From NCBI RefSeq assembly GCF_025770725.1, contig NZ_JANZKZ010000002.1, forward strand, positions 744,001-808,000: a stretch of DNA of 64,000 nucleotides. Reading direction: 5' to 3'. Numbering within the stretch: the stretch's first letter is position 1; each line of letters begins with the position of its first letter. Under the pieces are notes generated by a model. That model saw nothing but the letters and a program-made list of their open reading frames with translations, ran no database searches and was not told the DNA's origin. Both the position numbers and the translations under genes were made by a program. Shown here piece after piece: positions 1 to 64,000 of the stretch. This DNA is from Sulfurospirillum oryzae. Its GTDB lineage: Bacteria; Campylobacterota; Campylobacteria; Campylobacterales; Sulfurospirillaceae.

Positions 1-310
1 TGAGTCCAAAAATGAGATAGTGCTTTTTCCATGAAAAACCTTTAAAGGTTGAAATCATTGAAAGCCCGTAAAAAGTATGGCGAAGGTTGAGCAAAAAGGT
101 AGCAATGCCAATTTCCAAAATGGTTGCTTGTGAAGCAAAAAGGGTGAGGGCTAAAAACTGCCCAGAGCCCGCAAAGATAAAGACGCTCATAAAAAAAGCG
201 TAGTACCAAGGAATCAAGAGTTTTGAGAGTAACAATCCAAACGCCATTCCAAGGGGGATGTAACCCATCATAACGGGAATGGTCAGTTTTACTATGGCTA
301 AAAAATTCAT
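1..310 (-). CDS. azlC: AzlC-family branched-chain amino acid exporter subunit, partial
   Basis: The minus-strand reading from the ATG at 308-310 runs off the window start, leaving about 103 N-terminal residues. It begins MNFLAIVKLTIPVMMGYIP and contains PLGMAFG, FAGSGQF and NLRHTFYGLS, the recognisable early motifs of AzlC/YgaZ proteins. These are the large membrane subunits of an exporter of branched-chain amino acids, usually paired with a small AzlD subunit that would lie beyond this window. The visible part is strongly hydrophobic and would form about three membrane spans. It follows a small membrane-protein gene with a 22 bp gap that holds one copy of the TTTACATGTAAG palindrome. The family call is firm; substrate is inferred. 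Confidence 0.85.
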   Translation of the reverse strand, partial: MNFLAIVKLTIPVMMGYIPLGMAFGLLLSKLLIPWYYAFFMSVFIFAGSGQFLALTLFASQATILEIGIATFLLNLRHTFYGLSMISTFKGFSWKKHYLIFGL

Positions 311-332
311 ACGTTTTCTTTTACATGTAAGG

Positions 333-503
333 TTATTTTTTAATATAACGATCTAGGTATTTTTGTGTCGCGTTGTTCTCATTTCCCTTTTGATGCACCT
401 CTGTTTTAGAGGAGGTATCTTTGGGGGTAACATCGCTAAAATAAATGTGATCGATCGCGACAATAAGCGCGATCAGGATCACAAGAGGTATTAAAAAGAG
501 CAT
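333..503 (-). CDS. Small single-span membrane protein, unknown function (56 aa)
   Basis: A 56-residue ORF reads MLFLIPLVILIALIVAIDHI at its N-terminus, then a polar tail rich in K, E, N and T ending RYIKK. This predicts one N-terminal membrane helix of about 18 residues and a short soluble tail. It starts only 6 bp after the flgG stop and is followed 22 bp later by azlC, so it is probably the last or next-to-last gene of the flgG2-flgG transcript. I do not recognise a family. It is not AzlD, which has about 100 residues and several spans. Tight packing between real genes is the main support. Confidence 0.6.
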   Translation of the reverse strand: MLFLIPLVILIALIVAIDHIYFSDVTPKDTSSKTEVHQKGNENNATQKYLDRYIKK

Positions 504-509
504 ACTAAA

Positions 510-1298
510 CTATTGTTTTAGTGCATTAACGGTTTGAAGCATTTGGTCACTGGTTGTAATCGCTTTAGAGTTTGCCTCATACGCACGTTGCCCCGTAATA
601 AGATCAGTCATCTCTTCAACCAACTGAACGTTACTCATCTCAACAAATTGTTGTCTGGTTTGTCCAAGACCATTGAGTCCTGGGTTACTGACAATAGCGT
701 CGCCTGACGCATTTGTGTTAATAAAATTGTTATCACCCAGTGAGTGAAGACCTGCTGGGTTAATAAAATTGGCTAGCTCAATTTGACCAATTTGCTGCGT
801 CGCTGTTTGTCCTGCTTGAAGAACAGAAACCATACCATCAACACCAATGGTAATCTGCGTAGCATCGGCGGGGATAACCAGTTGGGGAATCAGTTGGTAA
901 CCATCACTGTTGATGACATTGCCATCTGCATCGAGCTTAAATGAGCCATTTCTGGTATAACCTGTTGTGCCATCAGGAAGTAAGATTTGGAAAAAGCCAT
1001 TTCCCGTAATTGCCATATCTAAAGAGTTACCAGTCTCTTTAAAGTTACCTTGCGTAAACATCTTAGCAATCGCTGTTGGGCGGACACCAAGACCCACTTC
1101 GATACCTGTTGGAGAAACTGTTGTACCACTGGTTGAAGTTCCTGCATACGTCATTGTCTGGTACATCAAATCCGCAAACTCGGCACGTTGTTTCTTATAA
1201 CCAATCGTATTGACGTTTGAGATGTTGTTTGATGTCGTGTCAATCTGCGTTTGTTGCGCGATCATACCCGTGGCAGCTGTGTAAAGTGATCTGATCAT
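510..1298 (-). CDS. flgG: Flagellar basal-body distal rod protein FlgG
   Basis: The 262-residue product is the distal rod protein of the flagellar basal body, exported by the flagellar type III apparatus. The N-terminus MIRSLYTAATGMIAQQ and the motif TSNNISNVNTIGYKK are the conserved flg rod/hook signature. The C-terminus has the paired helical motif MSNVQLVEEMTDLITGQRAYEANSK. Length matches the family's usual 260-262 residues. It starts 22 bp downstream of the flgG2 stop with an AAGGA-type ribosome site and is almost certainly co-transcribed with it from the sigma-54 promoter near 2170. Confidence 0.97.
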   Translation of the reverse strand: MIRSLYTAATGMIAQQTQIDTTSNNISNVNTIGYKKQRAEFADLMYQTMTYAGTSTSGTTVSPTGIEVGLGVRPTAIAKMFTQGNFKETGNSLDMAITGNGFFQILLPDGTTGYTRNGSFKLDADGNVINSDGYQLIPQLVIPADATQITIGVDGMVSVLQAGQTATQQIGQIELANFINPAGLHSLGDNNFINTNASGDAIVSNPGLNGLGQTRQQFVEMSNVQLVEEMTDLITGQRAYEANSKAITTSDQMLQTVNALKQ

Positions 1299-1320
1299 GT
1301 CGTTAATTCCTTACTTAATA

Positions 1321-2127
1321 TTATGCTTTTGTTGATGCTAGTTTTGAGATTGCTTCGGTATTGACTTCGTTCATGTGTGATTTCATCACTTTTTGGTACA
1401 TTTCAACCAAACGATTTGTTTCAATCAATCCTACCATCTCGCTGACAGGGTTAACATTGCTGGTCTCTAAAAAACCTTGCGATACTATATTTCCCTCAAC
1501 GCCTAGTTCTGTTAACTCATCAGTACTTTTAAACTTATAAAGACCATCACCCTCTTTAATCAATGATTTGACATCATCGCTTTGAACAATATACATGCGA
1601 CCTAAGGCATCTTCTTTATTGTAAACACCCCCTGAATGATCGACTCGAATTTCGCCATCTTCAGGAATCGTAATGTACTGTTTGTTTTGAAAATAGGTCG
1701 AAGGTAAAACAGGATAACCCTCTTTGGTGCTTAAAACACCTTCACTGTTCATTGTAAAAGAGCCATTTTGTGTTAAACGAATACCATTAGGCGTTTCAAC
1801 CATAAAGAAAGCATCTTGACGTTTGAGTGCAAAATCCAAACTGTTGCCAGTGTTTTTAATGCCGCCTTGCTCGTACTTAATGTACTGCTCAACCACTTGA
1901 GGAACTCTTGCCACCGAAGCGTTCATAAACTTACTCGCCTCTTTGGTGTTGTCTTTGAGTGGCATCTCTTCTTTATAATCTTGAAAAATTCTTTTAAAAT
2001 CACCTACAACCACATCATCACGTTTGAATGCTGTGGTATTCAAATTGGCAAGATTGTTAGAGATGACATCCAGTCTGTTAAACTGAGTGACCATCGCTCC
2101 CGTTACGCCATAGTAGCTATTTTGCAT
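1321..2127 (-). CDS. flgG2: Flagellar rod protein FlgG2 (FlgF-like)
   Basis: This 268-residue protein shares the rod-protein architecture: N-terminal MQNSYYGVTGAMVTQFNRLD followed by ISNNLANLNTTAFK, and a C-terminal helix with TSNVNPVSEMVGLIETNRL. In Campylobacterota the second FlgG-like protein next to flgG is called FlgG2 and is thought to fill the FlgF proximal-rod position. It is more divergent and slightly longer than the downstream flgG. It is first in the transcript: a sigma-54 promoter lies 38 nt upstream. FlgF is the alternative name; the rod assignment is secure. Confidence 0.9.
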   Translation of the reverse strand: MQNSYYGVTGAMVTQFNRLDVISNNLANLNTTAFKRDDVVVGDFKRIFQDYKEEMPLKDNTKEASKFMNASVARVPQVVEQYIKYEQGGIKNTGNSLDFALKRQDAFFMVETPNGIRLTQNGSFTMNSEGVLSTKEGYPVLPSTYFQNKQYITIPEDGEIRVDHSGGVYNKEDALGRMYIVQSDDVKSLIKEGDGLYKFKSTDELTELGVEGNIVSQGFLETSNVNPVSEMVGLIETNRLVEMYQKVMKSHMNEVNTEAISKLASTKA

Positions 2128-2164
2128 TGTTTTTCCCGCTATTTTTAGAATCTTGCCTTACATG

Positions 2165-2181
2165 AAGCAACTCCTGTTCCA
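2165..2181 (-). promoter_or_regulatory. Sigma-54 promoter for flgG2-flgG
   Basis: Read on the minus strand the site is TGGAACAGGAGTTGCTT. It has GG and GC dinucleotides separated by exactly 10 nt, the -24/-12 spacing required by RpoN, and matches the GGAAC-N5-TTGCTT form known for Campylobacter flagellar genes. It lies 38 nt before the flgG2 start. This fits the rule in this phylum that rod and hook genes are class II, RpoN/FlgR-dependent genes. Confidence 0.85.
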
Positions 2182-2226
2182 CTTTGTGAAATAAAAGCAT
2201 TCAATAACATTTAAAAAAAAACTCGG

Positions 2227-2232
2227 TATAAT
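2227..2232 (+). promoter_or_regulatory. Sigma-70 -10 element for rpoD
   Basis: A TATAAT hexamer sits in the AT-rich gap between divergent flgG2 and rpoD, 72 nt before the rpoD start. It is preceded by an A-rich stretch and no clear -35, as is usual for Campylobacterota housekeeping promoters. The rpoD ribosome site AAGGAGAG lies at 2289-2296. Confidence 0.6.
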
Positions 2233-2304
2233 CCACATCTTTTATTACAAAGAAACAAGAAATTTCTACCTCCACACATACCTTACTCAAGGAGAGTTAC
2301 ACTT

Positions 2305-4161
2305 ATGGCTTCAAAAGAACTCTACACAGCATTAGAAGAACTTTTTGCAGAAAATGAAAAATCTTATGTGACCTACGAAAACGTCATGGATCTTTTTGTT
2401 AAACCTCCAACCCCTGCAAACGTTAAAAAATTGATGACTCTTTTAGAGAAATACAAAGTCACATTGATCTCTTCTGCTGAAATTGCCAAAATGCGCAACA
2501 AAGAAGAAGCGAGAAAAAGAGAAGAAGAGCGTCAAAAACTCCAAGATGAAGCCCTAGAAGACGAGTTTGACCTTGCCAGCGAAAAAGAACTTTTAGAGTG
2601 GTCACGCAGTGATAGCCCTGTTAGAATGTACCTTCGTGAAATGGGACAAATCTCACTTTTAACCAAAGATGAAGAGATTGACATCAGTAAAAAAATTGAA
2701 TTTGGCGAAGACATCATCATTGATGCGTTTTGTTCTGTTCCTTATCTGATTGATTTTATTTTGGATTATAAAGAAGCACTCATCAACCGTGAACGTCGTG
2801 TAAAAGAGCTTTTCAAAACCTTTGAAGACGACACCGACGATGATGGGGATGAAGAAGAGTTTGACGATGAAGACGGTGAAGAAGGTGAAGAGAAAAAAAC
2901 GTTTTCCAAAAAAGACAACACAAGAACTGAAAAAGTCATCGAAAGCTTTAAGTCTTTAGAGAAAGCGAAAAAAGATTGGTTAAAAAGTCTTACCAGACCA
3001 CCTGAAGAAAATTTAGATGATGCTGAAGAGATGATGAACTACGATCTAGGACTTGCGTATAAAAAGAAACTTCTTAAAGACGCACTTATGGATTTAGGAC
3101 CTACCAGTAAGTTGATTAACGAGCTTGTAAAATCTATGGAAACCGCACTTAAAAGTGACTTTGAATTCGACAAAGAACTCAAACGTTTAGAGTACCGTTT
3201 GCCACTTTTTAACGACACACTCAGAGAAAACCATGTTAATCTTCTCAAAAGCATTGTTGATCTTAACAAAGAAGACATTACGACAATGGTTCCAGAAGCT
3301 ACGATGGTTTCAACCTATATGGAAATCAAAAAGCTTTTCCAAACCAAGGAAGCGAGTAAACAAGGTTTCGATCTTGATCCTGAAAAACTCAAAGAGGTTC
3401 TAGAACAGATCAAACGGGGTAAAAAAATTGCTGACGAGTCTAAAACCCGTATGGCAAAAAGTAACCTTCGTCTGGTTGTATCCATCGCAAAACGTTACAC
3501 CAACAGAGGCTTACCATTCTTGGATTTGATTCAAGAAGGTAACATCGGTCTTATGAAAGCGGTTGATAAATTTGAGTACAAAAAAGGCTACAAGTTTTCG
3601 ACCTACGCCACATGGTGGATTCGCCAAGCGATCTCACGTGCCATTGCCGATCAAGCACGTACCATTCGTATTCCTATCCACATGATTGAGACGATTAACC
3701 GTATCAACAAGATCATTCGTAAACACCTTCAAGAAGAAGGTAAAGAGCCTGACATCGAAACCATTGCACTAGAAGTGGGCCTGAGTGCGGACAAAGTCAA
3801 AAACGTTATTAAGATCACGAAAGAGCCTATTTCACTTGAAGCACCTATTGGTAACGAAGACGATGGTAAATTCGGCGATTTCGTTGAAGATAAAACCTCT
3901 GTTGCGCCACTCGATCACATTCTAAAATCTGACCTTAAAGATCAGATCGATGAAGTACTAGATCAGCTCAATGATCGCGAAAAAGCGGTTATTCGTATGC
4001 GTTTTGGTTTAATGCACGATGAGAGTGATAGAACACTTGAAGAGATCGGTAAAGAACTTAATGTTACGCGTGAGCGTGTTCGTCAGATCGAAAGTTCTGC
4101 GATTAAAAAACTGAAACATCCTAAAGTGGGACGTAAACTTAAAAACTACATCGAAAGTTAA
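2305..4161 (+). CDS. rpoD: Housekeeping RNA polymerase sigma factor RpoD (sigma-70)
   Basis: The 618-residue protein is the primary sigma factor that directs RNA polymerase to housekeeping promoters. An N-terminal region 1.1-like part is followed by [21 protein letters not shown] (region 1.2). There is a very acidic low-complexity insert around residues 172-200, rich in D and E. Region 2 is visible in the [18 protein letters not shown] and [16 protein letters not shown] motifs, and region 4.2 ends with [20 protein letters not shown]. The start is fixed by AAGGAGAG 8 nt upstream. A PAS-domain gene follows after 2 bp and is probably co-transcribed. Confidence 0.98.
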
Positions 4162-4163
4162 CC

Positions 4164-4850
4164 ATGAGTAGTTTTGCCGAAGCATGGATTGAACACGATT
4201 ACAATCCTTTTATTGTTTTTGATAGTACCGGTAAGATCATTTCCCTCAACCAAGAAGCGCAATACCTTCTTGGTGAGGTCAACCACAAAAAAATCTTTGA
4301 TATCGCCCAAACGTATGCAAGCATGACGTATGGTTTTAAAACAACCATCGTTGACATTTCATTTAGTTCATACAAGTTTTATGCGATTACGGTGGGCTAT
4401 ACCGATGAAACATCCATAGGTATCAAGCTTTACAAGAGCGCAACGAAAAAATTTGCCAATGTCGAAGAGTATGGTGAGAGTGTGAATATTTACGCGCTAC
4501 TTGACCTTTGCATTAGTGCATCTTCCACCAATGCAAACATCAAGTTTAAAAAAGAGTTTGACCCAACTTTCCCAGATGTTCGTCTCAAAGTTGAAGACTT
4601 TATGAAGCTCCTTACTAAAGTCTATCAGTCACATATCAACTCACCCGTCATTACCACGCGTCTAGCCCTGATTACAGGTGAATACATTCGCTTTAACAAT
4701 AAAAAATACCCTATTTTTGCCATCTCCATCAAAGGTGATAGCCGAGATAGAAACTATGAAAAAAGCATTGAAGAGATAGGTGTTAAAGGTAACTGCACCA
4801 TTCACTTTGAAAATGACGAAACCCTCATCCACGCGGCATTAGTGTCGTAA
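4164..4850 (+). CDS. PAS-domain protein with degenerate kinase-like C-terminus
   Basis: This 228-residue protein begins with a PAS-like sensor fold (about residues 8-95) containing the typical segment NPFIVFDSTGKIISLNQEA. The C-terminal half (about 100-225) resembles a histidine-kinase ATPase domain in outline: VNIYALLDLCI, DPTFPDVRLKVEDFMKLL. The N-box asparagines are replaced (LLTKVYQSH), there is no phosphoacceptor H-box and no DxGxG glycine box, so it cannot be an active kinase. It starts 2 bp after rpoD and has no membrane segment. The known facts end at PAS; a role as a partner or regulator linked to RpoD would be inference from position only. Confidence 0.7.
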   Translation: MSSFAEAWIEHDYNPFIVFDSTGKIISLNQEAQYLLGEVNHKKIFDIAQTYASMTYGFKTTIVDISFSSYKFYAITVGYTDETSIGIKLYKSATKKFANVEEYGESVNIYALLDLCISASSTNANIKFKKEFDPTFPDVRLKVEDFMKLLTKVYQSHINSPVITTRLALITGEYIRFNNKKYPIFAISIKGDSRDRNYEKSIEEIGVKGNCTIHFENDETLIHAALVS

Positions 4851-4854
4851 AAAT

Positions 4855-4889
4855 CTTTACATGTAAAGTCATTTGGCTTTACATGTAAC
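4855..4889. terminator. Bidirectional terminator made of two iterated palindromes
   Basis: Two copies of the TTTACATGTAAA family (4856-4867 and 4878-4889) are separated so that TTACATGTAAAG (4857-4868) pairs with CTTTACATGTAA (4877-4888) around the 8-nt loop TCATTTGG. The 12 bp stem lies between convergent genes (the PAS gene and the HxlR gene) and is flanked by T-rich or A-rich sequence on both sides. It would work in both directions. Confidence 0.7.
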
Positions 4890-4895
4890 TTTTAT

Positions 4896-5258
4896 TTACA
4901 AACTTAAACACGATTCTCCATCAAGCGCCTCACCTGGTTTTATATGCTCTTTTCCCCACTGATACATCAAACTTAAAATGGGTATGAGCGTTTCGCCCTC
5001 TGACGTGAGTGAGTATTCCACTTTGGGAGGTACTTGATTGTACTGTTCCCTGTGAATAATATTATTACGCTCTAACTCTTTGAGTTGTTGGCTTAATGTT
5101 TTGTGTGCAATCGGCTGTAACATCTCTTTTAAGCGATTGTAGCGAATGACTTTTGATTCCGATATTTTCCACAAAATAATCCACTTCCACTTTCCTTCCA
5201 AAATCGACATCGCATAATACATAGGGCATTTTTCGTATTTATCACTAAATTTTTCCAT
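4896..5258 (-). CDS. HxlR-family winged-helix transcriptional regulator
   Basis: A 120-residue DNA-binding protein. The signature is clear: CPMYYAMSILEGKWKWIILW, then RYNRLKEMLQPIAHKTLSQQLKELE and the wing with VPPKVEYSLTSEGETLIPIL. HxlR/YodB/QorR proteins are usually autoregulated repressors that control a divergently transcribed oxidoreductase, and the conserved N-terminal Cys (here in EKCPMY, residue 11) is redox- or electrophile-sensing in studied members. It is divergent from an iron-sulfur flavoprotein gene with a 112 bp shared promoter region containing a candidate operator. The regulator class is certain; the inducer is unknown. Confidence 0.93.
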   Translation of the reverse strand: MEKFSDKYEKCPMYYAMSILEGKWKWIILWKISESKVIRYNRLKEMLQPIAHKTLSQQLKELERNNIIHREQYNQVPPKVEYSLTSEGETLIPILSLMYQWGKEHIKPGEALDGESCLSL

Positions 5259-5283
5259 TTTTCCTCCATTACTTTCCTTTTGG

Positions 5284-5298
5284 TTAGTATATAACTAA
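5284..5298. promoter_or_regulatory. Candidate HxlR operator (inverted repeat)
   Basis: TTAGTATATAACTAA is an inverted repeat (TTAGT - 5 nt - ACTAA) in the divergent promoter region, 26 nt upstream of the HxlR-type gene start and 35 nt upstream of the flavoprotein -10 box at 5333-5338. Studied HxlR/QorR operators are short AT-rich palindromes of this kind placed between regulator and target. The link to this regulator is inferred from position. Confidence 0.5.
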
Positions 5299-5332
5299 AA
5301 AGTTCATTCTATACTTAAATTATATATTGTTC

Positions 5333-5338
5333 TATAAT
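5333..5338 (+). promoter_or_regulatory. -10 element of the flavoprotein gene
   Basis: TATAAT lies 32 nt upstream of the start codon at 5371, with the ribosome site AGAAGGA between them. It sits just downstream of the candidate inverted-repeat operator at 5284-5298, so a bound repressor could block access. Confidence 0.6.
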
Positions 5339-5370
5339 TCGCTTCAGCACATAATTAAGAAGGATTATCG

Positions 5371-6054
5371 ATGAAAATTATAGCCATTAATGGAAGTCCG
5401 CGAAAAAATGCAAACACTGCCACTTTACTGAAAAAAGCGCTGGAGGGTGCAAAACAGCATGGAGCGAAAACAGAGCTTGTTCACCTTTATGACTTTGCGT
5501 ATCAAGGATGTATTAGTTGTTTTTCTTGTAAGCTTCCTAAAGGAAAATCGTATGGAAAGTGCGCACATAAGGATGCGCTCAAACCTCTTTTAGAAAAGCT
5601 CCACGATGCCGATGCCATTCTTTTAGGCTCACCTATTTATTTTGGCAACATTACAGGTATGATGCGCTCATTTATAGAACGTTTAGCCTTTCAATACACC
5701 GTTTATGATGTACATTACTCCTCACTTTTTCCTCGAAAAATACCCATAGGTTTTATCTATACGATGAATTTAGATGAAAAAAGGATGCAAGAATGGGGTT
5801 ATGTTGAAACACTTAAAGGTCTTGAAAAGAGACTTGGAAGTATTTTTGGTTCTTCTGAAGCACTTTATGTAACTGATACCTATCAATTTAAGGACTATTC
5901 CAAATATAAAATTACCGCTTTTAGTGAACCACTCAAAGCCAAAAGGCGCAAAGAAGTCTTCCCCATAGATTGCGAAAAAGCTTACGATATGGGAGCGCGA
6001 TTTGTTACAATAGGCGCTTTTTTAGCTTCTAACAGTGAAAGTGTACCTCATTGA
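5371..6054 (+). CDS. NADPH-dependent FMN reductase / iron-sulfur flavoprotein
   Basis: The 227-residue protein has a flavodoxin-like fold: MKIIAINGSPRKNANTATLL is the FMN phosphate loop and ADAILLGSPIYFGNITG the second flavin-contact motif. Residues C47, C50 and C53 form CxxCxxC, followed by C64. This is the compact cysteine motif that binds a [4Fe-4S] cluster in Methanosarcina Isf; the fourth cysteine is further away here (x10 rather than x5). Family members transfer electrons to or detoxify oxidised substrates. It is divergent from an HxlR regulator, which probably represses it. The exact substrate cannot be told from sequence. Confidence 0.85.
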   Translation: MKIIAINGSPRKNANTATLLKKALEGAKQHGAKTELVHLYDFAYQGCISCFSCKLPKGKSYGKCAHKDALKPLLEKLHDADAILLGSPIYFGNITGMMRSFIERLAFQYTVYDVHYSSLFPRKIPIGFIYTMNLDEKRMQEWGYVETLKGLEKRLGSIFGSSEALYVTDTYQFKDYSKYKITAFSEPLKAKRRKEVFPIDCEKAYDMGARFVTIGAFLASNSESVPH

Positions 6055-6067
6055 GTGTGACCTACTT

Positions 6068-6097
6068 TTACATGCAAGCTTATTATTTTGTATGTAA
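6068..6097 (+). terminator. Hairpin from a decayed palindrome pair
   Basis: TTACATGCAA (6068-6077) pairs with TTGTATGTAA (6088-6097) around a 10-nt loop, with one G-U pair; the downstream arm is followed by TTTT. Both arms are mutated relatives of the TTTACATGTAAA family. It lies 14 nt after the flavoprotein stop and is a likely terminator. An intact copy follows at 6116-6127. Confidence 0.5.
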
Positions 6098-6162
6098 TTT
6101 TAAATGAGATATGTCTTTACATGTAAAGATTTTCAATGCACTATTAGGATTAAAATTTAAGG

Positions 6163-6189
6163 AGCGGTTACACATTACATGTAACCGCT
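6163..6189. terminator. Terminator hairpin between flavoprotein gene and acs
   Basis: AGCGGTTACA (6163-6172) pairs perfectly with TGTAACCGCT (6180-6189) around a 7-nt loop, a GC-richer 10 bp stem. The downstream arm and loop contain a TTACATGTAA palindrome (6175-6184). It lies just past the acs stop on the minus strand and between convergent genes, so it may serve both. Confidence 0.65.
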
Positions 6190-6197
6190 TTAGAAGT

Positions 6198-8144
6198 CTA
6201 GAATTCGATAAGGTTTTGGATTTTCTCAACGATACTTGGATCTTCAAGTGTTGAGATGTCTTGAGTAATAGGCTCTTTTTTCGCGATTGAGCGAAGAATT
6301 CTTCGCATGATTTTACCACTTCTGGTTTTTGGAAGACCAGGAACGAAGCGGATCGCGTCAAGTTTAGCGATATTACCGATCTCTTTAACAATGAGCTTGT
6401 TAAGCTCTTGGATCATGTAAACCTCTTCACTAATCGTATCTTGTCCTTTGATAACAATGTACGCAAAGATGCCCTCACCTTTAATCGCATCAGGACGTCC
6501 AACAACGGCAACCTCTGCAACGTTTTCATGATGCGCAAGAACAGCTTCGATCTCCGCTGTACCGATTCTATGTCCCGAAACGTTGATAACGTCATCTGTT
6601 CGTCCTGTAATGACGATATAGCCATCGTCATCGTACATTGCGCCATCGCCTGAGAAGTAAACAGGTTTACCGTCTTTTTTACAATCACCAAAATACGATT
6701 TTACAAAACGATCACTATCGCCCCAGATATTACGAATCATTGAAGGCCAAGGCTTAGTGATACACAAGAACCCTTTTTCACCTTTGGGTGTTGGATTACC
6801 ATGCTCATCAATAATCTCAGCTTTAATGCCTGGAAGTGGGAATGTAGCAGAACCCGGTTTAATCGGCGTAGCTCCTGGAAGTGGAGAGATCATGTGACCG
6901 CCTGTTTCTGTTTGCCACCATGTATCCACAATCGGACAGTTTCCACCACCGATTTGCTCATAGTACCACATCCACGCATCAGGATTGATCGGCTCGCCAA
7001 CGGTTCCAAGTACTTTTAGAGAACTTAGATCGTATTTTGAAGGAGCATCAGCACCCTCTTTGTGAAGTAAACGAATCGCTGTTGGAGCGGTATAGAACTG
7101 ATTGACACGGTGCTCTTCAATCATGTGCCACCATCTGCCTACATCTGGGAACGTTGGAACGCCCTCATACATAATGGTTGTTGCACCCATCGCAAGTGGT
7201 CCATAGACGATGTACGTATGTCCCGTAATCCAACCAACGTCTGCTGTACACCAGAAGGTGTCGTTCTCTTTAACATCAAAAACGTGCTCCATTGTGTACT
7301 GCGCCCAAAGAATGTAGCCAGCACTTCCGTGTTGAACACCTTTTGGCTTACCAGTACTTCCTGAAGTGTAAAGTAGGAACAATGGATCTTCTGAGTCCAT
7401 CCATTCAGGATCGCAGTACTGAGACTCGTTCATTATGATCTCGTTGTAAACATAGTCACGTCCTGGAACGTAGTCAATGTCTTCAAAGTTTCTTTGAACG
7501 ATAAGCACTTTCTCACAACATTCACAGCCAACACTAAGCGCCTCATCAACAACGGGTTTTAACATGTATGGTTTACCGCGTCTAAATGCACCATCGGCTG
7601 TAATAACCAATTTTGCTTCTGCATCTTGGATACGATCACGTAAAGCTTCAGCAGAGAATCCACCAAAAACAACGGAGTGAATCGCACCAATTTTTGCACA
7701 GGCAAGCATTGCAAAAGCAGCTTCTGGAATCATTGGCATATAAAGAACAACACGGTCACCTTTTTTGATGCCAAATTTATTGCGCATCAAGTTTGCTAAA
7801 CGGTTAACGCGGTAAAAAAGTTGAAGATACGTAATGATACGACGTTTGCCATCTTCGCCTTCCCAGATAATCGCCGCTTTATTTTTACGGGTTTTTAGAT
7901 GTCTTCCTAAACACTGATGCGTAACGTTTAATTTGCCACCTTCGAACCATTTGTAGAACGGAGCGTTATCTTCATTTAACACTCTGTCATAAGGCTTAAA
8001 CCACTCAATTTTCTCACGTGCTAGCTTATCCCAATAGCCTTCAAAATCCTCATCCGCTTGGATACAAAGCTCCTTGTACTCACACATGTTCTTAATTCTG
8101 GCTTCTTTGCTTAAAGCTCTACTTGGTTCAAAAAGTTGTGACAT
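6198..8144 (-). CDS. acs: Acetyl-CoA synthetase (AMP-forming)
   Basis: The 648-residue enzyme activates acetate to acetyl-CoA through acetyl-AMP. Family motifs are all present: [19 protein letters not shown] (AMP-binding P-loop), [38 protein letters not shown] and the C-terminal [15 protein letters not shown], whose lysine is the usual acetylation-control site. Length is typical (about 650). It follows actP in the same direction but after a 147 bp gap holding an actP terminator and repeat hairpins, so it may have its own promoter. It works with the ActP symporter and probably with the upstream two-component system in acetate uptake and use. Confidence 0.98.
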
Positions 8145-8178
8145 CGTTACTATCCTTTTTCATATAATTATTTTATAA

Positions 8179-8285
8179 CGTCTCTTGGGCGAAGCCCAAA
8201 AGCCTACGTTGCACTATGCGCTAAAGCTTGCCTCTGATGAGGCAGAGATTTAGTTTTATTACGGCTTCTTTTAAAAAAAGCCGTA
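8179..8285. repeat. Modular hairpin repeat locus 1 (acs-actP), with actP terminator
   Basis: Three hairpins are packed in 107 bp: TTGGGC-GAA-GCCCAA (8185-8199), GCCTC-TGAT-GAGGC (8230-8243) and TACGGCTT/AAGCCGTA (8260-8285). The last lies 7 bp after the actP stop and is followed on the minus strand by AT-rich sequence, a good actP terminator. The segment CTACGTTGCACTATGCGC and CTAAAGCTTGCC...GGCAGA resemble segments of the repeats at 23.3 and 31.5 kb, so the gap belongs to a dispersed repeat family. Confidence 0.6.
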
Positions 8286-8291
8286 TGTTTT

Positions 8292-9932
8292 TTAGTGACT
8301 TGAAGCGCCCTCTGCTCCAATACCTGTTTGACTTCTGATATACTGATGGTCAAACGCCGCTCTCTCTTGCTCTGCACTTTCGCTATTATCCATTAAAGAG
8401 ATAATCCAAATGCCGATAAAGGCAACACTCATTGAGAAAAGTGCTGGGTTACCATAAGCGTAGATCGCTGTTTTATTGCCTAAAACATCTACCCAAACCG
8501 CTTTACTAAGAATGACCAACACAATCGCTGTGAAAAGTCCTAAACTACCGCCATAAACAGCACCTCTAGTTGTCAATTTTTTCCAAAACATTGAGAGGAA
8601 AAGAATTGGGAAGTTAGCACTTGCTGCAATCGCAAACGCAAGACCTACCATGAACGCAATGTTCTGCTTTTCAAACGCAATGCCTAAGATAATTGCTACG
8701 ATACCAAGTGCAATCGTAGAGTACTTAGAAACTCTCATCTCTGTCATCTCATCCACACGACCTCTTGCAAATACGTTTGCATAAAGATCATGACTTACCG
8801 CACTTGCACCTGCAAGGGTAAGACCTGAAACAACCGCTAAAATCGTTGCAAAAGCAACCGCTGAAATAAATCCTAGGAATAAGTTTCCACCAATCGCATG
8901 TGCTGTGTGAATCGCAGACATGTTACCACCACCAATGATGCCACCCTTGATCGGATCAAGATAGGTTGGATCATTTGTTAATAATACGATAGCACCAAAA
9001 CCTATGATGAAAGTTAAAATATAAAAATAACCTATAAATCCAGTTGCAACAAAGACTGACTTACGAGCTTCTTTTGCATCACTTACGGTGAAAAATCTCA
9101 TCAAGATGTGTGGAAGACCAGCCGTTCCAAACATCAAGGCAATTCCTAAGCTAATAGCCGAAATTGGGTCACTTACTAAGCCACCTGGTGCCATAATTGA
9201 AGCACTTTTTTTAGCTGCTACGGCTTGAGAGAAGAGTGTTTCAAAGCTAAAGCCCACTTTGTACATAATCATGATTGCCATGAATGATGCACCTGAGAGC
9301 AATAATACTGCCTTGATAATCTGAACCCATGTTGTTGCCAACATGCCACCAAAAGTAACATATAAAATCATCAAGATACCCACCATGATAACCGCGTACT
9401 CATAATCAAGACCAAACAAAATTTGAATCAATTGACCCGCACCAACCATTTGAGCAATCAAATAAAGTGCAACCGTAGCGAGTGACCCCAATGCCGCAAG
9501 TGTACGGATCGGTGTTTGTCTCAAACGGTATGAAGCAACGTCAGAGAACGTATACTTACCCAAGTTTCTAAGCTGTTCTGCCACCAAGAAAAGAATGATT
9601 GGCCAACCGACTAAGAAGCCGATAGAATAAATCAAACCATCAAATCCTTTAAGGTAAACCAGTCCAGAAATTCCTAGGAATGATGCCGCTGACATGTAGT
9701 CACCTGCAATGGCTAGACCATTTTGAAAACCTGTAATGCCTCCGCCAGCTGTGTAAAAATCTTTAGCTGTTTTAGTTCTTTTTGCTGCCCAGTACGTAAT
9801 ACCAAGGGTTGCAAGAACAAAGAGGACGAACATAATGATCGCTGAAACGTTTAAGTCTCGTTTGCCGCTAAATTGAGCATCTGCAGCAAAAGCAAAATTG
9901 CTTAAGGTTAATAGGAGTAAGCCCCATTTCAT
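8292..9932 (-). CDS. actP: Cation/acetate symporter ActP (SSS family)
   Basis: A 546-residue sodium:solute symporter with a cleavable-looking N-terminal signal ([20 protein letters not shown]) followed by about 13 membrane spans. Diagnostic segments include [40 protein letters not shown] (sodium/substrate region; quoted parts begin near residues 45-60) and the downstream [15 protein letters not shown] motif. It imports acetate and similar short monocarboxylates. Its start overlaps the end of the DUF485 gene by 4 bp (ATGA), the usual yjcH-actP arrangement. Assignment is secure from sequence and from acs next to it. Confidence 0.95.
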
Positions 9933-10243
9933 TTTTCACTCCTTGCTTCTTCTTTGATTTGGTTGGTTAAGTCATCAAATTCACCATTGGCTCTTTGGGT
10001 ATAAATACCTGTAAGAACAAACGCAATGACGATAACTCCCAATCCTACAGGGATACCGACGGTGGTAACACCTTCTCCAAGTTTAACTGCAAATGTTGCA
10101 GGGGAAAAAGCAATTACAAGGATGAAAGAGTAGTAAACAACTAGCATGATAATTGCTAGTTTCCATGCAAAACTACTTCTTTTTTTTACGAGTTCGGCAA
10201 ATTTTGGATTGGCCTGTACTCTGTCGTAGATGTTCTGACTCAT
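9929..10243 (-). CDS. yjcH: DUF485 inner-membrane protein (YjcH-like)
   Basis: The 104-residue protein starts [21 protein letters not shown] and has two membrane helices (about residues 26-48 and 60-82) typical of DUF485. These small proteins are nearly always encoded just before actP and are thought to assist the symporter. I place the start at 10243 rather than 10303 because AAGGAG lies 7 nt upstream of that ATG and the family begins at this point; the extra 20 residues upstream are not YjcH-like. A pair of 11-bp-spaced direct repeats lies 54-72 bp upstream. Confidence 0.9.
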
Positions 10244-10296
10244 AAATGCTCCTTCATTATTTATTTGGTAGCCTGATGACATTGTAAAGAAGTAAC

Positions 10297-10315
10297 GTAG
10301 CATTATCGTAGCATT
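10297..10315. promoter_or_regulatory. Direct repeats upstream of yjcH-actP, candidate response-regulator site
   Basis: GTAGCATT occurs at 10297-10304 and again at 10308-10315, an 11-bp period. Tandem direct repeats with 11-bp spacing are what OmpR/PhoB-family response regulators bind as head-to-tail dimers. An OmpR-family regulator gene ends 59 bp away. On the minus strand the repeats read AATGCTAC and overlap a plausible -10 (GATAAT). Confidence 0.5.
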
Positions 10316-10373
10316 TTGGATTTTGGTAAAAAGCGAAGATTTTTTTTAAATAATTTGAGTAGAAACGTAACTT

Positions 10374-11051
10374 TTAGCGGTTTTTTTCGGGAAAGTACTT
10401 ATCAATCTTATAGCCAACACCTTTTAGATTGATAATAAAATCTTCTTTAAGAAGCTTGCGAAATCGGCTTATTTCAGCCCTAATAGAGGCATTATCAATG
10501 GGTTCATCATTCCAAACATAACTGCGGAATTTTTCAAAGTCAACGACTATGCCTATGTTCTCACAAAGCAATGTAACTATTTGTAACTGTTTTTTTGTGA
10601 GCACTTGAACATTGTTGTTGTAAAAGAGCATCTGCTGCTCTTTGGAGAAGACGTATTTGGGGCTGAGAATGATATGTTGCAAGTTTTTAATCTCATACTC
10701 TTTTTTGATCTTGTCAATGCGAAGCCCTAATTCTTTAAGATGAAAAGGTTTTTTGAGGTAGTCTGACGCGCCTAACTCAAATGCTTCCGAGATGTCATCA
10801 ATGTCAACATTGGCACTAATAAAAATAGTAGGATAAGCGTGTTCAATCTCATTGAGCGCTTTAAGGAGAGCCAGCCCACTCATTTTTGGGATATTAATGT
10901 CTAAAAGCAACAGATCAAACACATCCTTTTTGATGGCTTCATACGCCTCTTCACCGTTACCAAAAGCGATGACTTTATGCCCAAGTGCTTCTAAATACTC
11001 CTCGATGGAGCTTCTAAGCATCAGTTCATCTTCAAGCAGTAAAATTTTCAT
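10374..11051 (-). CDS. OmpR-family DNA-binding response regulator
   Basis: A 225-residue regulator. The receiver domain (residues 1-118) carries the acidic pair E7/D8, phosphoacceptor D51 in LLLLDINIPKMSG, S79 in the TIFISAN switch position and K101 in YLKKPF. The C-terminal winged helix (about 130-222) is OmpR-like: LTKKQLQIVTLLCENIG and SIRAEISRFRKLL. It starts 3 bp after the histidine kinase stop, so the pair forms one operon. The acetate uptake genes lie immediately downstream in the same direction, which suggests control of acetate uptake. Confidence 0.93.
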   Translation of the reverse strand: MKILLLEDELMLRSSIEEYLEALGHKVIAFGNGEEAYEAIKKDVFDLLLLDINIPKMSGLALLKALNEIEHAYPTIFISANVDIDDISEAFELGASDYLKKPFHLKELGLRIDKIKKEYEIKNLQHIILSPKYVFSKEQQMLFYNNNVQVLTKKQLQIVTLLCENIGIVVDFEKFRSYVWNDEPIDNASIRAEISRFRKLLKEDFIINLKGVGYKIDKYFPEKNR

Positions 11052-11054
11052 GGT

Positions 11055-12527
11055 TTATCCTTTAGGAAAGCGGTAGGCAAAGAGCGTTCTGGACTCATCG
11101 GAAAGCACATCAATGCTCACATCATTGCTATCACAAATCTCTTTTACAATGTTTAATCCCAAGCCAAACCCTCCACGCGCCTCATCTTCGCGGTAATACC
11201 GACCAAAAACTTTCCAAGGCGCTTGAATCATTTCTCCGCAATTTTGCACTTCCAAAACAACACTCTCTTCTTCAGCATAAAGTCTTACATGTAAAGGTTG
11301 TTTTTCGTAGCTATACTTAATGGCATTGGAAAGATTGTTGTCACAAATGCGCTGCAATTCGATCTCATTAAAAACAATAAACAGATCAGGCGCAATGTCT
11401 GTAACGATGTGCAGTTTATTTCCTTCTGCTACGTCTTCAAAGTACTCTACTCTTTCGGTTATAAACTTTGAAAAATCGATCATCGATTTTTCATAAACGA
11501 CTCTGTCTTTTTTCACCACATACGCCAAATCTTCATAGATGTTATCAAGCACTTTGACGGCTGCTTCGATTTTGATCAAATAAGGATTTTTGTCAAATTT
11601 GAGATTGTAGAGATCAATGTTCATCAAAATAATGGAGAGTGGCGTATTGATCTCATGTATCGCATTTTTCACAAAACGGTCTTGCTTTTCAAGAAGCTCC
11701 TGCGTAAAATCGACCGAGCGTTTAAGCTCTATGGTCTTTTGCTCAACGATCCCTTCAAGATTGCTGTTAAGATCAACCAGTGCACTGTTTTTACTCTTAA
11801 TTTCCTCGATCATCACATTGGCATGCGTCACAATCTCTTGAAACTCTTGAAACTTGATCTTTTCCATATCAATAAACTCATAGCTTTGAGACGCTTTCTT
11901 AAACGAATAGACGATAAAGCGAATTTCACGCTTCATAATGTCGCTAACATAGCGATATTCAACCGTACTGACCAGATATAAAAAGAGTGTTAACATGTAA
12001 ATTTTCAGTACAAAATTGATGATTTTATCTTCATACGCTTTCTTTTTCTGTGCTAAAACATCTTCAATACTATGCGTACTCACACCACTACCCAAGAGAA
12101 GATCTAAAGGCTCATACAGTTGCGTTACAATAATATCTTTACTTGTATCTTCGTGATTGAGTACTGCGGAACGATAGATTATTTCACCCGAACTTCGCTT
12201 TAAAAAAACATAGTTTTGCGCTTCCATGTTCGCCATCAGTGCCGTGATGTCTTCTTTAAGCTTTTTGTAAATCTTTTCTTTTGGAAGGTTTTTACTTTGA
12301 GAGTATCGGTATTCTGCAATATTTTGAAGAAGACTTAGTTGTGTAGAAGCACTCTTTTGTTGCATTTGAATGTAACTCTCTTCAACGACTTTGATCTCTT
12401 TTTGAAAGTCCAAGTATTCGTTGACAATGACCAAACACGCAGAGAGGAAAGCAAAAAGACCCGCAAAAAGAATCGCCATGAAATTGATCTGGTTGATACT
12501 CTTGTTATCTTTTTTCTTTTGCAGCAA
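11055..12527 (-). CDS. Membrane sensor histidine kinase
   Basis: The 490-residue kinase has two membrane helices (about 15-36 and 172-188) enclosing a 135-residue periplasmic sensor that looks Cache-like. A coiled-coil linker follows, then the H-box FVKNAIHEINTPLSII with phosphoacceptor H291, the N-box DNNLSNAIKYS (N401) and glycine box GGFGLGLNIV. Start is a TTG at 12527: its ribosome site AAAGGA (12533-12538) is built partly from a TTTACATGTAAA palindrome at 12536-12547. Partner is the adjacent OmpR-type regulator. The ligand is unknown; acetate or related carboxylates are plausible from context. Confidence 0.9.
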   Translation of the reverse strand: MLQKKKDNKSINQINFMAILFAGLFAFLSACLVIVNEYLDFQKEIKVVEESYIQMQQKSASTQLSLLQNIAEYRYSQSKNLPKEKIYKKLKEDITALMANMEAQNYVFLKRSSGEIIYRSAVLNHEDTSKDIIVTQLYEPLDLLLGSGVSTHSIEDVLAQKKKAYEDKIINFVLKIYMLTLFLYLVSTVEYRYVSDIMKREIRFIVYSFKKASQSYEFIDMEKIKFQEFQEIVTHANVMIEEIKSKNSALVDLNSNLEGIVEQKTIELKRSVDFTQELLEKQDRFVKNAIHEINTPLSIILMNIDLYNLKFDKNPYLIKIEAAVKVLDNIYEDLAYVVKKDRVVYEKSMIDFSKFITERVEYFEDVAEGNKLHIVTDIAPDLFIVFNEIELQRICDNNLSNAIKYSYEKQPLHVRLYAEEESVVLEVQNCGEMIQAPWKVFGRYYREDEARGGFGLGLNIVKEICDSNDVSIDVLSDESRTLFAYRFPKG

Positions 12528-12605
12528 AAAAATCCTTTACATGTAAAGCTTTGGTCGCTATTTTACCAACATTATCCCCAAATAAGAGAAACAAGCCATT
12601 TTTGG

Positions 12606-12611
12606 TATAAT
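12606..12611 (+). promoter_or_regulatory. Extended -10 promoter element for aguA
   Basis: TGGTATAAT places TATAAT at 12606-12611, 32 nt before the aguA start. The same TTTGGTATAATT string occurs before uvrB at 34930-34935. There is no strong -35, as is normal in this phylum. The divergent sensor kinase gene starts 78 bp away. Confidence 0.65.
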
Positions 12612-12643
12612 TTAACTCAAATACGAGCTACATGGAGTTACAC

Positions 12644-13636
12644 ATGAAAATCCGAATACCAGCTGAATGGGAAGAGCAAGAGGCACTTATCGTCGTTTTC
12701 CCTCCCAAAAAGAGTGACTGGGCACACTCCATCGAGGAAATTCACCAAACGTATCTTACTTTTATTACAACGATTGCACGCTTTCAAAAATGCCTTGTGG
12801 TCTGCGAAGACAAAAAAGCACTGGCGAACTTGTTACCAACGATGCAAAACATCGAACTCATCGAAATGGCAACGAACGATACATGGATTCGCGATTTTGG
12901 TGGCATCAATATCTATAAAAATCATAAACGACGCACCTACGACTTTATCTTCAACGCATGGGGCAATAAATTTGAAGCAAATCTCGATAACAGCATCACC
13001 AAACAGCTTTTTGAAGAGGGCTACCTAGAAGGTAAACTCAAAAGTTTTGACTTTGTACTAGAGGGCGGAAGCATCGATAGTAACGGCAAAGGCGTAATGC
13101 TTTCAACCGCTTATTGTCTGTATGAACAAAACCGCAATTCACATCTTTCCAAAAAACAGATTAGAAAAACGCTCATCGAACTCTTTGGGCTTAAAGAGCT
13201 TATCGTGCTTGAACATGGCGCACTTATGGGTGATGATACCGACTCGCACATCGACACGCTAGCTCGCTTTATCAACAAAAAAACCATCGCTTATGTGAAG
13301 TGTTACGATAAAAATGATGAGCACTATGATGAGTTAAAAAAGATGGAGAAAGAGCTTCGAAAAACAGAGTTTGACCTCCTCCCTTTGCCTCTGCCCTCAG
13401 CTAAATATTTCAACAATCACCGTATCCCCGCAACCTACATGAACTTTGTGCTTATCAATAATGCGGTATTGGTTCCAACCTACAGTGACCCTTACGATAA
13501 AGAAGTTTTAGCGATGTTTGAGCGATGTTTTCCCGAACGAGAAGTCGTTGGTATAGAGTCTTCAGTACTCATTCGCGAACACGGAAGCCTTCATTGTGCT
13601 TCAATGAATATCTATAAAGAAAGAGACGATTCCTAA
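12644..13636 (+). CDS. aguA: Agmatine deiminase (AIH/PAD family)
   Basis: The 330-residue protein belongs to the Porphyromonas-type peptidylarginine deiminase/agmatine iminohydrolase family. It hydrolyses agmatine to N-carbamoylputrescine and ammonia. Conserved pieces include NDTWIRDFGGINI, VLEGGSIDSNGKG, HIDTLARF and the C-terminal nucleophile region GSLHCASMN. I chose the ATG at 12644 because GGAG lies 6 nt before it; an in-frame ATG at 12632 overlaps that ribosome site. The stop overlaps the next gene's ATG (TAATG). The partner enzyme aguB is encoded at 17.2 kb. Confidence 0.88.
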   Translation: MKIRIPAEWEEQEALIVVFPPKKSDWAHSIEEIHQTYLTFITTIARFQKCLVVCEDKKALANLLPTMQNIELIEMATNDTWIRDFGGINIYKNHKRRTYDFIFNAWGNKFEANLDNSITKQLFEEGYLEGKLKSFDFVLEGGSIDSNGKGVMLSTAYCLYEQNRNSHLSKKQIRKTLIELFGLKELIVLEHGALMGDDTDSHIDTLARFINKKTIAYVKCYDKNDEHYDELKKMEKELRKTEFDLLPLPLPSAKYFNNHRIPATYMNFVLINNAVLVPTYSDPYDKEVLAMFERCFPEREVVGIESSVLIREHGSLHCASMNIYKERDDS

Positions 13637-14535
13637 TGACATTACAAAAAAAAGCAACCATTATCTCAAGCAGTACCGCTACTGTACTCATTGTCATTAA
13701 GCTCTTTGTGGGCATTTTAAGCGGCTCCGTTGCCGTTCTTGCTTCTGCGATTGACTCTGTGCTTGACCTTATTGTATCGGCATTTAATTACTTTGCTATC
13801 ACCAAAGCTGAACAACCTGCCAATAAAAAATTTAACTACGGCAAAGGTAAAATCGAAGCTTTAGCGGCTGTTATTGAAGGAACGGTTATTACCGTATCGG
13901 GTCTTTTTATTTTCTATACTGCTATCAAAAAAGCGATAAAAAGTGAACCGTTAGAGTATCTTGGTGATTCAATTATGGTTATGGTTATTTCTCTTGCCCT
14001 GACGATCGCTTTGGTTCTATTTTTGAACTATGCTGCCAAAAAAACGAGAAGCATGGTTGTCAAGTCTGACGCGCTCCACTACAAAACCGACGTTTTAAGC
14101 AATGGCGCGATTCTTGTCTCTTTGGTACTCATCCAAGTGACAGGATTTGAGATGATCGACTCCATCATGGGTGTGGTTATCTCTATCTACATTATCCATT
14201 CAGCGTATGAGATCATTCGTGATGGTGTCTACATCTTGCTTGACGCATCACTTGACGAGGAAGTGGTTGAAAAAATACGAAATTTCATTTTGGAAGAGAA
14301 AGAGATTAGCGATTTTCATTACCTCAAAACACGCAAATCAGGCAATACCAATTTTGTCGATGTCCATCTCGTCTTTAGCCCTGGTATTTCACTTCTAAGG
14401 GCGCATTATGCGGGTGATCGCATCGAAGAGAAGATCAAAGAGCTCATTCCCAATGAAGAGTGGGTCATCAACGCACACCTTGACCCTTATGATGATTCAG
14501 AAATGAACGATACACAACCTATAAAAATGGACTAG
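13636..14535 (+). CDS. Cation diffusion facilitator metal exporter (FieF-like)
   Basis: A 299-residue CDF protein with about six membrane spans and a C-terminal cytoplasmic domain. The metal site is visible as SAIDSVLDLIVS in helix 2 and HYKTD in helix 5, the two-Asp plus HxxxD arrangement of FieF/YiiP-type Zn/Fe/Cd exporters. The C-terminal DFHYLKTRKSGNTNFVDVHL is the regulatory ZT-dimer fold. It overlaps aguA by 1 bp. The nearby feoAB iron importer makes Fe(II) or Zn(II) plausible substrates. The metal cannot be decided from sequence. Confidence 0.93.
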   Translation: MTLQKKATIISSSTATVLIVIKLFVGILSGSVAVLASAIDSVLDLIVSAFNYFAITKAEQPANKKFNYGKGKIEALAAVIEGTVITVSGLFIFYTAIKKAIKSEPLEYLGDSIMVMVISLALTIALVLFLNYAAKKTRSMVVKSDALHYKTDVLSNGAILVSLVLIQVTGFEMIDSIMGVVISIYIIHSAYEIIRDGVYILLDASLDEEVVEKIRNFILEEKEISDFHYLKTRKSGNTNFVDVHLVFSPGISLLRAHYAGDRIEEKIKELIPNEEWVINAHLDPYDDSEMNDTQPIKMD

Positions 14536-14548
14536 CCTATTAGTGTTG

Positions 14549-14572
14549 CGTTCTTGCAAACTTGCAAGAACG
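14549..14572 (+). terminator. Terminator after the CDF gene
   Basis: CGTTCTTGC (14549-14557) pairs with GCAAGAACG (14564-14572) around AAACTT, a perfect 9 bp stem followed by TTT. It lies 13 bp after the CDF stop. A second hairpin with a better T-tract (GCACC-TTC-GGTGC then TTTTTATTCTTT) follows at 14758-14775. Confidence 0.7.
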
Positions 14573-14770
14573 TTTGACACGCCTTTAGAGCAAAGCTCCA
14601 AAACGAAGTTTCTGTGAAAGACTACGCTAACGCTGTGTTCGCTTCGGCAGCGTGCCCGCGCACCTTCGCCTTTTATTTTTAAATACCTTTGACACGCCTT
14701 TAGAGCAAAGCTCCAAAGACTACGCTAACGCTGTGTTCGCTTCGGCAGCGTGCCCGCGCACCTTCGGTGC
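14573..14770. repeat. Modular hairpin repeat locus 2, two direct copies
   Basis: Two near-identical units stand in tandem. Segment A (TTTGACACGCCTTTAGAGC onward) is at 14573-14602 and 14688-14717; segment B (GACTACGCTAACGCTGTG onward, 49 bp) is at 14620-14668 and 14718-14766. Copy 1 has a 17 bp insert between A and B (ACGAAGTTTCTGTGAAA, 14603-14619), a module that recurs at 23.3 kb. The region is between convergent CDF and feoB and is visibly GC-richer than its surroundings. Related copies lie at 31.5 and 44.2 kb. Confidence 0.75.
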
Positions 14771-14785
14771 TTTTTATTCTTTATC

Positions 14786-16882
14786 CTAAAAAAACAATGC
14801 CACGCGATAACCGATAAAAGAGAGTCCCCACGCAATCACACTCGTAAAAACGAAGAGGTAAAAAAGGTACTTGTAACTTCCACTCTCTTTCGTAAAAACA
14901 ATGGATGCCGCCATACACGGCAGGTAAAACATCACAAAGATGATAAATGAAACCGATGAAGCAAACGAAATTTGCTTTTGAAGCTCACCTATTAAGTTCT
15001 CATTACCCTCATCAACGCCAGAACCCAGTGCGTACAACACCCCTAAAGTTGAGACAACAACCTCTTTGGCGGCAAGCCCCGATTCAAGCGCTATGGTCAT
15101 TTTCCAGTCAAAACCAATGGGTTTAAAAAGCACATCGGTAGACTTTCCGATCATGCCTAAAAAACTCTTCTCTAAAAGCTGTTGAGCTTTCTCATTTTCA
15201 AGTGTCACTTTTTCTTTATCGCTTTGAGCCAATTCTATTTTTTTTGCAAACGCTGTTTCGATGTCAGGATATTTGGGGTAATTACTTGCAAACCAAACAA
15301 GAAGTGAAGCCCCAAGAATAAATGTTCCCGCTTTTTTAAGGTACATAATTGCCTTGCTTACCACCGTATGCCAAATGAGCCTAAAAGAAGGAAGTCGGTA
15401 CTTTGGCATCTCCATAACAAATGGCTCATCGATTCCTTTAAAGACAAATACTTTCAAAAATTTTGCCGCAAGAAGCCCTACGAGCGCACCTGCGATGTAG
15501 ATGAGAAAAAGAACATTTCCCGCATTTTGTTTTGCAAAAAAAGCGCCTGAAAACAGAACATACACGGGAAGCTTGGCACCGCAACTCATAAAACCAATGA
15601 TAAAAAGTGTGATGAGTCTGTCTTTATCGTTTTTAAGCGTACGCGCACTCATGTACGCAGGCACAGAACAGCCAAATCCAGTCACCAACGGAATAAAACT
15701 TTTACCATGCAAACCAAAACGGTGGAAAAAGCCATCGAGTAAAAAAGCAACGCGCGCCATATAACCCGTTGTCTCCAAAAGGGCTATACCAAAAAAGAGA
15801 ATGACGATGTTTGGTAAGAACATCACCACCGAACCAACGCCCGAAATCGCTCCATCGGCTATCATAGACCCCAGCTCGCCATCGCCAAAAATGGTTTTAG
15901 CATACGCACCAAGAGAGACAAAAAAGAGATTGATCCAGTCCATTGGTATAGATCCAAGCTCAAACGTCAGCTGAAAAAGTGCCCACATAAGCGCTATGAA
16001 GATTGGAATTCCAAAGATCTTATGGATCAACAATGCGTCAATTTTCTCGGTAATCGTTTTAGAGATACTCTTTTTACATGTAAGAACTTCTGTCACAACA
16101 CCTTTGGCAAATGCCGCTCTCTCCTCTGCAAAAATTTCACTCACATCTTTGGTTTCATGGTGCAAATACAGATGCTCCAATGACTCTTTAAGAAGCGGTG
16201 AAAACTCAAGCCAAATAGGCTCTTCGTGCATTTTTTGATACACTCTTGGATCTTCTTGTAAAAGTTTTAGCACCAAATCACGATACGTTAGAAGCGTTTT
16301 ATAACGCTTTTGTTTTAAAAAGAAAGAGAGTTTTTCCACCTCCTCTTCGACGACATCGCTGTAAATAAGTTTTGATTTTTCATGCGGAAAGTTAGAGATG
16401 TCGATGGTTCGATTAAGAAGCTTTCCTATGCCTCTTTTGGTCGCAGCCGAAACTTTGACACAAGGAACACCCAGAATGGAGCTTAGTTGCTCATGGTCAA
16501 TGCAAACGCCCTCTTTTTGGGCTTCATCCATCATATTTAAAGCGACGATCATCTTTTTATCAAGTTCTAGAAGCTGTGTGGTTAGGTATAAATTGCGCTC
16601 CAAATTGGTCGCATCGACCACGTTGATGATAAGATCGTACGCTTCATTTTCCAAAAAATCTTTGGTAACACGCTCATCTTGGGTGTAGTCGTTAAGTGAA
16701 TAGGTTCCTGGAAGATCAACGATTTTGATGGAGTGCTCTTGCGCTATAAAACGCACCTCTGCTTTTTCAACCGTGACACCTGAAAAATTGCCTACTTTGA
16801 GCCTTGCATCGGCGATAGAGTTGATGAGCATGCTCTTGCCAACATTGGGTTGCCCCACAAGAGCGATAATAAGCTCTTTCAT
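14786..16882 (-). CDS. feoB: Ferrous iron transporter FeoB
   Basis: A 698-residue Fe(II) importer of the inner membrane. The N-terminal G-domain is plain: G1 GQPNVGKS (residues 10-17), G3 VDLPGTYSL, G4 ALNMMDEA (NxxD). The membrane part holds the two Gate motifs around GFGCSVPAYMSARTL and GAKLPVYVLFSGAFF, each with the conserved Cys-Pro or Lys-Pro region. Length is slightly shorter than the 770-residue E. coli protein but normal for this phylum. The start overlaps the feoA stop by 4 bp. A Fur-like box precedes feoA. Confidence 0.97.
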   Translation of the reverse strand: MKELIIALVGQPNVGKSMLINSIADARLKVGNFSGVTVEKAEVRFIAQEHSIKIVDLPGTYSLNDYTQDERVTKDFLENEAYDLIINVVDATNLERNLYLTTQLLELDKKMIVALNMMDEAQKEGVCIDHEQLSSILGVPCVKVSAATKRGIGKLLNRTIDISNFPHEKSKLIYSDVVEEEVEKLSFFLKQKRYKTLLTYRDLVLKLLQEDPRVYQKMHEEPIWLEFSPLLKESLEHLYLHHETKDVSEIFAEERAAFAKGVVTEVLTCKKSISKTITEKIDALLIHKIFGIPIFIALMWALFQLTFELGSIPMDWINLFFVSLGAYAKTIFGDGELGSMIADGAISGVGSVVMFLPNIVILFFGIALLETTGYMARVAFLLDGFFHRFGLHGKSFIPLVTGFGCSVPAYMSARTLKNDKDRLITLFIIGFMSCGAKLPVYVLFSGAFFAKQNAGNVLFLIYIAGALVGLLAAKFLKVFVFKGIDEPFVMEMPKYRLPSFRLIWHTVVSKAIMYLKKAGTFILGASLLVWFASNYPKYPDIETAFAKKIELAQSDKEKVTLENEKAQQLLEKSFLGMIGKSTDVLFKPIGFDWKMTIALESGLAAKEVVVSTLGVLYALGSGVDEGNENLIGELQKQISFASSVSFIIFVMFYLPCMAASIVFTKESGSYKYLFYLFVFTSVIAWGLSFIGYRVALFF

Positions 16883-17106
16883 AACGGTGATACTTCAATG
16901 GACTTGGCTTCTTCAAACCGAAGAGCTAAAAGTGTTGTTCCCACTTCGATTTCCATCGTGCTTTTCGCAATGCTTGTCGCTTTGATTTGGAGATGACTTC
17001 CTTTGTGAAGTCCTAAAGAAAAAAGTCTCTGTTTTAGTTCACCATCAGCATTTACTTTTTTAACAATGCCCTTTTCGCCGGCATTCATGTCCGAGAGTGC
17101 TCTCAT
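16879..17106 (-). CDS. feoA: Ferrous iron transport accessory protein FeoA
   Basis: A 75-residue SH3-like protein. MRALSDMNAGEKGIVKKVNADGELKQRLFSLGLHKGSHLQI is the FeoA beta-barrel pattern (quoted segments span residues 1-41) with the family's conserved RL..LGL..G core. FeoA supports FeoB activity in the cytoplasm. It is the first gene of feoAB; translation is coupled by a 4 bp overlap. A candidate Fur site sits 14 bp upstream of its start. Confidence 0.93.
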   Translation of the reverse strand: MRALSDMNAGEKGIVKKVNADGELKQRLFSLGLHKGSHLQIKATSIAKSTMEIEVGTTLLALRFEEAKSIEVSPL

Positions 17107-17119
17107 AAAAATCCTTAAT

Positions 17120-17134
17120 TGATAATGCTCATCA
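17120..17134 (-). promoter_or_regulatory. Candidate Fur box for feoAB
   Basis: On the minus strand the site reads TGATGAGCATTATCA. It matches the 7-1-7 Fur consensus TGATAATnATTATCA at 12 of 14 defined positions. It lies 14 bp upstream of the feoA start, where a bound repressor would block transcription or initiation. Iron repression of feo by Fur is the usual arrangement. Confidence 0.6.
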
Positions 17135-17212
17135 AGATTGTAAGTTAAAACGGATTAAAAGCTTATTAATGTAGAATAAGTTATTCAAAACAACTCATAC
17201 TAGGTGGATTTT

Positions 17213-18085
17213 ATGAAAGCCGGACTCATCCAACACGCCGTTGAAAGTACCAAAGAAAAAACCATAGCCAAAACCGTTTCACTCATCCAAAAAGCTGCCA
17301 TAGAGGGTGCAGAACTTGTCGTACTCCAAGAGCTTCATCAAGACCGCTATTTTTGCATCAACGAAGATGTAAGCTGTTTTGACCTCGCAAATTCGTGGGA
17401 AGATGACATCGCTTTTTGGTCAGATGTTGCTAAAGAGAATAGCGTCGTTTTAGTCACATCTTTATTTGAAAAACGCTCTGCTGGACTTTACCACAACACC
17501 GCTGTCGTCTTTGAAAAAGATGGTACGGTCGCTGGTAAATACCGCAAAATGCACATCCCCGATGATCCAGGATTTTACGAAAAATTCTACTTCACCCCTG
17601 GTGATCTTGGCTATGAACCCATCCAAACCAGTGTGGGGAAACTAGGACTTCTCGTCTGTTGGGATCAATGGTACCCAGAAGCAGCTCGTTTGATGGCGCT
17701 AAAAGGTGCTGAAATGCTCATCTACCCCACAGCCATCGGTTGGTTCGATGAAGACATGGAAGATGAACAAAGAAGACAATGCGACGCATGGGAGACCATA
17801 CAACGCGGTCACGCCATCAGTAATGGTGTACCCGTTATCAGCGTAAACCGCATCGGCAAAGAAGAAGACAATCACGGTGTGCTTGACGGCATCCGCTTCT
17901 GGGGCAACTCTTTTGTAGCAGGCCCACAAGGCGAGATCATTGTACGAGCTAGCCACGACCAAGAAGAAGTGCTCATCGTCGACATAGACCTAGCGCGAGG
18001 CGAACACGTCAGACGCATCTGGCCATTTTTGCGTGACCGCAGAATCGAGACTTATGGGGATTTGACGAAACGATTTATCGACTAA
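17213..18085 (+). CDS. aguB: N-carbamoylputrescine amidase
   Basis: A 290-residue nitrilase-superfamily enzyme that hydrolyses N-carbamoylputrescine to putrescine, CO2 and ammonia. The catalytic triad is visible: E in VVLQELHQDRYF, K in GKYRKMHIPDD and C in LLVCWDQWYPEAARLMAL. The motif CWDQWYPE is typical of AguB. Start is the ATG at 17213, 5 nt after AGGTGG; the GTG at 17204 overlaps that ribosome site. With aguA (12.6 kb) it completes agmatine to putrescine conversion. The two genes are separated by feoAB and the CDF gene. Confidence 0.93.
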   Translation: MKAGLIQHAVESTKEKTIAKTVSLIQKAAIEGAELVVLQELHQDRYFCINEDVSCFDLANSWEDDIAFWSDVAKENSVVLVTSLFEKRSAGLYHNTAVVFEKDGTVAGKYRKMHIPDDPGFYEKFYFTPGDLGYEPIQTSVGKLGLLVCWDQWYPEAARLMALKGAEMLIYPTAIGWFDEDMEDEQRRQCDAWETIQRGHAISNGVPVISVNRIGKEEDNHGVLDGIRFWGNSFVAGPQGEIIVRASHDQEEVLIVDIDLARGEHVRRIWPFLRDRRIETYGDLTKRFID

Positions 18086-18091
18086 AACCTT

Positions 18092-18125
18092 TTTACATGT
18101 AAAGACTCCAAGCTTTACATGTCAA
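18092..18125 (+). terminator. Palindrome-pair hairpin after aguB
   Basis: ACATGTAAAG (18095-18104) pairs with CTTTACATGT (18113-18122) around the 8-nt loop ACTCCAAG. The first arm is an exact TTTACATGTAAA (18092-18103); the second is a one-base variant. The design matches the hairpin at 4855-4889: two palindromes with an 8-nt loop. It separates aguB from the downstream ATPase-HNH pair. Confidence 0.6.
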
Positions 18126-18139
18126 CCTTTGGAGTGAGC

Positions 18140-19987
18140 ATGGAACTGGTTTATTTGTGGGTTGAAGAGTATAAAAACATCAAGAATCAGGGGTTTAATT
18201 TTTCGCCGAGGTTTACATGTAACTATGAAAATGGCACATTAACGATTGATAAGAAAGAGCCCGACCCCATAAGTGTTTTTCCTCCAAATATCAATGTTAC
18301 GGCTATTGTTGGAAAAAATGGTGCTGGAAAAAGCAGTGTCTTAAAAAATATTTTAGCTTCACTCTTAGTTAACTATAAATTCCCAAATGCTACCCAAATG
18401 CAAGAAAATAAAGAGAACTTTTTACAAAAACAAATTTTACTTTTAATTCAAATGAACGATGGCACTTTTAAATGTTTTTCAAATATAGAAAATTTAAAGA
18501 ATCAAACACACAAAATTGATTTTATAGCATCAAACTTTGGAGACAACCCTTTTTATACTATGTATCTCAATTTTATGCCAGAAATTTTAAATAATGGAAA
18601 ATATGAAAGATGGACAGATGAACTATATCATCGTAATGACCACTATAGTTTACCTATTCTTGTAACACCAACTAAGAAACCGTTTACAAGTTCACACATG
18701 GATAGTATTGTGCTTACAAAAGTAGAATACTCTATAGATATAGCTAGATCTTATTATTTGACAAAGCATAGATTAGCTTTGCTTCATTTTTATGAACAAG
18801 AAAAATTAAACCCAAATCAATTAGAGCAGAATTTTTTTAGAGCAAATAAGATGTCGCTTTCCTTTAATAAATTAAAAGTAGATATATACTATAAAGAAAA
18901 ATTTTTATACGATAACCAATTTAGTACAGAAATAGAAAAAAGTAAAAATAGCGAAAATGAATATACCCTTGAAACTATAAAAATTATTAATCTACTTTAC
19001 ATTATCAAAAAATCATATAGACCATTTACAAAAACAAACGATCGAAGATTTGAAGAGCTTTGGAAACACATTGATGATGCAATTAATATACAAGTAAATA
19101 TAAAGGATTTACTATCTTCAATTGATAATGTAATCCCTATCAAAAATGAAGCTATAGATTTTTCTCACGTAAAGCTTGAAAATGCTATCAAATTTCATCA
19201 TTTATTGAAAGATATTAACAATAAAAATGTCAGCTTATTATTAGAGGCACTAAATTCTTCTAAGCAAGCTATACATATCGCAAAATTTGACGAAGACTTC
19301 TTACAAATAATTCCTGGATGGATAGATATAGAACCTTATGATAATGAAAAAAGTTTTGAATCATTAAGCTTTGGTGAAAAGCACCTTTTAATGGTACTTA
19401 CTGAAATAACATATCATATTAATAACATTATAAATGCACAAAGACATAGTTATGATAGTTTTCTGATAATTTTAGAAGAGACTGAATTAGGGCTACATCC
19501 TGATTGGCAAAAACGTTATTTAAAATATATTCTAGAGCTTTTAACTTTCTACTATTCAAATGAAAAAATAAAATTTCACTTACTATTTGCAACACACTCT
19601 CCTTTTATCTTGTCCGATATTCCATCGCAAAATATTGTTTTTTTAGATAGAGATCAAAATGGCAATTGCAAAGTCCTTGATGGGCTAAGAGATAAAAAAC
19701 AAACCTTTGGAGCAAATATTCATACGCTTTTAAGCGATGCTTTCTTTATGGAAGATGGACTTATGGGCGAGTTTGCGAAAGAAAAAATCAATAAAGCCAT
19801 TAAATACCTCAACAAAAAAGAACTCACAAAAGATGAGACAGATTATTGTGAAAATATCATCTCAATTATTGGTGAGCCAATTTTAAAACGACAACTTCAA
19901 AAGATGCTAGACAGCAAACGCTTGAGTGAAGTTGAAAAAATTAAACAACAAATAGCCGAACTTCAACGAAAGCTTGAAGAACATTAA
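18140..19987 (+). CDS. Septu-like AAA/ABC-type ATPase (PtuA-like)
   Basis: The 615-residue protein is an overcoming-lysogenization-defect/SMC-type ATPase with one split ABC-like nucleotide-binding domain. Walker A is GKNGAGKS (58-65), the ABC signature is LSFGE (409-413), Walker B is FLIILEETELGLHP with E446-E447 (the usual Asp is Glu), and the H-switch is THSP (H486). The middle 300 residues are unlike any domain I recognise, consistent with a coiled-coil or substrate-specific insert. A GGAG site fixes the start at 18140, not 18119. It directly precedes an HNH nuclease gene, the layout of Septu type I (PtuA-PtuB). AT-rich codons (ATA, AGA) contrast with neighbours. Confidence 0.85.
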   Translation: MELVYLWVEEYKNIKNQGFNFSPRFTCNYENGTLTIDKKEPDPISVFPPNINVTAIVGKNGAGKSSVLKNILASLLVNYKFPNATQMQENKENFLQKQILLLIQMNDGTFKCFSNIENLKNQTHKIDFIASNFGDNPFYTMYLNFMPEILNNGKYERWTDELYHRNDHYSLPILVTPTKKPFTSSHMDSIVLTKVEYSIDIARSYYLTKHRLALLHFYEQEKLNPNQLEQNFFRANKMSLSFNKLKVDIYYKEKFLYDNQFSTEIEKSKNSENEYTLETIKIINLLYIIKKSYRPFTKTNDRRFEELWKHIDDAINIQVNIKDLLSSIDNVIPIKNEAIDFSHVKLENAIKFHHLLKDINNKNVSLLLEALNSSKQAIHIAKFDEDFLQIIPGWIDIEPYDNEKSFESLSFGEKHLLMVLTEITYHINNIINAQRHSYDSFLIILEETELGLHPDWQKRYLKYILELLTFYYSNEKIKFHLLFATHSPFILSDIPSQNIVFLDRDQNGNCKVLDGLRDKKQTFGANIHTLLSDAFFMEDGLMGEFAKEKINKAIKYLNKKELTKDETDYCENIISIIGEPILKRQLQKMLDSKRLSEVEKIKQQIAELQRKLEEH

Positions 19988-19988
19988 C

Positions 19989-20924
19989 ATGCACAAGATT
20001 AATCTTTCACAAAAAACGATTGATGAATTTTATACTTCGATTGAAGCAATGTTTACGAACAACCGATTAGAAAAAAGTGAAGATAAAAAAGTTTTATGGA
20101 CAATATCATGGTCTGAACTAGATAAACTTATCAAAAATAAATTCAAAGCCTTTGATCCCGACATTTCTTTTGAAAAAGTTATCAAAGCAGATTACACTTA
20201 CCTTCAAAAAATCACAGAATACATCAATAGAAATCTCAAAAGAGTTGAACTTTCACCAACGGAAAAAGACTATTTTTTTACAATGTATTCACGACTTAAA
20301 AAGCCTGAACATATCAAAAAGCTTGACATAAAAGTTTGCCCATATTGTAACCGTAATTATATTTTCAACTTCAAAAAAGGAAAAGAACTAAATGCAACGG
20401 CACAACTTGACCATTTTTTCGATAAAAAAACATACCCTTTTTTAGCTGTAAGTGTTTACAATCTAATACCCAGTTGCTCTACATGTAATCAACGAAAATC
20501 AGCTAAACAAGAAGAGGTTTTTTATCCATTTTTAGAAAGCTTTAACGATCATGCAAAATTTGAATACCAAGGTATAAAATACAAAGAAGAGGGAAATAGC
20601 AATTTTTTTGATGAAGATAGAATTTTGCTTGAGCTAAAACCAATATCAGAAGATGAAAAAGTAAATAAACACATTGAAGTTTTTAATCTGCAAAATCTCT
20701 ACAATGAACATAAAGATATTGTCTCCGAAATTCTTATCAAATCCGAAATGTACAACGAAAGCTACATCGAAGAGCTGATGAAAAACTACGAGGGAACGCT
20801 CTTTAAAAATAAAGAAGATTTACTGCGTTTGATCTTTGGTGGGTACATCAGCGATGAAGATTTGGGCAAGCGTCCGCTTTCCAAACTTACCAAAGACATT
20901 TTAGAGCAATTAGAGATTATTTAA
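19989..20924 (+). CDS. HNH endonuclease, Septu-like PtuB
   Basis: A 311-residue protein with a clear HNH fold: zinc pair C117-x2-C120 (VCPYCNRNY), catalytic AQLDHFFDKKTYP (D141, H142), N158 in VYNLIPSC and second zinc pair C163-x2-C166. The string LDHF...YP...NLIPSC..CN is typical of PtuB and of retron/Septu HNH effectors. The ATG lies 1 bp after the ATPase stop with GAAGA as ribosome site; a TTG at 19974 in frame is a weaker alternative. In Septu the ATPase and nuclease form a complex that blocks phage. No reverse transcriptase or other component lies beside it. Confidence 0.85.
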   Translation: MHKINLSQKTIDEFYTSIEAMFTNNRLEKSEDKKVLWTISWSELDKLIKNKFKAFDPDISFEKVIKADYTYLQKITEYINRNLKRVELSPTEKDYFFTMYSRLKKPEHIKKLDIKVCPYCNRNYIFNFKKGKELNATAQLDHFFDKKTYPFLAVSVYNLIPSCSTCNQRKSAKQEEVFYPFLESFNDHAKFEYQGIKYKEEGNSNFFDEDRILLELKPISEDEKVNKHIEVFNLQNLYNEHKDIVSEILIKSEMYNESYIEELMKNYEGTLFKNKEDLLRLIFGGYISDEDLGKRPLSKLTKDILEQLEII

Positions 20925-20980
20925 AAACCCCTTACATGTAAAGCACTCAATTTTTCATTTGCTTAAAAACAAATCACCTT

Positions 20981-21008
20981 ATCGTTATATATTTATAAAT
21001 ACTACGAT
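20981..21008 (+). promoter_or_regulatory. ModE-like molybdate operator
   Basis: ATCGTTATATA (20981-20991), a 6-nt spacer and AATACTACGAT (20998-21008) match the ModE consensus ATCGnTATATA-N6-TATATAACGAT: the left half perfectly, the right half 8 of 11. The site abuts the -10 TATAAT at 21008-21013, so bound ModE-molybdate would repress. The first recognisable product downstream is a molybdopterin/molybdate-binding protein. Confidence 0.6.
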
Positions 21009-21013
21009 ATAAT
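21008..21013 (+). promoter_or_regulatory. -10 element of the mop operon
   Basis: TATAAT 27 nt upstream of the ATG at 21041, directly overlapping the right end of the ModE-like box by one base. The ribosome site TTAGGAGC follows at about 21028-21035. Confidence 0.6.
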
Positions 21014-21040
21014 ATGCCTAATTGATTTAGGAGCAATACG

Positions 21041-21232
21041 ATGAGTGAAGTTTATTCTATTTTTCTATCGGCTGTTTTCTCAAGTTTTATTGTTACGACG
21101 GGTATTATTGCAGTGGTTGGTACTCTTTATTACCTGACTTACAAATGTTTTGCATCGTATATTTCATTTGACAAAATTGCCCAATCGGAAAAACTGCTAT
21201 CAGAACCGAAAAGCACTACCGTTGGTAATTGA
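21041..21232 (+). CDS. Small single-span membrane protein upstream of mop
   Basis: A 63-residue protein with one strong membrane helix (about residues 7-33, rich in I, V, F and G) and a polar tail ending SEPKSTTVGN. I recognise no family. A good ribosome site (AGGAGC, 6 nt before the ATG) and a promoter 28 nt upstream support expression. The Mop-domain gene follows after 51 bp, so the pair may be co-transcribed under molybdate control; a role in molybdate handling is inference from position only. Confidence 0.6.
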   Translation: MSEVYSIFLSAVFSSFIVTTGIIAVVGTLYYLTYKCFASYISFDKIAQSEKLLSEPKSTTVGN

Positions 21233-21283
21233 CATTACATAACACTACGTGACATAATTTCATTAAATCTCAAGGAGCATGTT

Positions 21284-21703
21284 ATGAAAATAAGCGCAAG
21301 AAATCAAATCGTTGGAAAAGTGGTCGAAGTTAAAAATGGACCTGTAAACAGTGAAGTTGTTGTCTCTACAAAGAGTGGCGATAAAATTGTTTCTGTGGTT
21401 ACCCTTGATGCTATGAATGCACTTGATTTAAAAGTAGGTGGCGAAGCAGTTTGTATTTTTAAAGCGCAGAGTGTTCTTCTTGCAAAAGCTGACATTGCAG
21501 TGAGTGCAAGAAACAAAATCAAAGGTACTGTCACTGAAATCAAAGATGGTGCAGTTAACTGTGAAGTTATCATCTCTACACCTGCTGGGTTAATTGTTAC
21601 AGCGATTGTGACAGAAGATGCAAAAAAAGATTTAGCACTCGCAAAAGGTGATAGTGTTTATGCGATCATCAAAGCTTCAAGCATTTTAGTAGGCGTTAAC
21701 TAA
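21284..21703 (+). CDS. mop: Molybdenum-pterin/molybdate-binding protein with two Mop domains
   Basis: The 139-residue cytoplasmic protein is two tandem Mop (TOBE-like) domains, residues 1-69 and 70-139. Each begins with the repeat S-ARN-I-G-V-E-K-G-VN-EV (ISARNQIVGKVVEVKNGPVN and VSARNKIKGTVTEIKDGAVN). Such di-Mop proteins bind molybdate oxyanions and act as molybdenum stores, and are found near Mo-enzyme genes. The start is set by CAAGGAG 8 nt upstream. It is likely part of a ModE-controlled operon. The domain call is firm. Confidence 0.93.
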   Translation: MKISARNQIVGKVVEVKNGPVNSEVVVSTKSGDKIVSVVTLDAMNALDLKVGGEAVCIFKAQSVLLAKADIAVSARNKIKGTVTEIKDGAVNCEVIISTPAGLIVTAIVTEDAKKDLALAKGDSVYAIIKASSILVGVN

Positions 21704-21724
21704 GCTTTACGCTTTACATGTAAA

Positions 21725-22294
21725 CTATTTTTCACGTGTTTTAAAGTACCACATCAGCGCAAACATCAAGCCTGATGTGGTCGCGATGTTCTCATCAAAC
21801 ATAAAATTCAGTGCTTCTTCACGTTTTAGGTAGATCACTTCAATGTTTTCACTATCGATGCCACCACCCTCTCCGACTCTCATACTCTCATCAATAATGG
21901 CAAAATAAAACGTTTGAAGACCGCCAGCAAAACCAACAGCCGTATAAAAAGAGGTGATTTTTTTGAGATCCTCAAGTGAAACATCATAGCCCGTCTCTTC
22001 TAAAACTTCTTCTTGGGCAATTTCAATGAGGCTTTTATTTTTATCGACGATGCCAGCACAAAGCTCATACGTAAAGCCATCGTTATTTTTAAGGTAAATG
22101 GAGGGACGAAACTGCTTAACAAAAACAAATGAATCTAAATCTTTGTGGTACAAAAGAATCGCAACACTATCGTGTGTATCGACGATATCCCAGCGTTTTT
22201 CTATACTGTTATGCAAGTAGTACATACTCTTAGGTTTGATATATTCCGAGCTTATGCACTCTTCAATTTTAAGCACCTCAATCGTATGTTCCAT
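21725..22294 (-). CDS. Nudix hydrolase (nucleoside-diphosphate sugar type)
   Basis: A 189-residue Nudix protein resembling ADP-ribose/UDP-sugar pyrophosphatases: VKQFRPSIYLK precedes the Nudix box, which reads G-IVDKN-K-SLIEIAQ-EEVLEETGY. The metal-binding Glu residues of the EExxEE core are kept. The first box Glu is Lys and the usual Arg is Glu, so the motif is mildly atypical. It lies 4 bp after corA's stop in the same direction and converges on mop; a TTTACATGTAAA palindrome sits in the 21-bp gap. Substrate is not certain. Confidence 0.85.
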   Translation of the reverse strand: MEHTIEVLKIEECISSEYIKPKSMYYLHNSIEKRWDIVDTHDSVAILLYHKDLDSFVFVKQFRPSIYLKNNDGFTYELCAGIVDKNKSLIEIAQEEVLEETGYDVSLEDLKKITSFYTAVGFAGGLQTFYFAIIDESMRVGEGGGIDSENIEVIYLKREEALNFMFDENIATTSGLMFALMWYFKTREK

Positions 22295-22298
22295 ACGT

Positions 22299-23258
22299 TT
22301 AAATCCAGCCTTTTTTCTTGAAATACAAAATAGGTGAAACCGCAGAAAGCACCATCAAGACCAGCGAAAAAGCATACCCATAATCCCAACGAAGCTCTGG
22401 TAAAATATCGAAGTTCATACCGTAAATACTCGCAATCAACGTTGGTGGAAGGAAGATAACGTTCATAATGGTAAAGATTTTGATGACTTTATTTTGCTCA
22501 ATATTCAAAACACCTAAGAAGATATTTTGGAGATAATCCAATCTTTCAAAATTAAACTCACTGTAATCAATCAACGACTTAATATCTTTAAGCATGATGA
22601 CAATGTCATTGCGCAAAGAAGCGTCGTATTTGGTTGATTTGATAAAAGAGGTTAGGATACGCTGTTTATCCATAAGGTTCTCACGGATGTTCATGTTAAG
22701 ATCTTCAAAAGAGGAGATTTTTTCCAACATCTCGGCATCATCATTGGTATAATCTGTAAAAACGTGTTTACGTAAACGTGTAATATCTTTGGAGAGTTTT
22801 TCGATGACGTCAGCATCGGCGTCAATTCTAATATCTAAAAGCTGTGAAAAGATGTAGTAGCCGTTTTTAAATTCACGAGGCGCATAGTAAAAACGCTTAC
22901 TAAACTCTTCAAACGTTTTGAGTTCTTTATAGCGAATAGAAATAAGCAGATTGTCCTGCAAAATAAATGAAACGGTTTCATTGTGCGCATTGTCTTCATC
23001 GGTAATCAAGAAGAAACTGTTGATTTCGATCTTTTTGTCTTCTTCCCAGTAGCGTGAAGATATCTCGATCTCTTCAGATTCTTGTTTTGTTGGGAAGTCT
23101 ATACCAAATGTCTTTTCGACAAAAGTGATCTCTTCACTTGTTGGAAGGAGCATATCAAGCCAAACAACTTTGCTCTTTTTATCTTCGTCACCATCAAATT
23201 CACTTAGATCGGTAACGACTTCAAGTTTATTACTGTTCTTAAAAAAACATCGTATCAT
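22299..23258 (-). CDS. corA: CorA-family magnesium/cobalt channel
   Basis: The 319-residue protein has a large N-terminal cytoplasmic domain and two C-terminal membrane helices. The selectivity signature YGMNFDILPEL is between them and the C-terminus is positively charged (KKKGWI). This is the CorA pentameric Mg2+ channel pattern. I prefer the ATG at 23258 (MIRCFFKNS) over the GTG at 23288, because the added residues are not family-like and the GTG has no convincing ribosome site. The nudix gene follows in the same transcript. Confidence 0.92.
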   Translation of the reverse strand: MIRCFFKNSNKLEVVTDLSEFDGDEDKKSKVVWLDMLLPTSEEITFVEKTFGIDFPTKQESEEIEISSRYWEEDKKIEINSFFLITDEDNAHNETVSFILQDNLLISIRYKELKTFEEFSKRFYYAPREFKNGYYIFSQLLDIRIDADADVIEKLSKDITRLRKHVFTDYTNDDAEMLEKISSFEDLNMNIRENLMDKQRILTSFIKSTKYDASLRNDIVIMLKDIKSLIDYSEFNFERLDYLQNIFLGVLNIEQNKVIKIFTIMNVIFLPPTLIASIYGMNFDILPELRWDYGYAFSLVLMVLSAVSPILYFKKKGWI

Positions 23259-23284
23259 AGTGGACTCTTTTTGATCATTTATTA

Positions 23285-23440
23285 ACACTTCTTAGGCAAA
23301 GCCAAAGAGACTACACTCGCGCTATGGCGCAAAACAAGGGCAAAGCCCAAAGTTTCTGTGAAAAGTTTGCCTCTTTCGAGGCAGAAAACTTCTTGCTTTT
23401 TTTGCAAGAGCTTTATTTTATCGCAAAATGGTTTCATTTT
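23285..23440. repeat. Modular hairpin repeat locus 3 (corA-csd3)
   Basis: This gene-free gap holds several hairpins: GGCAAAGCC, GCGCTATGGCGC, GGGCAAAGCCC, and GTTTGCCTC-TTTC-GAGGC near 23360-23390. AAAGTTTCTGTGAAAAG (23348-23364) matches the 17 bp insert at 14603-14619, and the GCCTC/GAGGC stem matches 8230-8243. A spurious 60-codon ORF crosses it. A TTTACATGTAAT palindrome lies at its edge (23442-23453). Confidence 0.65.
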
Positions 23441-23460
23441 GTTTACATGTAATGCTAAAA

Positions 23461-24633
23461 TCAACTTTTTTCAAAAGGCACTGAGAGATTGAAATTCTCT
23501 TCTTTAAATGGAGGCGTATCGCTTTCTAGCGCACTCTCAACTTTTTTTCTAAGTCCAGAAGTATAATCTATAAAGGCTTTGAGTTCATTACCACTTAACG
23601 CACTTTTAGCAATCTTAACAACACTCGCAGGATTAATCGCGACACTGTTACGATACAAACCAAAATGTAAATGCGGTCCACTGCTCAGTCCTGTGTTGCC
23701 AACATACGCAATGACCTGACCTTGCTTCACGCTCTGTCCGCTACGAAGCCCTTTTGCAAAACCATTAAGATGTCCATAAAGTGTTTTATAACTGCTATCG
23801 TGGGTAATCTCAACGGTATTTCCATACCCACCTTTTTCCCCTGCAAAAACAACTCTTCCATTGCCTGCAGCTTTAACGGGAGTACCAACACTCGCAGCAT
23901 AGTCAACTCCTAAGTGCGCACGGTACTTTTGTAAAATGGGATGCCATCTGTTTTGTGTAAAGGGAGATGAAATACGTGTATAATTCACAGGATTTGCCAG
24001 TAAAAAACTGGTTAGCTCTTGTCCTTTTGCATCGTAATAGTTCTCTTTATAATAGAAAATATAGTTTTTCTTTTTGGCTGTTTCAATCATTGATACGTCT
24101 ATTTTTATAGAACCAAATGCTCTACCAAGTCGACGTTTTTGTTTATACACTAAAACCAATTTATCGCCCTTTTGTAGGTTGCGAAGATTGATTTCGCCTT
24201 TAAAAGACTGGGCAAATTCGTTGGCCAAACCATAACTATTGGTTGCGTTTAAAATGTCAACATACGGTGAGTTATGAATCTCAATCGCTAAAGTACGCTT
24301 TTCTTCTTGTAAAATGATCGGCGTAATTTCCATAACAAACTTGTCATCTTTTTTCTTGAGATGCATTTGAAGCTCTTCACCAATAGGAATTAAAACTTGT
24401 TCCAACTGGTTGTCTTCACTTTTGAGAACATGATATTTTACTCCCGCAACGATCTCCGCGGCAAGTTCTTGTTCTTCTTTATCTAAGGTATAGTAAATAG
24501 ATGATGGTAAATGGTTTTTATCTAAAAAAGTAAGAAACGTTTCACCTTTTGGCCACTTTAACTCTTCAACGTAAGAAGCCTGGGCAAACGATAAAAAAAG
24601 AAATAATAATGTTAAGATTTTTGCCATTCGCAC
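23461..24633 (-). CDS. M23 peptidoglycan endopeptidase, Csd3/Pgp3 type
   Basis: A 390-residue secreted protein with an N-terminal signal (MRMAKILTLLFLFLSFAQAS). An N-terminal inhibitory-like region precedes a LytM/M23 domain with zinc ligands in HLGVDYAASVGTPVKAAG (H..D) and GPHLHFGL (HxH). Helicobacter Csd3/HdpA and Campylobacter Pgp3 are of this layout and size (about 400 residues) and trim peptidoglycan cross-links and pentapeptides, controlling helical shape. The divergent PgbA-like gene followed by glcD matches H. pylori HP0506-HP0509 order from memory. Orthology to Csd3 rather than another M23 enzyme is inferred from that. Confidence 0.85.
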   Translation of the reverse strand: MRMAKILTLLFLFLSFAQASYVEELKWPKGETFLTFLDKNHLPSSIYYTLDKEEQELAAEIVAGVKYHVLKSEDNQLEQVLIPIGEELQMHLKKKDDKFVMEITPIILQEEKRTLAIEIHNSPYVDILNATNSYGLANEFAQSFKGEINLRNLQKGDKLVLVYKQKRRLGRAFGSIKIDVSMIETAKKKNYIFYYKENYYDAKGQELTSFLLANPVNYTRISSPFTQNRWHPILQKYRAHLGVDYAASVGTPVKAAGNGRVVFAGEKGGYGNTVEITHDSSYKTLYGHLNGFAKGLRSGQSVKQGQVIAYVGNTGLSSGPHLHFGLYRNSVAINPASVVKIAKSALSGNELKAFIDYTSGLRKKVESALESDTPPFKEENFNLSVPFEKS

Positions 24634-24728
24634 CTCCTAGTTCTTTTTCGATTTTATCTGAACAAATCTTACAAAATGCCTAAAACACTTCACTTACAAA
24701 TAAAGAAGTTTTTTTAAAACAGTTATAG

Positions 24729-24734
24729 TATAAT
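24729..24734 (+). promoter_or_regulatory. -10 element of the pgbA-like gene
   Basis: TATAAT 27 nt before an AAAGGGG ribosome site, in the divergent gap next to csd3. No clear -35 is visible. Confidence 0.55.
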
Positions 24735-24761
24735 CTCTCTCATAAAAATAAAAGGGGTGTT

Positions 24762-24788
24762 ATGTACCCTTCAAGGAGTTCCCGTTGA
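24762..24788 (+). CDS. Possible leader peptide overlapping the pgbA-like start
   Basis: ATG at 24762 follows AAAGGGG by 4 nt and encodes MYPSRSSR then TGA. The TGA (24786-24788) overlaps the TTG start of the main gene (24785-24787), and the main gene's own ribosome site (AAGGAG, 24773-24778) is inside the leader. The arrangement would couple translation of the two. It may be chance. Confidence 0.3.
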   Translation: MYPSRSSR

Positions 24789-25507
24789 ACAAGCTATTTT
24801 TGGTTGTGTGTCTGTTTTTATTTGGTACTTTTGCTCAGGCTCAGTCTTTTTTCAGTGAGTACAAAACAAAAGTCTTAGAGGCGAATGAAAAACAAATTAT
24901 TATCGCTGACTCTTCAGAATTTGTCGTTGGTGCCAGTGGTATTGTTAGCCATAAATTTGATGCGAGAAGTACAAGTATTATTGCACGTGTTGATGTTATC
25001 AGCAAAGATGGTACAAAAGCCGTTTTACGCATTGAAAAATTTGAGATGCTTTCACAAGGTGCATTTCCCGACACGGGCGTCAAACCAGCTATTGGCGATG
25101 AAGTGACTATCAACTATCTTTATGACCGCGCGCTTATTATTACTCCAAATCAAAATGTTTACACAGAAGTGACCAAAAAATTCAACACGATTACATGGGT
25201 TCACCCAGACATCGTTGCAGCTTATTTAACAAAACTGTATCGTCCAAATCCAGATAAAAAGATTTTTCAACAAGCATGCTACCAAAATGCTGCATCGATT
25301 ATTTTCTTTGGTATCAACAACACAGGATACTTTGTAGATTGCCATAATTTCAATACGCTTCAAACCGTTTCTATTTCTAACAATGGTGAAATTCAACTTC
25401 CTTTTTATGCACGTATCAAAAATATCGATACATCTTGGTTTAGCTGGGACAGTTCAAAAATTGGTGACTATAATACCTATTACACAACACTTATTAGTAA
25501 GAAGTAA
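24785..25507 (+). CDS. Secreted PgbA-N-like protein
   Basis: A 240-residue protein with a signal peptide (MNKLFLVVCLFLFGTFAQAQ, cleavage after AQA). The rest resembles the N-terminal domain of Helicobacter plasminogen-binding protein PgbA, present in many non-pathogens as well; plasminogen binding should not be assumed. Start is TTG, fixed by AAGGAG 6 nt upstream. It is followed after 7 bp by glcD. The csd3/pgbA/glcD neighbourhood is shared with Helicobacter (HP0506, HP0508, HP0509 as I recall). Confidence 0.7.
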   Translation: MNKLFLVVCLFLFGTFAQAQSFFSEYKTKVLEANEKQIIIADSSEFVVGASGIVSHKFDARSTSIIARVDVISKDGTKAVLRIEKFEMLSQGAFPDTGVKPAIGDEVTINYLYDRALIITPNQNVYTEVTKKFNTITWVHPDIVAAYLTKLYRPNPDKKIFQQACYQNAASIIFFGINNTGYFVDCHNFNTLQTVSISNNGEIQLPFYARIKNIDTSWFSWDSSKIGDYNTYYTTLISKK

Positions 25508-25514
25508 TCGCATC

Positions 25515-26894
25515 ATGGAAGCAAAACATATTGACTATTTTAAAAACCTTCTTGGCATTGACAATGTCTATGACGATAAAGCGCACTTGATTGCCTACTG
25601 TTACGATGCAACACGTACACGCTACCAGCCTGATGCCGTTCTCTTTCCAAGAGATGAACAAGATGTAAGTACTATTTTAAAGTATTGTAACGAGCATCAC
25701 ATCATCATCACTCCTCGTGGAGCTGGAAGTGGCTTCACAGGAGGTGCATTGCCTGCAAACGGCGGAATTATCTTAGCTTTTGAAAAACACATGAACAAAA
25801 TCTTAGAGATTGACATGGAAAATATGGTTGCTGTTGTACAACCCGGTGTCATCAACATGGCATTGCAAAAAGCGGTTGAGGCACAAGGACTTTTTTATCC
25901 GCCAGATCCTGCAAGTGAAGAGTACTCTACTATCGGTGGCAATGTCAGTGAGAATGCGGGTGGTATGAGAGCCGCAAAATATGGCATTACCAAAGATTAT
26001 GTCATGGCACTTCGTGCCGTGCTTCCCAATGGAGAGATCATCCGTGCGGGAAAACGTACCATTAAAGATGTCGCTGGTTATAACATCGCTGGTATTATTA
26101 TTGCTAGTGAGGGCACACTTGCGTGTATTACGGAGATTACCCTCAAACTGATCGCTAAACCTAAAATGTCACAAACGGCTATGGGAATTTTTCCAAGTGT
26201 CGATGATGCTATGAATGCTGTTTATAAAACAATGGCAGCAGGTGTTACGCCTGTGGCGATGGAATTTTTGGACAATCTTTCTATTAATGCTGTTGAGCAA
26301 AAATACAACAAAGGGCTTCCAAAAGATGCTGGTGCTATTCTCATCACCGATGTTGATGGAAATACACAAGATGAACTTACACAACAACTCGATGTCATTG
26401 AAAAAGCATTTGCTGAAAACGGATGCAGTGGTTTTAAACGAGCTGGGAGTGCTGAAGAGTCTAAAAACCTCTGGTTTGCCAGACGAAATGCCAGCCAATG
26501 TATCAACATTTATGGCAGTAAAAAGCTCAACGAAGACATCACTGTTCCACGTAGCAAGCTTCCTGCACTTCTTAAAGAGATCGGTAAAATTTCTGAAAAA
26601 TACCATGTCACCGTCCCTTGTTTTGGACACACAGGCGATGGCAATGTTCACACCAATGTTATGGTAGATGGCAGTGACCCTAAACAACTTGAGATCGGAC
26701 ACCATGCCATCGAAGAGATTTTTAAAGCAACCGTAGCTCTTGGGGGAACACTTAGTGGCGAACATGGCATAGGACTTAGCAAAGCACCATTTATGCACCT
26801 CGCTTTTAGTGATGGCGAAATGGAACTTTTCAGATCCATCAAAAAAGCGTTCGATCCTAACAATATTTTAAATCCTTCAAAAATGGGACTCTAA
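25515..26894 (+). CDS. glcD: FAD-linked glycolate/D-lactate oxidase subunit GlcD
   Basis: A 459-residue FAD oxidoreductase. The FAD-binding PCMH domain shows PRGAGSGFTGGALPANGG and the second flavin segment IGGNVSENAGGMRAAKYG. The C-terminal cap has GHTGDGNVHTN and GEHGIGLSKAPF, typical of D-lactate/glycolate dehydrogenases. The start at 25515 (MEAKHIDYFKNLLG) is chosen because the upstream 44 in-frame residues overlap the pgbA-like gene and are not family-like. Glycolate or D-lactate is the likely substrate; which one is not visible. Confidence 0.93.
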   Translation: MEAKHIDYFKNLLGIDNVYDDKAHLIAYCYDATRTRYQPDAVLFPRDEQDVSTILKYCNEHHIIITPRGAGSGFTGGALPANGGIILAFEKHMNKILEIDMENMVAVVQPGVINMALQKAVEAQGLFYPPDPASEEYSTIGGNVSENAGGMRAAKYGITKDYVMALRAVLPNGEIIRAGKRTIKDVAGYNIAGIIIASEGTLACITEITLKLIAKPKMSQTAMGIFPSVDDAMNAVYKTMAAGVTPVAMEFLDNLSINAVEQKYNKGLPKDAGAILITDVDGNTQDELTQQLDVIEKAFAENGCSGFKRAGSAEESKNLWFARRNASQCINIYGSKKLNEDITVPRSKLPALLKEIGKISEKYHVTVPCFGHTGDGNVHTNVMVDGSDPKQLEIGHHAIEEIFKATVALGGTLSGEHGIGLSKAPFMHLAFSDGEMELFRSIKKAFDPNNILNPSKMGL

Positions 26895-27698
26895 TTGTTA
26901 AGCGCTAAAAATTGTGTCGAATTTTTCAAAAAGCTCAGAGACGTAGAACTTGCACACTACGCCTCTTCTTTGAGTTTTCACACCATTTTAGCGCTTATTC
27001 CGATTCTGCTTATAACCTTTAGTATTTTTACCAAAATGCCTCTTTTTGAAGTTTACTACGAGAAACTTCAAGCTTTTATTTTTAGCTCACTCATTCCGAC
27101 ACAACAAGATGTGATGATCCACTACCTGCGTGATTTTATGGAAAATACGGGTAATATGGGCGTTGTAGGTACTATTTTTGTCCTTTACATTTCTATTATG
27201 TTTTTTTTGGATTATGAAAAAATTGTGAGTAAAATTTTTGAAATTCCAACGCGCAGTTTTTGGGAAGCACTCACCACCTACTGGACAATGGTGACGCTTA
27301 TGCCTCTTGGTCTTATCATCTTCTTTTACAGCTCTGCGGTAGCGCAACAAGTGTTAGAAAGCAGCGAAGTGACGAGCTCTATCAACCTCCTTCGCTATAC
27401 GCCTTATTTTATCGTATGGGGACTCTATTTTATTATGTACAGTGTCTCCGCTAAAATCAAAATCCACCTCAAGAGTGCCCTACTTTCTTCATTTACCGCC
27501 TCTTTGTGCTGGTATATTTCTAAAATTCTTTTCGTCTATTATGTCACCTACAACAAAACGTATTTGAGCATTTATGGCTCTTTTAGCATTTTGCTTTTCT
27601 TCTTTTTATGGATCTATTTTTCATGGTTTATCTATCTTTACGGTCTAAAATTTTGCTTTTTATTGAATGAAAAAGAGACTGAGAAAAGCAAAGCCTAA
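26895..27698 (+). CDS. YihY/BrkB-family inner membrane protein
   Basis: The 267-residue protein has about six membrane spans and the YihY pattern: ELAHYASSLSFHTILALIPILL near the N-terminus, SIMFFLDYEKI, and the C-terminal FFFLWIYFSWFIYLYGLKFC. This family was once called ribonuclease BN and has no settled function; some members are virulence-linked. The start is a TTG directly after the glcD stop, with no spacing. The 3' end overlaps convergent comEC by 39 bp. Confidence 0.82.
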   Translation: MLSAKNCVEFFKKLRDVELAHYASSLSFHTILALIPILLITFSIFTKMPLFEVYYEKLQAFIFSSLIPTQQDVMIHYLRDFMENTGNMGVVGTIFVLYISIMFFLDYEKIVSKIFEIPTRSFWEALTTYWTMVTLMPLGLIIFFYSSAVAQQVLESSEVTSSINLLRYTPYFIVWGLYFIMYSVSAKIKIHLKSALLSSFTASLCWYISKILFVYYVTYNKTYLSIYGSFSILLFFFLWIYFSWFIYLYGLKFCFLLNEKETEKSKA

Positions 27699-28922
27699 AC
27701 AGCCATACAATGCCACTTTGTAGCGTATTGCCACAAGTGAAACTCCTACATATAAAACCAATATCCACCACGGAAAACTCAACAGATAACTTCCCGTTTT
27801 TACATGTAAAAAGTCTAGCAAATACGCATCTAAAATTCCTCCAAGATTCATTACATGTAAAAGTACACCTAACGGATAAAAGACGATAAACACAAGGCTT
27901 GAGAGTGGCGATGTCAGTTGCAAAAAGGTAAAGACAGGGAAAAAGGTATGAACGATGGGAACCATTAGGAGAAAAACGCCAAGATCAATGATGCCAAGCA
28001 ATACCCAGCGATTGAGACTTTGAAAATGGTGTAAAAAAAGAAAAAGGTAAAAAACACCCGCTACTGAAAACCAAAAAGAGAGCGAAAAAAGAAGCGCTGG
28101 GAAGAGTGCTAAAAGTCCAAGTGATGTAAGACCAAGCATCTGAAATGAAAGCACTTTTATGCCTCTTGAATAAAAGAAAAAACCTAAAACACTCATCGCA
28201 AATGCCCTTAAAAAGGAGGGAACAAAGTCGATGATGACCATGTAGGCAAATAACACAACAAGCACCACCACTGTAAGATCTGCGTTGACATTACGGTAGG
28301 GAAAATAACGACTTTGAAAAAACTGATAAAGTGGTTTGAGAAAAAAGAAAAGCAAAAATGAGATAACCCCGACATTGTAACCGCTAATGGCGATCAGATG
28401 TGAAATACCCCATTTTTGAACCTCCTCACGTAACTCTTTTGAAATAGGTGTCGCAAATAGGAGCGTTTTATACAACTCTGCTATCGTTTCATTTTCATGT
28501 TGATGCTCAACCCAACGATAAAGCGGTTTTACATCAAGCGGTGGGTCATCTTCGTAGATTTCATACAACGACAATGAAGGGGCAAAAAAGCCTTTGAGAT
28601 AGTCTAAAAAGGTGACTTTATCGACTTTGAGTTTCACCTTTACACGGCTTTTGAGAGGTGTGGATGTAACGCGCCATGATGTGGTGTAGACTTCCGCACC
28701 ACTGCCATCGAGTTTGAGCTTGAAAACATCGTAGGTGCGCCCTTTTTCATTGGTTTTTGTGTAGTGATTGAGCACCGTGGCAGTGTTTACATGTAAAGCA
28801 TTTTGAGTTAGTTTTTGGAAGTGGTAAAATTCAAAAAAAAGGGAACACGAAGCAACAAAAAGCACCACTGCTAGTGTCAGAAAAAATTCCTTTTTGCTGA
28901 CAAAGAGTGGTACGTTTTGCAT
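27660..28922 (-). CDS. comEC: ComEC/Rec2-family DNA uptake channel
   Basis: A 420-residue polytopic protein. WGISHLIAISGYNVGVISFLL is the diagnostic competence domain motif, and FVPSFLRAFAMSVLGFFFYSRG the second. The N-terminal part is an OB-like periplasmic domain (about 35-120). It lacks the C-terminal metallo-beta-lactamase domain of long ComEC proteins, as usual for this phylum. ComEC passes single-stranded DNA across the inner membrane during natural transformation. Three TACATGTA palindromes lie inside it (27799, 27851, 28786). It starts 2 bp after dnaB. Confidence 0.88.
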   Translation of the reverse strand: MQNVPLFVSKKEFFLTLAVVLFVASCSLFFEFYHFQKLTQNALHVNTATVLNHYTKTNEKGRTYDVFKLKLDGSGAEVYTTSWRVTSTPLKSRVKVKLKVDKVTFLDYLKGFFAPSLSLYEIYEDDPPLDVKPLYRWVEHQHENETIAELYKTLLFATPISKELREEVQKWGISHLIAISGYNVGVISFLLFFFLKPLYQFFQSRYFPYRNVNADLTVVVLVVLFAYMVIIDFVPSFLRAFAMSVLGFFFYSRGIKVLSFQMLGLTSLGLLALFPALLFSLSFWFSVAGVFYLFLFLHHFQSLNRWVLLGIIDLGVFLLMVPIVHTFFPVFTFLQLTSPLSSLVFIVFYPLGVLLHVMNLGGILDAYLLDFLHVKTGSYLLSFPWWILVLYVGVSLVAIRYKVALYGCLGFAFLSLFFIQ

Positions 28923-28924
28923 GA

Positions 28925-30355
28925 TTACAATGGAGGCAAGCTAATCTTTGCCTCTTGAGAAATGGAGGCGTTATATTGGACGACTTCGATCGGAATAGAA
29001 TTTTTTCCGCCATCCACAAAGCGCGTACACGCTTTTTGAAAGACAAGGTTGGCAACACCAACAGGTCCATTTCTATTTTTACCGACAATGACTTCGGCTA
29101 ACTCTTCAGGTCTTTCAAAAAAGTCACTTTTGTACTCTTTGCCCTCAGTTCTAGCCTTTTGTTCTTTCTCTTTCTCTTCACGCATACGGTAAACATCATC
29201 ACGGTAAACAAACAAGATCATGTCGGCATCTTGCTCGATGGCACCTGACTCTCTAAGGTCACTCAGCATTGGGCGTTTATCGCTACGTGCCTCTAACCCA
29301 CGGTTGAGCTGCGAAAGTGCGATAATAGGGATGTTAAGCTCTCTAGCTAAAAGCTTCAGTCCACGACTGATGTCACTCACCTCGATATGCCTGTCTCTCG
29401 TTCCCGCCGAACTCATCAACTGCAAGTAGTCGATGATCGCAAGTGAGATTTCAGGGTGTTGGGATTTGAGCTTTCGAAGCTTTGCTCTGACTTTATGAAT
29501 ATCCACGGAGCCGTTATCATCCACAAAGAATTTTCGCCTACTCATCTCATCCGCAGCGCTCGTGAGTCTTCCCCACTGTTCATCGCTCATGTCACCTACT
29601 TTAAGTTTTTGAAGCGGTATGGAAGTTTTAGCACTGAGCATCCTGAGCATCAACTGCTCTGCTGGCATCTCAAGGGAAAATATCGCAACACCCTTGCTTC
29701 GATCTAACGCATTTTGCGCCAAGTTCAAACAAAAAGCCGTTTTTCCCATCGCCGGACGCGCCGCAACAATGATGAGATCGCCCTCGCCAAAACCAGAAGT
29801 CAAACGGTTGATTTCAGCAAAACCACTATCAACTCCTACAACACCAGAGTTTCCACGCTTTTTCATCTCATGAATGTGTGCGATGGTCGCATGCGTCATC
29901 TCTGGTGATTCACGGAACTCTTTAGAACCACTTTCTTGCGTGATTTGGTAAAGCTTTTGTTGCACCAAATCAACCACTTCATTCGATGGCAAATCTTTCT
30001 CAACCGCGATCTCTTTGATGTCGCTGGTCAGCTGTACAAGCTCTCGCTTAATCGCCTTCTCACGAATCTCCTCCACATACGCTTTGGTGGCAGGCAGAGG
30101 ATTGGTAGAGAGAATTTCAAGCATCGCGTCTTCATCAAAACGCCCTTGTTGGTTAAGCTTTTTTTTGATGAACTCCTCATCAATCGGCAGGTCTTCCCTC
30201 TCACATGCCTCCATCGCTTCGTAAATATAACGATGACTTGGCAAATAAAAATCTTTCGCACCAATCAGCGCAGCGACATCTTCAAATGTTGCAGGGTTAA
30301 ATAAAATGGAGCTAAGAACCGAGCGTTCTATGTTGACATTGTGCAGATTGCTCAT
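28925..30355 (-). CDS. dnaB: Replicative DNA helicase DnaB
   Basis: A 476-residue hexameric 5'-3' helicase. The N-terminal DnaB domain (1-150) is followed by a RecA-like motor: Walker [11 protein letters not shown], Walker [11 protein letters not shown], and [15 protein letters not shown]-type arginine-finger region ([18 protein letters not shown]). The start overlaps the ispG stop by 4 bp; comEC follows after 2 bp. Length and motifs are standard. Confidence 0.97.
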
Positions 30356-31416
30356 GCTTTATACTCCTTGGCAGCAAGCTCTACGGCTTCTAAAAATTTA
30401 TCGACGAGGTCTTCTTCTTTGAGTTTTGCCACGACTTCGCCTTTGACCATCACAAGCCCTTGCCCTTTTCCAAACGCAATGGCGACATCGGCATGTTTAG
30501 CCTCGCCAATGGCATTCACCACGCATCCCATCACTGAGATATTGAGTGGTGCTTTGATGTGTTTGGTACGACGCTCTACTTCAGCAACCGCTTTAACAAG
30601 GTTGGCTTCCAAACGCCCACATGTTGGGCACGAGATGATGTTTAAACCTTCTGCTTCAACACCACTGTCTTTTAAAATGGCACGCCCTACTTTGATCTCT
30701 TCTTCAAGCTCGCCTGTGATGGAAACTCTCAAAGTGTCGCCAATACCATCGAGCAAAAGAGAACCCAACGCAATGGAAGATTTAATCGTTGAGTGAAACA
30801 GTGTCCCCGCTTCCGTAACACCAAGATGAAACGGATACTCAACAAGAGGTCTCAGCATACGGTACGCTTCAACGGTGCGCTCGACATCGCTGGCTTTGAG
30901 TGAAACTTTCATATTGGTAAAGCCAAGGTCTTCAAGGTATTTGATGTTATACAGAGCCGATTCCACCATCCCTTTAGCGGTGGGTCCATACTTCTCATCG
31001 AACTCTTTTTCCAAGCTTCCACTGTTCACACCAATGCGAATAGGAATATTTCGCTCATTGCACGCTTTAACCACCTCTTTAACACGCTCTTTGTTGCCAA
31101 TATTGCCAGGATTGATGCGAATACAGTCCACCACTTCCGCGGCAATAAGCGCCAAACGGTAGTTAAAGTGAATATCTGCAACCAAAGGCAAACTTGAACG
31201 CTCTTTAATGGCTTTCAGTGCGTATGCATCATCATAATCAGGCACAGCCACACGCACAATGTCAGCTCCAGCAAAATGCAAACGACGGATTTGTTCCACC
31301 GTAGCTTCCACATCGTGTGTTTTAGAAAAAGTCATCGATTGAACAGGTATTTTGGCATTGCCTCCCACGGGGACATTGCCAACAAAAATTTGTTTGGTTG
31401 GGTATCGTTTTATCAT
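30352..31416 (-). CDS. ispG: 4-hydroxy-3-methylbut-2-en-1-yl diphosphate synthase IspG
   Basis: A 354-residue [4Fe-4S] enzyme of the non-mevalonate isoprenoid pathway, converting MEcPP to HMBPP. Cluster ligands are in IISCPTCGR and [12 protein letters not shown]. The TIM barrel starts [19 protein letters not shown]. The length is typical of the short bacterial type. It lies in an ispG-dnaB-comEC minus-strand run and is preceded by a 134 bp gap containing a hairpin repeat. Confidence 0.97.
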
Positions 31417-31436
31417 TGTTTATCCTAAACTTTATG

Positions 31437-31530
31437 CTACAAATAAATTCTGCCAACATGGTTGGCAAGCTTTAGTGCCACAGCGGCTAGCGTAGCCAAA
31501 AGGAGCTTTGCTTCGTTGGCGTTGTAAAAA
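31437..31530. repeat. Modular hairpin repeat locus 4 (ispG-priA)
   Basis: On the minus strand the gap reads GCAAAGCTCC, then GGCTACGCTAGCCGCTGTG, then CTAAAGCTTGCCAACCATG and GGCAGA. These match the segments of the 14.6 kb repeats (GCAAAGCTCC, GACTACGCTAACGCTGTG) and the GCTTGCC...GGCAGA stem at 8225-8246. TGCCAAC-ATG-GTTGGCA is a 7 bp hairpin at about 31451-31467. It is the opposite orientation to locus 2. Confidence 0.65.
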
Positions 31531-31550
31531 TAAATTATACCTTGTTCATA

Positions 31551-33386
31551 TTAAGAAAATGATAATGGGTCTATATCTGCTTCTACATGTAAAAGTTTTA
31601 CTGCATGTGCCAATTCGAGTAACGCTTTGCTTGAATCACTGCGCGCTAAGAGTTCGTAGCGGTATTTATTGGCGATTTTAGAGATGTTAGCTTTACCGTA
31701 TCCCACCACTTCCACCTGTGGGAAATTTTGTGCGATGAGGGCTACTTTTTCGATCAACTCTTTAGCTTTGTCGTCTTTAACGTGAGAACTCATAAGCCTC
31801 AGCATCTTTTTAAACGGTGGATAAAGCCCTTTTCGAAACACCAACTCATCATTTAAAAACTGTTCAAAATCACTCAAATACTGCTTAAAAAAGTCACTGT
31901 TTTTACTCTGAATCAGCACCTCTCCATACCCTTTGCGCCCTGCTCGTCCTGCAATTTGTTGCACCAATGCTAAGGTTTTTTCACGCGATCTAAAATCGCT
32001 CATACCTAAAAGGGCATCGACACCAAGGATGACGGCAAGCCCCACACCATGATAGTCATGCCCTTTAGAGAGCATCTGCGTTCCCACCATAATGTCAATT
32101 TTATGCTCATTAAAGTCGCTCAAAATTTCAGAGAGTTTTTTCTCTGTTCGTACCTCATCGCGATCAAACTGTTGCACGACATGCTCGTGATAATGCTCCG
32201 TAAGTTTTTGGCTCACTTCCGCCGTTCCCATGCGTGTTGCCACGATCTCTTCGCACCCGCATTTGGGGCACACTTTGGGAATCACTTCGGTGTAATTACA
32301 ATAGTGGCATTTAAGCGCGTTCATATTATGATGAATGCTCATCCCAACGCTACAAAACGGGCACTCGACGTTCGCGCCACAGCTTTTACATGTAATGTAC
32401 TTAAAGTTCGCACGTGTTGGCAAAAAGACGATGACTTGCTTTTTGGCATTCAATGCTTTTTGAATCGCTTCTGTCATCTTGTAACTAAGCCCATGCTCGC
32501 CATCATCGTACATGATGTAGCTTTGAGAGTCAAAAAAAGTACCTTTGAGTCTAAAGGTTGGAATTTTGTGAAAACTCCCAAGTGTAGGCGTTGCACTGCC
32601 TAAAAGTACTTTGCATCCGAGTTTTTGACCAAAAAGAAGTGCTAGATCTTTCGCGTTGTAACGAGGACGATTTCCCGACTTATAGCTCTCATCATGCTCT
32701 TCATCCACCACAATCAAACCAAGATGCGAAAGTGGCAAGAAAAGCGCAGAGCGCGTTCCTGCGATAATGGAGACTTTACCCTCTTCAAGGTCACTAAGTA
32801 TCTGCTCTTTTTTCTTCGCACTAATCTTTGAATGCCAAATGGCAACACGCGTGCCAAAATGATGCTTTAGGCGGTTTTTCATTTGAGGTGTAAGACCAAT
32901 TTCAGGAAGCAAGAAGATGGCTTGCTTGCCCTCATTAATGGTTTTTTCAAAAAGCTTCATATAGATTTCAGTCTTACCACTTCCCGTGTCACCAAAAAGC
33001 AGGGATGCCTTCTGTGCCTCTATAAAATCATACGCCTTTTGCTGTTCATCTGAAAGCTTTATGTCCGTTGCAATAGATTCTTTTACATGTAAAGCATTTT
33101 GTGAGTAAGGGACAAAAAGACTTAATGCTTCACCCAAAGAGCAAACATAATACTCTGCTATAAAACGAGCAAGTTCAACTGTTTTTTGTGGGTAAAATAT
33201 TTTACATGTAAGAGAGATAGACTCACATTCAAATTCAGGTTTTTCAACCGAAGCAATCACAACACCTTGCGTAGTACGTTTGGAAAGCGTAACTTCGACA
33301 ATAGTACCAACCTGAAGCATTTGCTCAGACTGATAGGTTAAAGGAGAAAGAGGGGATTTTAAAAGAGCAATATGGTAGTAAAACAC
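31551..33386 (-). CDS. priA: Primosomal replication helicase PriA
   Basis: A 611-residue 3'-5' helicase that restarts stalled replication forks. Walker A is LLFGDTGSGKTEIY, the DEAH-type box is IVVDEEHDESYK, and a zinc-binding block with several CxxC pairs (CKSCGANVECPFC, CHYCN, CPKCGCEE) lies mid-protein. It is shorter than the 732-residue E. coli protein, as usual in this phylum. Four TACATGTA palindromes are inside the gene (31584, 32385, 33082, 33201), one encoding a zinc ligand region (YITCKSCG). The prepilin gene lies 5 bp upstream. Confidence 0.97.
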   Translation of the reverse strand: MFYYHIALLKSPLSPLTYQSEQMLQVGTIVEVTLSKRTTQGVVIASVEKPEFECESISLTCKIFYPQKTVELARFIAEYYVCSLGEALSLFVPYSQNALHVKESIATDIKLSDEQQKAYDFIEAQKASLLFGDTGSGKTEIYMKLFEKTINEGKQAIFLLPEIGLTPQMKNRLKHHFGTRVAIWHSKISAKKKEQILSDLEEGKVSIIAGTRSALFLPLSHLGLIVVDEEHDESYKSGNRPRYNAKDLALLFGQKLGCKVLLGSATPTLGSFHKIPTFRLKGTFFDSQSYIMYDDGEHGLSYKMTEAIQKALNAKKQVIVFLPTRANFKYITCKSCGANVECPFCSVGMSIHHNMNALKCHYCNYTEVIPKVCPKCGCEEIVATRMGTAEVSQKLTEHYHEHVVQQFDRDEVRTEKKLSEILSDFNEHKIDIMVGTQMLSKGHDYHGVGLAVILGVDALLGMSDFRSREKTLALVQQIAGRAGRKGYGEVLIQSKNSDFFKQYLSDFEQFLNDELVFRKGLYPPFKKMLRLMSSHVKDDKAKELIEKVALIAQNFPQVEVVGYGKANISKIANKYRYELLARSDSSKALLELAHAVKLLHVEADIDPLSFS

Positions 33387-33391
33387 ATTAA

Positions 33392-33868
33392 CTAACGGGT
33401 AAGATCATTACAATTAGCATTGTTTGCAGTACAATTAAAAAGACCATTTGTGTTGGTATATGTAAAAGCAGTTGCCACACCACCCACAGTGAAAGAATAT
33501 GCGTTAACACCCGTTTTTAACCAACCACCATCTCTATTTTGTGAAAAAATGGGATACTCTAAAATGTTGGAAGCATTTCCATCACTAACATTAAAAAGTC
33601 TATCACCCTCATTGCTCGCTGCTGCAATACCATCAAGATTTGTAGGGAAAAAAGTACCATTTGCTTGAACATTGCCTTCAAGCATATTTTTTGAGCGCTG
33701 TAATGCAATTCCACTACGAATAGCAGAAACGTCAGAACGTCCTTTTGTAATGTAAGCATCACCACGTGTTGCAGCAAGTCTTGGAATAGCTATAGCTGAT
33801 AATATACCAAGTACAACAATAACAAAAACAAGTTCTATCATTGTAAATGCAGAAGTGTGTGTTTTCAC
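33392..33868 (-). CDS. Prepilin-type pseudopilin (Ala at -1)
   Basis: A 158-residue type II pseudopilin-like protein. The leader and cleavage region read MKTHTSA then FTMIELVFVIVVLGILSA, with E5 of the mature protein present. The residue before the cleavage site is Ala; nearly all prepilins have Gly. A short C-terminal disulfide loop (CTANNANC) is likely. It sits between priA and a second prepilin, the position of C. jejuni Cj0683 as I recall, and could feed a transformation/type II-like pseudopilus. Confidence 0.85.
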   Translation of the reverse strand: MKTHTSAFTMIELVFVIVVLGILSAIAIPRLAATRGDAYITKGRSDVSAIRSGIALQRSKNMLEGNVQANGTFFPTNLDGIAAASNEGDRLFNVSDGNASNILEYPIFSQNRDGGWLKTGVNAYSFTVGGVATAFTYTNTNGLFNCTANNANCNDLTR

Positions 33869-33910
33869 AATGCAACCTTAAAGAGAGGAGAGTCATCCCT
33901 CCTCTTAGAA

Positions 33911-34375
33911 TTATCGAGTAATTTTTTGCCCACCAAAAGTTTGATTACTATCAATTAATGCTTTAACATTAGGAAGATTTATAACTTCTGTACACACTGT
34001 AGAGTTTCCTTTATTCGCAACTGAACCTAAAGTACCATTTCTATCAAGTGTAACATCAAAGCATTTCGTACTATCAATATAAAATGATATGACACCATCT
34101 GTAGCATTTGCATCTGCTACGTTCGTCATACTTTTAAACTGTGCTACATCAACATTATCTGCTGTACCGGTTGAAGTATTCGTTTCGCCAGCCCAATGAC
34201 CTTGAGATGTAAAATATGAACCTAAATCTGAGTACATTGTTGCAATATTTGTAGCAGATGCAGAAACTTTTGCATCATCTCTCGTTGCTGCCAATCTTGG
34301 GATAGCCACTGCTGCCAAGATACCTAAAATAACGATTACGAAGATAAGTTCGATCATCGTGAAACCTTTTTTCAT
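33911..34375 (-). CDS. Prepilin-type pseudopilin
   Basis: A 154-residue prepilin with a canonical short leader MKKG and FTMIELIFVIVILGILAA after the cleavage site. The mature domain has two cysteines (KCFDV and TVCTEV) that may form a disulfide. It is first of a prepilin pair, 42 bp ahead of the second copy, which has the same N-terminal block IPRLAATR and so arose by duplication. The ribosome site AAAGGAGT is well placed. A GAATGTCATTC inverted repeat lies upstream (34419-34429). Confidence 0.9.
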   Translation of the reverse strand: MKKGFTMIELIFVIVILGILAAVAIPRLAATRDDAKVSASATNIATMYSDLGSYFTSQGHWAGETNTSTGTADNVDVAQFKSMTNVADANATDGVISFYIDSTKCFDVTLDRNGTLGSVANKGNSTVCTEVINLPNVKALIDSNQTFGGQKITR

Positions 34376-34418
34376 TGTAACTCCTTTTGTTTTTTAGCCT
34401 ATACACTTATAGACCATT

Positions 34419-34429
34419 GAATGTCATTC
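34419..34429. promoter_or_regulatory. Inverted repeat upstream of the prepilin gene
   Basis: GAATGTCATTC is a 5-1-5 inverted repeat 44 bp upstream of the prepilin start at 34375. It lies in the 79 bp gap after the small-protein gene. It could be a regulator site; no protein can be assigned from sequence. Confidence 0.25.
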
Positions 34430-34454
34430 TAATACAATCTTTTTAAAGCAGGGC

Positions 34455-34673
34455 TTAAATCTCTTCTATCTTCTTGACAAGCGTTGTGATCTCTTGTTCT
34501 AGCATAAAGTTATCATAACATTTACCCACATACGCAAACAAAAGCTCTTTAGGGTCAATGGTACTTTTACCTTTAAACTTCTCTTTAAAATCCTCTTCAA
34601 ACTGCACAGCAAATGCACCTTCTAACTTGATGTCAAAGTCTTTGCCACCAAGGCTGATGGTTATCTTACTCAT
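34455..34673 (-). CDS. Small ZapA-like protein (72 aa)
   Basis: The protein begins KITISLGGKDFDIKLEG, a beta-hairpin typical of ZapA. An amphipathic helix follows, then IDPKELLFAYVGKCYDNFM and a C-terminal coiled-coil helix LEQEITTLVKKIEEI. Order and spacing match ZapA, which binds FtsZ, though the family call is by shape, not by identity. It is translationally coupled (4 bp overlap) to an upstream coiled-coil protein. The pair lies between uvrB and the prepilins, as do two small hypothetical genes in C. jejuni. Confidence 0.6.
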   Translation of the reverse strand: MSKITISLGGKDFDIKLEGAFAVQFEEDFKEKFKGKSTIDPKELLFAYVGKCYDNFMLEQEITTLVKKIEEI

Positions 34674-34903
34674 CGACCGAGCACTGCTTCAATTTTACTG
34701 AGAAGATCATCGGCATTGACGTCTTTATTGATCAGGTCTTGCTCTAGCTTTGCAATTTGCACATTTTTAGCTTCTGCCATTGCTTTTGCTTTGACCACTT
34801 CTTGACGAAGGGCTTCATTTTGAGCCAAAAGGTCTTTGTATTTTTCCAAAAGTTCCGTTATCTTTTGGCTTAATGTGCTAATGTTTCTCTCTTCTTCAAA
34901 CAT
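34670..34903 (-). CDS. Small coiled-coil protein, ZapB-like by shape (77 aa)
   Basis: A 77-residue protein that is nearly all heptad-pattern helix ([21 protein letters not shown], continuing to residue 65) ending [12 protein letters not shown]. No enzyme motif or membrane segment. It resembles ZapB-type coiled coils in size and form; because coiled coils look alike, this is weak evidence alone. Its overlap with the ZapA-like gene strengthens the idea of a division pair. It is divergent from uvrB. Confidence 0.55.
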
Positions 34904-34929
34904 TTAGGACTCCATTGTGGTCTGTTTGG

Positions 34930-34935
34930 TATAAT
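34930..34935 (+). promoter_or_regulatory. Extended -10 promoter element for uvrB
   Basis: TGGTATAAT has TATAAT at 34930-34935, 30 nt before the uvrB start at 34966. The local string TTTGGTATAATT also occurs before aguA. Confidence 0.6.
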
Positions 34936-34965
34936 TGTAACAAAATAATGGGAAAAGTATCAACT

Positions 34966-36942
34966 ATGAGCGAATTTTATTTAGAAAGTCCCTATCAGCC
35001 CTCGGGCGACCAGCCACAAGCCATCGATAAACTCGTTGCCTCCATCAAAAAAGGAAGCCGTTACCAAACCCTCATTGGGGTAACAGGCAGTGGTAAAACC
35101 TATACCATGGCACAAATCATTCAACAATTGAAGATGCCTACTCTTATCATGACGCACAACAAAACGCTTGCGGCACAACTTTACAGCGAATTTAAGGGCT
35201 TTTTCCCTAAAAATCATGTGGAGTATTTTATCAGCTATTACGATTATTATCAGCCTGAGGCGTACATTCCACGCAGTGACTTATTTATTGAGAAAGACAG
35301 CTCCATCAACGAAGAATTAGAGCGTTTGCGCCTTAGTGCTACCGCATCTTTGCTTAGTTTTGATGATGTCATCTGTGTTGCTTCGGTTTCAGCCAACTAC
35401 GGGTTAGGCGATCCAAGCGAATATAAAGAGATGGTGCAAGTCATTGAAAAAGGCGATACTATCAACCAAAAAAAGCTTCTTTTGCGACTTGTGGACATGG
35501 GCTACAAACGCAATGACACCTTTTTTGATCGAGGCTGTTTTAGAGTCAGTGGCGATGTTATCGACATTTATCCTGCATACAGTGAAGAAGAGGCGGTTCG
35601 TGTCGAGTTTTTTGGCGATGAAGTGGAGAGCATCAACTATTTTGAAGTCTTTCTCAACAAAAAACTGCAAAACCTGGGTAAAGTCGTCATCTATGCCGCA
35701 AACCAGTTCATCGTCGGACACGAGAGACTTCAAAAAGCCATCAAATCCATCGAGCAAGAGCTGGGTGAGCGCCTCGAATACTTCAAAAAAGAGGACAACC
35801 TGGTCGAATACCAACGCCTTAAGCAACGTGTTGAGTTTGACCTTGAGATGCTTCAAAGTACTGGAGCGTGTAAAGGTGTTGAAAACTACGCACGTTACCT
35901 CACAGGCATTGAGCCAGGTGCTACGCCCTACTCGCTATTTGACTACTTTGAGGCAATGAATAAAGAGTATCTTGTTATCGTCGATGAATCGCACGTCAGT
36001 CTTCCGCAATTCCGAGGTATGTTCGCAGGTGATCGCAGTCGTAAAGAAGTGCTTGTCGAGTACGGTTTTAGGCTTCCTAGTGCCTTGGATAACCGCCCTT
36101 TAATGTTTGATGAGTTTATCAACAAAGCACCACGCTATCTGTTTGTCAGTGCGACACCTAAAGAGTTAGAGCTAGGACTCAGCGGCGAAAACACCGCAGA
36201 GCAGATCATCCGCCCCACTGGTCTGCTTGATCCTGAGGTGGAAATTTTAAGCAGTAAAAACCAAGTGGAAACCCTTTTTGACAAGATCAAAGAAGTTACA
36301 TGTAAAGATGAAAAAGTGCTAGTCACAGTACTTACAAAAAAGATGGCTGAGGAGTTGACACGCTATTACGCCGATTTAGGCATTAAGATCAAATACATGC
36401 ACTCTGACATCGACGCGATTGAGCGTAACCAAATCATCCGATCTTTACGTGTCGGAGAGTTTGATGTCCTTGTGGGCATTAACCTCCTTCGTGAAGGGCT
36501 TGATCTTCCTGAGGTTTCCCTTGTCGCTATTTTGGATGCCGATAAAGAAGGCTTTTTACGTTCTGAAACGAGTCTCATTCAAACGATGGGGCGGGCTGCT
36601 CGTAATCTTAATGGTCGAGTCATTATGTTTGCCGAAAAAATTACCGATTCGATGCAAAAAGCGATAGAGACGACGCTCAGGCGGCGTGCGATTCAAGAAG
36701 CTTACAATACAGAACACGGCATCACGCCAACCAGCACCACGCGTAAAATGGATGAAAATCTTAAACTCGAAGAGCACGCTGACATCTACAACACGTATGA
36801 TAAAAAAGACAAAATTCCACCGAGTGAAAAAAAGAAGATTATCGCTGAACTCACCAAAGCAATGCACGAAGCGGCAAAGATTTTGGAGTTTGAAAAAGCA
36901 GCAAAATTACGCGATCAGATCGAAAAATTAAAAAAAATGTAA
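34966..36942 (+). CDS. uvrB: Excinuclease ABC subunit B
   Basis: A 658-residue DNA damage-recognition helicase-like protein of nucleotide excision repair. Walker A is [14 protein letters not shown], the beta-hairpin is [22 protein letters not shown], Walker B is [14 protein letters not shown], and the C-terminal UVR motif ([20 protein letters not shown]) binds UvrC. I start at 34966 ([17 protein letters not shown]), the usual N-terminus; earlier ATGs add non-family residues. It is divergent from the ZapB-like gene. Confidence 0.97.
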
Positions 36943-37000
36943 AAACTCTTTACATGTAAAGGAATTTTGGAGTAAAATAGACTCGTTTTAGGAGAATACT

Positions 37001-37543
37001 ATGCAAATAGAAAGCTTTTTAAACGCCTCTTACTTACGCATCAACAACACCTCCCTCTCTTCGGATAAAACAACAGCCTCCTCTTCGTCTCAAAAAAAAG
37101 ACGAAAATACAAACGAACTGACTGCTGCTCAAAAAGCCTTAGTTGCCGAACTTCAAGCCATTGATACAAAAGTGCGTGCGCACGAAAATGCCCACATCGC
37201 CGCAGGGGGTGGCGTTATTCGCAGTGGAGCAGTTTTTTCCTATGAAAAAGCGCCCGATGAAAGGCTCTATGCCGTAGGTGGTGAAGTTGGCATCGACACG
37301 TCAGAGGGAGCAACACCCGAAGAGACTGTCACCAAAATGCAAACCGTACGAGCAGCAGCCCTCGCGCCTAGTGACCCAAGCCCTACGGATTACCAAGTCG
37401 CGTCCACCGCTTCGATGCTTCAAATGATGGCAACACTTGAGGTCGCTCGTCTAAAACAAGCCGAACTCTTAGCAAAGCCGAAGGAGAGCTATTCCTCTGC
37501 TAATAATGAAGATACAACCTCACTTTTTTCAAATTACGCCTAA
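37001..37543 (+). CDS. SprA-related putative metalloprotease
   Basis: A 180-residue protein of the SprA-related/CJM1_0395 family. The family core is VRAHENAHIAAGGGVIRSGA (residues 58-77), where HENAH is a metalloprotease-like HExxH variant, then APDERLYAVGGEVGIDTSEG and a helical tail. It starts after a TAAAAT -10 (36972-36977) and GGAG. The N-terminal 45 residues are low-complexity Ser/Thr. No activity is established for this family to my knowledge. Confidence 0.75.
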   Translation: MQIESFLNASYLRINNTSLSSDKTTASSSSQKKDENTNELTAAQKALVAELQAIDTKVRAHENAHIAAGGGVIRSGAVFSYEKAPDERLYAVGGEVGIDTSEGATPEETVTKMQTVRAAALAPSDPSPTDYQVASTASMLQMMATLEVARLKQAELLAKPKESYSSANNEDTTSLFSNYA

Positions 37544-37606
37544 AACGTTACCTTTTTATAACTTTTTTCTGATAAAATAATTGGTACTTTTTAAAAAGGA
37601 TAAAAC

Positions 37607-39718
37607 GTGCCTGATTTAACCGACTCTAGTCTGTACCTTAACCGCGAGCTTTCATGGCTCAAGTTTAACACCAGAGTCCTTGCTCAATCCATGAAAAAAG
37701 AGTTACCCCTTTTTGAGCGACTCAAGTTTTTAGCCATTTACGCCACCAACCTTGATGAATTTTACATGATTCGCGTTGCAGGTCTTAAACAACTTTTTAG
37801 TGCTGGTGTCATTGAAACAGGAGCGGATCAAAAAACGCCTTTGGATCAACTCAGAGAAATCAGAACTTACCTTGCAAGCGAAAAAGAAATTATTCAAAGT
37901 AGCTATGAAGAGATCGTCAAGGACCTTGAAAAAGAGAACCTTTTTGTAACCGACTATGATGACTTGAGCCCGGCTTTAGCAAAACTTTCAGATGACTATT
38001 TTTTCTCCAATATTTTGCCAGTGATTGTTCCCATTGCTGTGAATGCAACACATCCTTTCCCGCACCTCAACAATCTTAGTTTTTCACTCGCGGTTAAACT
38101 TCAAGACAATGAAAGCGAAGAAGAAGGCAATTACAAATACGGCATGATTCGTATTCCTCGCGTTCTTCCACGTTTTTTTCAAGCGGGGGACAACACCTAC
38201 GTGCCTATCGAAACCATTGTGCGAAAACATACTGAAGAGATTTTCCCAGGGTATAAACTCATCGCTTCTGCCGCGTTTAGGGTTACAAGAAATGCCGACA
38301 TGGTCATCGAAGAAGAAGAAGCAGATGATTTTATGATGATTATGGAGCAAGGGTTGAAGCTTCGTCGTAAAGGAGCTTTTGTGCGCCTTAATATCCAAGA
38401 AGGAACCGACCCAGATCTGCTCAATTTTTTAAATTCTCACATGCAGATTTTCTTTAAAGACATCTATACGTATAAAATTCCACTCAATCTTGGAGCTCTT
38501 TGGCAAATTGTGGGCAACAAAGACTTTTCGCATCTTGCCTTGCCTCCGTACAACCCAAAAACATTGCCTCCTTTTGATACCAATGAGTCTGTGTTTAAAG
38601 TCATTGACAAAGGCGACGTGTTACTCTTCCATCCGTATGAGAGTTTTGATCCTGTTTTAAGACTCATTCGAGAAGCTTCAAAAGACCCTAAAGTTGTCTC
38701 TATTCGTATGACGCTTTACCGTGTCGAGAAAAACTCACAGATCGTTCAGGCATTGATCGATGCTGCCAATGATGGTAAACAAGTTACCGCTGTCGTCGAG
38801 CTGAAAGCACGTTTTGATGAAGAAAATAACCTCCATTGGGCTAAAGCGTTAGAGCAAGCGGGTGCGCACGTGGTTTATGGTATTACAGGCTTTAAAGTCC
38901 ACGCTAAAATCGCGCAGGTCATTCGTCAAGAAGAAGATGGCAAGCTTAAATTTTACATGCACTTTAGCACCGGTAACTACAATGGTGCAACGGCGCGTGT
39001 TTATACCGACACCAGCTTTTTTACATGTAAAGAAGATTTTGCGAAAGACGGCACGATGTTTTTCCACATTCTATCGGGCTTTTCAAAGCATAAAAAGCTC
39101 GACACGCTCTCGATGTCGCCGACACAGATTAAGCCTAAAATCATTAGCCTTATTAACCATGAAGCTAAAAATGGAACGGAGGGTCGCATCATCGTCAAAA
39201 TGAACTCTTTAGTCGACTCTGACGTGATTCAAGCACTCTACAATGCTTCGATGCAAGGTGTTCAAATCGACATTATCGCTCGTGGTATCTGCTGTTTAAG
39301 ACCAGGAGTTGAAGGGATTAGTGAGAACATTCGTGTCAAATCTATCATCGGAAAATACTTGGAACATGCGCGTATTTTCTACTTTAAAAATGGTGATCCA
39401 ACCACAACATTCATCTCAAGTGCGGATTGGATGCCTCGTAACCTTGAGCGAAGGCTGGAGCTTATGACGCCTATTTTTGATAAAGCGTTACAGCAAAAGC
39501 TCTTTGAGATATTACAGCTTCAGCTCAATGACAATGTGCTCAGTTGGGAGTTAGGAAATGATGGTGAATACACCGAAATCGAGCCAACAGATGAACGTGC
39601 TATCAATAACCATACGGTCTTGGAAGACTATATGAATAAAATCTATAAAGCCCAAAAGAAAGACACCAGCTCCCACAAAGCGGAGAAACTCGCGCGTCGT
39701 CTTTTTAAAGAGAGTTAA
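37607..39718 (+). CDS. ppk: Polyphosphate kinase 1
   Basis: A 703-residue enzyme that makes polyphosphate from ATP. Family motifs include [18 protein letters not shown] at the start, the catalytic-histidine region [11 protein letters not shown] and the second one [13 protein letters not shown], with [15 protein letters not shown] near the C-terminus. The start is GTG at 37607, with AAGGA 5 nt upstream. Length is typical. The gamma carbonic anhydrase-like gene follows after 4 bp. Confidence 0.97.
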
Positions 39719-39722
39719 ATTT

Positions 39723-40247
39723 ATGATTATGGAGTTTCAAGGAATATCGCCTCGCATTGCCTCTGACGTTTTTGTAGCACCCAGTGCTGACATCATCGGT
39801 GACGTGGTCATCGGTGAGGGAAGCTCCATCTGGTTTGGGTGTGTCATCAGAGGCGATGTAAACTCCATCACTATTGGAAAGAGAACCTCTATCCAAGACC
39901 TTAGCATGATTCATGTAACACACTTTAAAAAAGCTGATCGTAGTGATGGCTTTGCAACAGTCATTGGCGATAACGTCACCATAGCACACCGTGTCATGTT
40001 GCATGGTTGCACGATTGAAGATGCTTGCCTCATCGGTATGAGTGCGACGATTTTAGATGGCGCAGTTATTGGCAAAGAGTCTATCGTTGGAGCCAACTCA
40101 TTGGTCACTAAAAACAAAATGTTCCCACCACGTTCACTCATTATGGGAAATCCTGCAAAAGTCGTACGTGAACTCAGTGATGAAGAGGTCGCATCGCTTT
40201 ACCATTCAGCCGACAATTACGTCAAATTTAAAGCGATGTATCAGTAG
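39723..40247 (+). CDS. Gamma-class carbonic anhydrase-like left-handed beta-helix protein
   Basis: A 174-residue trimer-type protein built of hexapeptide repeats (ADIIGDVVIGEGSSIWFGCVI and onward). The three metal His residues of gamma carbonic anhydrases are at SMIHVTH and IAHRVMLHGC. YrdA/PaaY-like proteins have this size; activity varies. The first codon may be ATG at 39723 or 39729. It overlaps convergent exonuclease gene by 20 bp. Confidence 0.9.
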   Translation: MIMEFQGISPRIASDVFVAPSADIIGDVVIGEGSSIWFGCVIRGDVNSITIGKRTSIQDLSMIHVTHFKKADRSDGFATVIGDNVTIAHRVMLHGCTIEDACLIGMSATILDGAVIGKESIVGANSLVTKNKMFPPRSLIMGNPAKVVRELSDEEVASLYHSADNYVKFKAMYQ

Positions 40248-41031
40248 GTTTAGCAGGCTTTTCTTTTTTCTTCTTTTTTTGGTTTTGCGGTTTGGTAAAA
40301 TCAATCAACTGCTCTACCGTTTGAACATCTTCTGGTAATTTTTCCAACGCTTTAAAAAATACTTGAGCCGTAGCACGGGCATCACAAAGCGCTCGATGAT
40401 GGTTTTCAAACCCAATCCCCAAATATTCAGTCAACGCACCAAGACCATATTTAGGTGCTTGGATGCATTTTCGCGCCAAATCAATCGTGTCAAGTCTGCG
40501 GTTTAAAAGAGGGCCAAACCCAGCTTGTTCTAACGAATAGGAAATAAAGTAGTAGTCAAAGTTCACATTGTGTGCCACAAATACCGCATCTTTAATAAAA
40601 AGTCGAAATGCTTCTAAAACAGAATTTAGAGAAGGTGCATGTTGCAGTTCTGCAAGGGTAATGCCAGTGAGTTGTTCGATGCTATCGGGTAAAATATCGG
40701 TTTTGATCAAAGAAGAAAACTGCGCCACCTCTTTACCGTTTTCAATCATCACCGCCCCAATTTCAATCATCTGATGCAATGTTGGTTTGCTACCATTGGC
40801 TTCAATATCCACAATGCAAAACTTCCCTTGCGATATAGGAGTCGTGAGTGTCTCAAGGGTAAAAGCGTAGTTGTTGTATTTGGTAATGGGAAGTCCCAAA
40901 AGTTTAAGCATAGAAAGATCTTCAACATCAACATGTTCAAGCTCTTTAAATGTGTGCATTTTGGCAAAAAATTCTTTGTGAAAAATGGGCTTTTGTGTCA
41001 TCTTATAGATGTAGCTATCGAGTGCTCTCAC
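40228..41031 (-). CDS. DnaQ-like 3'-5' exonuclease
   Basis: A 267-residue DEDDh exonuclease. Exo I is FCIVDIEANGSKP, Exo II is AVFVAHNVNFDYYFI and Exo III is GFENHHRALCDARATAQVFFKAL. The domain (about 70-245) is like the epsilon subunit of DNA polymerase III, with an N-terminal extension and a lysine-rich tail (QKKKKKEKPAKP). It could be the replicative proofreading subunit or an accessory nuclease. The start overlaps trpF by 4 bp. Confidence 0.9.
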   Translation of the reverse strand: MRALDSYIYKMTQKPIFHKEFFAKMHTFKELEHVDVEDLSMLKLLGLPITKYNNYAFTLETLTTPISQGKFCIVDIEANGSKPTLHQMIEIGAVMIENGKEVAQFSSLIKTDILPDSIEQLTGITLAELQHAPSLNSVLEAFRLFIKDAVFVAHNVNFDYYFISYSLEQAGFGPLLNRRLDTIDLARKCIQAPKYGLGALTEYLGIGFENHHRALCDARATAQVFFKALEKLPEDVQTVEQLIDFTKPQNQKKKKKEKPAKPTDTSL

Positions 41032-41615
41032 GCTTTAGCTCTTTGTATAAATGCTCTCACTTTATCATGATCTTTAAAGCCTTTAGATTTTTCAACGCCA
41101 CTGCTCACATCGACCCCATAAAAGCCTAAAGGTTTAATTTGCTCGATATTATCAGGAGTCAAACCACCTGCTAGGATGATGTTGTCTCTATCACTGTTTT
41201 CAAACCATGAAAGATCGATTCTCTGCCCTGCTCCACCAAACCCTTCCACATAGGCGTCAACGAGTCTGATTAAGCCTTCGTACTGTTCGACATCACGAGG
41301 TTCTCGCGTACGCACAACACGAACATAAGGCACTTTTAAAGCATTAAAAAATGCCTCATCCACTTCAAATTGAATCTGCGCCATATCCATCTGCGCTTCT
41401 TTACATGTAAAGCTAACTTCTTCGGGTGTAACGTCCACAAAAAGCCCAATCTTCTTTACATGTAAAGGTAGTTTTTCCGCAATTTCTTTCGCCTTTTGAG
41501 GTGTAATGTAGCGAGGGGATTTTGGATAAAAGACAAAACCAAGGGCATCAGCCCCTGCTTCTGTCGCACATAGTGCGTCTTCAAGGTTGGTAATACCGCA
41601 GATTTTAACCCACAT
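41028..41615 (-). CDS. trpF: Phosphoribosylanthranilate isomerase
   Basis: A 195-residue TIM-barrel enzyme of tryptophan synthesis. The start MWVKICGITNLEDALCA carries the catalytic Cys, and GADALGFVFYPKSPRYI and GGLTPDNI..IKPLGFYGVDVSSGVE are typical. It is separate from other trp genes here, between rpe and an exonuclease gene. Two exact TTTACATGTAAA palindromes 55 bp apart lie inside the gene (41400 and 41455), encoding FTCK and LHVK. Confidence 0.96.
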   Translation of the reverse strand: MWVKICGITNLEDALCATEAGADALGFVFYPKSPRYITPQKAKEIAEKLPLHVKKIGLFVDVTPEEVSFTCKEAQMDMAQIQFEVDEAFFNALKVPYVRVVRTREPRDVEQYEGLIRLVDAYVEGFGGAGQRIDLSWFENSDRDNIILAGGLTPDNIEQIKPLGFYGVDVSSGVEKSKGFKDHDKVRAFIQRAKA

Positions 41616-41618
41616 CTG

Positions 41619-42260
41619 TTACACTTTTAAAGAGTCAATAGCGTTTTTATAATCATTGGATCCAAAAACATAATTGCCTGCAACGACAATATCCACACCC
41701 GCGTTGGCTAAAGCGTGAATGTTTTGATTATTCACTCCACCATCCACTTCAATCAGTGTTTTAGCATTTCGTTTTACAATCATCTCTTTTAAAATCGGTG
41801 CTTTTTCTAAAACACTTGGAATAAACTTTTGTCCGCCAAACCCAGGATTGACACTCATTAAAAGTACCATATCCAAATCTTCAAGCAAATATTCAATGCT
41901 TGAAGGTGGCGTATGCGGGTTGAGAACAATCGCTGGAGAGATACCTAAATCTCTAATTTTTTGAATCAAACGATGAGGATGTTTCTCTTCTTCAATATGA
42001 AAAGAGATGTATTTTGGGTTCAATGGGGCAAAAAGATCGACAAAAAAAGTATTGTTTTCGACCATCAAGTGAACATCAAGTGGCTTTGTAGCAGCCTTGG
42101 CAACAGCACTGACAACAACAGGTCCAATGGTAAGGTTAGGAACAAAATGCCCATCCATAACGTCCACATGCACAAGATCACATCCTGCTTCACAAATCGA
42201 TACTATCTCTTCTCTTAACTTTCCAAAATCAGCAGAAAGGATACTTGGAGCAACTAACAT
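41619..42260 (-). CDS. rpe: Ribulose-phosphate 3-epimerase
   Basis: A 213-residue TIM-barrel enzyme of the pentose phosphate pathway interconverting ribulose-5-P and xylulose-5-P. Motifs are standard: SILSADFGKL, HVDVMDGHFVPNLTIGP, LLMSVNPGFGGQKFIPSVLEK, LIEVDGGVN. It starts 3 bp before trpF's region in the same direction and is divergent from rpmB. Confidence 0.98.
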   Translation of the reverse strand: MLVAPSILSADFGKLREEIVSICEAGCDLVHVDVMDGHFVPNLTIGPVVVSAVAKAATKPLDVHLMVENNTFFVDLFAPLNPKYISFHIEEEKHPHRLIQKIRDLGISPAIVLNPHTPPSSIEYLLEDLDMVLLMSVNPGFGGQKFIPSVLEKAPILKEMIVKRNAKTLIEVDGGVNNQNIHALANAGVDIVVAGNYVFGSNDYKNAIDSLKV

Positions 42261-42327
42261 ATTTAGCCTTTATACAATCAACATAAAAAATTTATTGAAA
42301 TTGTATCAAAATTTATAATATTTTCGA

Positions 42328-42333
42328 TATAAT
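42328..42333 (+). promoter_or_regulatory. -10 element for rpmB
   Basis: TATAAT 75 nt before the rpmB start at 42409, in the 148 bp divergent gap with rpe. The ribosome site AAGGATATC precedes the ATG. A long AT-rich leader remains unexplained. Confidence 0.5.
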
Positions 42334-42408
42334 CTCAGGCTGCGTTGAATTAAGCGTTTCTTTTGCTTGTTTAATGTAAAATTCACGAAAAATTTTAAGG
42401 ATATCGAT

Positions 42409-42597
42409 ATGGCAAGAAAATGTGCTCTTACTGGAAAAGGCCCTATGGTTGGTAACAACGTAAGCCATGCGAACAACAAAACTAAAAGAAGATTCCTTCC
42501 AAACCTTAGAACTGTCCGTGTGACACTTGAAGATGGAACGACTAAGAAAATTAGAATTGCTGCTTCGACACTTCGTACAATGAAGAAAAACGGCTAA
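42409..42597 (+). CDS. rpmB: 50S ribosomal protein L28
   Basis: A 62-residue protein with the L28 N-terminus [21 protein letters not shown] and the motif [12 protein letters not shown]. Start at 42409, 42 bases after an in-frame ATG at 42367 that has no ribosome site. A strong terminator hairpin begins at the stop codon. Confidence 0.97.
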
Positions 42598-42622
42598 AAT
42601 TTCTCCTTTCACGGGGAAATTT
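42597..42622 (+). terminator. Terminator after rpmB
   Basis: AAATTTCTCC (42597-42606) pairs with GGGGAAATTT (42613-42622) with one G-U pair, loop TTTCAC. It starts at the last base of the stop codon. Confidence 0.65.
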
Positions 42623-42684
42623 TATGCTAAGTTATTTTTGCTCTTACCTCATACTTTCACACTAAAATCCTAAAGGGTTTACCC

Positions 42685-43875
42685 ATGTTTACCATTCTTC
42701 CACTTAAAAACGGACTTGATAATGTAGCTGGTTTTTTCTGCCAAGGCACTCACGCTGGCTTTAAACCCAATGGCAATAACGATGTTGCATTTATTCGCTC
42801 AAATGAGCCATGCGATATTGCAGCAGTTTTTACAACCAATGTCTTTCAAGCAGCACCCATTAAACATTTTTTACGTTACCCAAAAGGGTTTCAAACCAAT
42901 TTCATTTTGATGAACGCAAAAAATGCCAATGCAATGACCGGTGAAAAAGGTATTGAAGATATTGATACACTTTTTGACAAACTCAAAGCAAAATTCCCAA
43001 GCCTGCATAACCCCATTATGAGCTCAACCGGTGTTATCGGGTACCGTCTCAACGTTGAGAAACTTTCAACGGCATTCGATAAATTTGACTTTAACGCTAA
43101 AGATTCACACGCTACTGCCTCTGCGATTATGACAACCGATAGCTTCAAAAAAGAACTTTGTTTCAAGGTGATTTTAGAAGATGGAAGCTTCTTTCATATT
43201 GCAGCCATCTGCAAAGGTGCGGGTATGATCAACCCTGCGATGGCAACAATGCTTTGCTTTATCCTTACCGATGCGAACATCCCAAAAGCCGATATGGATG
43301 AGCTTTTATTGCCAGCCATTGAGCGTTCATTTAATGCCGTCAGCGTTGATGGCGATACTTCAACCAATGACACGGTACTGCTTCTAAGTTCTAAACAAAG
43401 TGGAGCTTACCATAAAGAGGCGTTTAATGAAGCACTTCGTTTGATAACCAAAGAGCTCAGTCTGATGCTGGTACGTGATGGTGAAGGTTCAACCAAAGTC
43501 GTTGCTTTTGAAGTGAGTGGTGCCAAAACAACAGCAGAAGCAGAAAAAGCGGCGAAAGCTTTAAGCAATTCCCTTTTAGTCAAAACAGCGCTCTTTGGTG
43601 AAGATCCAAACTGGGGACGTATTGCTTCAACTATTGGAGCCAGTAGAATTACATGCAATGAGGAAAGCCTTGTTATCCACTATGACGATGTCTTAATTTA
43701 CAGTAAAGATCAGCGCTCTTTAGATGCTGAAGCGGAGAAAAAAGCAGCAACTGTTATGAAAAAAGAGTCTTTTCGTATTCATTGCGAATTAGGCGTTGGA
43801 GAGGCTAGTTTCACTGCTTATGGCTGCGACTTGGGTCATAAGTATGTTGAAATAAACGCAGATTATAGGACATAG
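42685..43875 (+). CDS. argJ: Glutamate N-acetyltransferase / ornithine acetyltransferase
   Basis: A 396-residue Ntn-type enzyme of arginine synthesis that transfers the acetyl group between acetylornithine and glutamate. The self-cleavage site is KGAGMINPAMATMLCF (Thr after MA), and SVDGDTSTNDTVLLLSS is the following conserved block. The C-terminal motif YVEINADYRT closes the family. Both subunits are in one ORF, as usual. Standard length. Confidence 0.96.
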   Translation: MFTILPLKNGLDNVAGFFCQGTHAGFKPNGNNDVAFIRSNEPCDIAAVFTTNVFQAAPIKHFLRYPKGFQTNFILMNAKNANAMTGEKGIEDIDTLFDKLKAKFPSLHNPIMSSTGVIGYRLNVEKLSTAFDKFDFNAKDSHATASAIMTTDSFKKELCFKVILEDGSFFHIAAICKGAGMINPAMATMLCFILTDANIPKADMDELLLPAIERSFNAVSVDGDTSTNDTVLLLSSKQSGAYHKEAFNEALRLITKELSLMLVRDGEGSTKVVAFEVSGAKTTAEAEKAAKALSNSLLVKTALFGEDPNWGRIASTIGASRITCNEESLVIHYDDVLIYSKDQRSLDAEAEKKAATVMKKESFRIHCELGVGEASFTAYGCDLGHKYVEINADYRT

Positions 43876-43928
43876 CCCTTAAATTAAGCACTTTTTGATA
43901 AAATAAAACAAATACAAAAGGAGAACCA

Positions 43929-44156
43929 ATGCTACACGAATACAGAGACGTTATCTCAAAACTCAAAGTTGAAAATGCACACTTTGCAAAAATTTTTGAA
44001 AAACATAATGAACTTGATCAAAAAATCACCGATGCAGACGAAGGCAGATTACATATTAGTGATTTAGAGCTTGAGACAATGAAAAAAGAGAAACTAAGAC
44101 TTAAAGACGAAGCGTATGCACTTATCGTTGCGTACAAAAAAGAGCACAATCTCTAA
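43929..44156 (+). CDS. YdcH-family (DUF465) protein
   Basis: A 75-residue protein, helical and charged: MLHEYRDVISKLKVENAHFAK then HNELDQKITDADEGRLHISDLE and LRLKDEAYALI. This is the DUF465/YdcH helical hairpin seen in many bacteria, with no assigned role. AAGGAG sits 9 nt before the ATG. Confidence 0.9.
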   Translation: MLHEYRDVISKLKVENAHFAKIFEKHNELDQKITDADEGRLHISDLELETMKKEKLRLKDEAYALIVAYKKEHNL

Positions 44157-44158
44157 TA

Positions 44159-44175
44159 GAGTTCTTATAGAACTC
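44159..44175 (+). terminator. Terminator after ydcH-like gene
   Basis: GAGTTCT-TAT-AGAACTC is a perfect 7 bp stem with a 3-nt loop just after the stop codon, followed by TTAACACG. Confidence 0.6.
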
Positions 44176-44176
44176 T

Positions 44177-44262
44177 TAACACGTTTTTAAAGCAAAGCTC
44201 CAAAAACTACGTTAACACTGGGTTCTCTTCGGCAGAGTGCCCACGCACTTTCAGTGCTTTTA
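44177..44262. repeat. Modular hairpin repeat locus 5, degenerate copy
   Basis: AACACGTTTTTAAAGCAAAG, CTCCAAAAACTACGTTAAC and CTTCGGCAGAGTGCCCACGC align base by base with the 14.6 kb units but with about 20% differences. It is an older member of the family, between convergent ydcH and the endonuclease III-like gene. Confidence 0.7.
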
Positions 44263-44291
44263 CCTTTTGCAAAATTAAATTTTGTAAAAGG
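44263..44291. terminator. Hairpin beside repeat locus 5
   Basis: CCTTTTGCAAAATT pairs with AATTTTGTAAAAGG (one mismatch), loop A. A second hairpin, TTTGGGC-TTAAAT-GCCCAAA (44305-44324), follows, and its loop carries the stop codon of the next gene. Either could end transcription from both sides. Confidence 0.55.
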
Positions 44292-44311
44292 TCTCATAAA
44301 TCTGTTTGGGC

Positions 44312-44974
44312 TTAAATGCCCAAACTTTCTACGAGAACTATCTTCCCTCGACTATTCTCTTTACAAAATTCCACGATTTTCCCATGAAACCGTGCATAAA
44401 GTTCATTGAGCGTTATCTCTTTTTCGTAGAGCTGATTGATTTTTGAAACATTCCCTAAAAGTCCCTCTATCATCCACTCTTGCAATGCCCCGTACGATTC
44501 AAAATTGTATCCAAAACCTGCAAGTAACCGTGCCGTATACGCATCAACAACAAAAGCTTCTTGCTTGCAGGCATAACACAAAATAGAGTCTGCACTCTCT
44601 TCGCCAATCCCTTTTTGTGCCAACAGCCATTCACGATCTACGTTTTCGCAAAACAGTTCAAAAGAGCTAAATTCCTCAAGAATGGCTGTGGCTAACAGGT
44701 GAAGATTTTTGGCTTTCGTATTGTAAAAACCTGAAGGCTGAATCGCAAGACTAAGACGATCCATCTCAAGATTAGAGAGTTTTTCTAAATCATCAATGCC
44801 TAAACACTCCAAATTTTCAATGCTCTTTTCAACTTTTTCCCATTTGGTCTGCTGTGTCAAAATTGCACCTACAACAACCCAAAAAGTACCCGATCGTGGC
44901 CACCAAAGCGGATCGCGAGTTGCCTTGAGATAGCCTTTGTTTTTAAATGCTACCAAAAGATCAAAACTATTCAT
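44312..44974 (-). CDS. Endonuclease III-like DNA glycosylase, MagIII type
   Basis: A 220-residue helix-hairpin-helix glycosylase. The N-terminal LLVAFKNKG and WWPRSGTFWVVVGAILTQQTKW motifs, and the hairpin LAQKGIGEESADSILCYAC followed by AFVVDAYTARLL (the catalytic Asp region), fit Helicobacter MagIII (3-methyladenine DNA glycosylase, about 218 residues). The C-terminal [4Fe-4S] Cys cluster of endonuclease III is absent. It overlaps the upstream gene by 8 bp and is last in the long operon. Confidence 0.87.
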   Translation of the reverse strand: MNSFDLLVAFKNKGYLKATRDPLWWPRSGTFWVVVGAILTQQTKWEKVEKSIENLECLGIDDLEKLSNLEMDRLSLAIQPSGFYNTKAKNLHLLATAILEEFSSFELFCENVDREWLLAQKGIGEESADSILCYACKQEAFVVDAYTARLLAGFGYNFESYGALQEWMIEGLLGNVSKINQLYEKEITLNELYARFHGKIVEFCKENSRGKIVLVESLGI

Positions 44975-45773
44975 GCACCGCCTTGGCGATCAAACGCTCT
45001 TGATCATCAAAAATACGCAATTTAAACGCTTCTATACACTTACCCTCATCGATTTCCATAATAACCATCTGCAAAATTTTCTTGCATTTTTTAGGAATTT
45101 CGAGCGCGGCTGGCATGCCAGTGAGAAAACGTTTGAGTGGAGCATCTTTATCCATGCCTATAACACCATCACGTGCCCCACTAAGCCCAACATCGCTCAC
45201 ATAGCATGTTCCCTCAACAATTTGAAGATCATCTGTTCCTACGTGCGTGTGGGTACCTAAAATGGCACTCACCTTTCCTTTTAAAAGATGGAGCATGGCG
45301 TATTTTTCAGAAGTCACTTCCGCATGAAAATCGACTACTATCGTTTTCACACCCTCATCCTTTAATACTTCAACTGCTTTTTGCACTCTTAGGAAAGGGT
45401 TTTCAACCATGGGCATGCCATAATGTCCCATAACATTGATGATAGCGATCTTCTCATCTTTTACATGTAAAACACTTACCCCTCGACCAGGGACACTGGA
45501 AGGATAATTTAGAGGTCTAAGAATAGGCATAACATCTAAAAGAGGGATGATCTCTTTTTTATCCCATGAGTGGTTTCCTCCGGTGAGAATATCTGCACCA
45601 TACGAAAAAAGCTCTTTGGCATGCTGTGAACCTAGTCCAAACCCGTGACTGGCATTTTCACCATTAGCGATAACCAAGTCGAGTTCATACTCTTTTCGGA
45701 TTTTTTTAAGGTGCTGTTCGAGCATGAAACGCCCCGGACGACCTACTATGTCACCGATAAACCCTACTCTCAC
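44967..45773 (-). CDS. YmdB-family metallophosphoesterase
   Basis: A 268-residue two-metal phosphoesterase: MRVGFIGDIVGRPGRFML, VIANGENASHGFG, GNHSWDKKE and DFHAEVTSEK carry the metal ligands. The family (TIGR00282/YmdB) hydrolyses cyclic nucleotides or 2',3'-cNMPs in studied members. It overlaps mfd by 4 bp. The enzyme family is firm, its role here is not. Confidence 0.92.
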   Translation of the reverse strand: MRVGFIGDIVGRPGRFMLEQHLKKIRKEYELDLVIANGENASHGFGLGSQHAKELFSYGADILTGGNHSWDKKEIIPLLDVMPILRPLNYPSSVPGRGVSVLHVKDEKIAIINVMGHYGMPMVENPFLRVQKAVEVLKDEGVKTIVVDFHAEVTSEKYAMLHLLKGKVSAILGTHTHVGTDDLQIVEGTCYVSDVGLSGARDGVIGMDKDAPLKRFLTGMPAALEIPKKCKKILQMVIMEIDEGKCIEAFKLRIFDDQERLIAKAVHE

Positions 45774-48739
45774 GCTTTGCTCCTTAAATGCAACAACACC
45801 GTTGCAATGACATCGTCATCGTCACGGCTTCGTGATTGGAGTGTGATTTTTTTCTCATCTTCATATTTGATCGTAATGTTTTGTCCGTAATTAGAGATAA
45901 GAACAATGTTTTGCTGAGTCGCTAAAATTTTAATCTCGATAAGTTGTAAAAACTGTTTCGTTGGAACATCAAGTTTTCCAAAGCGATCCACCATCTCCTC
46001 TTCAATTTCTAAAACATCATGAACACTTCCACAACGGCTCAAACGCCTGTAAAGCTCCAACCTAACGCGATCTTCGGTGATGTCGTTATCGCTGATAAAC
46101 GCACTGATAGAGAGTTTAATGTCCACTTCGCGTGAAGCAATAGGTGTTTTACCCAAAAGTGAATTGATAGCGTCTTCAAGCATTTTAAGATAGAGCGAAT
46201 ACCCAATATTTTTGAGATGCCCACTTTGTGCCTCACCGACCAAGTTACCGCCACCTCTGATTTCAAGGTCATGGTACGCAAGAATGGAGCCACTCCCAAG
46301 ATAAGAGTTTGACTCAAGCGCAATGAGGCGTTTTTTAGCCGATTCCGAGAGTTCCTCTTTGTCTTTAACCAAGAAGTAACAGAATCCCTGACGTTTACTT
46401 CGCCCTACACGACCACGAAGTTGGTGAAGATCTGCCATGCCGAAGTGATCGGCTGAATCAATAATGATCGTGTTGACATTAGGAATGTGAATGCCTGATT
46501 CGATGATGGAGGTACTCAAAAGCACATCATACGCCTTCTCTTCAAAGTGCAGCATCTCTTTTTCAGTGATTGCCGCACTAATCTCGGAGTGAAGTGTTAG
46601 GATGCGAAGGTTTGGCATCATGGAGAGTAACTCTTTTCGTTTAGCCTCAATGGTCGCAATGCGGTTATGGACAAAAAAGACCTGCCCCCCTCGCCTCATC
46701 TCACGAATGATCGCCTCTTTAATGACTTTTTCATCGTACTCTTTGACAAATGTTCGCACATCTTCCCTATCGTTTGGAGGCGTAAGAAGTTGCGAATACT
46801 GTTTGATGGAACTCAGTGCCATATTAAGGCTTCTAGGAATCGGGGTTGCACTCATGGAGAGAATATGCACGTTTTCACGGAAGTTTTTAAGTTTTTCTTT
46901 CTGCTTCACGCCAAATTTATGCTCTTCATCGACCACGACAAGAGCGGGGTTGTGCAGTTGCACTTCAAAAAGTGAGTGTGTTCCAACGCAGACCTGTAAT
47001 GCTCCACTTTTGAGCTCTTTTAAAATGACCTGCTTTTGAGCTGGTGTAGTAAAACGATCCAACTGAGCCACTTTAATGTTGTACTTAGCAAAACGAGCCG
47101 AGAGGCTTTTAAAATGTTGAGAACATAAAAGGGTGGTAGGTGCGATTAAGAGAGCTTGAAATCCTTGTCGCACTGTAGCAAATATCGCGTTCATTGCGAC
47201 TTCTGTTTTACCAAAGCCAACATCGCCACTTAAAAGACGATCCATCATCTTACCACTTTTAAAGTCCGTCAAAATTTCATTGATGACACGCTGTTGATCT
47301 TCGGTATAGACAAATCCAGCATCATTTTGAAAACGTGTCATCTCATCTTTTTCCATAGCAATGCTGAGTCCATCGACCATCTCACGTTTGGCCGCAATGG
47401 CGATAATTTCGCTCGCTATCTCTAAAAGTCGCTCTTTGGTTTTTGCTTTGAGTTTTTGGAAACTGCCTTTACCAAGGCGATCTACACTTACAAGACTGCC
47501 ACTCTCTCCAATGTAACGATCGATTACATGTAAGTTTTCAACGGGAAGTAAAAGTTTGTCATCGCCCAAATATTCAATCAGAACAAAGTCTTTGGTAGCA
47601 CCTAAGACGGTGGCTTGCGTTAAGCCTTTAAAAATACCGATTCCATAGTTTTCATGCACCACATAGTCGCCATTTTTAAGCTCATCAAGAACGATATTGG
47701 CACGCTTGCGTTTGATTTTTGTTGTAGGCTTATTGAGGGAGAGAATAATCTCTTCTGCGCTCATGATATTGACAATGCGTTCACTCTGAACCCATTTTAT
47801 AGGATATGGCTCAATATCTGCTATGCGTAGTAAAACTTCGTTTTTAGCCAGAATTGTAATCTTCTTATTTTGATGCAACTCTATAAATGTTTTAACATTT
47901 GAGGGTGCAATCTCGCGGTAATTTCGTGCTTCGGGAATACGCGGAAGATTTTGAAGGCTTTTAGCCCCTTCTTCGTCAAACAGTGCGATCTCATCAAGCT
48001 CATTTAGAGCATCAGCACTCAAAAAAGTTTTGAAACTCTCAGTATAAACTGCCCCACTCTCTCCAAGTACCCAAAGTCCAAGAGAGTGAACATCTTTGGT
48101 AAAACTATCACTTTTGAGCGTATCAATGCGCTTTTGCATCAGTGTATGACGCTCTTCATTCAACGCAAAAAGTGCTGGAAACAGTGCAAAGCTCTCCAAC
48201 TCCTCTTTGGCACTTTTTTGACTTTCACAGTCAAAAAAACGAATACTTTCGACTTCATCATCAAACAGACTGAGTCGAAGTGCCTTTTCGCTATCAGGCG
48301 GGAAAATATCAATAATGTCACCGCGTATAGAAATTTCACCCTTACCTTGAACCACATCGACGGCAAGGTAACCCCAATAAAACATCTGTTCACGAAAACG
48401 TTCCAGAGGCAGACGCATGCCAAATTCAAGGCTCAAGGTATCAAAAAGTTCTGCTTTTGGAAGAGGCGTTAAAAGAGTACGAAGCGGTGCAATTAAAATC
48501 TTTTTGGTTGAATGATCTTGATAAAACGCATGAAGTACACGTAAAAGATCCACCATTTCTTCGTGAAAGGAGAGTAAGTCATCACCACTATTTGCCCTAA
48601 GGTCGGGTAGAACATAGCTTTTTTTACCAAGAAAAAGGGCTACTTCAGAAGCTTGTAAAGCCTCTTTTTCGCCTTTGACGCCTAAAAGTTGAAGGTCATT
48701 TTTGGTCTGTAAAAATTCATAACACGCAGCTTGTAACAA
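45770..48739 (-). CDS. mfd: Transcription-repair coupling factor Mfd
   Basis: A 989-residue DNA translocase that removes stalled RNA polymerase at lesions and recruits UvrAB. The RNA-polymerase interacting domain GDYVVHENYGIGIFKGL, Walker A LLSGDVGFGKTEVAMN, Walker B LVVVDEEHKFGVKQ and motif VI QLRGRVGRSKRQGFCYF are present. It is shorter than the E. coli protein (1148). It starts 1 bp before the bactofilin stop; this mfd-ccmA order matches H. pylori HP1541-HP1542 from memory. Confidence 0.96.
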   Translation of the reverse strand: MLQAACYEFLQTKNDLQLLGVKGEKEALQASEVALFLGKKSYVLPDLRANSGDDLLSFHEEMVDLLRVLHAFYQDHSTKKILIAPLRTLLTPLPKAELFDTLSLEFGMRLPLERFREQMFYWGYLAVDVVQGKGEISIRGDIIDIFPPDSEKALRLSLFDDEVESIRFFDCESQKSAKEELESFALFPALFALNEERHTLMQKRIDTLKSDSFTKDVHSLGLWVLGESGAVYTESFKTFLSADALNELDEIALFDEEGAKSLQNLPRIPEARNYREIAPSNVKTFIELHQNKKITILAKNEVLLRIADIEPYPIKWVQSERIVNIMSAEEIILSLNKPTTKIKRKRANIVLDELKNGDYVVHENYGIGIFKGLTQATVLGATKDFVLIEYLGDDKLLLPVENLHVIDRYIGESGSLVSVDRLGKGSFQKLKAKTKERLLEIASEIIAIAAKREMVDGLSIAMEKDEMTRFQNDAGFVYTEDQQRVINEILTDFKSGKMMDRLLSGDVGFGKTEVAMNAIFATVRQGFQALLIAPTTLLCSQHFKSLSARFAKYNIKVAQLDRFTTPAQKQVILKELKSGALQVCVGTHSLFEVQLHNPALVVVDEEHKFGVKQKEKLKNFRENVHILSMSATPIPRSLNMALSSIKQYSQLLTPPNDREDVRTFVKEYDEKVIKEAIIREMRRGGQVFFVHNRIATIEAKRKELLSMMPNLRILTLHSEISAAITEKEMLHFEEKAYDVLLSTSIIESGIHIPNVNTIIIDSADHFGMADLHQLRGRVGRSKRQGFCYFLVKDKEELSESAKKRLIALESNSYLGSGSILAYHDLEIRGGGNLVGEAQSGHLKNIGYSLYLKMLEDAINSLLGKTPIASREVDIKLSISAFISDNDITEDRVRLELYRRLSRCGSVHDVLEIEEEMVDRFGKLDVPTKQFLQLIEIKILATQQNIVLISNYGQNITIKYEDEKKITLQSRSRDDDDVIATVLLHLRSKA

Positions 48740-49138
48740 TCAATCCCTTTGCTCTTCATACGAAGGTGTCTCAACACTCTCCATTTTTATTTTACTCTCG
48801 CCTTCAAAAATAGCTTTGGCTTCAATCACAAGCTCTTTTGCAATGACTTTACCTAAGAACTTGCCACCTTCTAAGACTTCAACGTTATCACAATTGGCAT
48901 TGCCTTCAAAAAGACCGTTGATAATCAAATGGCTTGCATTAATTTCACCGCTAATTTTGCCTTGCTTTCCAATGATAACAATGCTATCAGAGAGTATTTT
49001 ACCGATGATTTCGCCGTCTACATGTAAACGTGTTTGGCAGTTGAAAATGCCCTCTATTTTAGCTCCACTGGCTATAATGGTTGTCTCGGAAGCGGGTACT
49101 GTTGTTGTGTATTGATCAACTTTATTAAAGATTCCCAT
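48740..49138 (-). CDS. ccmA: Bactofilin (CcmA-like cell-shape scaffold)
   Basis: A 132-residue bactofilin. The central beta-helix has repeats such as EGIFNCQTRLHVDGEIIGKI and GNANCDNVEVLEGG. Short disordered ends flank it. Bactofilins form non-polar filaments; in H. pylori CcmA positions cell-wall hydrolases for helical shape. Its first 67 bp overlap the end of the M23 peptidase gene, an unusually long overlap. GAGAG lies 4 nt before the ATG. Confidence 0.93.
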   Translation of the reverse strand: MGIFNKVDQYTTTVPASETTIIASGAKIEGIFNCQTRLHVDGEIIGKILSDSIVIIGKQGKISGEINASHLIINGLFEGNANCDNVEVLEGGKFLGKVIAKELVIEAKAIFEGESKIKMESVETPSYEEQRD

Positions 49139-49977
49139 GTGACTCTCTTCTCCTTTTTAAAGATTTCCATAAAATTAGACCCTCTCCATCTTAAAAATGG
49201 TTGTGGATCAAGTATTCGTCCAATAAATTTTACCTCATAATGCAAATGAGGACCTGTTGTCATCCCACTAACACCAGAATAAGCAATAATATCACCTTTT
49301 CTTACAAATTGTCCCTCTTTAACGACTGGTTTATTTTGTAGATGTGCATAATAACTTTCAAATCCATAGTTGTGACTGAGTGAAACGACATTACCATACC
49401 CACTGTTTTGATTGTATTGTGTAAATTTAACAACGCCGTCTGCTGGTGCTAAAACAGGTGTTCCAACAGGAGCCCTTAGATCAATTCCCGTATGAAATTC
49501 TTTTCGTTTTAAAATAGGATTGTCTCTCCATCCAAAAGGCGACGAAATCTCGCTGTACGCCATAACATCACCACTTGGAATATTATCAAAAAATGTTTTT
49601 TGTTGCATCACGGTAAGATCAATCTCTTCAAGTCGGTTGTCGATGTTTTCTTCTTCATTGACACGAAGACCGATCATCTCTTCCATATTACTGATTTTAT
49701 CGCGAATATTTTCATACTCTTGCGCTTTTTCAGAAATCTTGCTTTGAAGCTCTTCATTTTGCGTTAAAAGAAGATTTCGTTCAGCAACAGCACTCTCTTT
49801 TTTAGCTTCTAAACTTGTAACTTCTTTCATCAAAAATAAAATAACAAAGCTACCCACTAAAATAACGAGCGCTACAAACAGTGTAAAATAGAGTAAAAAT
49901 TTCTTAATCAGCTGATGTAATAAAAAATGCCTCGAACCATGTACATCGGAAATTGTAACGGTAAATTTATTTTTCAC
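49072..49977 (-). CDS. M23 peptidoglycan endopeptidase, Csd1-like
   Basis: A 301-residue membrane-anchored protein: an N-terminal helix (about residues 28-50), a coiled-coil (55-115) and a LytM domain with HTGIDLRAPVGTPVLAPAD and GPHLHYEVKF as zinc ligands. In Helicobacter, Csd1 with Csd2 and bactofilin CcmA form a cell-shape complex. Only one such gene is here. Upstream overlap with folC is 11 bp and downstream overlap with the bactofilin gene is 67 bp. Confidence 0.88.
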   Translation of the reverse strand: MKNKFTVTISDVHGSRHFLLHQLIKKFLLYFTLFVALVILVGSFVILFLMKEVTSLEAKKESAVAERNLLLTQNEELQSKISEKAQEYENIRDKISNMEEMIGLRVNEEENIDNRLEEIDLTVMQQKTFFDNIPSGDVMAYSEISSPFGWRDNPILKRKEFHTGIDLRAPVGTPVLAPADGVVKFTQYNQNSGYGNVVSLSHNYGFESYYAHLQNKPVVKEGQFVRKGDIIAYSGVSGMTTGPHLHYEVKFIGRILDPQPFLRWRGSNFMEIFKKEKRVTWESLIKLINTQQQYPLPRQPL

Positions 49978-51121
49978 ATAAAACCTTTAAAAAAGCTTCC
50001 ACAACCGAAAAAGAGCCAAATACTAAGTACTCTTTGTTCTTTTGGATAGCAAAAAAGGAAGAGATTGGAAGTGTCAATGCACGAGCAGCGTCATACAAAT
50101 CGCTCTTTGCAGCAGCTCTTGGGCTGTCGATCTCAATCACTAGAATCTCTTCGATAATGGGTTTTAAAGTCTCTAAAATGACTTTAAAATCTTTATCTTT
50201 ATAGCTATTATAGACCAAAATAACCTTTTTTTCACCTAAACTCTTTTTCAAAGCTTCAGCTGCCATTACATTATGCCCTACGTCAATGGTGACATTGGGT
50301 AAAATTTTTTGACAGCGCCCTTGTAGAACGGAAGGAAAAAATGTTTTTAGATCACAATCATACCCAAGTATTTTTAATGCGCAAAGTGCTGTTTTAAAAT
50401 TCTCTTGCAGATAAAGAGGCAATCCCAACTCTAGCGCATACGCATCAAGTTCCAAACACGCCTTTGAATCAAAAAAGTCTTCCACGCAGTAGAGATGACT
50501 GTCAATTTCTTGCGCTTTGCGAGTAGCGATTGGAAGGATTTTGGGAGAGTATTGTTTCGCCAAAACAAAATCTGTCGTCACACTATTAATTTTTGTCTGA
50601 GCAATTTCTTCGATGCTCTCGCCTAAAAATGCTTGATGATCCAATCCAATAGGGGTGATGATAGAAAGACATTTAGGGAAAACATTGGTAGCATCATATT
50701 CACCCCCAAGCCCTGCTTCAAAGACGACATAATCGCATCTTTTGCAAAAAATACTTATGGCTAAAAGTGTCGTATATTCAAAATAGGAAAGAGCTTCCGC
50801 CATCGAAGGCTCTAACCAAGAGAGCAGTTCTTGATGCGCTTGCTCTAAGGTTGCATCATCCACATCTGAGCCATCGAGCCAAATACGTTCATTAAACTTT
50901 AGAATATGAGGAGAAGTATAATGTCCTACATGTAAACCATTGGCTCTAAGCATTTGCGCTAAAAAGCGTCCTGTTGTACCTTTACCATTTGTGCCTACAA
51001 GGTGAATAATTTTAGGAAGGGTAAAATGCGATTGTATGCTTTCGTACGTTTGAGGCATACGTGCATAATCAATCACATCATAAAAAAGCGGTTTTGTCTC
51101 TAAAAAGGATTGGAGTTGCAT
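49967..51121 (-). CDS. folC: Folylpolyglutamate synthase / dihydrofolate synthase
   Basis: A 384-residue Mur-ligase-like enzyme that adds glutamate to folates. The ATP loop is HLVGTNGKGTTGRFLAQML; GLDHQAFLGESIEEIAQTK and DVGHNVMAAEALKK are conserved. It is overlapped by 1 bp with the diguanylate cyclase gene's stop. C. jejuni order (lptE, unknown, folC, M23) is the same, as I recall. Confidence 0.94.
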   Translation of the reverse strand: MQLQSFLETKPLFYDVIDYARMPQTYESIQSHFTLPKIIHLVGTNGKGTTGRFLAQMLRANGLHVGHYTSPHILKFNERIWLDGSDVDDATLEQAHQELLSWLEPSMAEALSYFEYTTLLAISIFCKRCDYVVFEAGLGGEYDATNVFPKCLSIITPIGLDHQAFLGESIEEIAQTKINSVTTDFVLAKQYSPKILPIATRKAQEIDSHLYCVEDFFDSKACLELDAYALELGLPLYLQENFKTALCALKILGYDCDLKTFFPSVLQGRCQKILPNVTIDVGHNVMAAEALKKSLGEKKVILVYNSYKDKDFKVILETLKPIIEEILVIEIDSPRAAAKSDLYDAARALTLPISSFFAIQKNKEYLVFGSFSVVEAFLKVLCEK

Positions 51122-52665
51122 TAAAGCACTGGCATCACTTGGTTTCGTCCAGCCTCTTTTGCTTTATACAAAAAGCCATCGGCTGCACTGATGGTCTCGT
51201 CTTTGGATTTTTCTAAAGAGCGTTGAGCAACACCGCAACTGACCGTCACATTAATGCGTTCATTTTTATAAAGAAACTTAAATTGCTCAACGATGGAGCG
51301 AATTTTATCGGCAAAATGAACTGCATGCGCAAGGTCGGTACTAGGCAAAATCACCAAAAACTCTTCGCCACCATAACGTCCAACAAAATCAACTTGTCTA
51401 ATGTACTTACGTAAAATTTTGCCAACAGTCGAGAGAATAACATCACCCGCTTCATGCCCGTATGTGTCATTGACTATTTTAAAATGATCAATATCGATAA
51501 AGCAGATCGTATAATCAATTTTGTAACGCATAAAGGCATCTTCCACACGATTCATCTCATTTGCAAGAGCTCGTTTGGTTGCCACATGAGTTAGATAATC
51601 TTCTTTGACCTCTTGTTTTGCCACTAAAAGAGCGGATTCTAATTTAGAAACGCGGTTTTGGAGTTTGGTAATGGTCTCCTGATTATTCATCATTTTTTCA
51701 CTCAGAGACTTGGTCTCATTTTCCAAAGAGGAAGCAATATTTAAAAGCTTAACGTGAACATTTTCAAAACTATCATGCTCGAAATTAATATTTTGTAAAT
51801 CTGCTTTAATGACTTTGACCTGTTCATGACTCAAATTACTACTTTGAATCAGTTCCATAATCTTTCTATTGATTTCATCCAGAATTTTATCTAAAGCAGA
51901 AACTTTCTTTTGTACTTCTGCTTTATCTAACTCTATACGCTTTGAAATAAGATGCTTAATCTCTTGTTGGAATGCAGGAGTACCTAGTGCATCAGGAGAA
52001 TTACGCAATTCATTACTAATAGAAGCTAATTCATCATTCATTCCAGAAGCGATAGAAGGTGAAAGTGATGCGATAATAAGAGGAACAAGTGTTTTATAGA
52101 GTTCTGTGCTCGTATCTTTACTCATGATGCGAATGAGATCTCGCACCATCATTTCAAGATCATCTTTACTCACATGCCCAAATACGTCCAATTTTTTAAG
52201 ATAACTGTCATCGTAATTGGAGATAAAGTCAAACCATTTTTCCTTAACAAGCTCAATGGATTGAAGATTCTGATGAAAATCAAGGCGTTCAAGTGAAGCA
52301 TTTGCCAAACTCGTGGCTTTTGCATCGTGTAACAATGTAATGGCTTGAAGCACTCGCTTTGTCAAAATTGCAAGGACATTAACCATTTTAAGGGCATCAC
52401 CCTCATTGGCACGATTTAATTTCGCTACCAAAAATGCCAGAAGTTCATCGACAGAGCTGATATTAAATCGCTTCATATCGGTAACAATATTAGGATCAAG
52501 TTTTTTGGTATATTTATCTACTTTTTGACAATCTTCAACAATAACACCTTTTTGTTTAGCAACTTTACAAAAGACTTTCGCATAATTATCAGGTGTTAAA
52601 TTAAGATGCTCCGCTTTAATAAGCTCTAGTGCATCTTTAATGATTTCATTAATTGTTGTTGCCAT
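51121..52665 (-). CDS. Diguanylate cyclase (GGDEF) with long N-terminal domain
   Basis: The 514-residue cytoplasmic protein ends in a full GGDEF domain (about 350-514) with active-site GRYGGEEFLVILPS. The inhibitory I-site RxxD (RQVD) is five residues before GGEEF, so product feedback is expected. The first 330 residues are helical with heptad-rich segments and no PAS, REC or membrane segment that I can recognise. Its stop shares 1 bp with the folC start; its start overlaps lptE by 17 bp. It makes c-di-GMP inside an operon of envelope, shape and Sec genes. Confidence 0.93.
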   Translation of the reverse strand: MATTINEIIKDALELIKAEHLNLTPDNYAKVFCKVAKQKGVIVEDCQKVDKYTKKLDPNIVTDMKRFNISSVDELLAFLVAKLNRANEGDALKMVNVLAILTKRVLQAITLLHDAKATSLANASLERLDFHQNLQSIELVKEKWFDFISNYDDSYLKKLDVFGHVSKDDLEMMVRDLIRIMSKDTSTELYKTLVPLIIASLSPSIASGMNDELASISNELRNSPDALGTPAFQQEIKHLISKRIELDKAEVQKKVSALDKILDEINRKIMELIQSSNLSHEQVKVIKADLQNINFEHDSFENVHVKLLNIASSLENETKSLSEKMMNNQETITKLQNRVSKLESALLVAKQEVKEDYLTHVATKRALANEMNRVEDAFMRYKIDYTICFIDIDHFKIVNDTYGHEAGDVILSTVGKILRKYIRQVDFVGRYGGEEFLVILPSTDLAHAVHFADKIRSIVEQFKFLYKNERINVTVSCGVAQRSLEKSKDETISAADGFLYKAKEAGRNQVMPVL

Positions 52666-53164
52666 TACGGAGTCCTTTAATAGCTATCTTTGAAACAAAC
52701 TCATCTAAAGCATCACTCGCTGCATATCGAATTGCATCAAAACGATTATTATCAGAGATAACACTGTTAGATTCAATAGAAAAATCGTATTCTCCTGAAG
52801 CGGTTAATTTTTGGACTTTCTTAGTTTCATCTTCATAGTCTATTGCCAAAATAACTGTGGTTTTATAGGCGACAACATAACCGTATTTATCATACACGGT
52901 AGGAGAGAAAGCAATGGAACCAATCTTTACATGTAAAACACTATCTGCTTGTTCTTTAGCGACCAGCTTTCCGCTAAAACGGCTTACAATCGCTTCATTG
53001 ACTGCATCTTTAATGAGAACACTATTTCTTGGATCTTGTCTTGAGATCGTAACTTCTGCATATATTTTATTGCCCAATGCTTGCTTTGCATAATAAGATG
53101 ATGGTTTATAACCACATCCACTGAGAAATGCCAACATCAAGATTCCAAGAAATAGTCGTTTCAT
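52649..53164 (-). CDS. lptE: LPS-assembly lipoprotein LptE-like
   Basis: A 171-residue lipoprotein: signal MKRLFLGILMLAFLSGCGYK with lipobox LSGC. The rest fits LptE, the plug partner of LptD at the outer membrane. Its place directly after leuS is the usual location of lptE. It is 1 bp downstream of leuS and overlaps the diguanylate cyclase gene by 17 bp. Confidence 0.85.
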   Translation of the reverse strand: MKRLFLGILMLAFLSGCGYKPSSYYAKQALGNKIYAEVTISRQDPRNSVLIKDAVNEAIVSRFSGKLVAKEQADSVLHVKIGSIAFSPTVYDKYGYVVAYKTTVILAIDYEDETKKVQKLTASGEYDFSIESNSVISDNNRFDAIRYAASDALDEFVSKIAIKGLRNGNNN

Positions 53165-53165
53165 C

Positions 53166-55613
53166 TTATTTTACCACCAAGTTAATCAGTTTATTTGGAA
53201 CATAGATCTCTTTGAGAAGCTCAGTATTTTCTAACCATTTTGCAACACTCTCTTTTCCAAGGCGTAATGCTTCTTCTTTAGAAACAGATGTTGCTACTTC
53301 AATTTCTGAACGTTTTTTGCCATTGACCGTCACGGCTAATATCATACTATCTTCTACAAAAACTTCTTCTTTCATCGCAATAGGCGTTAAGTTGGCACAA
53401 CCAAAAAGCGCCTCACTCATCTCCCAGCACAAATGCGGAACAATCGGCTCCAAAAGATTTAAAAGAATAAAATAACCCTCACTCCAGACCGCTGGATCAT
53501 TTTGATCGCCAAGTGCATTTAAGGCTTCCATCGATGCTGCTATTAGTGTATTAAAAGTATAACTTCCCTCATAAATCTCATTTGACTTTTTAAGTGCTTC
53601 ATAGACTTTCTTGCGAGCATACTTGGATTCTTTAGAAAGTAATGCATGATCAATACTTGGAATTGCTTTACATGTAAGCGCATTTTCACTCTTTTGAGCA
53701 AAACGTTTCAAAAATCTAAAGGCACCTTCTACCGCACTGTCGTTCCACTCAAGCTCTTTTTGCGGAGGCGCTGCAAACAGGATGAAAAGGCGCGCCGTAT
53801 CAGCACCATAGGTTTTGATAATCGCATCAGGATCAACGGTATTGCCTTTAGACTTGCTCATTTTTGAGCCATCTTTAAGCACCATGCCTTGTGTCAATAA
53901 GTTTGCAAAAGGCTCATCACAACTCACATAACCTAAATCACGCAGTACTTTTGTAAAGAAACGAGAGTAAAGAAGATGTAAAATCGCATGTTCAATACCA
54001 CCAATGTATTGATCGACATTCATCCAGTAGTTTGCACTCTCTTTATCAAAAGGTACATCATTCCACAACGATGGATCGGTGGTATAACGTAAAAAGTACC
54101 AACTTGATTGAAAAAAGGTATCCATGGTATCGGTTTCACGAACAGCTTCACCATTACATGTAGGACATTTTGTGTGCTTCCATGTAGGGTGCTTATCAAG
54201 AGGATTGCCTTCTCCTTTAATCTCAACATCATCAGGCAATGCCACAGGAAGATTTTCAATCTTTTCTGGTACAAGTCCACATTTTGGACAATGCACCATT
54301 GGAATTGGAGCACCCCAATAACGTTGACGGCTAATACCCCAGTCACGAAGTTTATAGTTAATGACTTTGGTGCCCATTTTGTTCGCTTCAAAATGCGCAA
54401 TAATTGCTTTTTGTGCACTTTTAGAATCAAGCCCTGTAAATTCTCCTGAATCAACAAGTTTTCCATACTCAGTTGTTGCTGCACTACCATCAAAAGGAGT
54501 TGTTGTTTCAATGCTTTGAATAATCGCTAAATCATACTTTGTCGCAAATTCAAAATCTCTCTCATCGTGCGCTGGAACTGCCATAACAGCACCCCCACCG
54601 TACTCGATCAAAACAAAATTTGCTACCCATACAGGTACATTTTTACCGGTAAGTGGATGAATAACGTCAATTTCTAAACTGACACCCTCTTTTGGTGCTT
54701 GAGCACGATCACGCGCACCCACGCTTTGCATTTTTTTAATTTGAGCAATTTTATCTTCGCTTAATAACTTATGCTCAATCAGATATTTAACAATGGCATG
54801 TTCGGGTGCAAGTGCCGAATAACTAACGCCATAAATCGTATCAGGGCGTGTGGTGAAAACTTTGTAGCTTTCAAATTGATTGCCAAGTTTTGCTTTAGAA
54901 GCATCACTAAGGGTAAAAGAAAACTCTAACCCTTCACTTCTGCCTATCCAGTTTTCTTGCATTGTTAAAACTTGACTTGGCCAGCCTTCTCTTAGTTTTT
55001 CACAATCATCAAGTAGCTCTTGTGCATATTGCGTGATTTTAAGGTAGTAACCTGGAAGTAATCGTTGTTCTACTGGGTTATCACAACGCCAACAACACCC
55101 TTCTTCGACTTGCTCATTGGCTAAAACCGTTTGGCAGGTATTACACCAGTTTAGTGTGGCACTTTTTTGATAGACCAATCCTTTATTAAACATCTCAATA
55201 AAAATACGTTGTTCGTGTTTGGTATAGAGCACATCACTTGCGGCAAATTCTCTTTTCCTGGAAAAAGAGAGTCCTAATGAGGCAAGCTCTTTACGCATAT
55301 AGTCTATGTTCTCATACGTCCATTTTTTAGGATGAACACCATGTTTAATCGCAGCATTCTCAGCAGGCATACCGAAACTATCCCACCCAATTGGATGCAA
55401 GACATTAAAACCATTTTTACGGTGATGACGCGCTATGGCATCGCCTATGGTATAGTTGCGAACATGCCCCATGTGAATACGTCCACTAGGATAAGGGAAC
55501 ATACTTAAAATATATTTTTTCTTTTTACTCATATCGGCAAGGGGTTCAAACGCATTGGTTTGTTCCCACTTTTGCTGCCATTTTTTTTCAAGTTCTAAAG
55601 GATTGTATAACAT
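53166..55613 (-). CDS. leuS: Leucyl-tRNA synthetase
   Basis: An 815-residue class I synthetase. HIGH appears as [14 protein letters not shown], and KMSKS as [15 protein letters not shown]. The editing domain (about 225-410) has the family's typical region [12 protein letters not shown]. Length is typical of Campylobacterota LeuS. It lies between secF and lptE in the minus-strand operon. Confidence 0.98.
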
Positions 55614-55628
55614 CTTCTCTCCATCAAA

Positions 55629-56600
55629 TTAAACGGTACCTTTTTCATACTGTGAACGCATTTTCTCTTTTTCGATCTTGTTTTTCTCTTTGAGTGCAAT
55701 TTTATTTTTGTACTCTTCTACGCTAAATCCAAGTACCTTTAAAAAAGGTGCAGAAATAAAAATAGAACTATAACATCCTACAATAACACCTAGAAGCATC
55801 GTAAAGCTAAATCCATGAATAATCTCTCCACCAAAAACATACAGTGTTAATACAACAAAGAATACCGTCAATACTGTCAAGACAGTACGTGAAAGTGTTT
55901 TCGATACAGAAACATTAATGACCGTCATCAAATCTGTCTCTTTAGTGCTTTTGAGTTCTTCACGAATACGGTCGTAAATAATAATTGTATCATTAATAGA
56001 GTAACCAATCAGCGTTAAAATAGCCGCTAATACATCCAAGCTCATCTCGACTTTGAAGAGAATAAGCGCTCCCACTGTAATAGCAACATCGTGTAACAAC
56101 GTGATAATAGAAGCAACCGCAAAGGTCCATTCAAAACGAACAGCAACATAAATCATAATACCTAGCATACTAAGGGCTGCTGCCATAATACCTTTTTGCC
56201 TGAGTTCGCCACCCACTTTTGGACCTACAATGTCGACTTTACGAACATCAAATTTGCCCGTATCTTTAAGAAGTGCTCTTACTTTATCCCCCACATCTTC
56301 ACTGACACCGCCAGAGGTTGAAGCAAAGCGAATTTGGATCTCTTCAGGTGAGCCAAACTCTGTAATAAGTGCGCCGGCAAACATTTTGTCTTTGGCAAGA
56401 TCATCTCTGATTTTATCAATCGGTGCATGCTGGTCATACTTTAACTGAACAATAGTACCACCTGAAAAATCTATTCCGTACTCAAGTCCTTTGGCAAAGA
56501 ACAGAACAATGGAGAGTAGTGCTATCGAAAGTGTCGTTGTAATGAAAAAACGACTGACCTTCATAAAATCATAAATTTTATGCTGTGAAAAAAACTCCAT
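55629..56600 (-). CDS. secF: Protein translocase subunit SecF
   Basis: A 323-residue partner of SecD with six membrane spans. Signatures are YGIDFSGGTIVQLKYDQHAP and GYSINDTIIIYDRIREEL, with SLSRTVLTVLTVFFVV-like segment (KTLSRTVLTVLTVFFVV). I start at 56600 (MEFFSQHKIYD), where secD's TAA overlaps the ATG (TAATG) and AGGAG lies 8 nt upstream; nine upstream residues in frame are inside secD and not SecF-like. Confidence 0.96.
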   Translation of the reverse strand: MEFFSQHKIYDFMKVSRFFITTTLSIALLSIVLFFAKGLEYGIDFSGGTIVQLKYDQHAPIDKIRDDLAKDKMFAGALITEFGSPEEIQIRFASTSGGVSEDVGDKVRALLKDTGKFDVRKVDIVGPKVGGELRQKGIMAAALSMLGIMIYVAVRFEWTFAVASIITLLHDVAITVGALILFKVEMSLDVLAAILTLIGYSINDTIIIYDRIREELKSTKETDLMTVINVSVSKTLSRTVLTVLTVFFVVLTLYVFGGEIIHGFSFTMLLGVIVGCYSSIFISAPFLKVLGFSVEEYKNKIALKEKNKIEKEKMRSQYEKGTV

Positions 56601-58180
56601 TAGTGACTCCTCTTCATACCAAACCACAAGGAAAGGTTCTTACTTTTTTCAATACGTGGCATTAAAAATTCATAAATACCATGTGTTCCTAAAATGGCAG
56701 TTAGCATGGAAACACTAATACCAATAGCGGTACTAATTGCAAATCCTTTAATTGGACCCGTTCCGTACACATAAAGTAGTACTGATGTAATGATTGAAGT
56801 AACATTACTATCAAGAATAGCACTCATTGCATTTTCATAGCCATGCTCAATCGCTTGTCCCATGGGAACCCCTTGCCGTAAAAGTTCCCTTATACGTTCA
56901 TTGATAATAACGTTTGCATCTACTGCCATACCAATGGTCAAAACAATACCCGCCATACCAGGTAGTGTCAATGTTGCTCCAAAGAGCGCCATGATGGCAA
57001 TCAATAAAAAGAGGTTAACAATCAAAGCGATATTGGCAACAACACCTGCTATACGGTAATAAAAGAGCATAAAGCCTGAAACAAGTACAAAACCAGAAAT
57101 CAACGCTATCAAACTTGCTTGAATACTATCAGCACCTAATGAAGGTCCAATACTTCGTTTTTCAAGAAGCGTTACAGGAGCCAGTAGCGCACCGCTTCGA
57201 AGTGCAATAGCAACATCGTGTGCTTCTTTCACACTAAAGCCGCCACTGATTTGTCCACTGCCGCCACCAATACGTTCACGAATCACAGGATCAGAATAGA
57301 CTTTATTATCCAAAACAATCGCTAAACGATTGCCAATATTATTAGCTGTAAAATCACCAAAGATTTTTGCACCCTCAGAGTTTAGGGTAAAGTTAATCAC
57401 CGGCTGATGCATTTCGCTAAAAGCAACTTTGGCATCACTGAGCATACTGCCATCAAGAACAGGGATCTCTTTTAAAATGTGTTTTACCTGCTCACTTCTA
57501 GCATCGGGTAAAATGACATCACCATACTGTGCCGCTTCCATTGGGCTCATTGTATTGGTACGATCTTTACGTTTTTCATCCACAGCCATAAGTTGCAAAT
57601 GCGCTGCTTTTGCAATGAGTTCGCGCGCACGTTGTTCATCATCGGCTGTTTTAATACCAGGAAGTTCCACTAAAATTTTATCATTACCTTGTTTAGCAAC
57701 ATTCGGTTCTGAAAGACCAAATTGATCCAAACGGTTACGAATCGTTTCTACTGCTTGAGAAAGAGCATATTCGCGAATAACGTCTTTTTCTTTATCACTA
57801 AGTGAAAGCGTATAACGAAGTGCTTCTTTATTGACTTGTAAACCGCTAATAGTCTTGAGCATTTCATCAATTTTTTTCTCTTCATCTTTATCTAAAAGTG
57901 TAAAAGAGAGAAGCTCTTCATCAATACGGAAATCATCAATGATGATATCTCCGCTTTGTGCAAAAAATTTGATACTAGAAGCGATAGATTTGATTTTTGA
58001 TTTGATAGCTTCTTCAGTTTGAACACCTAAAAGCATGTGAAGACCGCCTTGAAGATCAAGACCTAATGAGACTTTAGCACCTTTTTCGCTTTGGAAGAAA
58101 GTGGGCATTGACATGCCCACCCCAAAAATAATAGCGATTAAAAAGATAACTAAACGATAGTTAAATTTTCCTCTATTCAT
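56600..58180 (-). CDS. secD: Protein translocase subunit SecD
   Basis: A 526-residue proton-driven component of the Sec system that helps release exported proteins. Motifs: VSLGLDLQGGLHMLLGV, GLSEPNVAKQGNDKILVELPGI and the membrane segment GMAVDANVIINERIRELL. I start at 58180 (MNRGKFNYRLVI); the 18 residues above lie inside yajC. The gene's start overlaps the yajC stop by 8 bp. Confidence 0.96.
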   Translation of the reverse strand: MNRGKFNYRLVIFLIAIIFGVGMSMPTFFQSEKGAKVSLGLDLQGGLHMLLGVQTEEAIKSKIKSIASSIKFFAQSGDIIIDDFRIDEELLSFTLLDKDEEKKIDEMLKTISGLQVNKEALRYTLSLSDKEKDVIREYALSQAVETIRNRLDQFGLSEPNVAKQGNDKILVELPGIKTADDEQRARELIAKAAHLQLMAVDEKRKDRTNTMSPMEAAQYGDVILPDARSEQVKHILKEIPVLDGSMLSDAKVAFSEMHQPVINFTLNSEGAKIFGDFTANNIGNRLAIVLDNKVYSDPVIRERIGGGSGQISGGFSVKEAHDVAIALRSGALLAPVTLLEKRSIGPSLGADSIQASLIALISGFVLVSGFMLFYYRIAGVVANIALIVNLFLLIAIMALFGATLTLPGMAGIVLTIGMAVDANVIINERIRELLRQGVPMGQAIEHGYENAMSAILDSNVTSIITSVLLYVYGTGPIKGFAISTAIGISVSMLTAILGTHGIYEFLMPRIEKSKNLSLWFGMKRSH

Positions 58181-58448
58181 CGATTTTCTTTGCGATATAT
58201 TCTCTTGAAACCTTAACCATGATACCTTCATCATTAAGCTTAACTTTGATAGAATCTTCCTCAGGTTTTACGACTTCACAGATCAAACCACCGCTGGTAA
58301 TAACCTTGTCGCCCTTTTTGAGTGCATCAAGCATCTCTTTATGTTTTTTCACCTGTTTTTGTTGTGGTCTAATCACAAGAAAAAAGAAAATTGCGAAAAG
58401 AACAACGAGTGGTAGTAAAGAAGAGAGTAAACTTGCAGAACCTTGCAT
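58173..58448 (-). CDS. yajC: Sec accessory subunit YajC
   Basis: A 91-residue protein with one N-terminal membrane helix (about 5-28, LLPLVVLFAIFFFLVIRPQQK) and a small cytoplasmic domain (GDKVITSGGLICEV). It is first of the 12-gene minus-strand run that ends at 44.3 kb. Its start codon is 11 bp from the divergent lnt start. Confidence 0.96.
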   Translation of the reverse strand: MQGSASLLSSLLPLVVLFAIFFFLVIRPQQKQVKKHKEMLDALKKGDKVITSGGLICEVVKPEEDSIKVKLNDEGIMVKVSREYIAKKIDE

Positions 58449-58459
58449 GGAAATCCTTT

Positions 58460-59695
58460 ATGAAAAAAAATTTAGACATCTATTTTACCCGCATTTACAT
58501 AATAAAAGCCTTTGTTATAGCACTCTTGCTTTCTGCCTTTATCTACCTCGATTATTTTGGGCTTACATTCCTCATACTTAACACGACGCTCGCGTTGATT
58601 GGCTTTTATTTGCTGTTAGGTGAAAATCGCATCGTTTGGTTTTGGAGTGGTTTGTTTATAGGACTTTTGTGGTTTTACTGGATCAGTTTTAGCTTTGTTT
58701 ACTACGATTTAGCTTTTCTTATACCCTTCATTATTTTGGGTGTTGCTTTTGTTTATGGTATTCTTTTTTGGCTTATTGGTCGAGTGGGGAGTCGTTCTAT
58801 TTACGTGCAACTTCCGTTACTTTTTGGCGTCAGCTTTGTTGATCCTTTTAGTTTTAACTGGCTCAAACTTCAACTCATATTGCTCGATACTTATTTTTCG
58901 ACCACACATCTTGCATTTGGACTTTTTTTAAGTGGTATTACCCTTTTTAAAGCACTACCAAAATGGACAAAAAGCGTTGCACTTCTACCGCTCATTGCGG
59001 CACTCTCTTTCAACCATACGACTTTGGAATTTCCTAAAATTGATGTGGCTTTACCCATCATGCACATTCCACAATCCCAGCGTTGGGATGCCAAGTATCA
59101 ACAAGAAGCCATTGATCTTAATTTTGCATTGATTGAAAAAGCTATTGTTGAGAAAAAAGAGCTGATTATCTTTCCTGAGAGTGCATTTCCTCTCTACTTA
59201 AACCGTGCCCCTCGTTTGATTGAAGCTTTGAAAAACTACTCTGAACGGATTACGATTGTGACAGGGTCATTGACGTATGAAGAGAATGAAGGTTTTTACA
59301 ACTCTTCGTATCTTTTCCAAAAGGGAGAGATGCAAATTGCTCACAAGATTGTTCTTGTACCTTTTGGTGAAGAGGTACCTTTTCCTGCATTTATTGTTGA
59401 AATCATCAATAAACTCTTTTTTGATGGGGCAAAAGATTATCAAAAAGCCAAAGAGCCACACGATTTTGTGATAGATGGAATTCCATTTAGAAGTGCCATT
59501 TGCTATGAAGGAACAAACGATAAGCTCTTTGTGGAAAATCCTAAACAGATGATTGTCATTAGCAATAACGCATGGTTTAGCCCGTCAACTGAACAGACCT
59601 TGCAATATTTGTTGCTGCGTTACTATGCGAAAAAATATCAAACGGTGATTTATCATAGTGCCAATAGTGGCAAAAGCGGTATCATCATGCCCTAA
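58460..59695 (+). CDS. lnt: Apolipoprotein N-acyltransferase
   Basis: A 411-residue protein with about six N-terminal membrane helices and a nitrilase-like domain. It N-acylates the Cys of lipoproteins. The triad is visible: E in IIFPESAFPLYL, K in HKIVLVPFGEEVP and C in RSAICYEGTND. It ends at HSANSGKSGIIMP, short of the usual last beta-strands and C-terminal helix of the family. I start at 58460 (MKKNLDIYFTR); 23 upstream residues overlap yajC on the other strand. A terminator starts at the stop codon. Confidence 0.9.
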   Translation: MKKNLDIYFTRIYIIKAFVIALLLSAFIYLDYFGLTFLILNTTLALIGFYLLLGENRIVWFWSGLFIGLLWFYWISFSFVYYDLAFLIPFIILGVAFVYGILFWLIGRVGSRSIYVQLPLLFGVSFVDPFSFNWLKLQLILLDTYFSTTHLAFGLFLSGITLFKALPKWTKSVALLPLIAALSFNHTTLEFPKIDVALPIMHIPQSQRWDAKYQQEAIDLNFALIEKAIVEKKELIIFPESAFPLYLNRAPRLIEALKNYSERITIVTGSLTYEENEGFYNSSYLFQKGEMQIAHKIVLVPFGEEVPFPAFIVEIINKLFFDGAKDYQKAKEPHDFVIDGIPFRSAICYEGTNDKLFVENPKQMIVISNNAWFSPSTEQTLQYLLLRYYAKKYQTVIYHSANSGKSGIIMP

Positions 59696-59718
59696 AGGCA
59701 CTCTTTTGAGTGCCTTTA
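59693..59718. terminator. Terminator between lnt and metK
   Basis: TAAAGGCACTC-TTTT-GAGTGCCTTTA is a perfect 11 bp stem; its first three bases are the lnt stop codon. It separates convergent lnt and metK and should act in both directions. A CTACATGTAAAC palindrome follows at 59723-59734. Confidence 0.8.
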
Positions 59719-59733
59719 CGAGCTACATGTAAA

Positions 59734-60948
59734 CTATTTTTTGAGTGCTTTAAAAATCTCGAGGCTATCCAGTTTTTCCCACGGATAATCACTTTGACCT
59801 ACTTGCCCACGTGCCGCAACATCCGCATACAAAAATGTATCCGCGCTTGGTTTATCCAAGCCAAATTTTTGCGTAATCCAACGTGGTGTTAAGCTAAATG
59901 TCTCTAGTACAAAACTTGAAAGTTCATCATCACTCACACTGGTATAAGTTCCAGAGGTATCAACTGCAACAGATACTGGTTTTGCAACACCAATGGCATA
60001 AGAAAGTTGTACAGAGCATTTTTTAGCAAGTCCAGCTGCTACAATATGTTTTGCTATCCAACGTGCCGCGTAAAGTCCACTACGATCAACTTTTGTATAG
60101 TCTTTACTGGATTGTGCGCCACCACCAATAGGTGAGTATCCGCCAAAACTATCGACGATGAGTTTACGTCCTGTTAAACCAGAATCATGAAGCGAACTGT
60201 GGTTTACATAACGACCTGTTGGGTTAATGTGAATAATGGTGTCATTTGGATCGTAAAGTTCTGTTGGAAGCCCTGTATCGTCAATCAGCCCTTTAATCAA
60301 AGCTCTTACTTCTTCAATTGGCATATTTTCATTTGAAGGGGCTGAGACGACGATGGTGTGAATTTTTTGAGGTTTGCACTCTTCAAAATTTTGTTTCGTG
60401 CCATAATCAACGGTTACTTGTGTTTTGATGTCCACACCTAGTTTATGGTTATGAGCAAGCGCATAGTTATACACTTTATCGCACAACATTCTGGCATAGG
60501 TAATGGCAGCTGGCATAAAATCAGCCGTTTCAGATGAGGCAAAACCAAACATAATACCTTGATCGCCGGCGCCAATTTCGCCACTCTCTTGGTCAACACC
60601 TTGGTTAATGTCGCTACTTTGTTGATTAAGAAGGACTTGTACTTTCACTTCATCAGGGTAAAGGCACTGCTCTTTTGTAAAAGCAGATTTGCCATCGTAT
60701 CCGATTTTAATGAGTGCATCTTTCACAATTTTTTCATAATCTGCAAAAGAGAGAATGCTTTTTGTATTGACCTCTCCACCAATAATGACGTGCTTACCGG
60801 CAACAAAAACTTCGCTTGCGACGCGTGAGTTTTTATCGGCAATGAGAAGTGTATCAACAATGCTATCAGCAATGATGTCAGCACATTTGTCAGGGTGACC
60901 TGGGCTTACCACTTCAGAGGTAAAAAGGTAGTGTTTTGTGTGTTCCAT
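59734..60948 (-). CDS. metK: S-adenosylmethionine synthetase
   Basis: A 404-residue enzyme that makes SAM from methionine and ATP. SEVVSPGHPDKCADIIADSI, GAGDQGIMFGFASSETADFMP and the P-loop region GGGAQSSKDYTKVDRSGLYAARW are the three family signatures. The last has Q and S where E. coli has F and G (GGGAFSGKD), a change shared with Campylobacter MetK as I recall. The 5' leader holds repeated TGGAAAACAA units. It converges on lnt. Confidence 0.97.
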   Translation of the reverse strand: MEHTKHYLFTSEVVSPGHPDKCADIIADSIVDTLLIADKNSRVASEVFVAGKHVIIGGEVNTKSILSFADYEKIVKDALIKIGYDGKSAFTKEQCLYPDEVKVQVLLNQQSSDINQGVDQESGEIGAGDQGIMFGFASSETADFMPAAITYARMLCDKVYNYALAHNHKLGVDIKTQVTVDYGTKQNFEECKPQKIHTIVVSAPSNENMPIEEVRALIKGLIDDTGLPTELYDPNDTIIHINPTGRYVNHSSLHDSGLTGRKLIVDSFGGYSPIGGGAQSSKDYTKVDRSGLYAARWIAKHIVAAGLAKKCSVQLSYAIGVAKPVSVAVDTSGTYTSVSDDELSSFVLETFSLTPRWITQKFGLDKPSADTFLYADVAARGQVGQSDYPWEKLDSLEIFKALKK

Positions 60949-60950
60949 TT

Positions 60951-61021
60951 TTGTTTTCCATTTCTTTGTTTTCCAGCAAAAGCCTAAACCTCTGCATTGT
61001 TTTCCATCCCTTTGTTTTCCA
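60951..61021 (-). repeat. Duplicated leader repeats upstream of metK
   Basis: TTGTTTTCCA occurs four times on the plus strand (60951, 60966, 60997, 61012): a 25 bp unit duplicated 46 bp apart, with two to three differences. On the minus strand each unit reads TGGAAAACAA after an AT, so it carries ATG plus a purine-rich stretch. A 12-codon ORF (MENKGMENNAEV, 60984-61022) lies in it. See finding. Confidence 0.6.
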
Positions 61022-61321
61022 TTTATGGTTTCAAGAAGATACGAAACATAAAATAAAATTAAAAGTTTGAATAAGAACTCCTATGAGCCCACCGCGTATT
61101 AAGAAGAGTATAATACTCTCTTTATTCTAAAAATTTCTTTGACCATTTAGGCTTCTTTTATAACTCTTGAAAAGATAAAGAGTTTGCCCAGAGTGCGTTA
61201 ATTTTTTAAAACTCAAAATTGAGTCATAGCCAAAGCTATGGCGATGTTTTTAGTTTTAAAAAGTGATGTGCTATAAGCGATACTCTTTTTTCAATGGGTT
61301 ATGAAAGAAGTCTATTAGTTA
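61022..61321. other. Gene-free 300 bp with structured segment (metK-AEC gap)
   Basis: I see no gene here. AGAGTA-TAA-TACTCT (61105-61119) is an inverted repeat that on the minus strand overlaps a possible -10 for metK. TTTTTAAAACT (61203-61213) pairs with AGTTTTAAAAA (61252-61262) around an inner stem CATAGC-CAAA-GCTATG (61225-61240); ACTCAA-AA-TTGAGT (61211-61224) is an alternative. It may be AEC-gene terminator sequence, a repeat or a structured RNA. Confidence 0.4.
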
Positions 61322-62218
61322 CTATGAAATGATAAGATTCCATAAACCAATACTGACAAATGAAAAGAGAATGCCTAAAGCAAGGGCATTAATCAATAAA
61401 TCTCGATTCAACCCTCCCCTAATTCCAAAGACCACAGCCATCGTCATCGGAGGCATTGCTGTTTCTAAAAAAGTGACCCTAACCCATTCGGCTTTTAAAT
61501 CGGCAAAGAAATAAAATCCTACAAGCATCAAAAGAGGTGCAATGACCATCTTAAGGCTGAGTGCGACCATATTCTCCTTGAAGTAAAGCGATAAGGTCCG
61601 AAACTCTAACTTCATACCTACGATAGCAGTGACCAAGGGAATCAGTGTGGCTTGAAACTTATCGAGAATTGTTTCAATGAGCGGCGGAAATTCTGTACCT
61701 TGAAAATAGATTGAAACCACAATAGCAAGAAGTGGCGGTGAAAAAACCATCTGTTTTGCGACATCGCGCACGCGTTGCTCTTGTCCTCCACCCCATGCGA
61801 TGAGCGCTATACCAAACGTCATTAAGGCAATAAACGTACCAATTTGATCATACACCAACGCATAACTAACCGCATGCAGCGAGTAAAAAGACTCAATGTA
61901 GGAAAAGCCAACAAAGCCTGTATTGCCAAAGCCGACAATCACCATCATCGTGACAAGATTTTTTCGATCCATTTTCATAAAACGCCCAGCAATATAACCC
62001 AAGGCCAAAGAGAGTGCCATCGTCATATAGGCAATGAGAATAATGGAAAAAACTTCATGGCTAAATGTCATGTGACGAATTTTGGAAAGGGCTAAAGCAG
62101 GGAGTGAAAAGTAGATCACAAACTCGGTTAAAGCATCTGAAATATCGTGTTTGATTTTTTTAAAGATATACCCTAAGGCAACAAAAATAAAGACGGGAGC
62201 AACATTTTCAATCATCAT
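61322..62218 (-). CDS. AEC-family transporter (auxin efflux carrier-like)
   Basis: A 298-residue membrane protein with about ten spans, repeated as two five-helix halves: VAPVFIFVALGYIFKK at the start, GFGNTGFVGFSYIESFY in the middle and TFLETAMPPMTMAVVFG in the second half. AEC proteins export or import malate, auxin-like or other carboxylates; substrate unknown. A TTTACATGTAAA palindrome (62227-62238) is 9 bp upstream of its start. Confidence 0.9.
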   Translation of the reverse strand: MMIENVAPVFIFVALGYIFKKIKHDISDALTEFVIYFSLPALALSKIRHMTFSHEVFSIILIAYMTMALSLALGYIAGRFMKMDRKNLVTMMVIVGFGNTGFVGFSYIESFYSLHAVSYALVYDQIGTFIALMTFGIALIAWGGGQEQRVRDVAKQMVFSPPLLAIVVSIYFQGTEFPPLIETILDKFQATLIPLVTAIVGMKLEFRTLSLYFKENMVALSLKMVIAPLLMLVGFYFFADLKAEWVRVTFLETAMPPMTMAVVFGIRGGLNRDLLINALALGILFSFVSIGLWNLIIS

Positions 62219-62255
62219 AAACTTCTTTTACATGTAAAGGCAAAAAGGCGCACAA

Positions 62256-62936
62256 TCACCACGGTTTCGTGGTAGAATTTTCAAAAGCGTTTTCTAACAT
62301 ACCTAAAAATTTCTCGCGTTCTATAACACACGCACCTAAAGATTGAAGATGATCTGTTGGGAGCTGACAATCGATAAAATCGCCACCTAAACTTTTCAGC
62401 TTCTCACACAATCCCACTAAAGCTGCCTTTGAAGCATCGCTTTTAGTTGAAAACATCGACTCACCACAAAAGACGCCTCCAAGGTAGAGTCCATACAAAC
62501 CTCCAACCAATTCTCCCCCATAATAGCACTCCACCGAGTGAGCAAAACCCTTTACATGTAAAGTGCAAAATGCAGAAATTAAATCCTCACTAATCCAACT
62601 CTTTTGTCCTTTTGAAACTCTGGTTTCCAAACACAAGCGCATTACCTTCTCGAAGCAGGTGTCATAACGTATCTCAAAATGTTTCATGCTTTTGGCGAGA
62701 CTTTTTGAGATTTTAATGTGCGAGGGAAAAAGAATAAGTCTAGGATCGGGCGACCACCAAAGAATCGGATCGCCCTCATTAAACCATGGGAAAATGCCTT
62801 GAACATAGGCACGAAGCAAGCGATCGGGTTTAAGATCGCCACCCCATGCTAAAAGCCCTTCAGTACTGGCATCCATGGGGTCTGGAAACGTATAATCGTT
62901 TGGATGCAACTGAGGAATAAGTATCTTAGTTGCCAC
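62256..62936 (-). CDS. aat: Leucyl/phenylalanyl-tRNA-protein transferase
   Basis: A 226-residue enzyme that attaches Leu or Phe to N-terminal Arg/Lys of proteins, marking them for ClpS-ClpAP. FPDPMDASTEGLLAWGGDL, GIFPWFNEGDPILWWSPDPR and the C-terminal FIDCQLPTDHLQSLGA are diagnostic. It overlaps clpA by 11 bp, so both N-degron components share a transcript. Confidence 0.96.
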   Translation of the reverse strand: MATKILIPQLHPNDYTFPDPMDASTEGLLAWGGDLKPDRLLRAYVQGIFPWFNEGDPILWWSPDPRLILFPSHIKISKSLAKSMKHFEIRYDTCFEKVMRLCLETRVSKGQKSWISEDLISAFCTLHVKGFAHSVECYYGGELVGGLYGLYLGGVFCGESMFSTKSDASKAALVGLCEKLKSLGGDFIDCQLPTDHLQSLGACVIEREKFLGMLENAFENSTTKPW

Positions 62937-64000
62937 CGCTGTAACTAAACACCAATTTTTTAGATTTATAATCTATTTTACAGACACCGCCATTTTTAAG
63001 CTTACCAAAAAGAACTTCTTCGGAAAGTGGTGTCTTAATTTGTTCTTGAATAACACGACGCATAACACGAGCACCCATCTCCTTGCTATACCCCTCACTC
63101 GCGAGGAATTTTTTAGCAGCAAGACTTGCGACGATCTCTACTTTTTTATCTTTAAGTTGATCGGTGAGTTCACCTAAAAGCTTCTCGACAACGTTGATCA
63201 TCACAGACTCTGAAAGCGGCGCAAAATGGATCACCTCATCCAATCGGTTTCTAAACTCAGGAGAGAAGAACTCTTTGATCGCATGGTCGGTTCGACTCGT
63301 TTCACTTTTTGTAAAGCCCATTGTTGGGGCTTCTTTTGTTCCAAGATTGGATGTCATGATGATGATGACATTACGAAAATCGATCTTTGTACCGTTATTA
63401 TCGGTCAAGGTCGCACTGTCAAAAATTTGCAGCAAGATGTTCAGCATATCAGGATGCGCTTTTTCGATTTCATCCAAAAGAAGAACGCTGTAAGGATGCT
63501 TTTTAATCGCTTCACTGAGCTGTCCACCCTCATCATACCCCACATAACCAGGAGGCGCACCGATCAGACGACTTACCGTATGCTTCTCCATATATTCGCT
63601 CATATCGTAACGCTCAAAATGCACGCCTAGCTCGAATGCGAGCTGTTTTGCCACTTCGGTTTTGCCCACACCTGTTGGTCCTGCAAACAAGAAAGAACCA
63701 ATCGGAGATGTAGGATTTCCAAGCCCAGCGCGACTTCGTTTAATGGCTTTAACCAACGATTCAATCGCTGTATCTTGACCAAAAATTTTAGATTTGAGGT
63801 GTGCTTCTAAGTGTTGCATCACTTCACCTTCATCCTTGGTGACACTGCGGCTTGGTATGTTGGCAATTTTGGCAAGAACAGCCTCAAGATCGCTCATCTC
63901 AACCACTTTTTTGCGCTTCTTAGCGAGGTGAAACGATGCACCCACTTCATCGATGAGATCAATCGCAGAATCGGGTAAAAATTTATCGCTAATGTATTTT
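62926..64000 (-). CDS. clpA: ATP-dependent Clp protease ATP-binding subunit ClpA, partial
   Basis: The reading continues past the window edge; about 358 C-terminal residues are present, through KYISDKFLPDSAIDLIDEVG. The second AAA module has Walker A LFAGPTGVGKTEVAKQLA, Walker B VLLLDEIEKAHPDMLNILLQIF, sensor 1 NVIIIMTSNLG and sensor 2 GARVMRRVIQEQI. The segment GAPPGYVGYDEGG is the pore loop. ClpA rather than ClpB because the M-domain is absent at the visible junction and aat lies next to it. Confidence 0.92.
   Translation of the reverse strand, partial: KYISDKFLPDSAIDLIDEVGASFHLAKKRKKVVEMSDLEAVLAKIANIPSRSVTKDEGEVMQHLEAHLKSKIFGQDTAIESLVKAIKRSRAGLGNPTSPIGSFLFAGPTGVGKTEVAKQLAFELGVHFERYDMSEYMEKHTVSRLIGAPPGYVGYDEGGQLSEAIKKHPYSVLLLDEIEKAHPDMLNILLQIFDSATLTDNNGTKIDFRNVIIIMTSNLGTKEAPTMGFTKSETSRTDHAIKEFFSPEFRNRLDEVIHFAPLSESVMINVVEKLLGELTDQLKDKKVEIVASLAAKKFLASEGYSKEMGARVMRRVIQEQIKTPLSEEVLFGKLKNGGVCKIDYKSKKLVFSYSGGN

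Follow-up and report, generated by a model that had tools for sequence, protein, structure and literature searches.

Can two neighbouring copies of a repeated palindrome, standing just past the stop codons of convergent genes, act as a transcription terminator? The question is raised by a site at 4855-4889 in a 64,000-nucleotide stretch of Sulfurospirillum oryzae DNA (the window), for which a preliminary description had proposed that two copies form one stem-loop after a gene, in the manner of the paired uptake sequences of Haemophilus and Neisseria. Positions 4857-4866 and 4879-4888 are both exact copies of TTACATGTAA, separated by a gap of 12 nt, or of 8 nt if the distance is taken between the longer forms CTTTACATGTAAAG. 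The paired-palindrome hairpin thus defined (4857-4888, no strand assigned) lies 6 and 7 nt past the stops of two convergent genes, namely a 228-aa gene without Pfam match (4164-4850, plus strand), which follows an rpoD-like gene at 2305-4161, and a gene for an HxlR-type regulator (4896-5258, minus strand) that shares the hairpin. RNA folding yielded -17.2 kcal/mol (z -6.6) and a 14-bp stem on the plus strand and -16.5 kcal/mol (z -5.8) and a 12-bp stem on the minus strand, and the hairpin is terminator-like, with a U-tract, on both. The 8-nt loop originally described forms on the minus strand only; on the plus strand, G.U and C-G pairs leave a loop of 4 nt.

Of the 23 genus members for which this gene end was available, S. 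oryzae included, 14 carry an exact pair there. The loops of these orthologous pairs differ, as in AGTCATTTGGCT, AGTTTAAAATCT, CATCTCTTTGATG, and AGCATTGTATCT, and the neighbouring gene is sometimes a different one. Exact copies, a strong fold on both strands, and conservation in orthologs bear out the two-copy stem-loop at this site, and all sites named in the preliminary description were found where it had placed them.

TTACATGTAA is a 10-letter perfect palindrome, so its forward and reverse counts are equal. A genome-wide pattern count found 1,056 copies in the 2.63-Mb genome and 3 copies of the reversed control; most copies are part of the longer form CTTTACATGTAAAG. Under a second-order model of 820 kb of sequence, TTACATGTAA was the top over-represented word, with 374 copies where 1.9 were expected. 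Copy number ranges from 49 to 1,496 across the genus and from 6 to 1,496 across the family. Within the order (200 genomes), paired TTACATGTAA is confined to this family and one genus of another family; outside the family, we counted 10 pairs in G139 and 1 pair in G191, and the other sampled families have none. In the literature searched, which left most subscription journals aside, we found neither TTACATGTAA mentioned for Sulfurospirillum nor uptake sequences for any of the Campylobacterota.

Related motifs were also considered. A TATCATGATAG-type motif was dropped as a genus-wide dialect (g2), since it is strong in one genome only: G030, which belongs to a sister genus, has an over-represented CATG-centred motif of this type (stretches L252-L271), with 194 copies of ATCATGATAG, and no other family member exceeds 38. 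This motif forms no close pairs, and just one gap is shorter than 70 nt (50 nt). In the 820 kb from S. oryzae itself, CATG outside the motif is under-represented (2,888 occurrences versus 4,093 expected) and GATC is low too; the CATG deficit might reflect restriction-site avoidance.

Because the unit is palindromic, any two copies of TTACATGTAA constitute an inverted pair. Pairing alone is therefore less informative here than for DUS or USS, and it is spacing, place, and structure that have to carry the argument. We analyzed all 35 pairs of the S. oryzae genome with gaps of up to 30 nt, using gaps of 31-61 nt as the control class. Gaps of 9-13 nt were strikingly frequent, with 18 pairs seen versus 2.1 expected (8.5-fold, P = 1.6e-11), and a smaller second bump appeared at 21-30 nt (11 versus 4.2 expected, P = 0.004), whereas the control class contained 15 pairs versus 13.1 expected. 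The excess of short spacings that the preliminary description had called for is thus present as a sharp peak. The pairs with 21-30-nt gaps are partly intragenic, and their spacing recalls the 19-22-nt peak of USS pairs. Close pairs could also arise by chance, without selection for pairing, if copies simply crowd into short intergenic regions, and the non-coding part, though just 8% of the sequence, does hold 39% of the sampled copies. Crowding should, however, raise all short gaps, and this is not what we see: gaps of 14-20 nt were represented by 1 pair versus 3.0 expected and gaps of 0-8 nt by 5 versus 3.8. We regard this explanation as almost certainly wrong.

The same spacing recurs in the relatives, for most of which match counts were used instead of site lists. 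Across 24 genus members, which share ancestry so that their pairs are not independent, gaps of 9-13 nt occurred 463 times versus 47 expected (9.8-fold) and gaps of 31-61 nt 364 times versus 292 expected (1.25-fold). Low-copy species show a larger relative excess at 9-13 nt, 69-fold in G020 and 159-fold in G011, figures resting on 7 and 8 pairs, respectively.

Close pairs are also distinguished by their place. With genes called by a dicodon model on 820 kb, a stop codon precedes 16 of the 18 pairs with 9-13-nt gaps by at most 40 nt (median 6 nt), and most of these pairs separate two convergent genes. Of the wider pairs, 6 of 25 are placed this close to a stop (P = 3.5e-5), as are 56 of 279 single copies (20%; P = 3.6e-9). 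In G013, G015, G008, and G019, 65 of 79 pairs fall within 40 nt after a stop, again with a median of 6 nt; 41 of the 79 are located between convergent and 26 between co-directional genes, 11 are in coding sequence, and 1 is between divergent genes. In 6 of these 79 pairs, the stop codon of the gene is the TAA of the first copy. Scaled to the genome, about 6% of convergent gene ends use a pair, an estimate drawn from an 820-kb sample that was chosen around close pairs.

The structures formed by the pairs point in the same direction. At convergent ends, paired hairpins average -17.3 kcal/mol and 14.8 bp, compared to -13.3 kcal/mol and 10.7 bp for other gene-end hairpins. Wide pairs less often have a stem that continues past the palindrome than close pairs (P = 0.004); such extension runs outward, through 5-8 complementary bases, where the gap is 3-6 nt and mostly inward where the gap is 9-13 nt. 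Less favorable is the AU-rich composition of the paired stems (27% GC), and the tails are less telling. Pairs are followed by 3.3 T per 8 nt, similar to the 3.4 of the genome's other gene-end hairpins and to be compared with a background of 2.8, and among 26 co-directional pairs, we detected no strand bias of a downstream T-tail over an upstream A-run (P = 0.85). Unpaired TTACATGTAA copies likewise have T-rich flanks. We therefore rejected the T-tail as proof of termination, since single copies carry the same AT flanks. The gap, which is the sole strand-asymmetric part of a pair, tends to be U-rich in the RNA of co-directional pairs (Wilcoxon test, P = 0.006, or 0.03 when each distinct gap is counted once), which hints weakly at selection acting on the RNA.

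Three further hairpins in the window show how the palindrome and the stem behave when the sequence changes. At 18093-18124 (plus strand, gap 12), a paired hairpin follows a gene for a carbon-nitrogen hydrolase (17204-18085, plus strand) that ends 7 nt before it. This pair had been described as intact at 18092-18125, which does not hold for S. oryzae: the second copy, TTACATGTCA, has one substitution, and the hairpin folds weakly (-10.7 kcal/mol, z -1.5) and is without a T-tail. In 14 of the 21 relatives for which this gene end was available, an intact pair does exist. A possible Shine-Dalgarno sequestration at 18100-18135 (ACTCCAAG/CTTTGGAGT) was dismissed as chance, as it is unconserved in relatives.

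The pair at 6068-6097 (plus strand, gap 10) lies 13 nt past the stop of an NADPH-dependent FMN reductase-like gene (5371-6054, plus strand). Its arms have diverged from TTACATGTAA/TTACATGTAA to TTACATGCAA/TTGTATGTAA, and nine other species of the genus retain an intact pair at the orthologous gene end. To call it decayed is correct for the arms but not for the hairpin: a U-A pair has become C-G, with both sides changed, and a G-C pair has become G.U, so that an 11-bp stem survives (-9.7 kcal/mol, z -3.1). In the same intergenic region, a single TTACATGTAA copy within CTTTACATGTAAAG occupies 6117-6126 (no strand assigned), and a separate hairpin at 6163-6189 (minus strand, z -5.5) marks the end of the acetyl-CoA synthetase gene acs (6198-8144, minus strand). 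As noted from the outset, this last hairpin includes one palindrome copy in its stem-loop (6175-6184); the relative G010 (L152) retains the stem without the copy. Furthermore, in G009, a species with just 49 copies left, the two orthologous gene ends tested bear hairpins of unrelated sequence. One of these is a textbook terminator ending in TTTTT, and our search for a replacement motif in this low-copy species found none. Judged from these sequences, the hairpin is the constant and the palindrome its usual building material.

Dispersal of a small mobile hairpin element of the REP or MITE kind could likewise place similar structures at many gene ends. A 30-mer hairpin, TTACATGTAAGGAAAAATCCTTACATGTAA, is indeed found in either orientation at several unrelated gene ends (L101, L105, L106, L123, L126, and others) and in other species too, as copies of such an element would be. 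Outside the stem, though, these loci share no flanking sequence, the gap is particular to each pair in most cases, and for every paired copy there are about 20 single ones. Moreover, at the orthologs of the 4857 and 18093 sites, the loops evolve by point changes in place, with the stem retained. Together, these observations make a mobile origin of the pairs very improbable.

We consider it probable that paired TTACATGTAA after a stop codon is a 12-18-bp RNA hairpin that marks the 3' end of the transcript, and that the repeats have been co-opted to build it. According to this model, a palindrome repeated throughout the Sulfurospirillum genome would form such a hairpin wherever two copies stand past a stop at a distance of 9-13 nt, or of 3-6 nt with complementary outer flanks. 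Because both the copies and the stem are symmetric, one element could serve both genes of a convergent pair. The hairpin would act as an intrinsic terminator, as a block to 3' exonucleases, or as both, and the repeats themselves would be present for another reason, most likely DNA uptake. It is likely that the paired hairpins terminate transcription; protection of 3' ends from exonucleases would fit equally well. What has become of the proposal of paired terminators is mixed: stem-loops at gene ends are firmly backed by spacing, position, conservation, compensation, and hairpin replacement, but the T-tails are only average and strand-unspecific.

Around 596 isolated TTACATGTAA copies, AT content rises and falls with a period of 11.25 nt for about four helical turns to either side, a signal reached by none of 300 controls, with peaks at +5-8, +16-20, +28-31, and +37-41. 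The phased flanks accompany coding as well as non-coding copies, for example those at 28787, 36296, and 47524 of the window. This pattern, which extends to both sides of coding and non-coding single copies, would suit a DNA-wrapping or DNA-bending protein such as gyrase or a nucleoid protein, for which close pairs would be tandem sites two helical turns apart and the hairpins a by-product; the convergent location would then reflect local supercoiling. The centre-to-centre spacing of close pairs, 19-23 bp, corresponds to about two turns. Between convergent genes, single copies show a 19-fold enrichment, compared to 4-5-fold in co-directional spacers (820 kb), and strong gyrase sites and BIMEs occur at similar places. 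A wrapping protein predicts, however, neither the complementary inner and outer flanks nor the compensatory change at 6068-6097, and neither the median distance of 6 nt past stops nor the unrelated hairpins of G009. As an account of the close pairs we find it unlikely; for the repeat in general, a wrapping protein such as gyrase is the foremost competing explanation.

How, then, does TTACATGTAA compare with known repeats? REP/BIME elements of enterobacteria are also palindromic repeats; they occur at 3' ends and frequently separate convergent genes. Unlike these, TTACATGTAA has a 10-bp core as its unit, is frequent within genes, and is without a conserved element of 30-40 nt. With cyanobacterial HIP1 (GCGATCGC), it shares a short palindrome, hundreds of copies per Mb, and a copy number that varies between related genomes (PMC4390886); that study mentions neither terminators nor intergenic placement, whereas TTACATGTAA is 4-19-fold enriched at non-coding gene ends. 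Pairs of the Neisseria DUS (GCCGTCTGAA) resemble TTACATGTAA pairs in being enriched between convergent genes and in having long stems and modest T-tails (PMC1852404). The DUS is non-palindromic, though, its pair tails follow gene direction while those of TTACATGTAA do not, and close pairs take up about a quarter of all DUS copies (231 pairs/1,892 copies) as opposed to about 3-5% of TTACATGTAA copies.

A further parallel is offered by the USS (AAGTGCGGT) of Haemophilus influenzae and the Pasteurellaceae, which TTACATGTAA matches in its about 1,000-1,500 copies per genome, in close gene-end pairs, and in AT-rich tracts that extend the motif at intervals of about one helical turn. The USS has an asymmetric core, with its two AT-rich tracts on one side (PMC1852404), whereas TTACATGTAA is palindromic and flanked by tracts to either side for about four turns; its host belongs to a different phylum, the Campylobacterota. 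The spacings of USS pairs have maxima near 8 and 19-22 nt, ascribed in that study to preservation of the extended motif (PMC1852404), and those of TTACATGTAA pairs at 9-13 nt, with the smaller bump at 21-30 nt. By analogy, the two TTACATGTAA peaks may share this cause.

An analogy with uptake sequences is plausible and gains from copy number, from gene-end pairing of the kind described by Kingsford (2007), and from the phased AT flanks. In such a system, the uptake receptor would read a dyad-symmetric, bendable site. A ComEC-type protein is encoded in 41 of 44 family genomes, including the window (27660-28922), and in low-copy species too. Since almost every family member has ComEC, at high copy numbers and at low, this protein does not discriminate, and we discarded the idea that copies became few because competence was lost. 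The ComEC-type gene of the window itself contains three palindrome copies (27800, 27851, and 28787). Overall, we advance with caution, rating its chances at slightly below even, the view that TTACATGTAA and its AT tracts form a palindromic, two-sided uptake signal in Sulfurospirillum and some relatives, beyond the Pasteurellaceae and Neisseriaceae, whose pairs would have been co-opted as bidirectional gene-end hairpins.

To our knowledge, pairs of uptake signals acting as terminators have been described from two unrelated groups only. The pairing of repeats at gene ends is of a kind already known; what is new here with respect to Haemophilus and Neisseria is that the repeat is palindromic and belongs to a different phylum. 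An independent case in the Campylobacterota, with a palindromic unit, would show repeated convergence of iterated signals and gene-end hairpins. It would also make an uptake signal likely for Sulfurospirillum, a genus used for the respiration of organohalides and metals, and if this is true, a working transformation signal there would be of practical use.

Follow-up and report, generated by a model that had tools for sequence, protein, structure and literature searches.

Two-component control of acetate genes is described in Vibrio and Pseudomonas, where CrbS/CrbR (MxtR/ErdR) controls acs and actP (PMC5715377). CrbR is reported as a LuxR-family regulator that needs an inverted repeat, the ACTU motif, and CrbS as an SLC5-STAC hybrid kinase (PMC5715377). 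In Campylobacter jejuni, BumSR responds to short-chain fatty acids, with BumS described as a phosphatase that senses butyrate, isobutyrate and isovalerate (PMC11796366). The term "direct repeat" has 0 occurrences in the main text of that paper. For Arcobacter butzleri, an influence of ECF sigma factors on ackA and pta is reported (PMC6682613), so acetate genes there have other known control. A term search of the same text, a review of respiratory regulation in the phylum, gave no occurrence of "actP". In titles and abstract openings of the open-licence literature we found, among the matches listed, no published two-component system for acetate uptake in Campylobacterota.

In Sulfurospirillum, the PceS/PceP system (TCS2) includes an OmpR-family regulator of the tetrachloroethene regulon (PMC7755780). 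The reported binding sites of PceP are CTATA repeats separated by 6 nt, i.e. with an 11-bp period, which overlap the -35 region and give the consensus CTATW-N17-CTATW. These sites are reported to go with induction (PMC7755780).

Here we analyse a 64-kb stretch of Sulfurospirillum oryzae DNA (the window), in which a direct repeat stands between an OmpR-family regulator gene and genes for acetate uptake.

The acetate-uptake locus

The locus lies on the minus strand. The genes for the kinase and the OmpR-family regulator come first, then a gap of 130 bp that contains the repeat, and then yjcH, actP and acs. Its features are as follows.

11055..12527, minus strand: sensor histidine kinase (Pfam; TTG start)
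10374..11051, minus strand: OmpR-family response regulator, proposed to bind the operator (Pfam Response_reg and Trans_reg_C; alignment)
10297..10315, minus strand: predicted operator, direct repeat AATGCTAC-GAT-AATGCTAC, half-sites GCTAC, period 11 bp
10281..10286, minus strand: predicted -10 box TACAAT, 26 nt from the first base of the operator half-site
10249..10254, minus strand: AAGGAG ribosome-binding site of yjcH (from sequence; well conserved in the family alignment)
9929..10243, minus strand: yjcH (DUF485), small partner of the acetate permease (Pfam PF04341)
8292..9932, minus strand: actP, sodium:solute symporter, acetate permease by homology (Pfam PF00474; conserved gene order)
6198..8144, minus strand: acs, acetyl-CoA synthetase (Pfam PF16177/PF00501/PF13193)

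An earlier note on this DNA had placed direct repeats with an 11-bp period just upstream of yjcH-actP, adjoining a co-directional pair of OmpR-family regulator and kinase. Gene coordinates and Pfam agree with this arrangement, and the repeats are where they were said to be, with GCTAC half-sites at 10308-10312 and 10297-10301 of the minus strand, which is the sense strand for yjcH. The repeat reads GTAGCATTATC-GTAGCATTTTG on the plus strand (10297-10318) and AATGCTACGATAATGCTACG on the minus strand. The DUF485 protein is paired with an SSF permease, as in YjcH-ActP (by Pfam, the acetate substrate being assigned by homology). The regulator consists of a REC and a winged-helix Trans_reg_C domain, and its D8, D51 and K101 are invariant in 14 sequences, the window included. 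A simple scan of 9900-12700 gave no terminator between the regulator gene and yjcH, and no second repeat was seen before acs in the 147-bp gap that separates it from actP.

The exact form AATGCTAC-N3-AATGCTAC has a single match in the window and a single match in the 2.63-Mb genome, and GCTAY-N6-GCTAY occurs once across the window with both strands scanned. When three mismatches were allowed, the window held 3 matches (0.82 expected) and the genome 39, compared with 29 for the reversed pattern. Since this relaxed form is hardly enriched, it is the exact form and its position that carry the evidence. The only other match of the genome to the strict site, with one mismatch, lies before an SBF-family permease gene, Acr3-like by eye (L111 3190-3207; G000:C2:17689).

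Conservation and enrichment of the site

A regulator match was found in 80/80 relatives, a count that includes paralogues. Orthologues with at least 67% identity are present in 39 of the 44 genomes of the host's family and absent from G029, G030, G038, G042 and G043, several of the regulator-less genomes being incomplete MAGs. We fetched 30 family loci. L028 stops short of yjcH, and in each of the other 29 GCTAY-N6-GCTAY is present in the regulator-yjcH gap, much of which has otherwise diverged. When at most one mismatch was allowed, the strict pattern TGCTAYGNNAATGCTAYG was present in 41/44 family genomes, and the three genomes without it also lack the regulator. This corresponds to 39/39 genomes with the regulator and 2/5 without it. 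In G038 and G042, where the regulator is absent, a one-mismatch copy lies before a DUF4212-symporter operon (L036, L037). One genus of the family has kinase, regulator and site followed by acs (L031, L032, L034, L038).

Enrichment was scored from the side of the regulator and from the side of YjcH. For the first, we used the best 80 of 396 loci matched with the regulator alignment and scored 300 bp upstream and 60 bp inside each operon start. Acetate-operon starts (n=56) were those with a first gene labelled yjcH, OprD, acs or DUF4212, and the controls were 360 such regions before unlabelled genes. Among these best 80 of 396 loci, GCTAY-N6-GCTAY stood before 54/56 acetate-operon starts and 1/360 control promoters, and shuffled regions gave an expectation of 0.03 per 56. 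The reverse-strand pattern was found before 0/56 acetate-operon starts. When spacings from 0 to 24 were compared, 6 alone was enriched and every other spacing gave 0-2 of 56. Of the two starts without it, one (L122) is an ORF fragment within acs, and the other (L145) has a copy with one mismatch. The site follows the regulator within 500 bp in 48/80 named loci (best 80 of 396). Among the 32 regulators without a site at this distance downstream, there is one whose locus ends within 150 bp, and most others precede other genes.

Starting from YjcH, we obtained 66 matches in 59/159 genomes, from which 61 operons were scored, one was too short and four were not alignable. All 28 yjcH operons that adjoin the regulator have the exact site (28/28). 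The genomes are related, and the counts are therefore not independent draws. For the yjcH operons that do not adjoin it (f11 and f14 left out), the site was exact in 11/28, carried one mismatch in 7/28 and was absent in 10/28. These ten site-less operons belong to f9 (six), f23 (two), f2 and f19 (one each). The weak DUF485 relatives of f11 and f14 lack the site in 5/5 cases. Exact sites in the YjcH-found loci span 11 family-level groups; shuffles of these loci gave 0.06% exact matches and 1.3% with one mismatch.

Range across the order

The strict pattern without mismatch is present in 42/298 genomes of the order, where reversed controls gave no match among the matches listed. The pattern is thus not universal in the order, where the site occurs in no fewer than 11 family-level groups. 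Outside the host's family we counted 22 exact strict sites, and by reading of the loci 14/22 lie before acetate genes, namely yjcH-actP, OprD porin-yjcH-actP, DUF4212-SSF, pta-ackA or DUF294-DnaQ-acs. The downstream proteins were named by Pfam in ten cases and otherwise by eye or by match to those ten. A looser site in L106 follows kinase and regulator and precedes SatP (Gpr1_Fun34_YaaH) and acs. The module precedes acetate genes that are not homologous (yjcH-actP, OprD-yjcH-actP, acs, DUF4212-SSF, SatP-acs), and since the operator stays while the transporter family changes, the system is tied to acetate and not to one protein.

The other 8/22 exact strict sites outside the family do not precede acetate genes. 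Five of them, all in f9, are near a SoxC-like molybdo-enzyme (L063, L065), a NiFe hydrogenase (L066, L077) or a TRAP binding protein (L075); this hints that the f9 sites may act more broadly, in the choice between lithotrophy and acetate. The remaining three stand at the start of a long unnamed ORF (L079), without a clear target (L076) and inside a gene (L073). As a separate observation, a DUF294 protein (CBS, cNMP-binding), mostly together with a DnaQ-like exonuclease, accompanies the acetate genes in L078, L095, L096, L146 and L158.

Promoter anatomy

With only the repeat as anchor, we aligned the 61 plus-strand sites found in the 80 named loci. TAnnnT was found at +26 in 55/61 sites and TAnnAT at the same offset in 50/61, compared with 19 and 4 sites, respectively, at the runner-up offset of +21. 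Of the six sites without the -10 box, two read CATAAT and four are inside ORFs. Site matches within coding regions (these four, L091 and L092) were set aside as chance.

Counted from a start site predicted near 10273, the half-sites would extend from about -39 to -24 and so cover the -35 region. PhoB and OmpR operators are direct repeats about 11 bp apart that take the place of the -35 element, and PhoB replaces the -35 contacts. The repeat has the same layout, with one orientation, a period of about 11 bp and a position at the -35 region. This anatomy suits an activator that would replace the -35 contacts in a PhoB-like manner. Sigma-70 promoters of Campylobacterota often lack a -35 box, so its absence alone is no sign of an activator.

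The kinase's own promoter was also scanned, and GCTAY-N6-GCTAY was found in 0/68 regions upstream of the kinase in the 80 named loci. There is therefore no sign that the kinase-regulator operon is autoregulated through this site.

The kinase and its sensor part

The kinase has a HATPase_c domain above the Pfam cut-off and a HisKA domain just below its own (25.8 vs 26.9 bits). Its H291 and N401 are invariant over 31 relatives, and two membrane helices are predicted. By Pfam, no Cache domain was found in the window kinase, and there was no Cache match in the 404-residue kinase of S. cavolei. The S. arcachonense kinase gives a weaker sCache_2 match (E 1.1e-7), and some more distant kinases have the full domain (L147, E 1.5e-29; L161, 9.6e-33; L180, 8.6e-29).

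We modelled the periplasmic part of the window kinase (pLDDT 87.7) and compared it with the PDB. The best match was the periplasmic domain of TlpB (E 0.0049), none reached 0.001 or lower, and 5g4y, a Cache domain solved for carboxylic acid recognition, ranked fifth (E 0.013). Judged from the model, the small periplasmic domain appears to resemble Cache-type domains weakly. The model of the full kinase matched kinases in general. Across the acetate kinases, the sensor ranges from a full sCache_2 to none recognisable, with regulator and operator retained (window 11055-12527; L119, L130, L147, L161, L180).

Paralogous regulators and a possible wider promoter grammar

The combined pattern GCTAY-N6-GCTAY-N10-TAnnnT has 10 matches in the genome and 1 for the reversed pattern; summed over 24 genomes of the genus, the numbers are 205 vs 20. 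One of the ten is the actP site. Seven are of the type GCTATTTT(C/T)(A/G)TGCTAY, and among the nine further promoters, six are GCTATTTTCATGCTAY (L274-L280, L111). The first base of the spacer is T in 7 of the ten promoters, A in one and G in two, and the six-base spacer GATAAT is found at the actP site only.

Neighbours of the seven promoters include an aldehyde:ferredoxin oxidoreductase (AOR), a ferredoxin, a binding protein behind fdhD, a hydrogenase-4-like operon (named by eye; Pfam Fer4, Proton_antipo_M) and an OprD porin beside a formate-dehydrogenase-like gene (by eye). The eighth promoter lies before a molybdo-aldehyde oxidoreductase, beside a paralogous kinase-regulator pair, and the ninth before the SBF-family permease. 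It is possible that these nine promoters form a formate/aldehyde/tungsten regulon. Chemoreceptors are also among the genes behind them. In L276 (3466, minus strand, and 3629-6183), the pair beside the oxidoreductase has a regulator 49% identical to that of the window; the oxidoreductase promoter reads GCTATATTCATGCTAT with the -10 box at the same offset, and L102 has a third copy of the half-site.

The acetate site thus looks like part of a wider promoter grammar common to paralogous regulators. More tentatively, and with somewhat less than even confidence, we suggest that the acetate switch is one branch of a Campylobacterota grammar, GCTAY-N6-GCTAY-N10-TAnnnT, that would be read by a clade of paralogous regulators. 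The bases after GCTAY and the 6-nt spacer would separate the regulons, acetate (G-N-TAAT in most of the host's family) from formate/aldehyde/tungsten (mostly TTTCAT). In the genus, little or nothing of the Cache-like sensor would be left in the kinase, with regulator, operator and targets retained, and the signal may therefore now come from elsewhere, for example from the transporter.

In the regulator tree, the label for acetate genes plus site (60/100 rows) needs 20 changes, compared with a shuffled mean of 31.5. With these 20 changes, the tree does not give proof of a single acetate clade, because many Sulfurimonas and Arcobacter rows have other genes behind the regulator. A MAG titled Helicobacter pylori PMSS1 (L181) has a regulator that groups with Arcobacteraceae rows in this tree and is probably a mislabelled bin.

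Proposed mechanism and alternative explanations

The repeat is very likely the binding site of the adjacent regulator, and the kinase-regulator pair would switch on acetate uptake. The kinase (11055-12527) would phosphorylate the regulator (10374-11051), and a regulator dimer would span the -35 region in a head-to-tail arrangement, with one of the two GCTAC half-sites on each turn of the DNA. Once bound, the regulator could recruit RNA polymerase with sigma-70 to the -10 box TACAAT and so turn on yjcH-actP, possibly with read-through into acs. The signal may report acetate, another short carboxylate or a shortage of carbon. The comparison of loci establishes the element, its orientation, its strict period, its fixed distance to the -10 box, its conservation and its co-inheritance with the regulator and the acetate genes. 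It supports the proposal of the earlier note, namely that the adjacent two-component system acts on acetate uptake by way of an OmpR-type operator. The support comes from the order of regulator, site and acetate genes, the strict 11-bp period and orientation, the fixed -10 distance, the 28/28 regulator-adjacent operons and the 39/39 vs 2/5 family genomes.

We infer binding by the regulator and activation rather than repression. A regulator that binds but represses, blocking polymerase at the -35 region until a signal releases it, is unlikely. It would fit a site that overlaps the -35 region and abuts the spacer, but the single fixed -10 distance in 55/61 sites is what contact with polymerase would demand, and repression would be compatible with a more variable distance. 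For PceP, sites in a similar position are moreover reported to go with induction (PMC7755780). Somewhat less probable still is that the main reader of the site is not the adjacent regulator but a paralogue from its clade, such as the one beside the molybdo-aldehyde oxidoreductase. The half-sites seem to be common to paralogous regulators, so adjacency is no proof of which one binds, and one of the 10 promoters of this grammar in the genome does stand beside a paralogous pair. However, the GATAAT spacer sets the actP site apart from the other promoters, and the adjacent regulator and the acetate site travel together, both in the yjcH operons and in the family genomes.

We give hardly any credence to the repeat being part of a longer yjcH frame, with its ATG at 10303, or a chance repeat. 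A mechanical ORF does start at 10303 and would overlap the repeat, but this ORF is very probably spurious, because a good ribosome-binding site, AAGGAG, lies before the ATG at 10243 and the repeat is also found elsewhere in front of other genes (OprD, acs and DUF4212 genes). For the latter reason we reject a coding role of the repeat in the longer frame. We reject chance on the exact-match counts, the strict spacing and the control-promoter tests, and the YjcH-locus counts.

Comparison with known systems

If binding and activation by the adjacent regulator hold true, Campylobacterota would have an acetate-uptake switch that differs from CrbSR in regulator type, kinase type and operator, and this switch would be a convergent solution for the same genes. 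Several free-living Campylobacterota of the genera Sulfurospirillum, Sulfurimonas, Sulfuricurvum and Arcobacter mix autotrophy with acetate use, and the site would be a ready operator for reading their acetate regulons. With their paralogous sites, the same genomes would also lend themselves to testing how crosstalk is avoided among related regulators that have a half-site in common. The acetate switch would be new, while an OmpR-family two-component system with a tandem operator at -35 is already known in kind.

With the operators of PhoB and OmpR, the site shares direct repeats about 11 bp apart, and it differs from them in half-site and regulon. BumSR, compared here by description and not by sequence, also belongs to Campylobacterota and responds to short-chain fatty acids (PMC11796366). 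PceP is alike in its OmpR family, its repeat period and the similar place of its sites over -35 as reported, whereas the half-site is GCTAY instead of CTATW, in two copies and not three, with other targets and another signal (PMC7755780). In the G019 genome, three CTATA copies with 6-nt gaps lie before the dehalogenase gene of the pce locus. The regulator there, taken as PceP by its place beside the second dehalogenase gene, is 26% identical to the window regulator, which by sequence is a distant relative and not a PceP orthologue.

CrbS/CrbR resembles the system of the window as a two-component system with a promoter-proximal repeat at acs/actP genes (PMC5715377). The earlier note had set CrbSR apart by its regulator type, correctly so, given a LuxR-family CrbR with an inverted repeat (PMC5715377); the window regulator has Trans_reg_C, which places it in the OmpR family, and a direct repeat. 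By Pfam, no SLC5 symporter or STAC domain was found in the window kinase. The system is not CrbSR.
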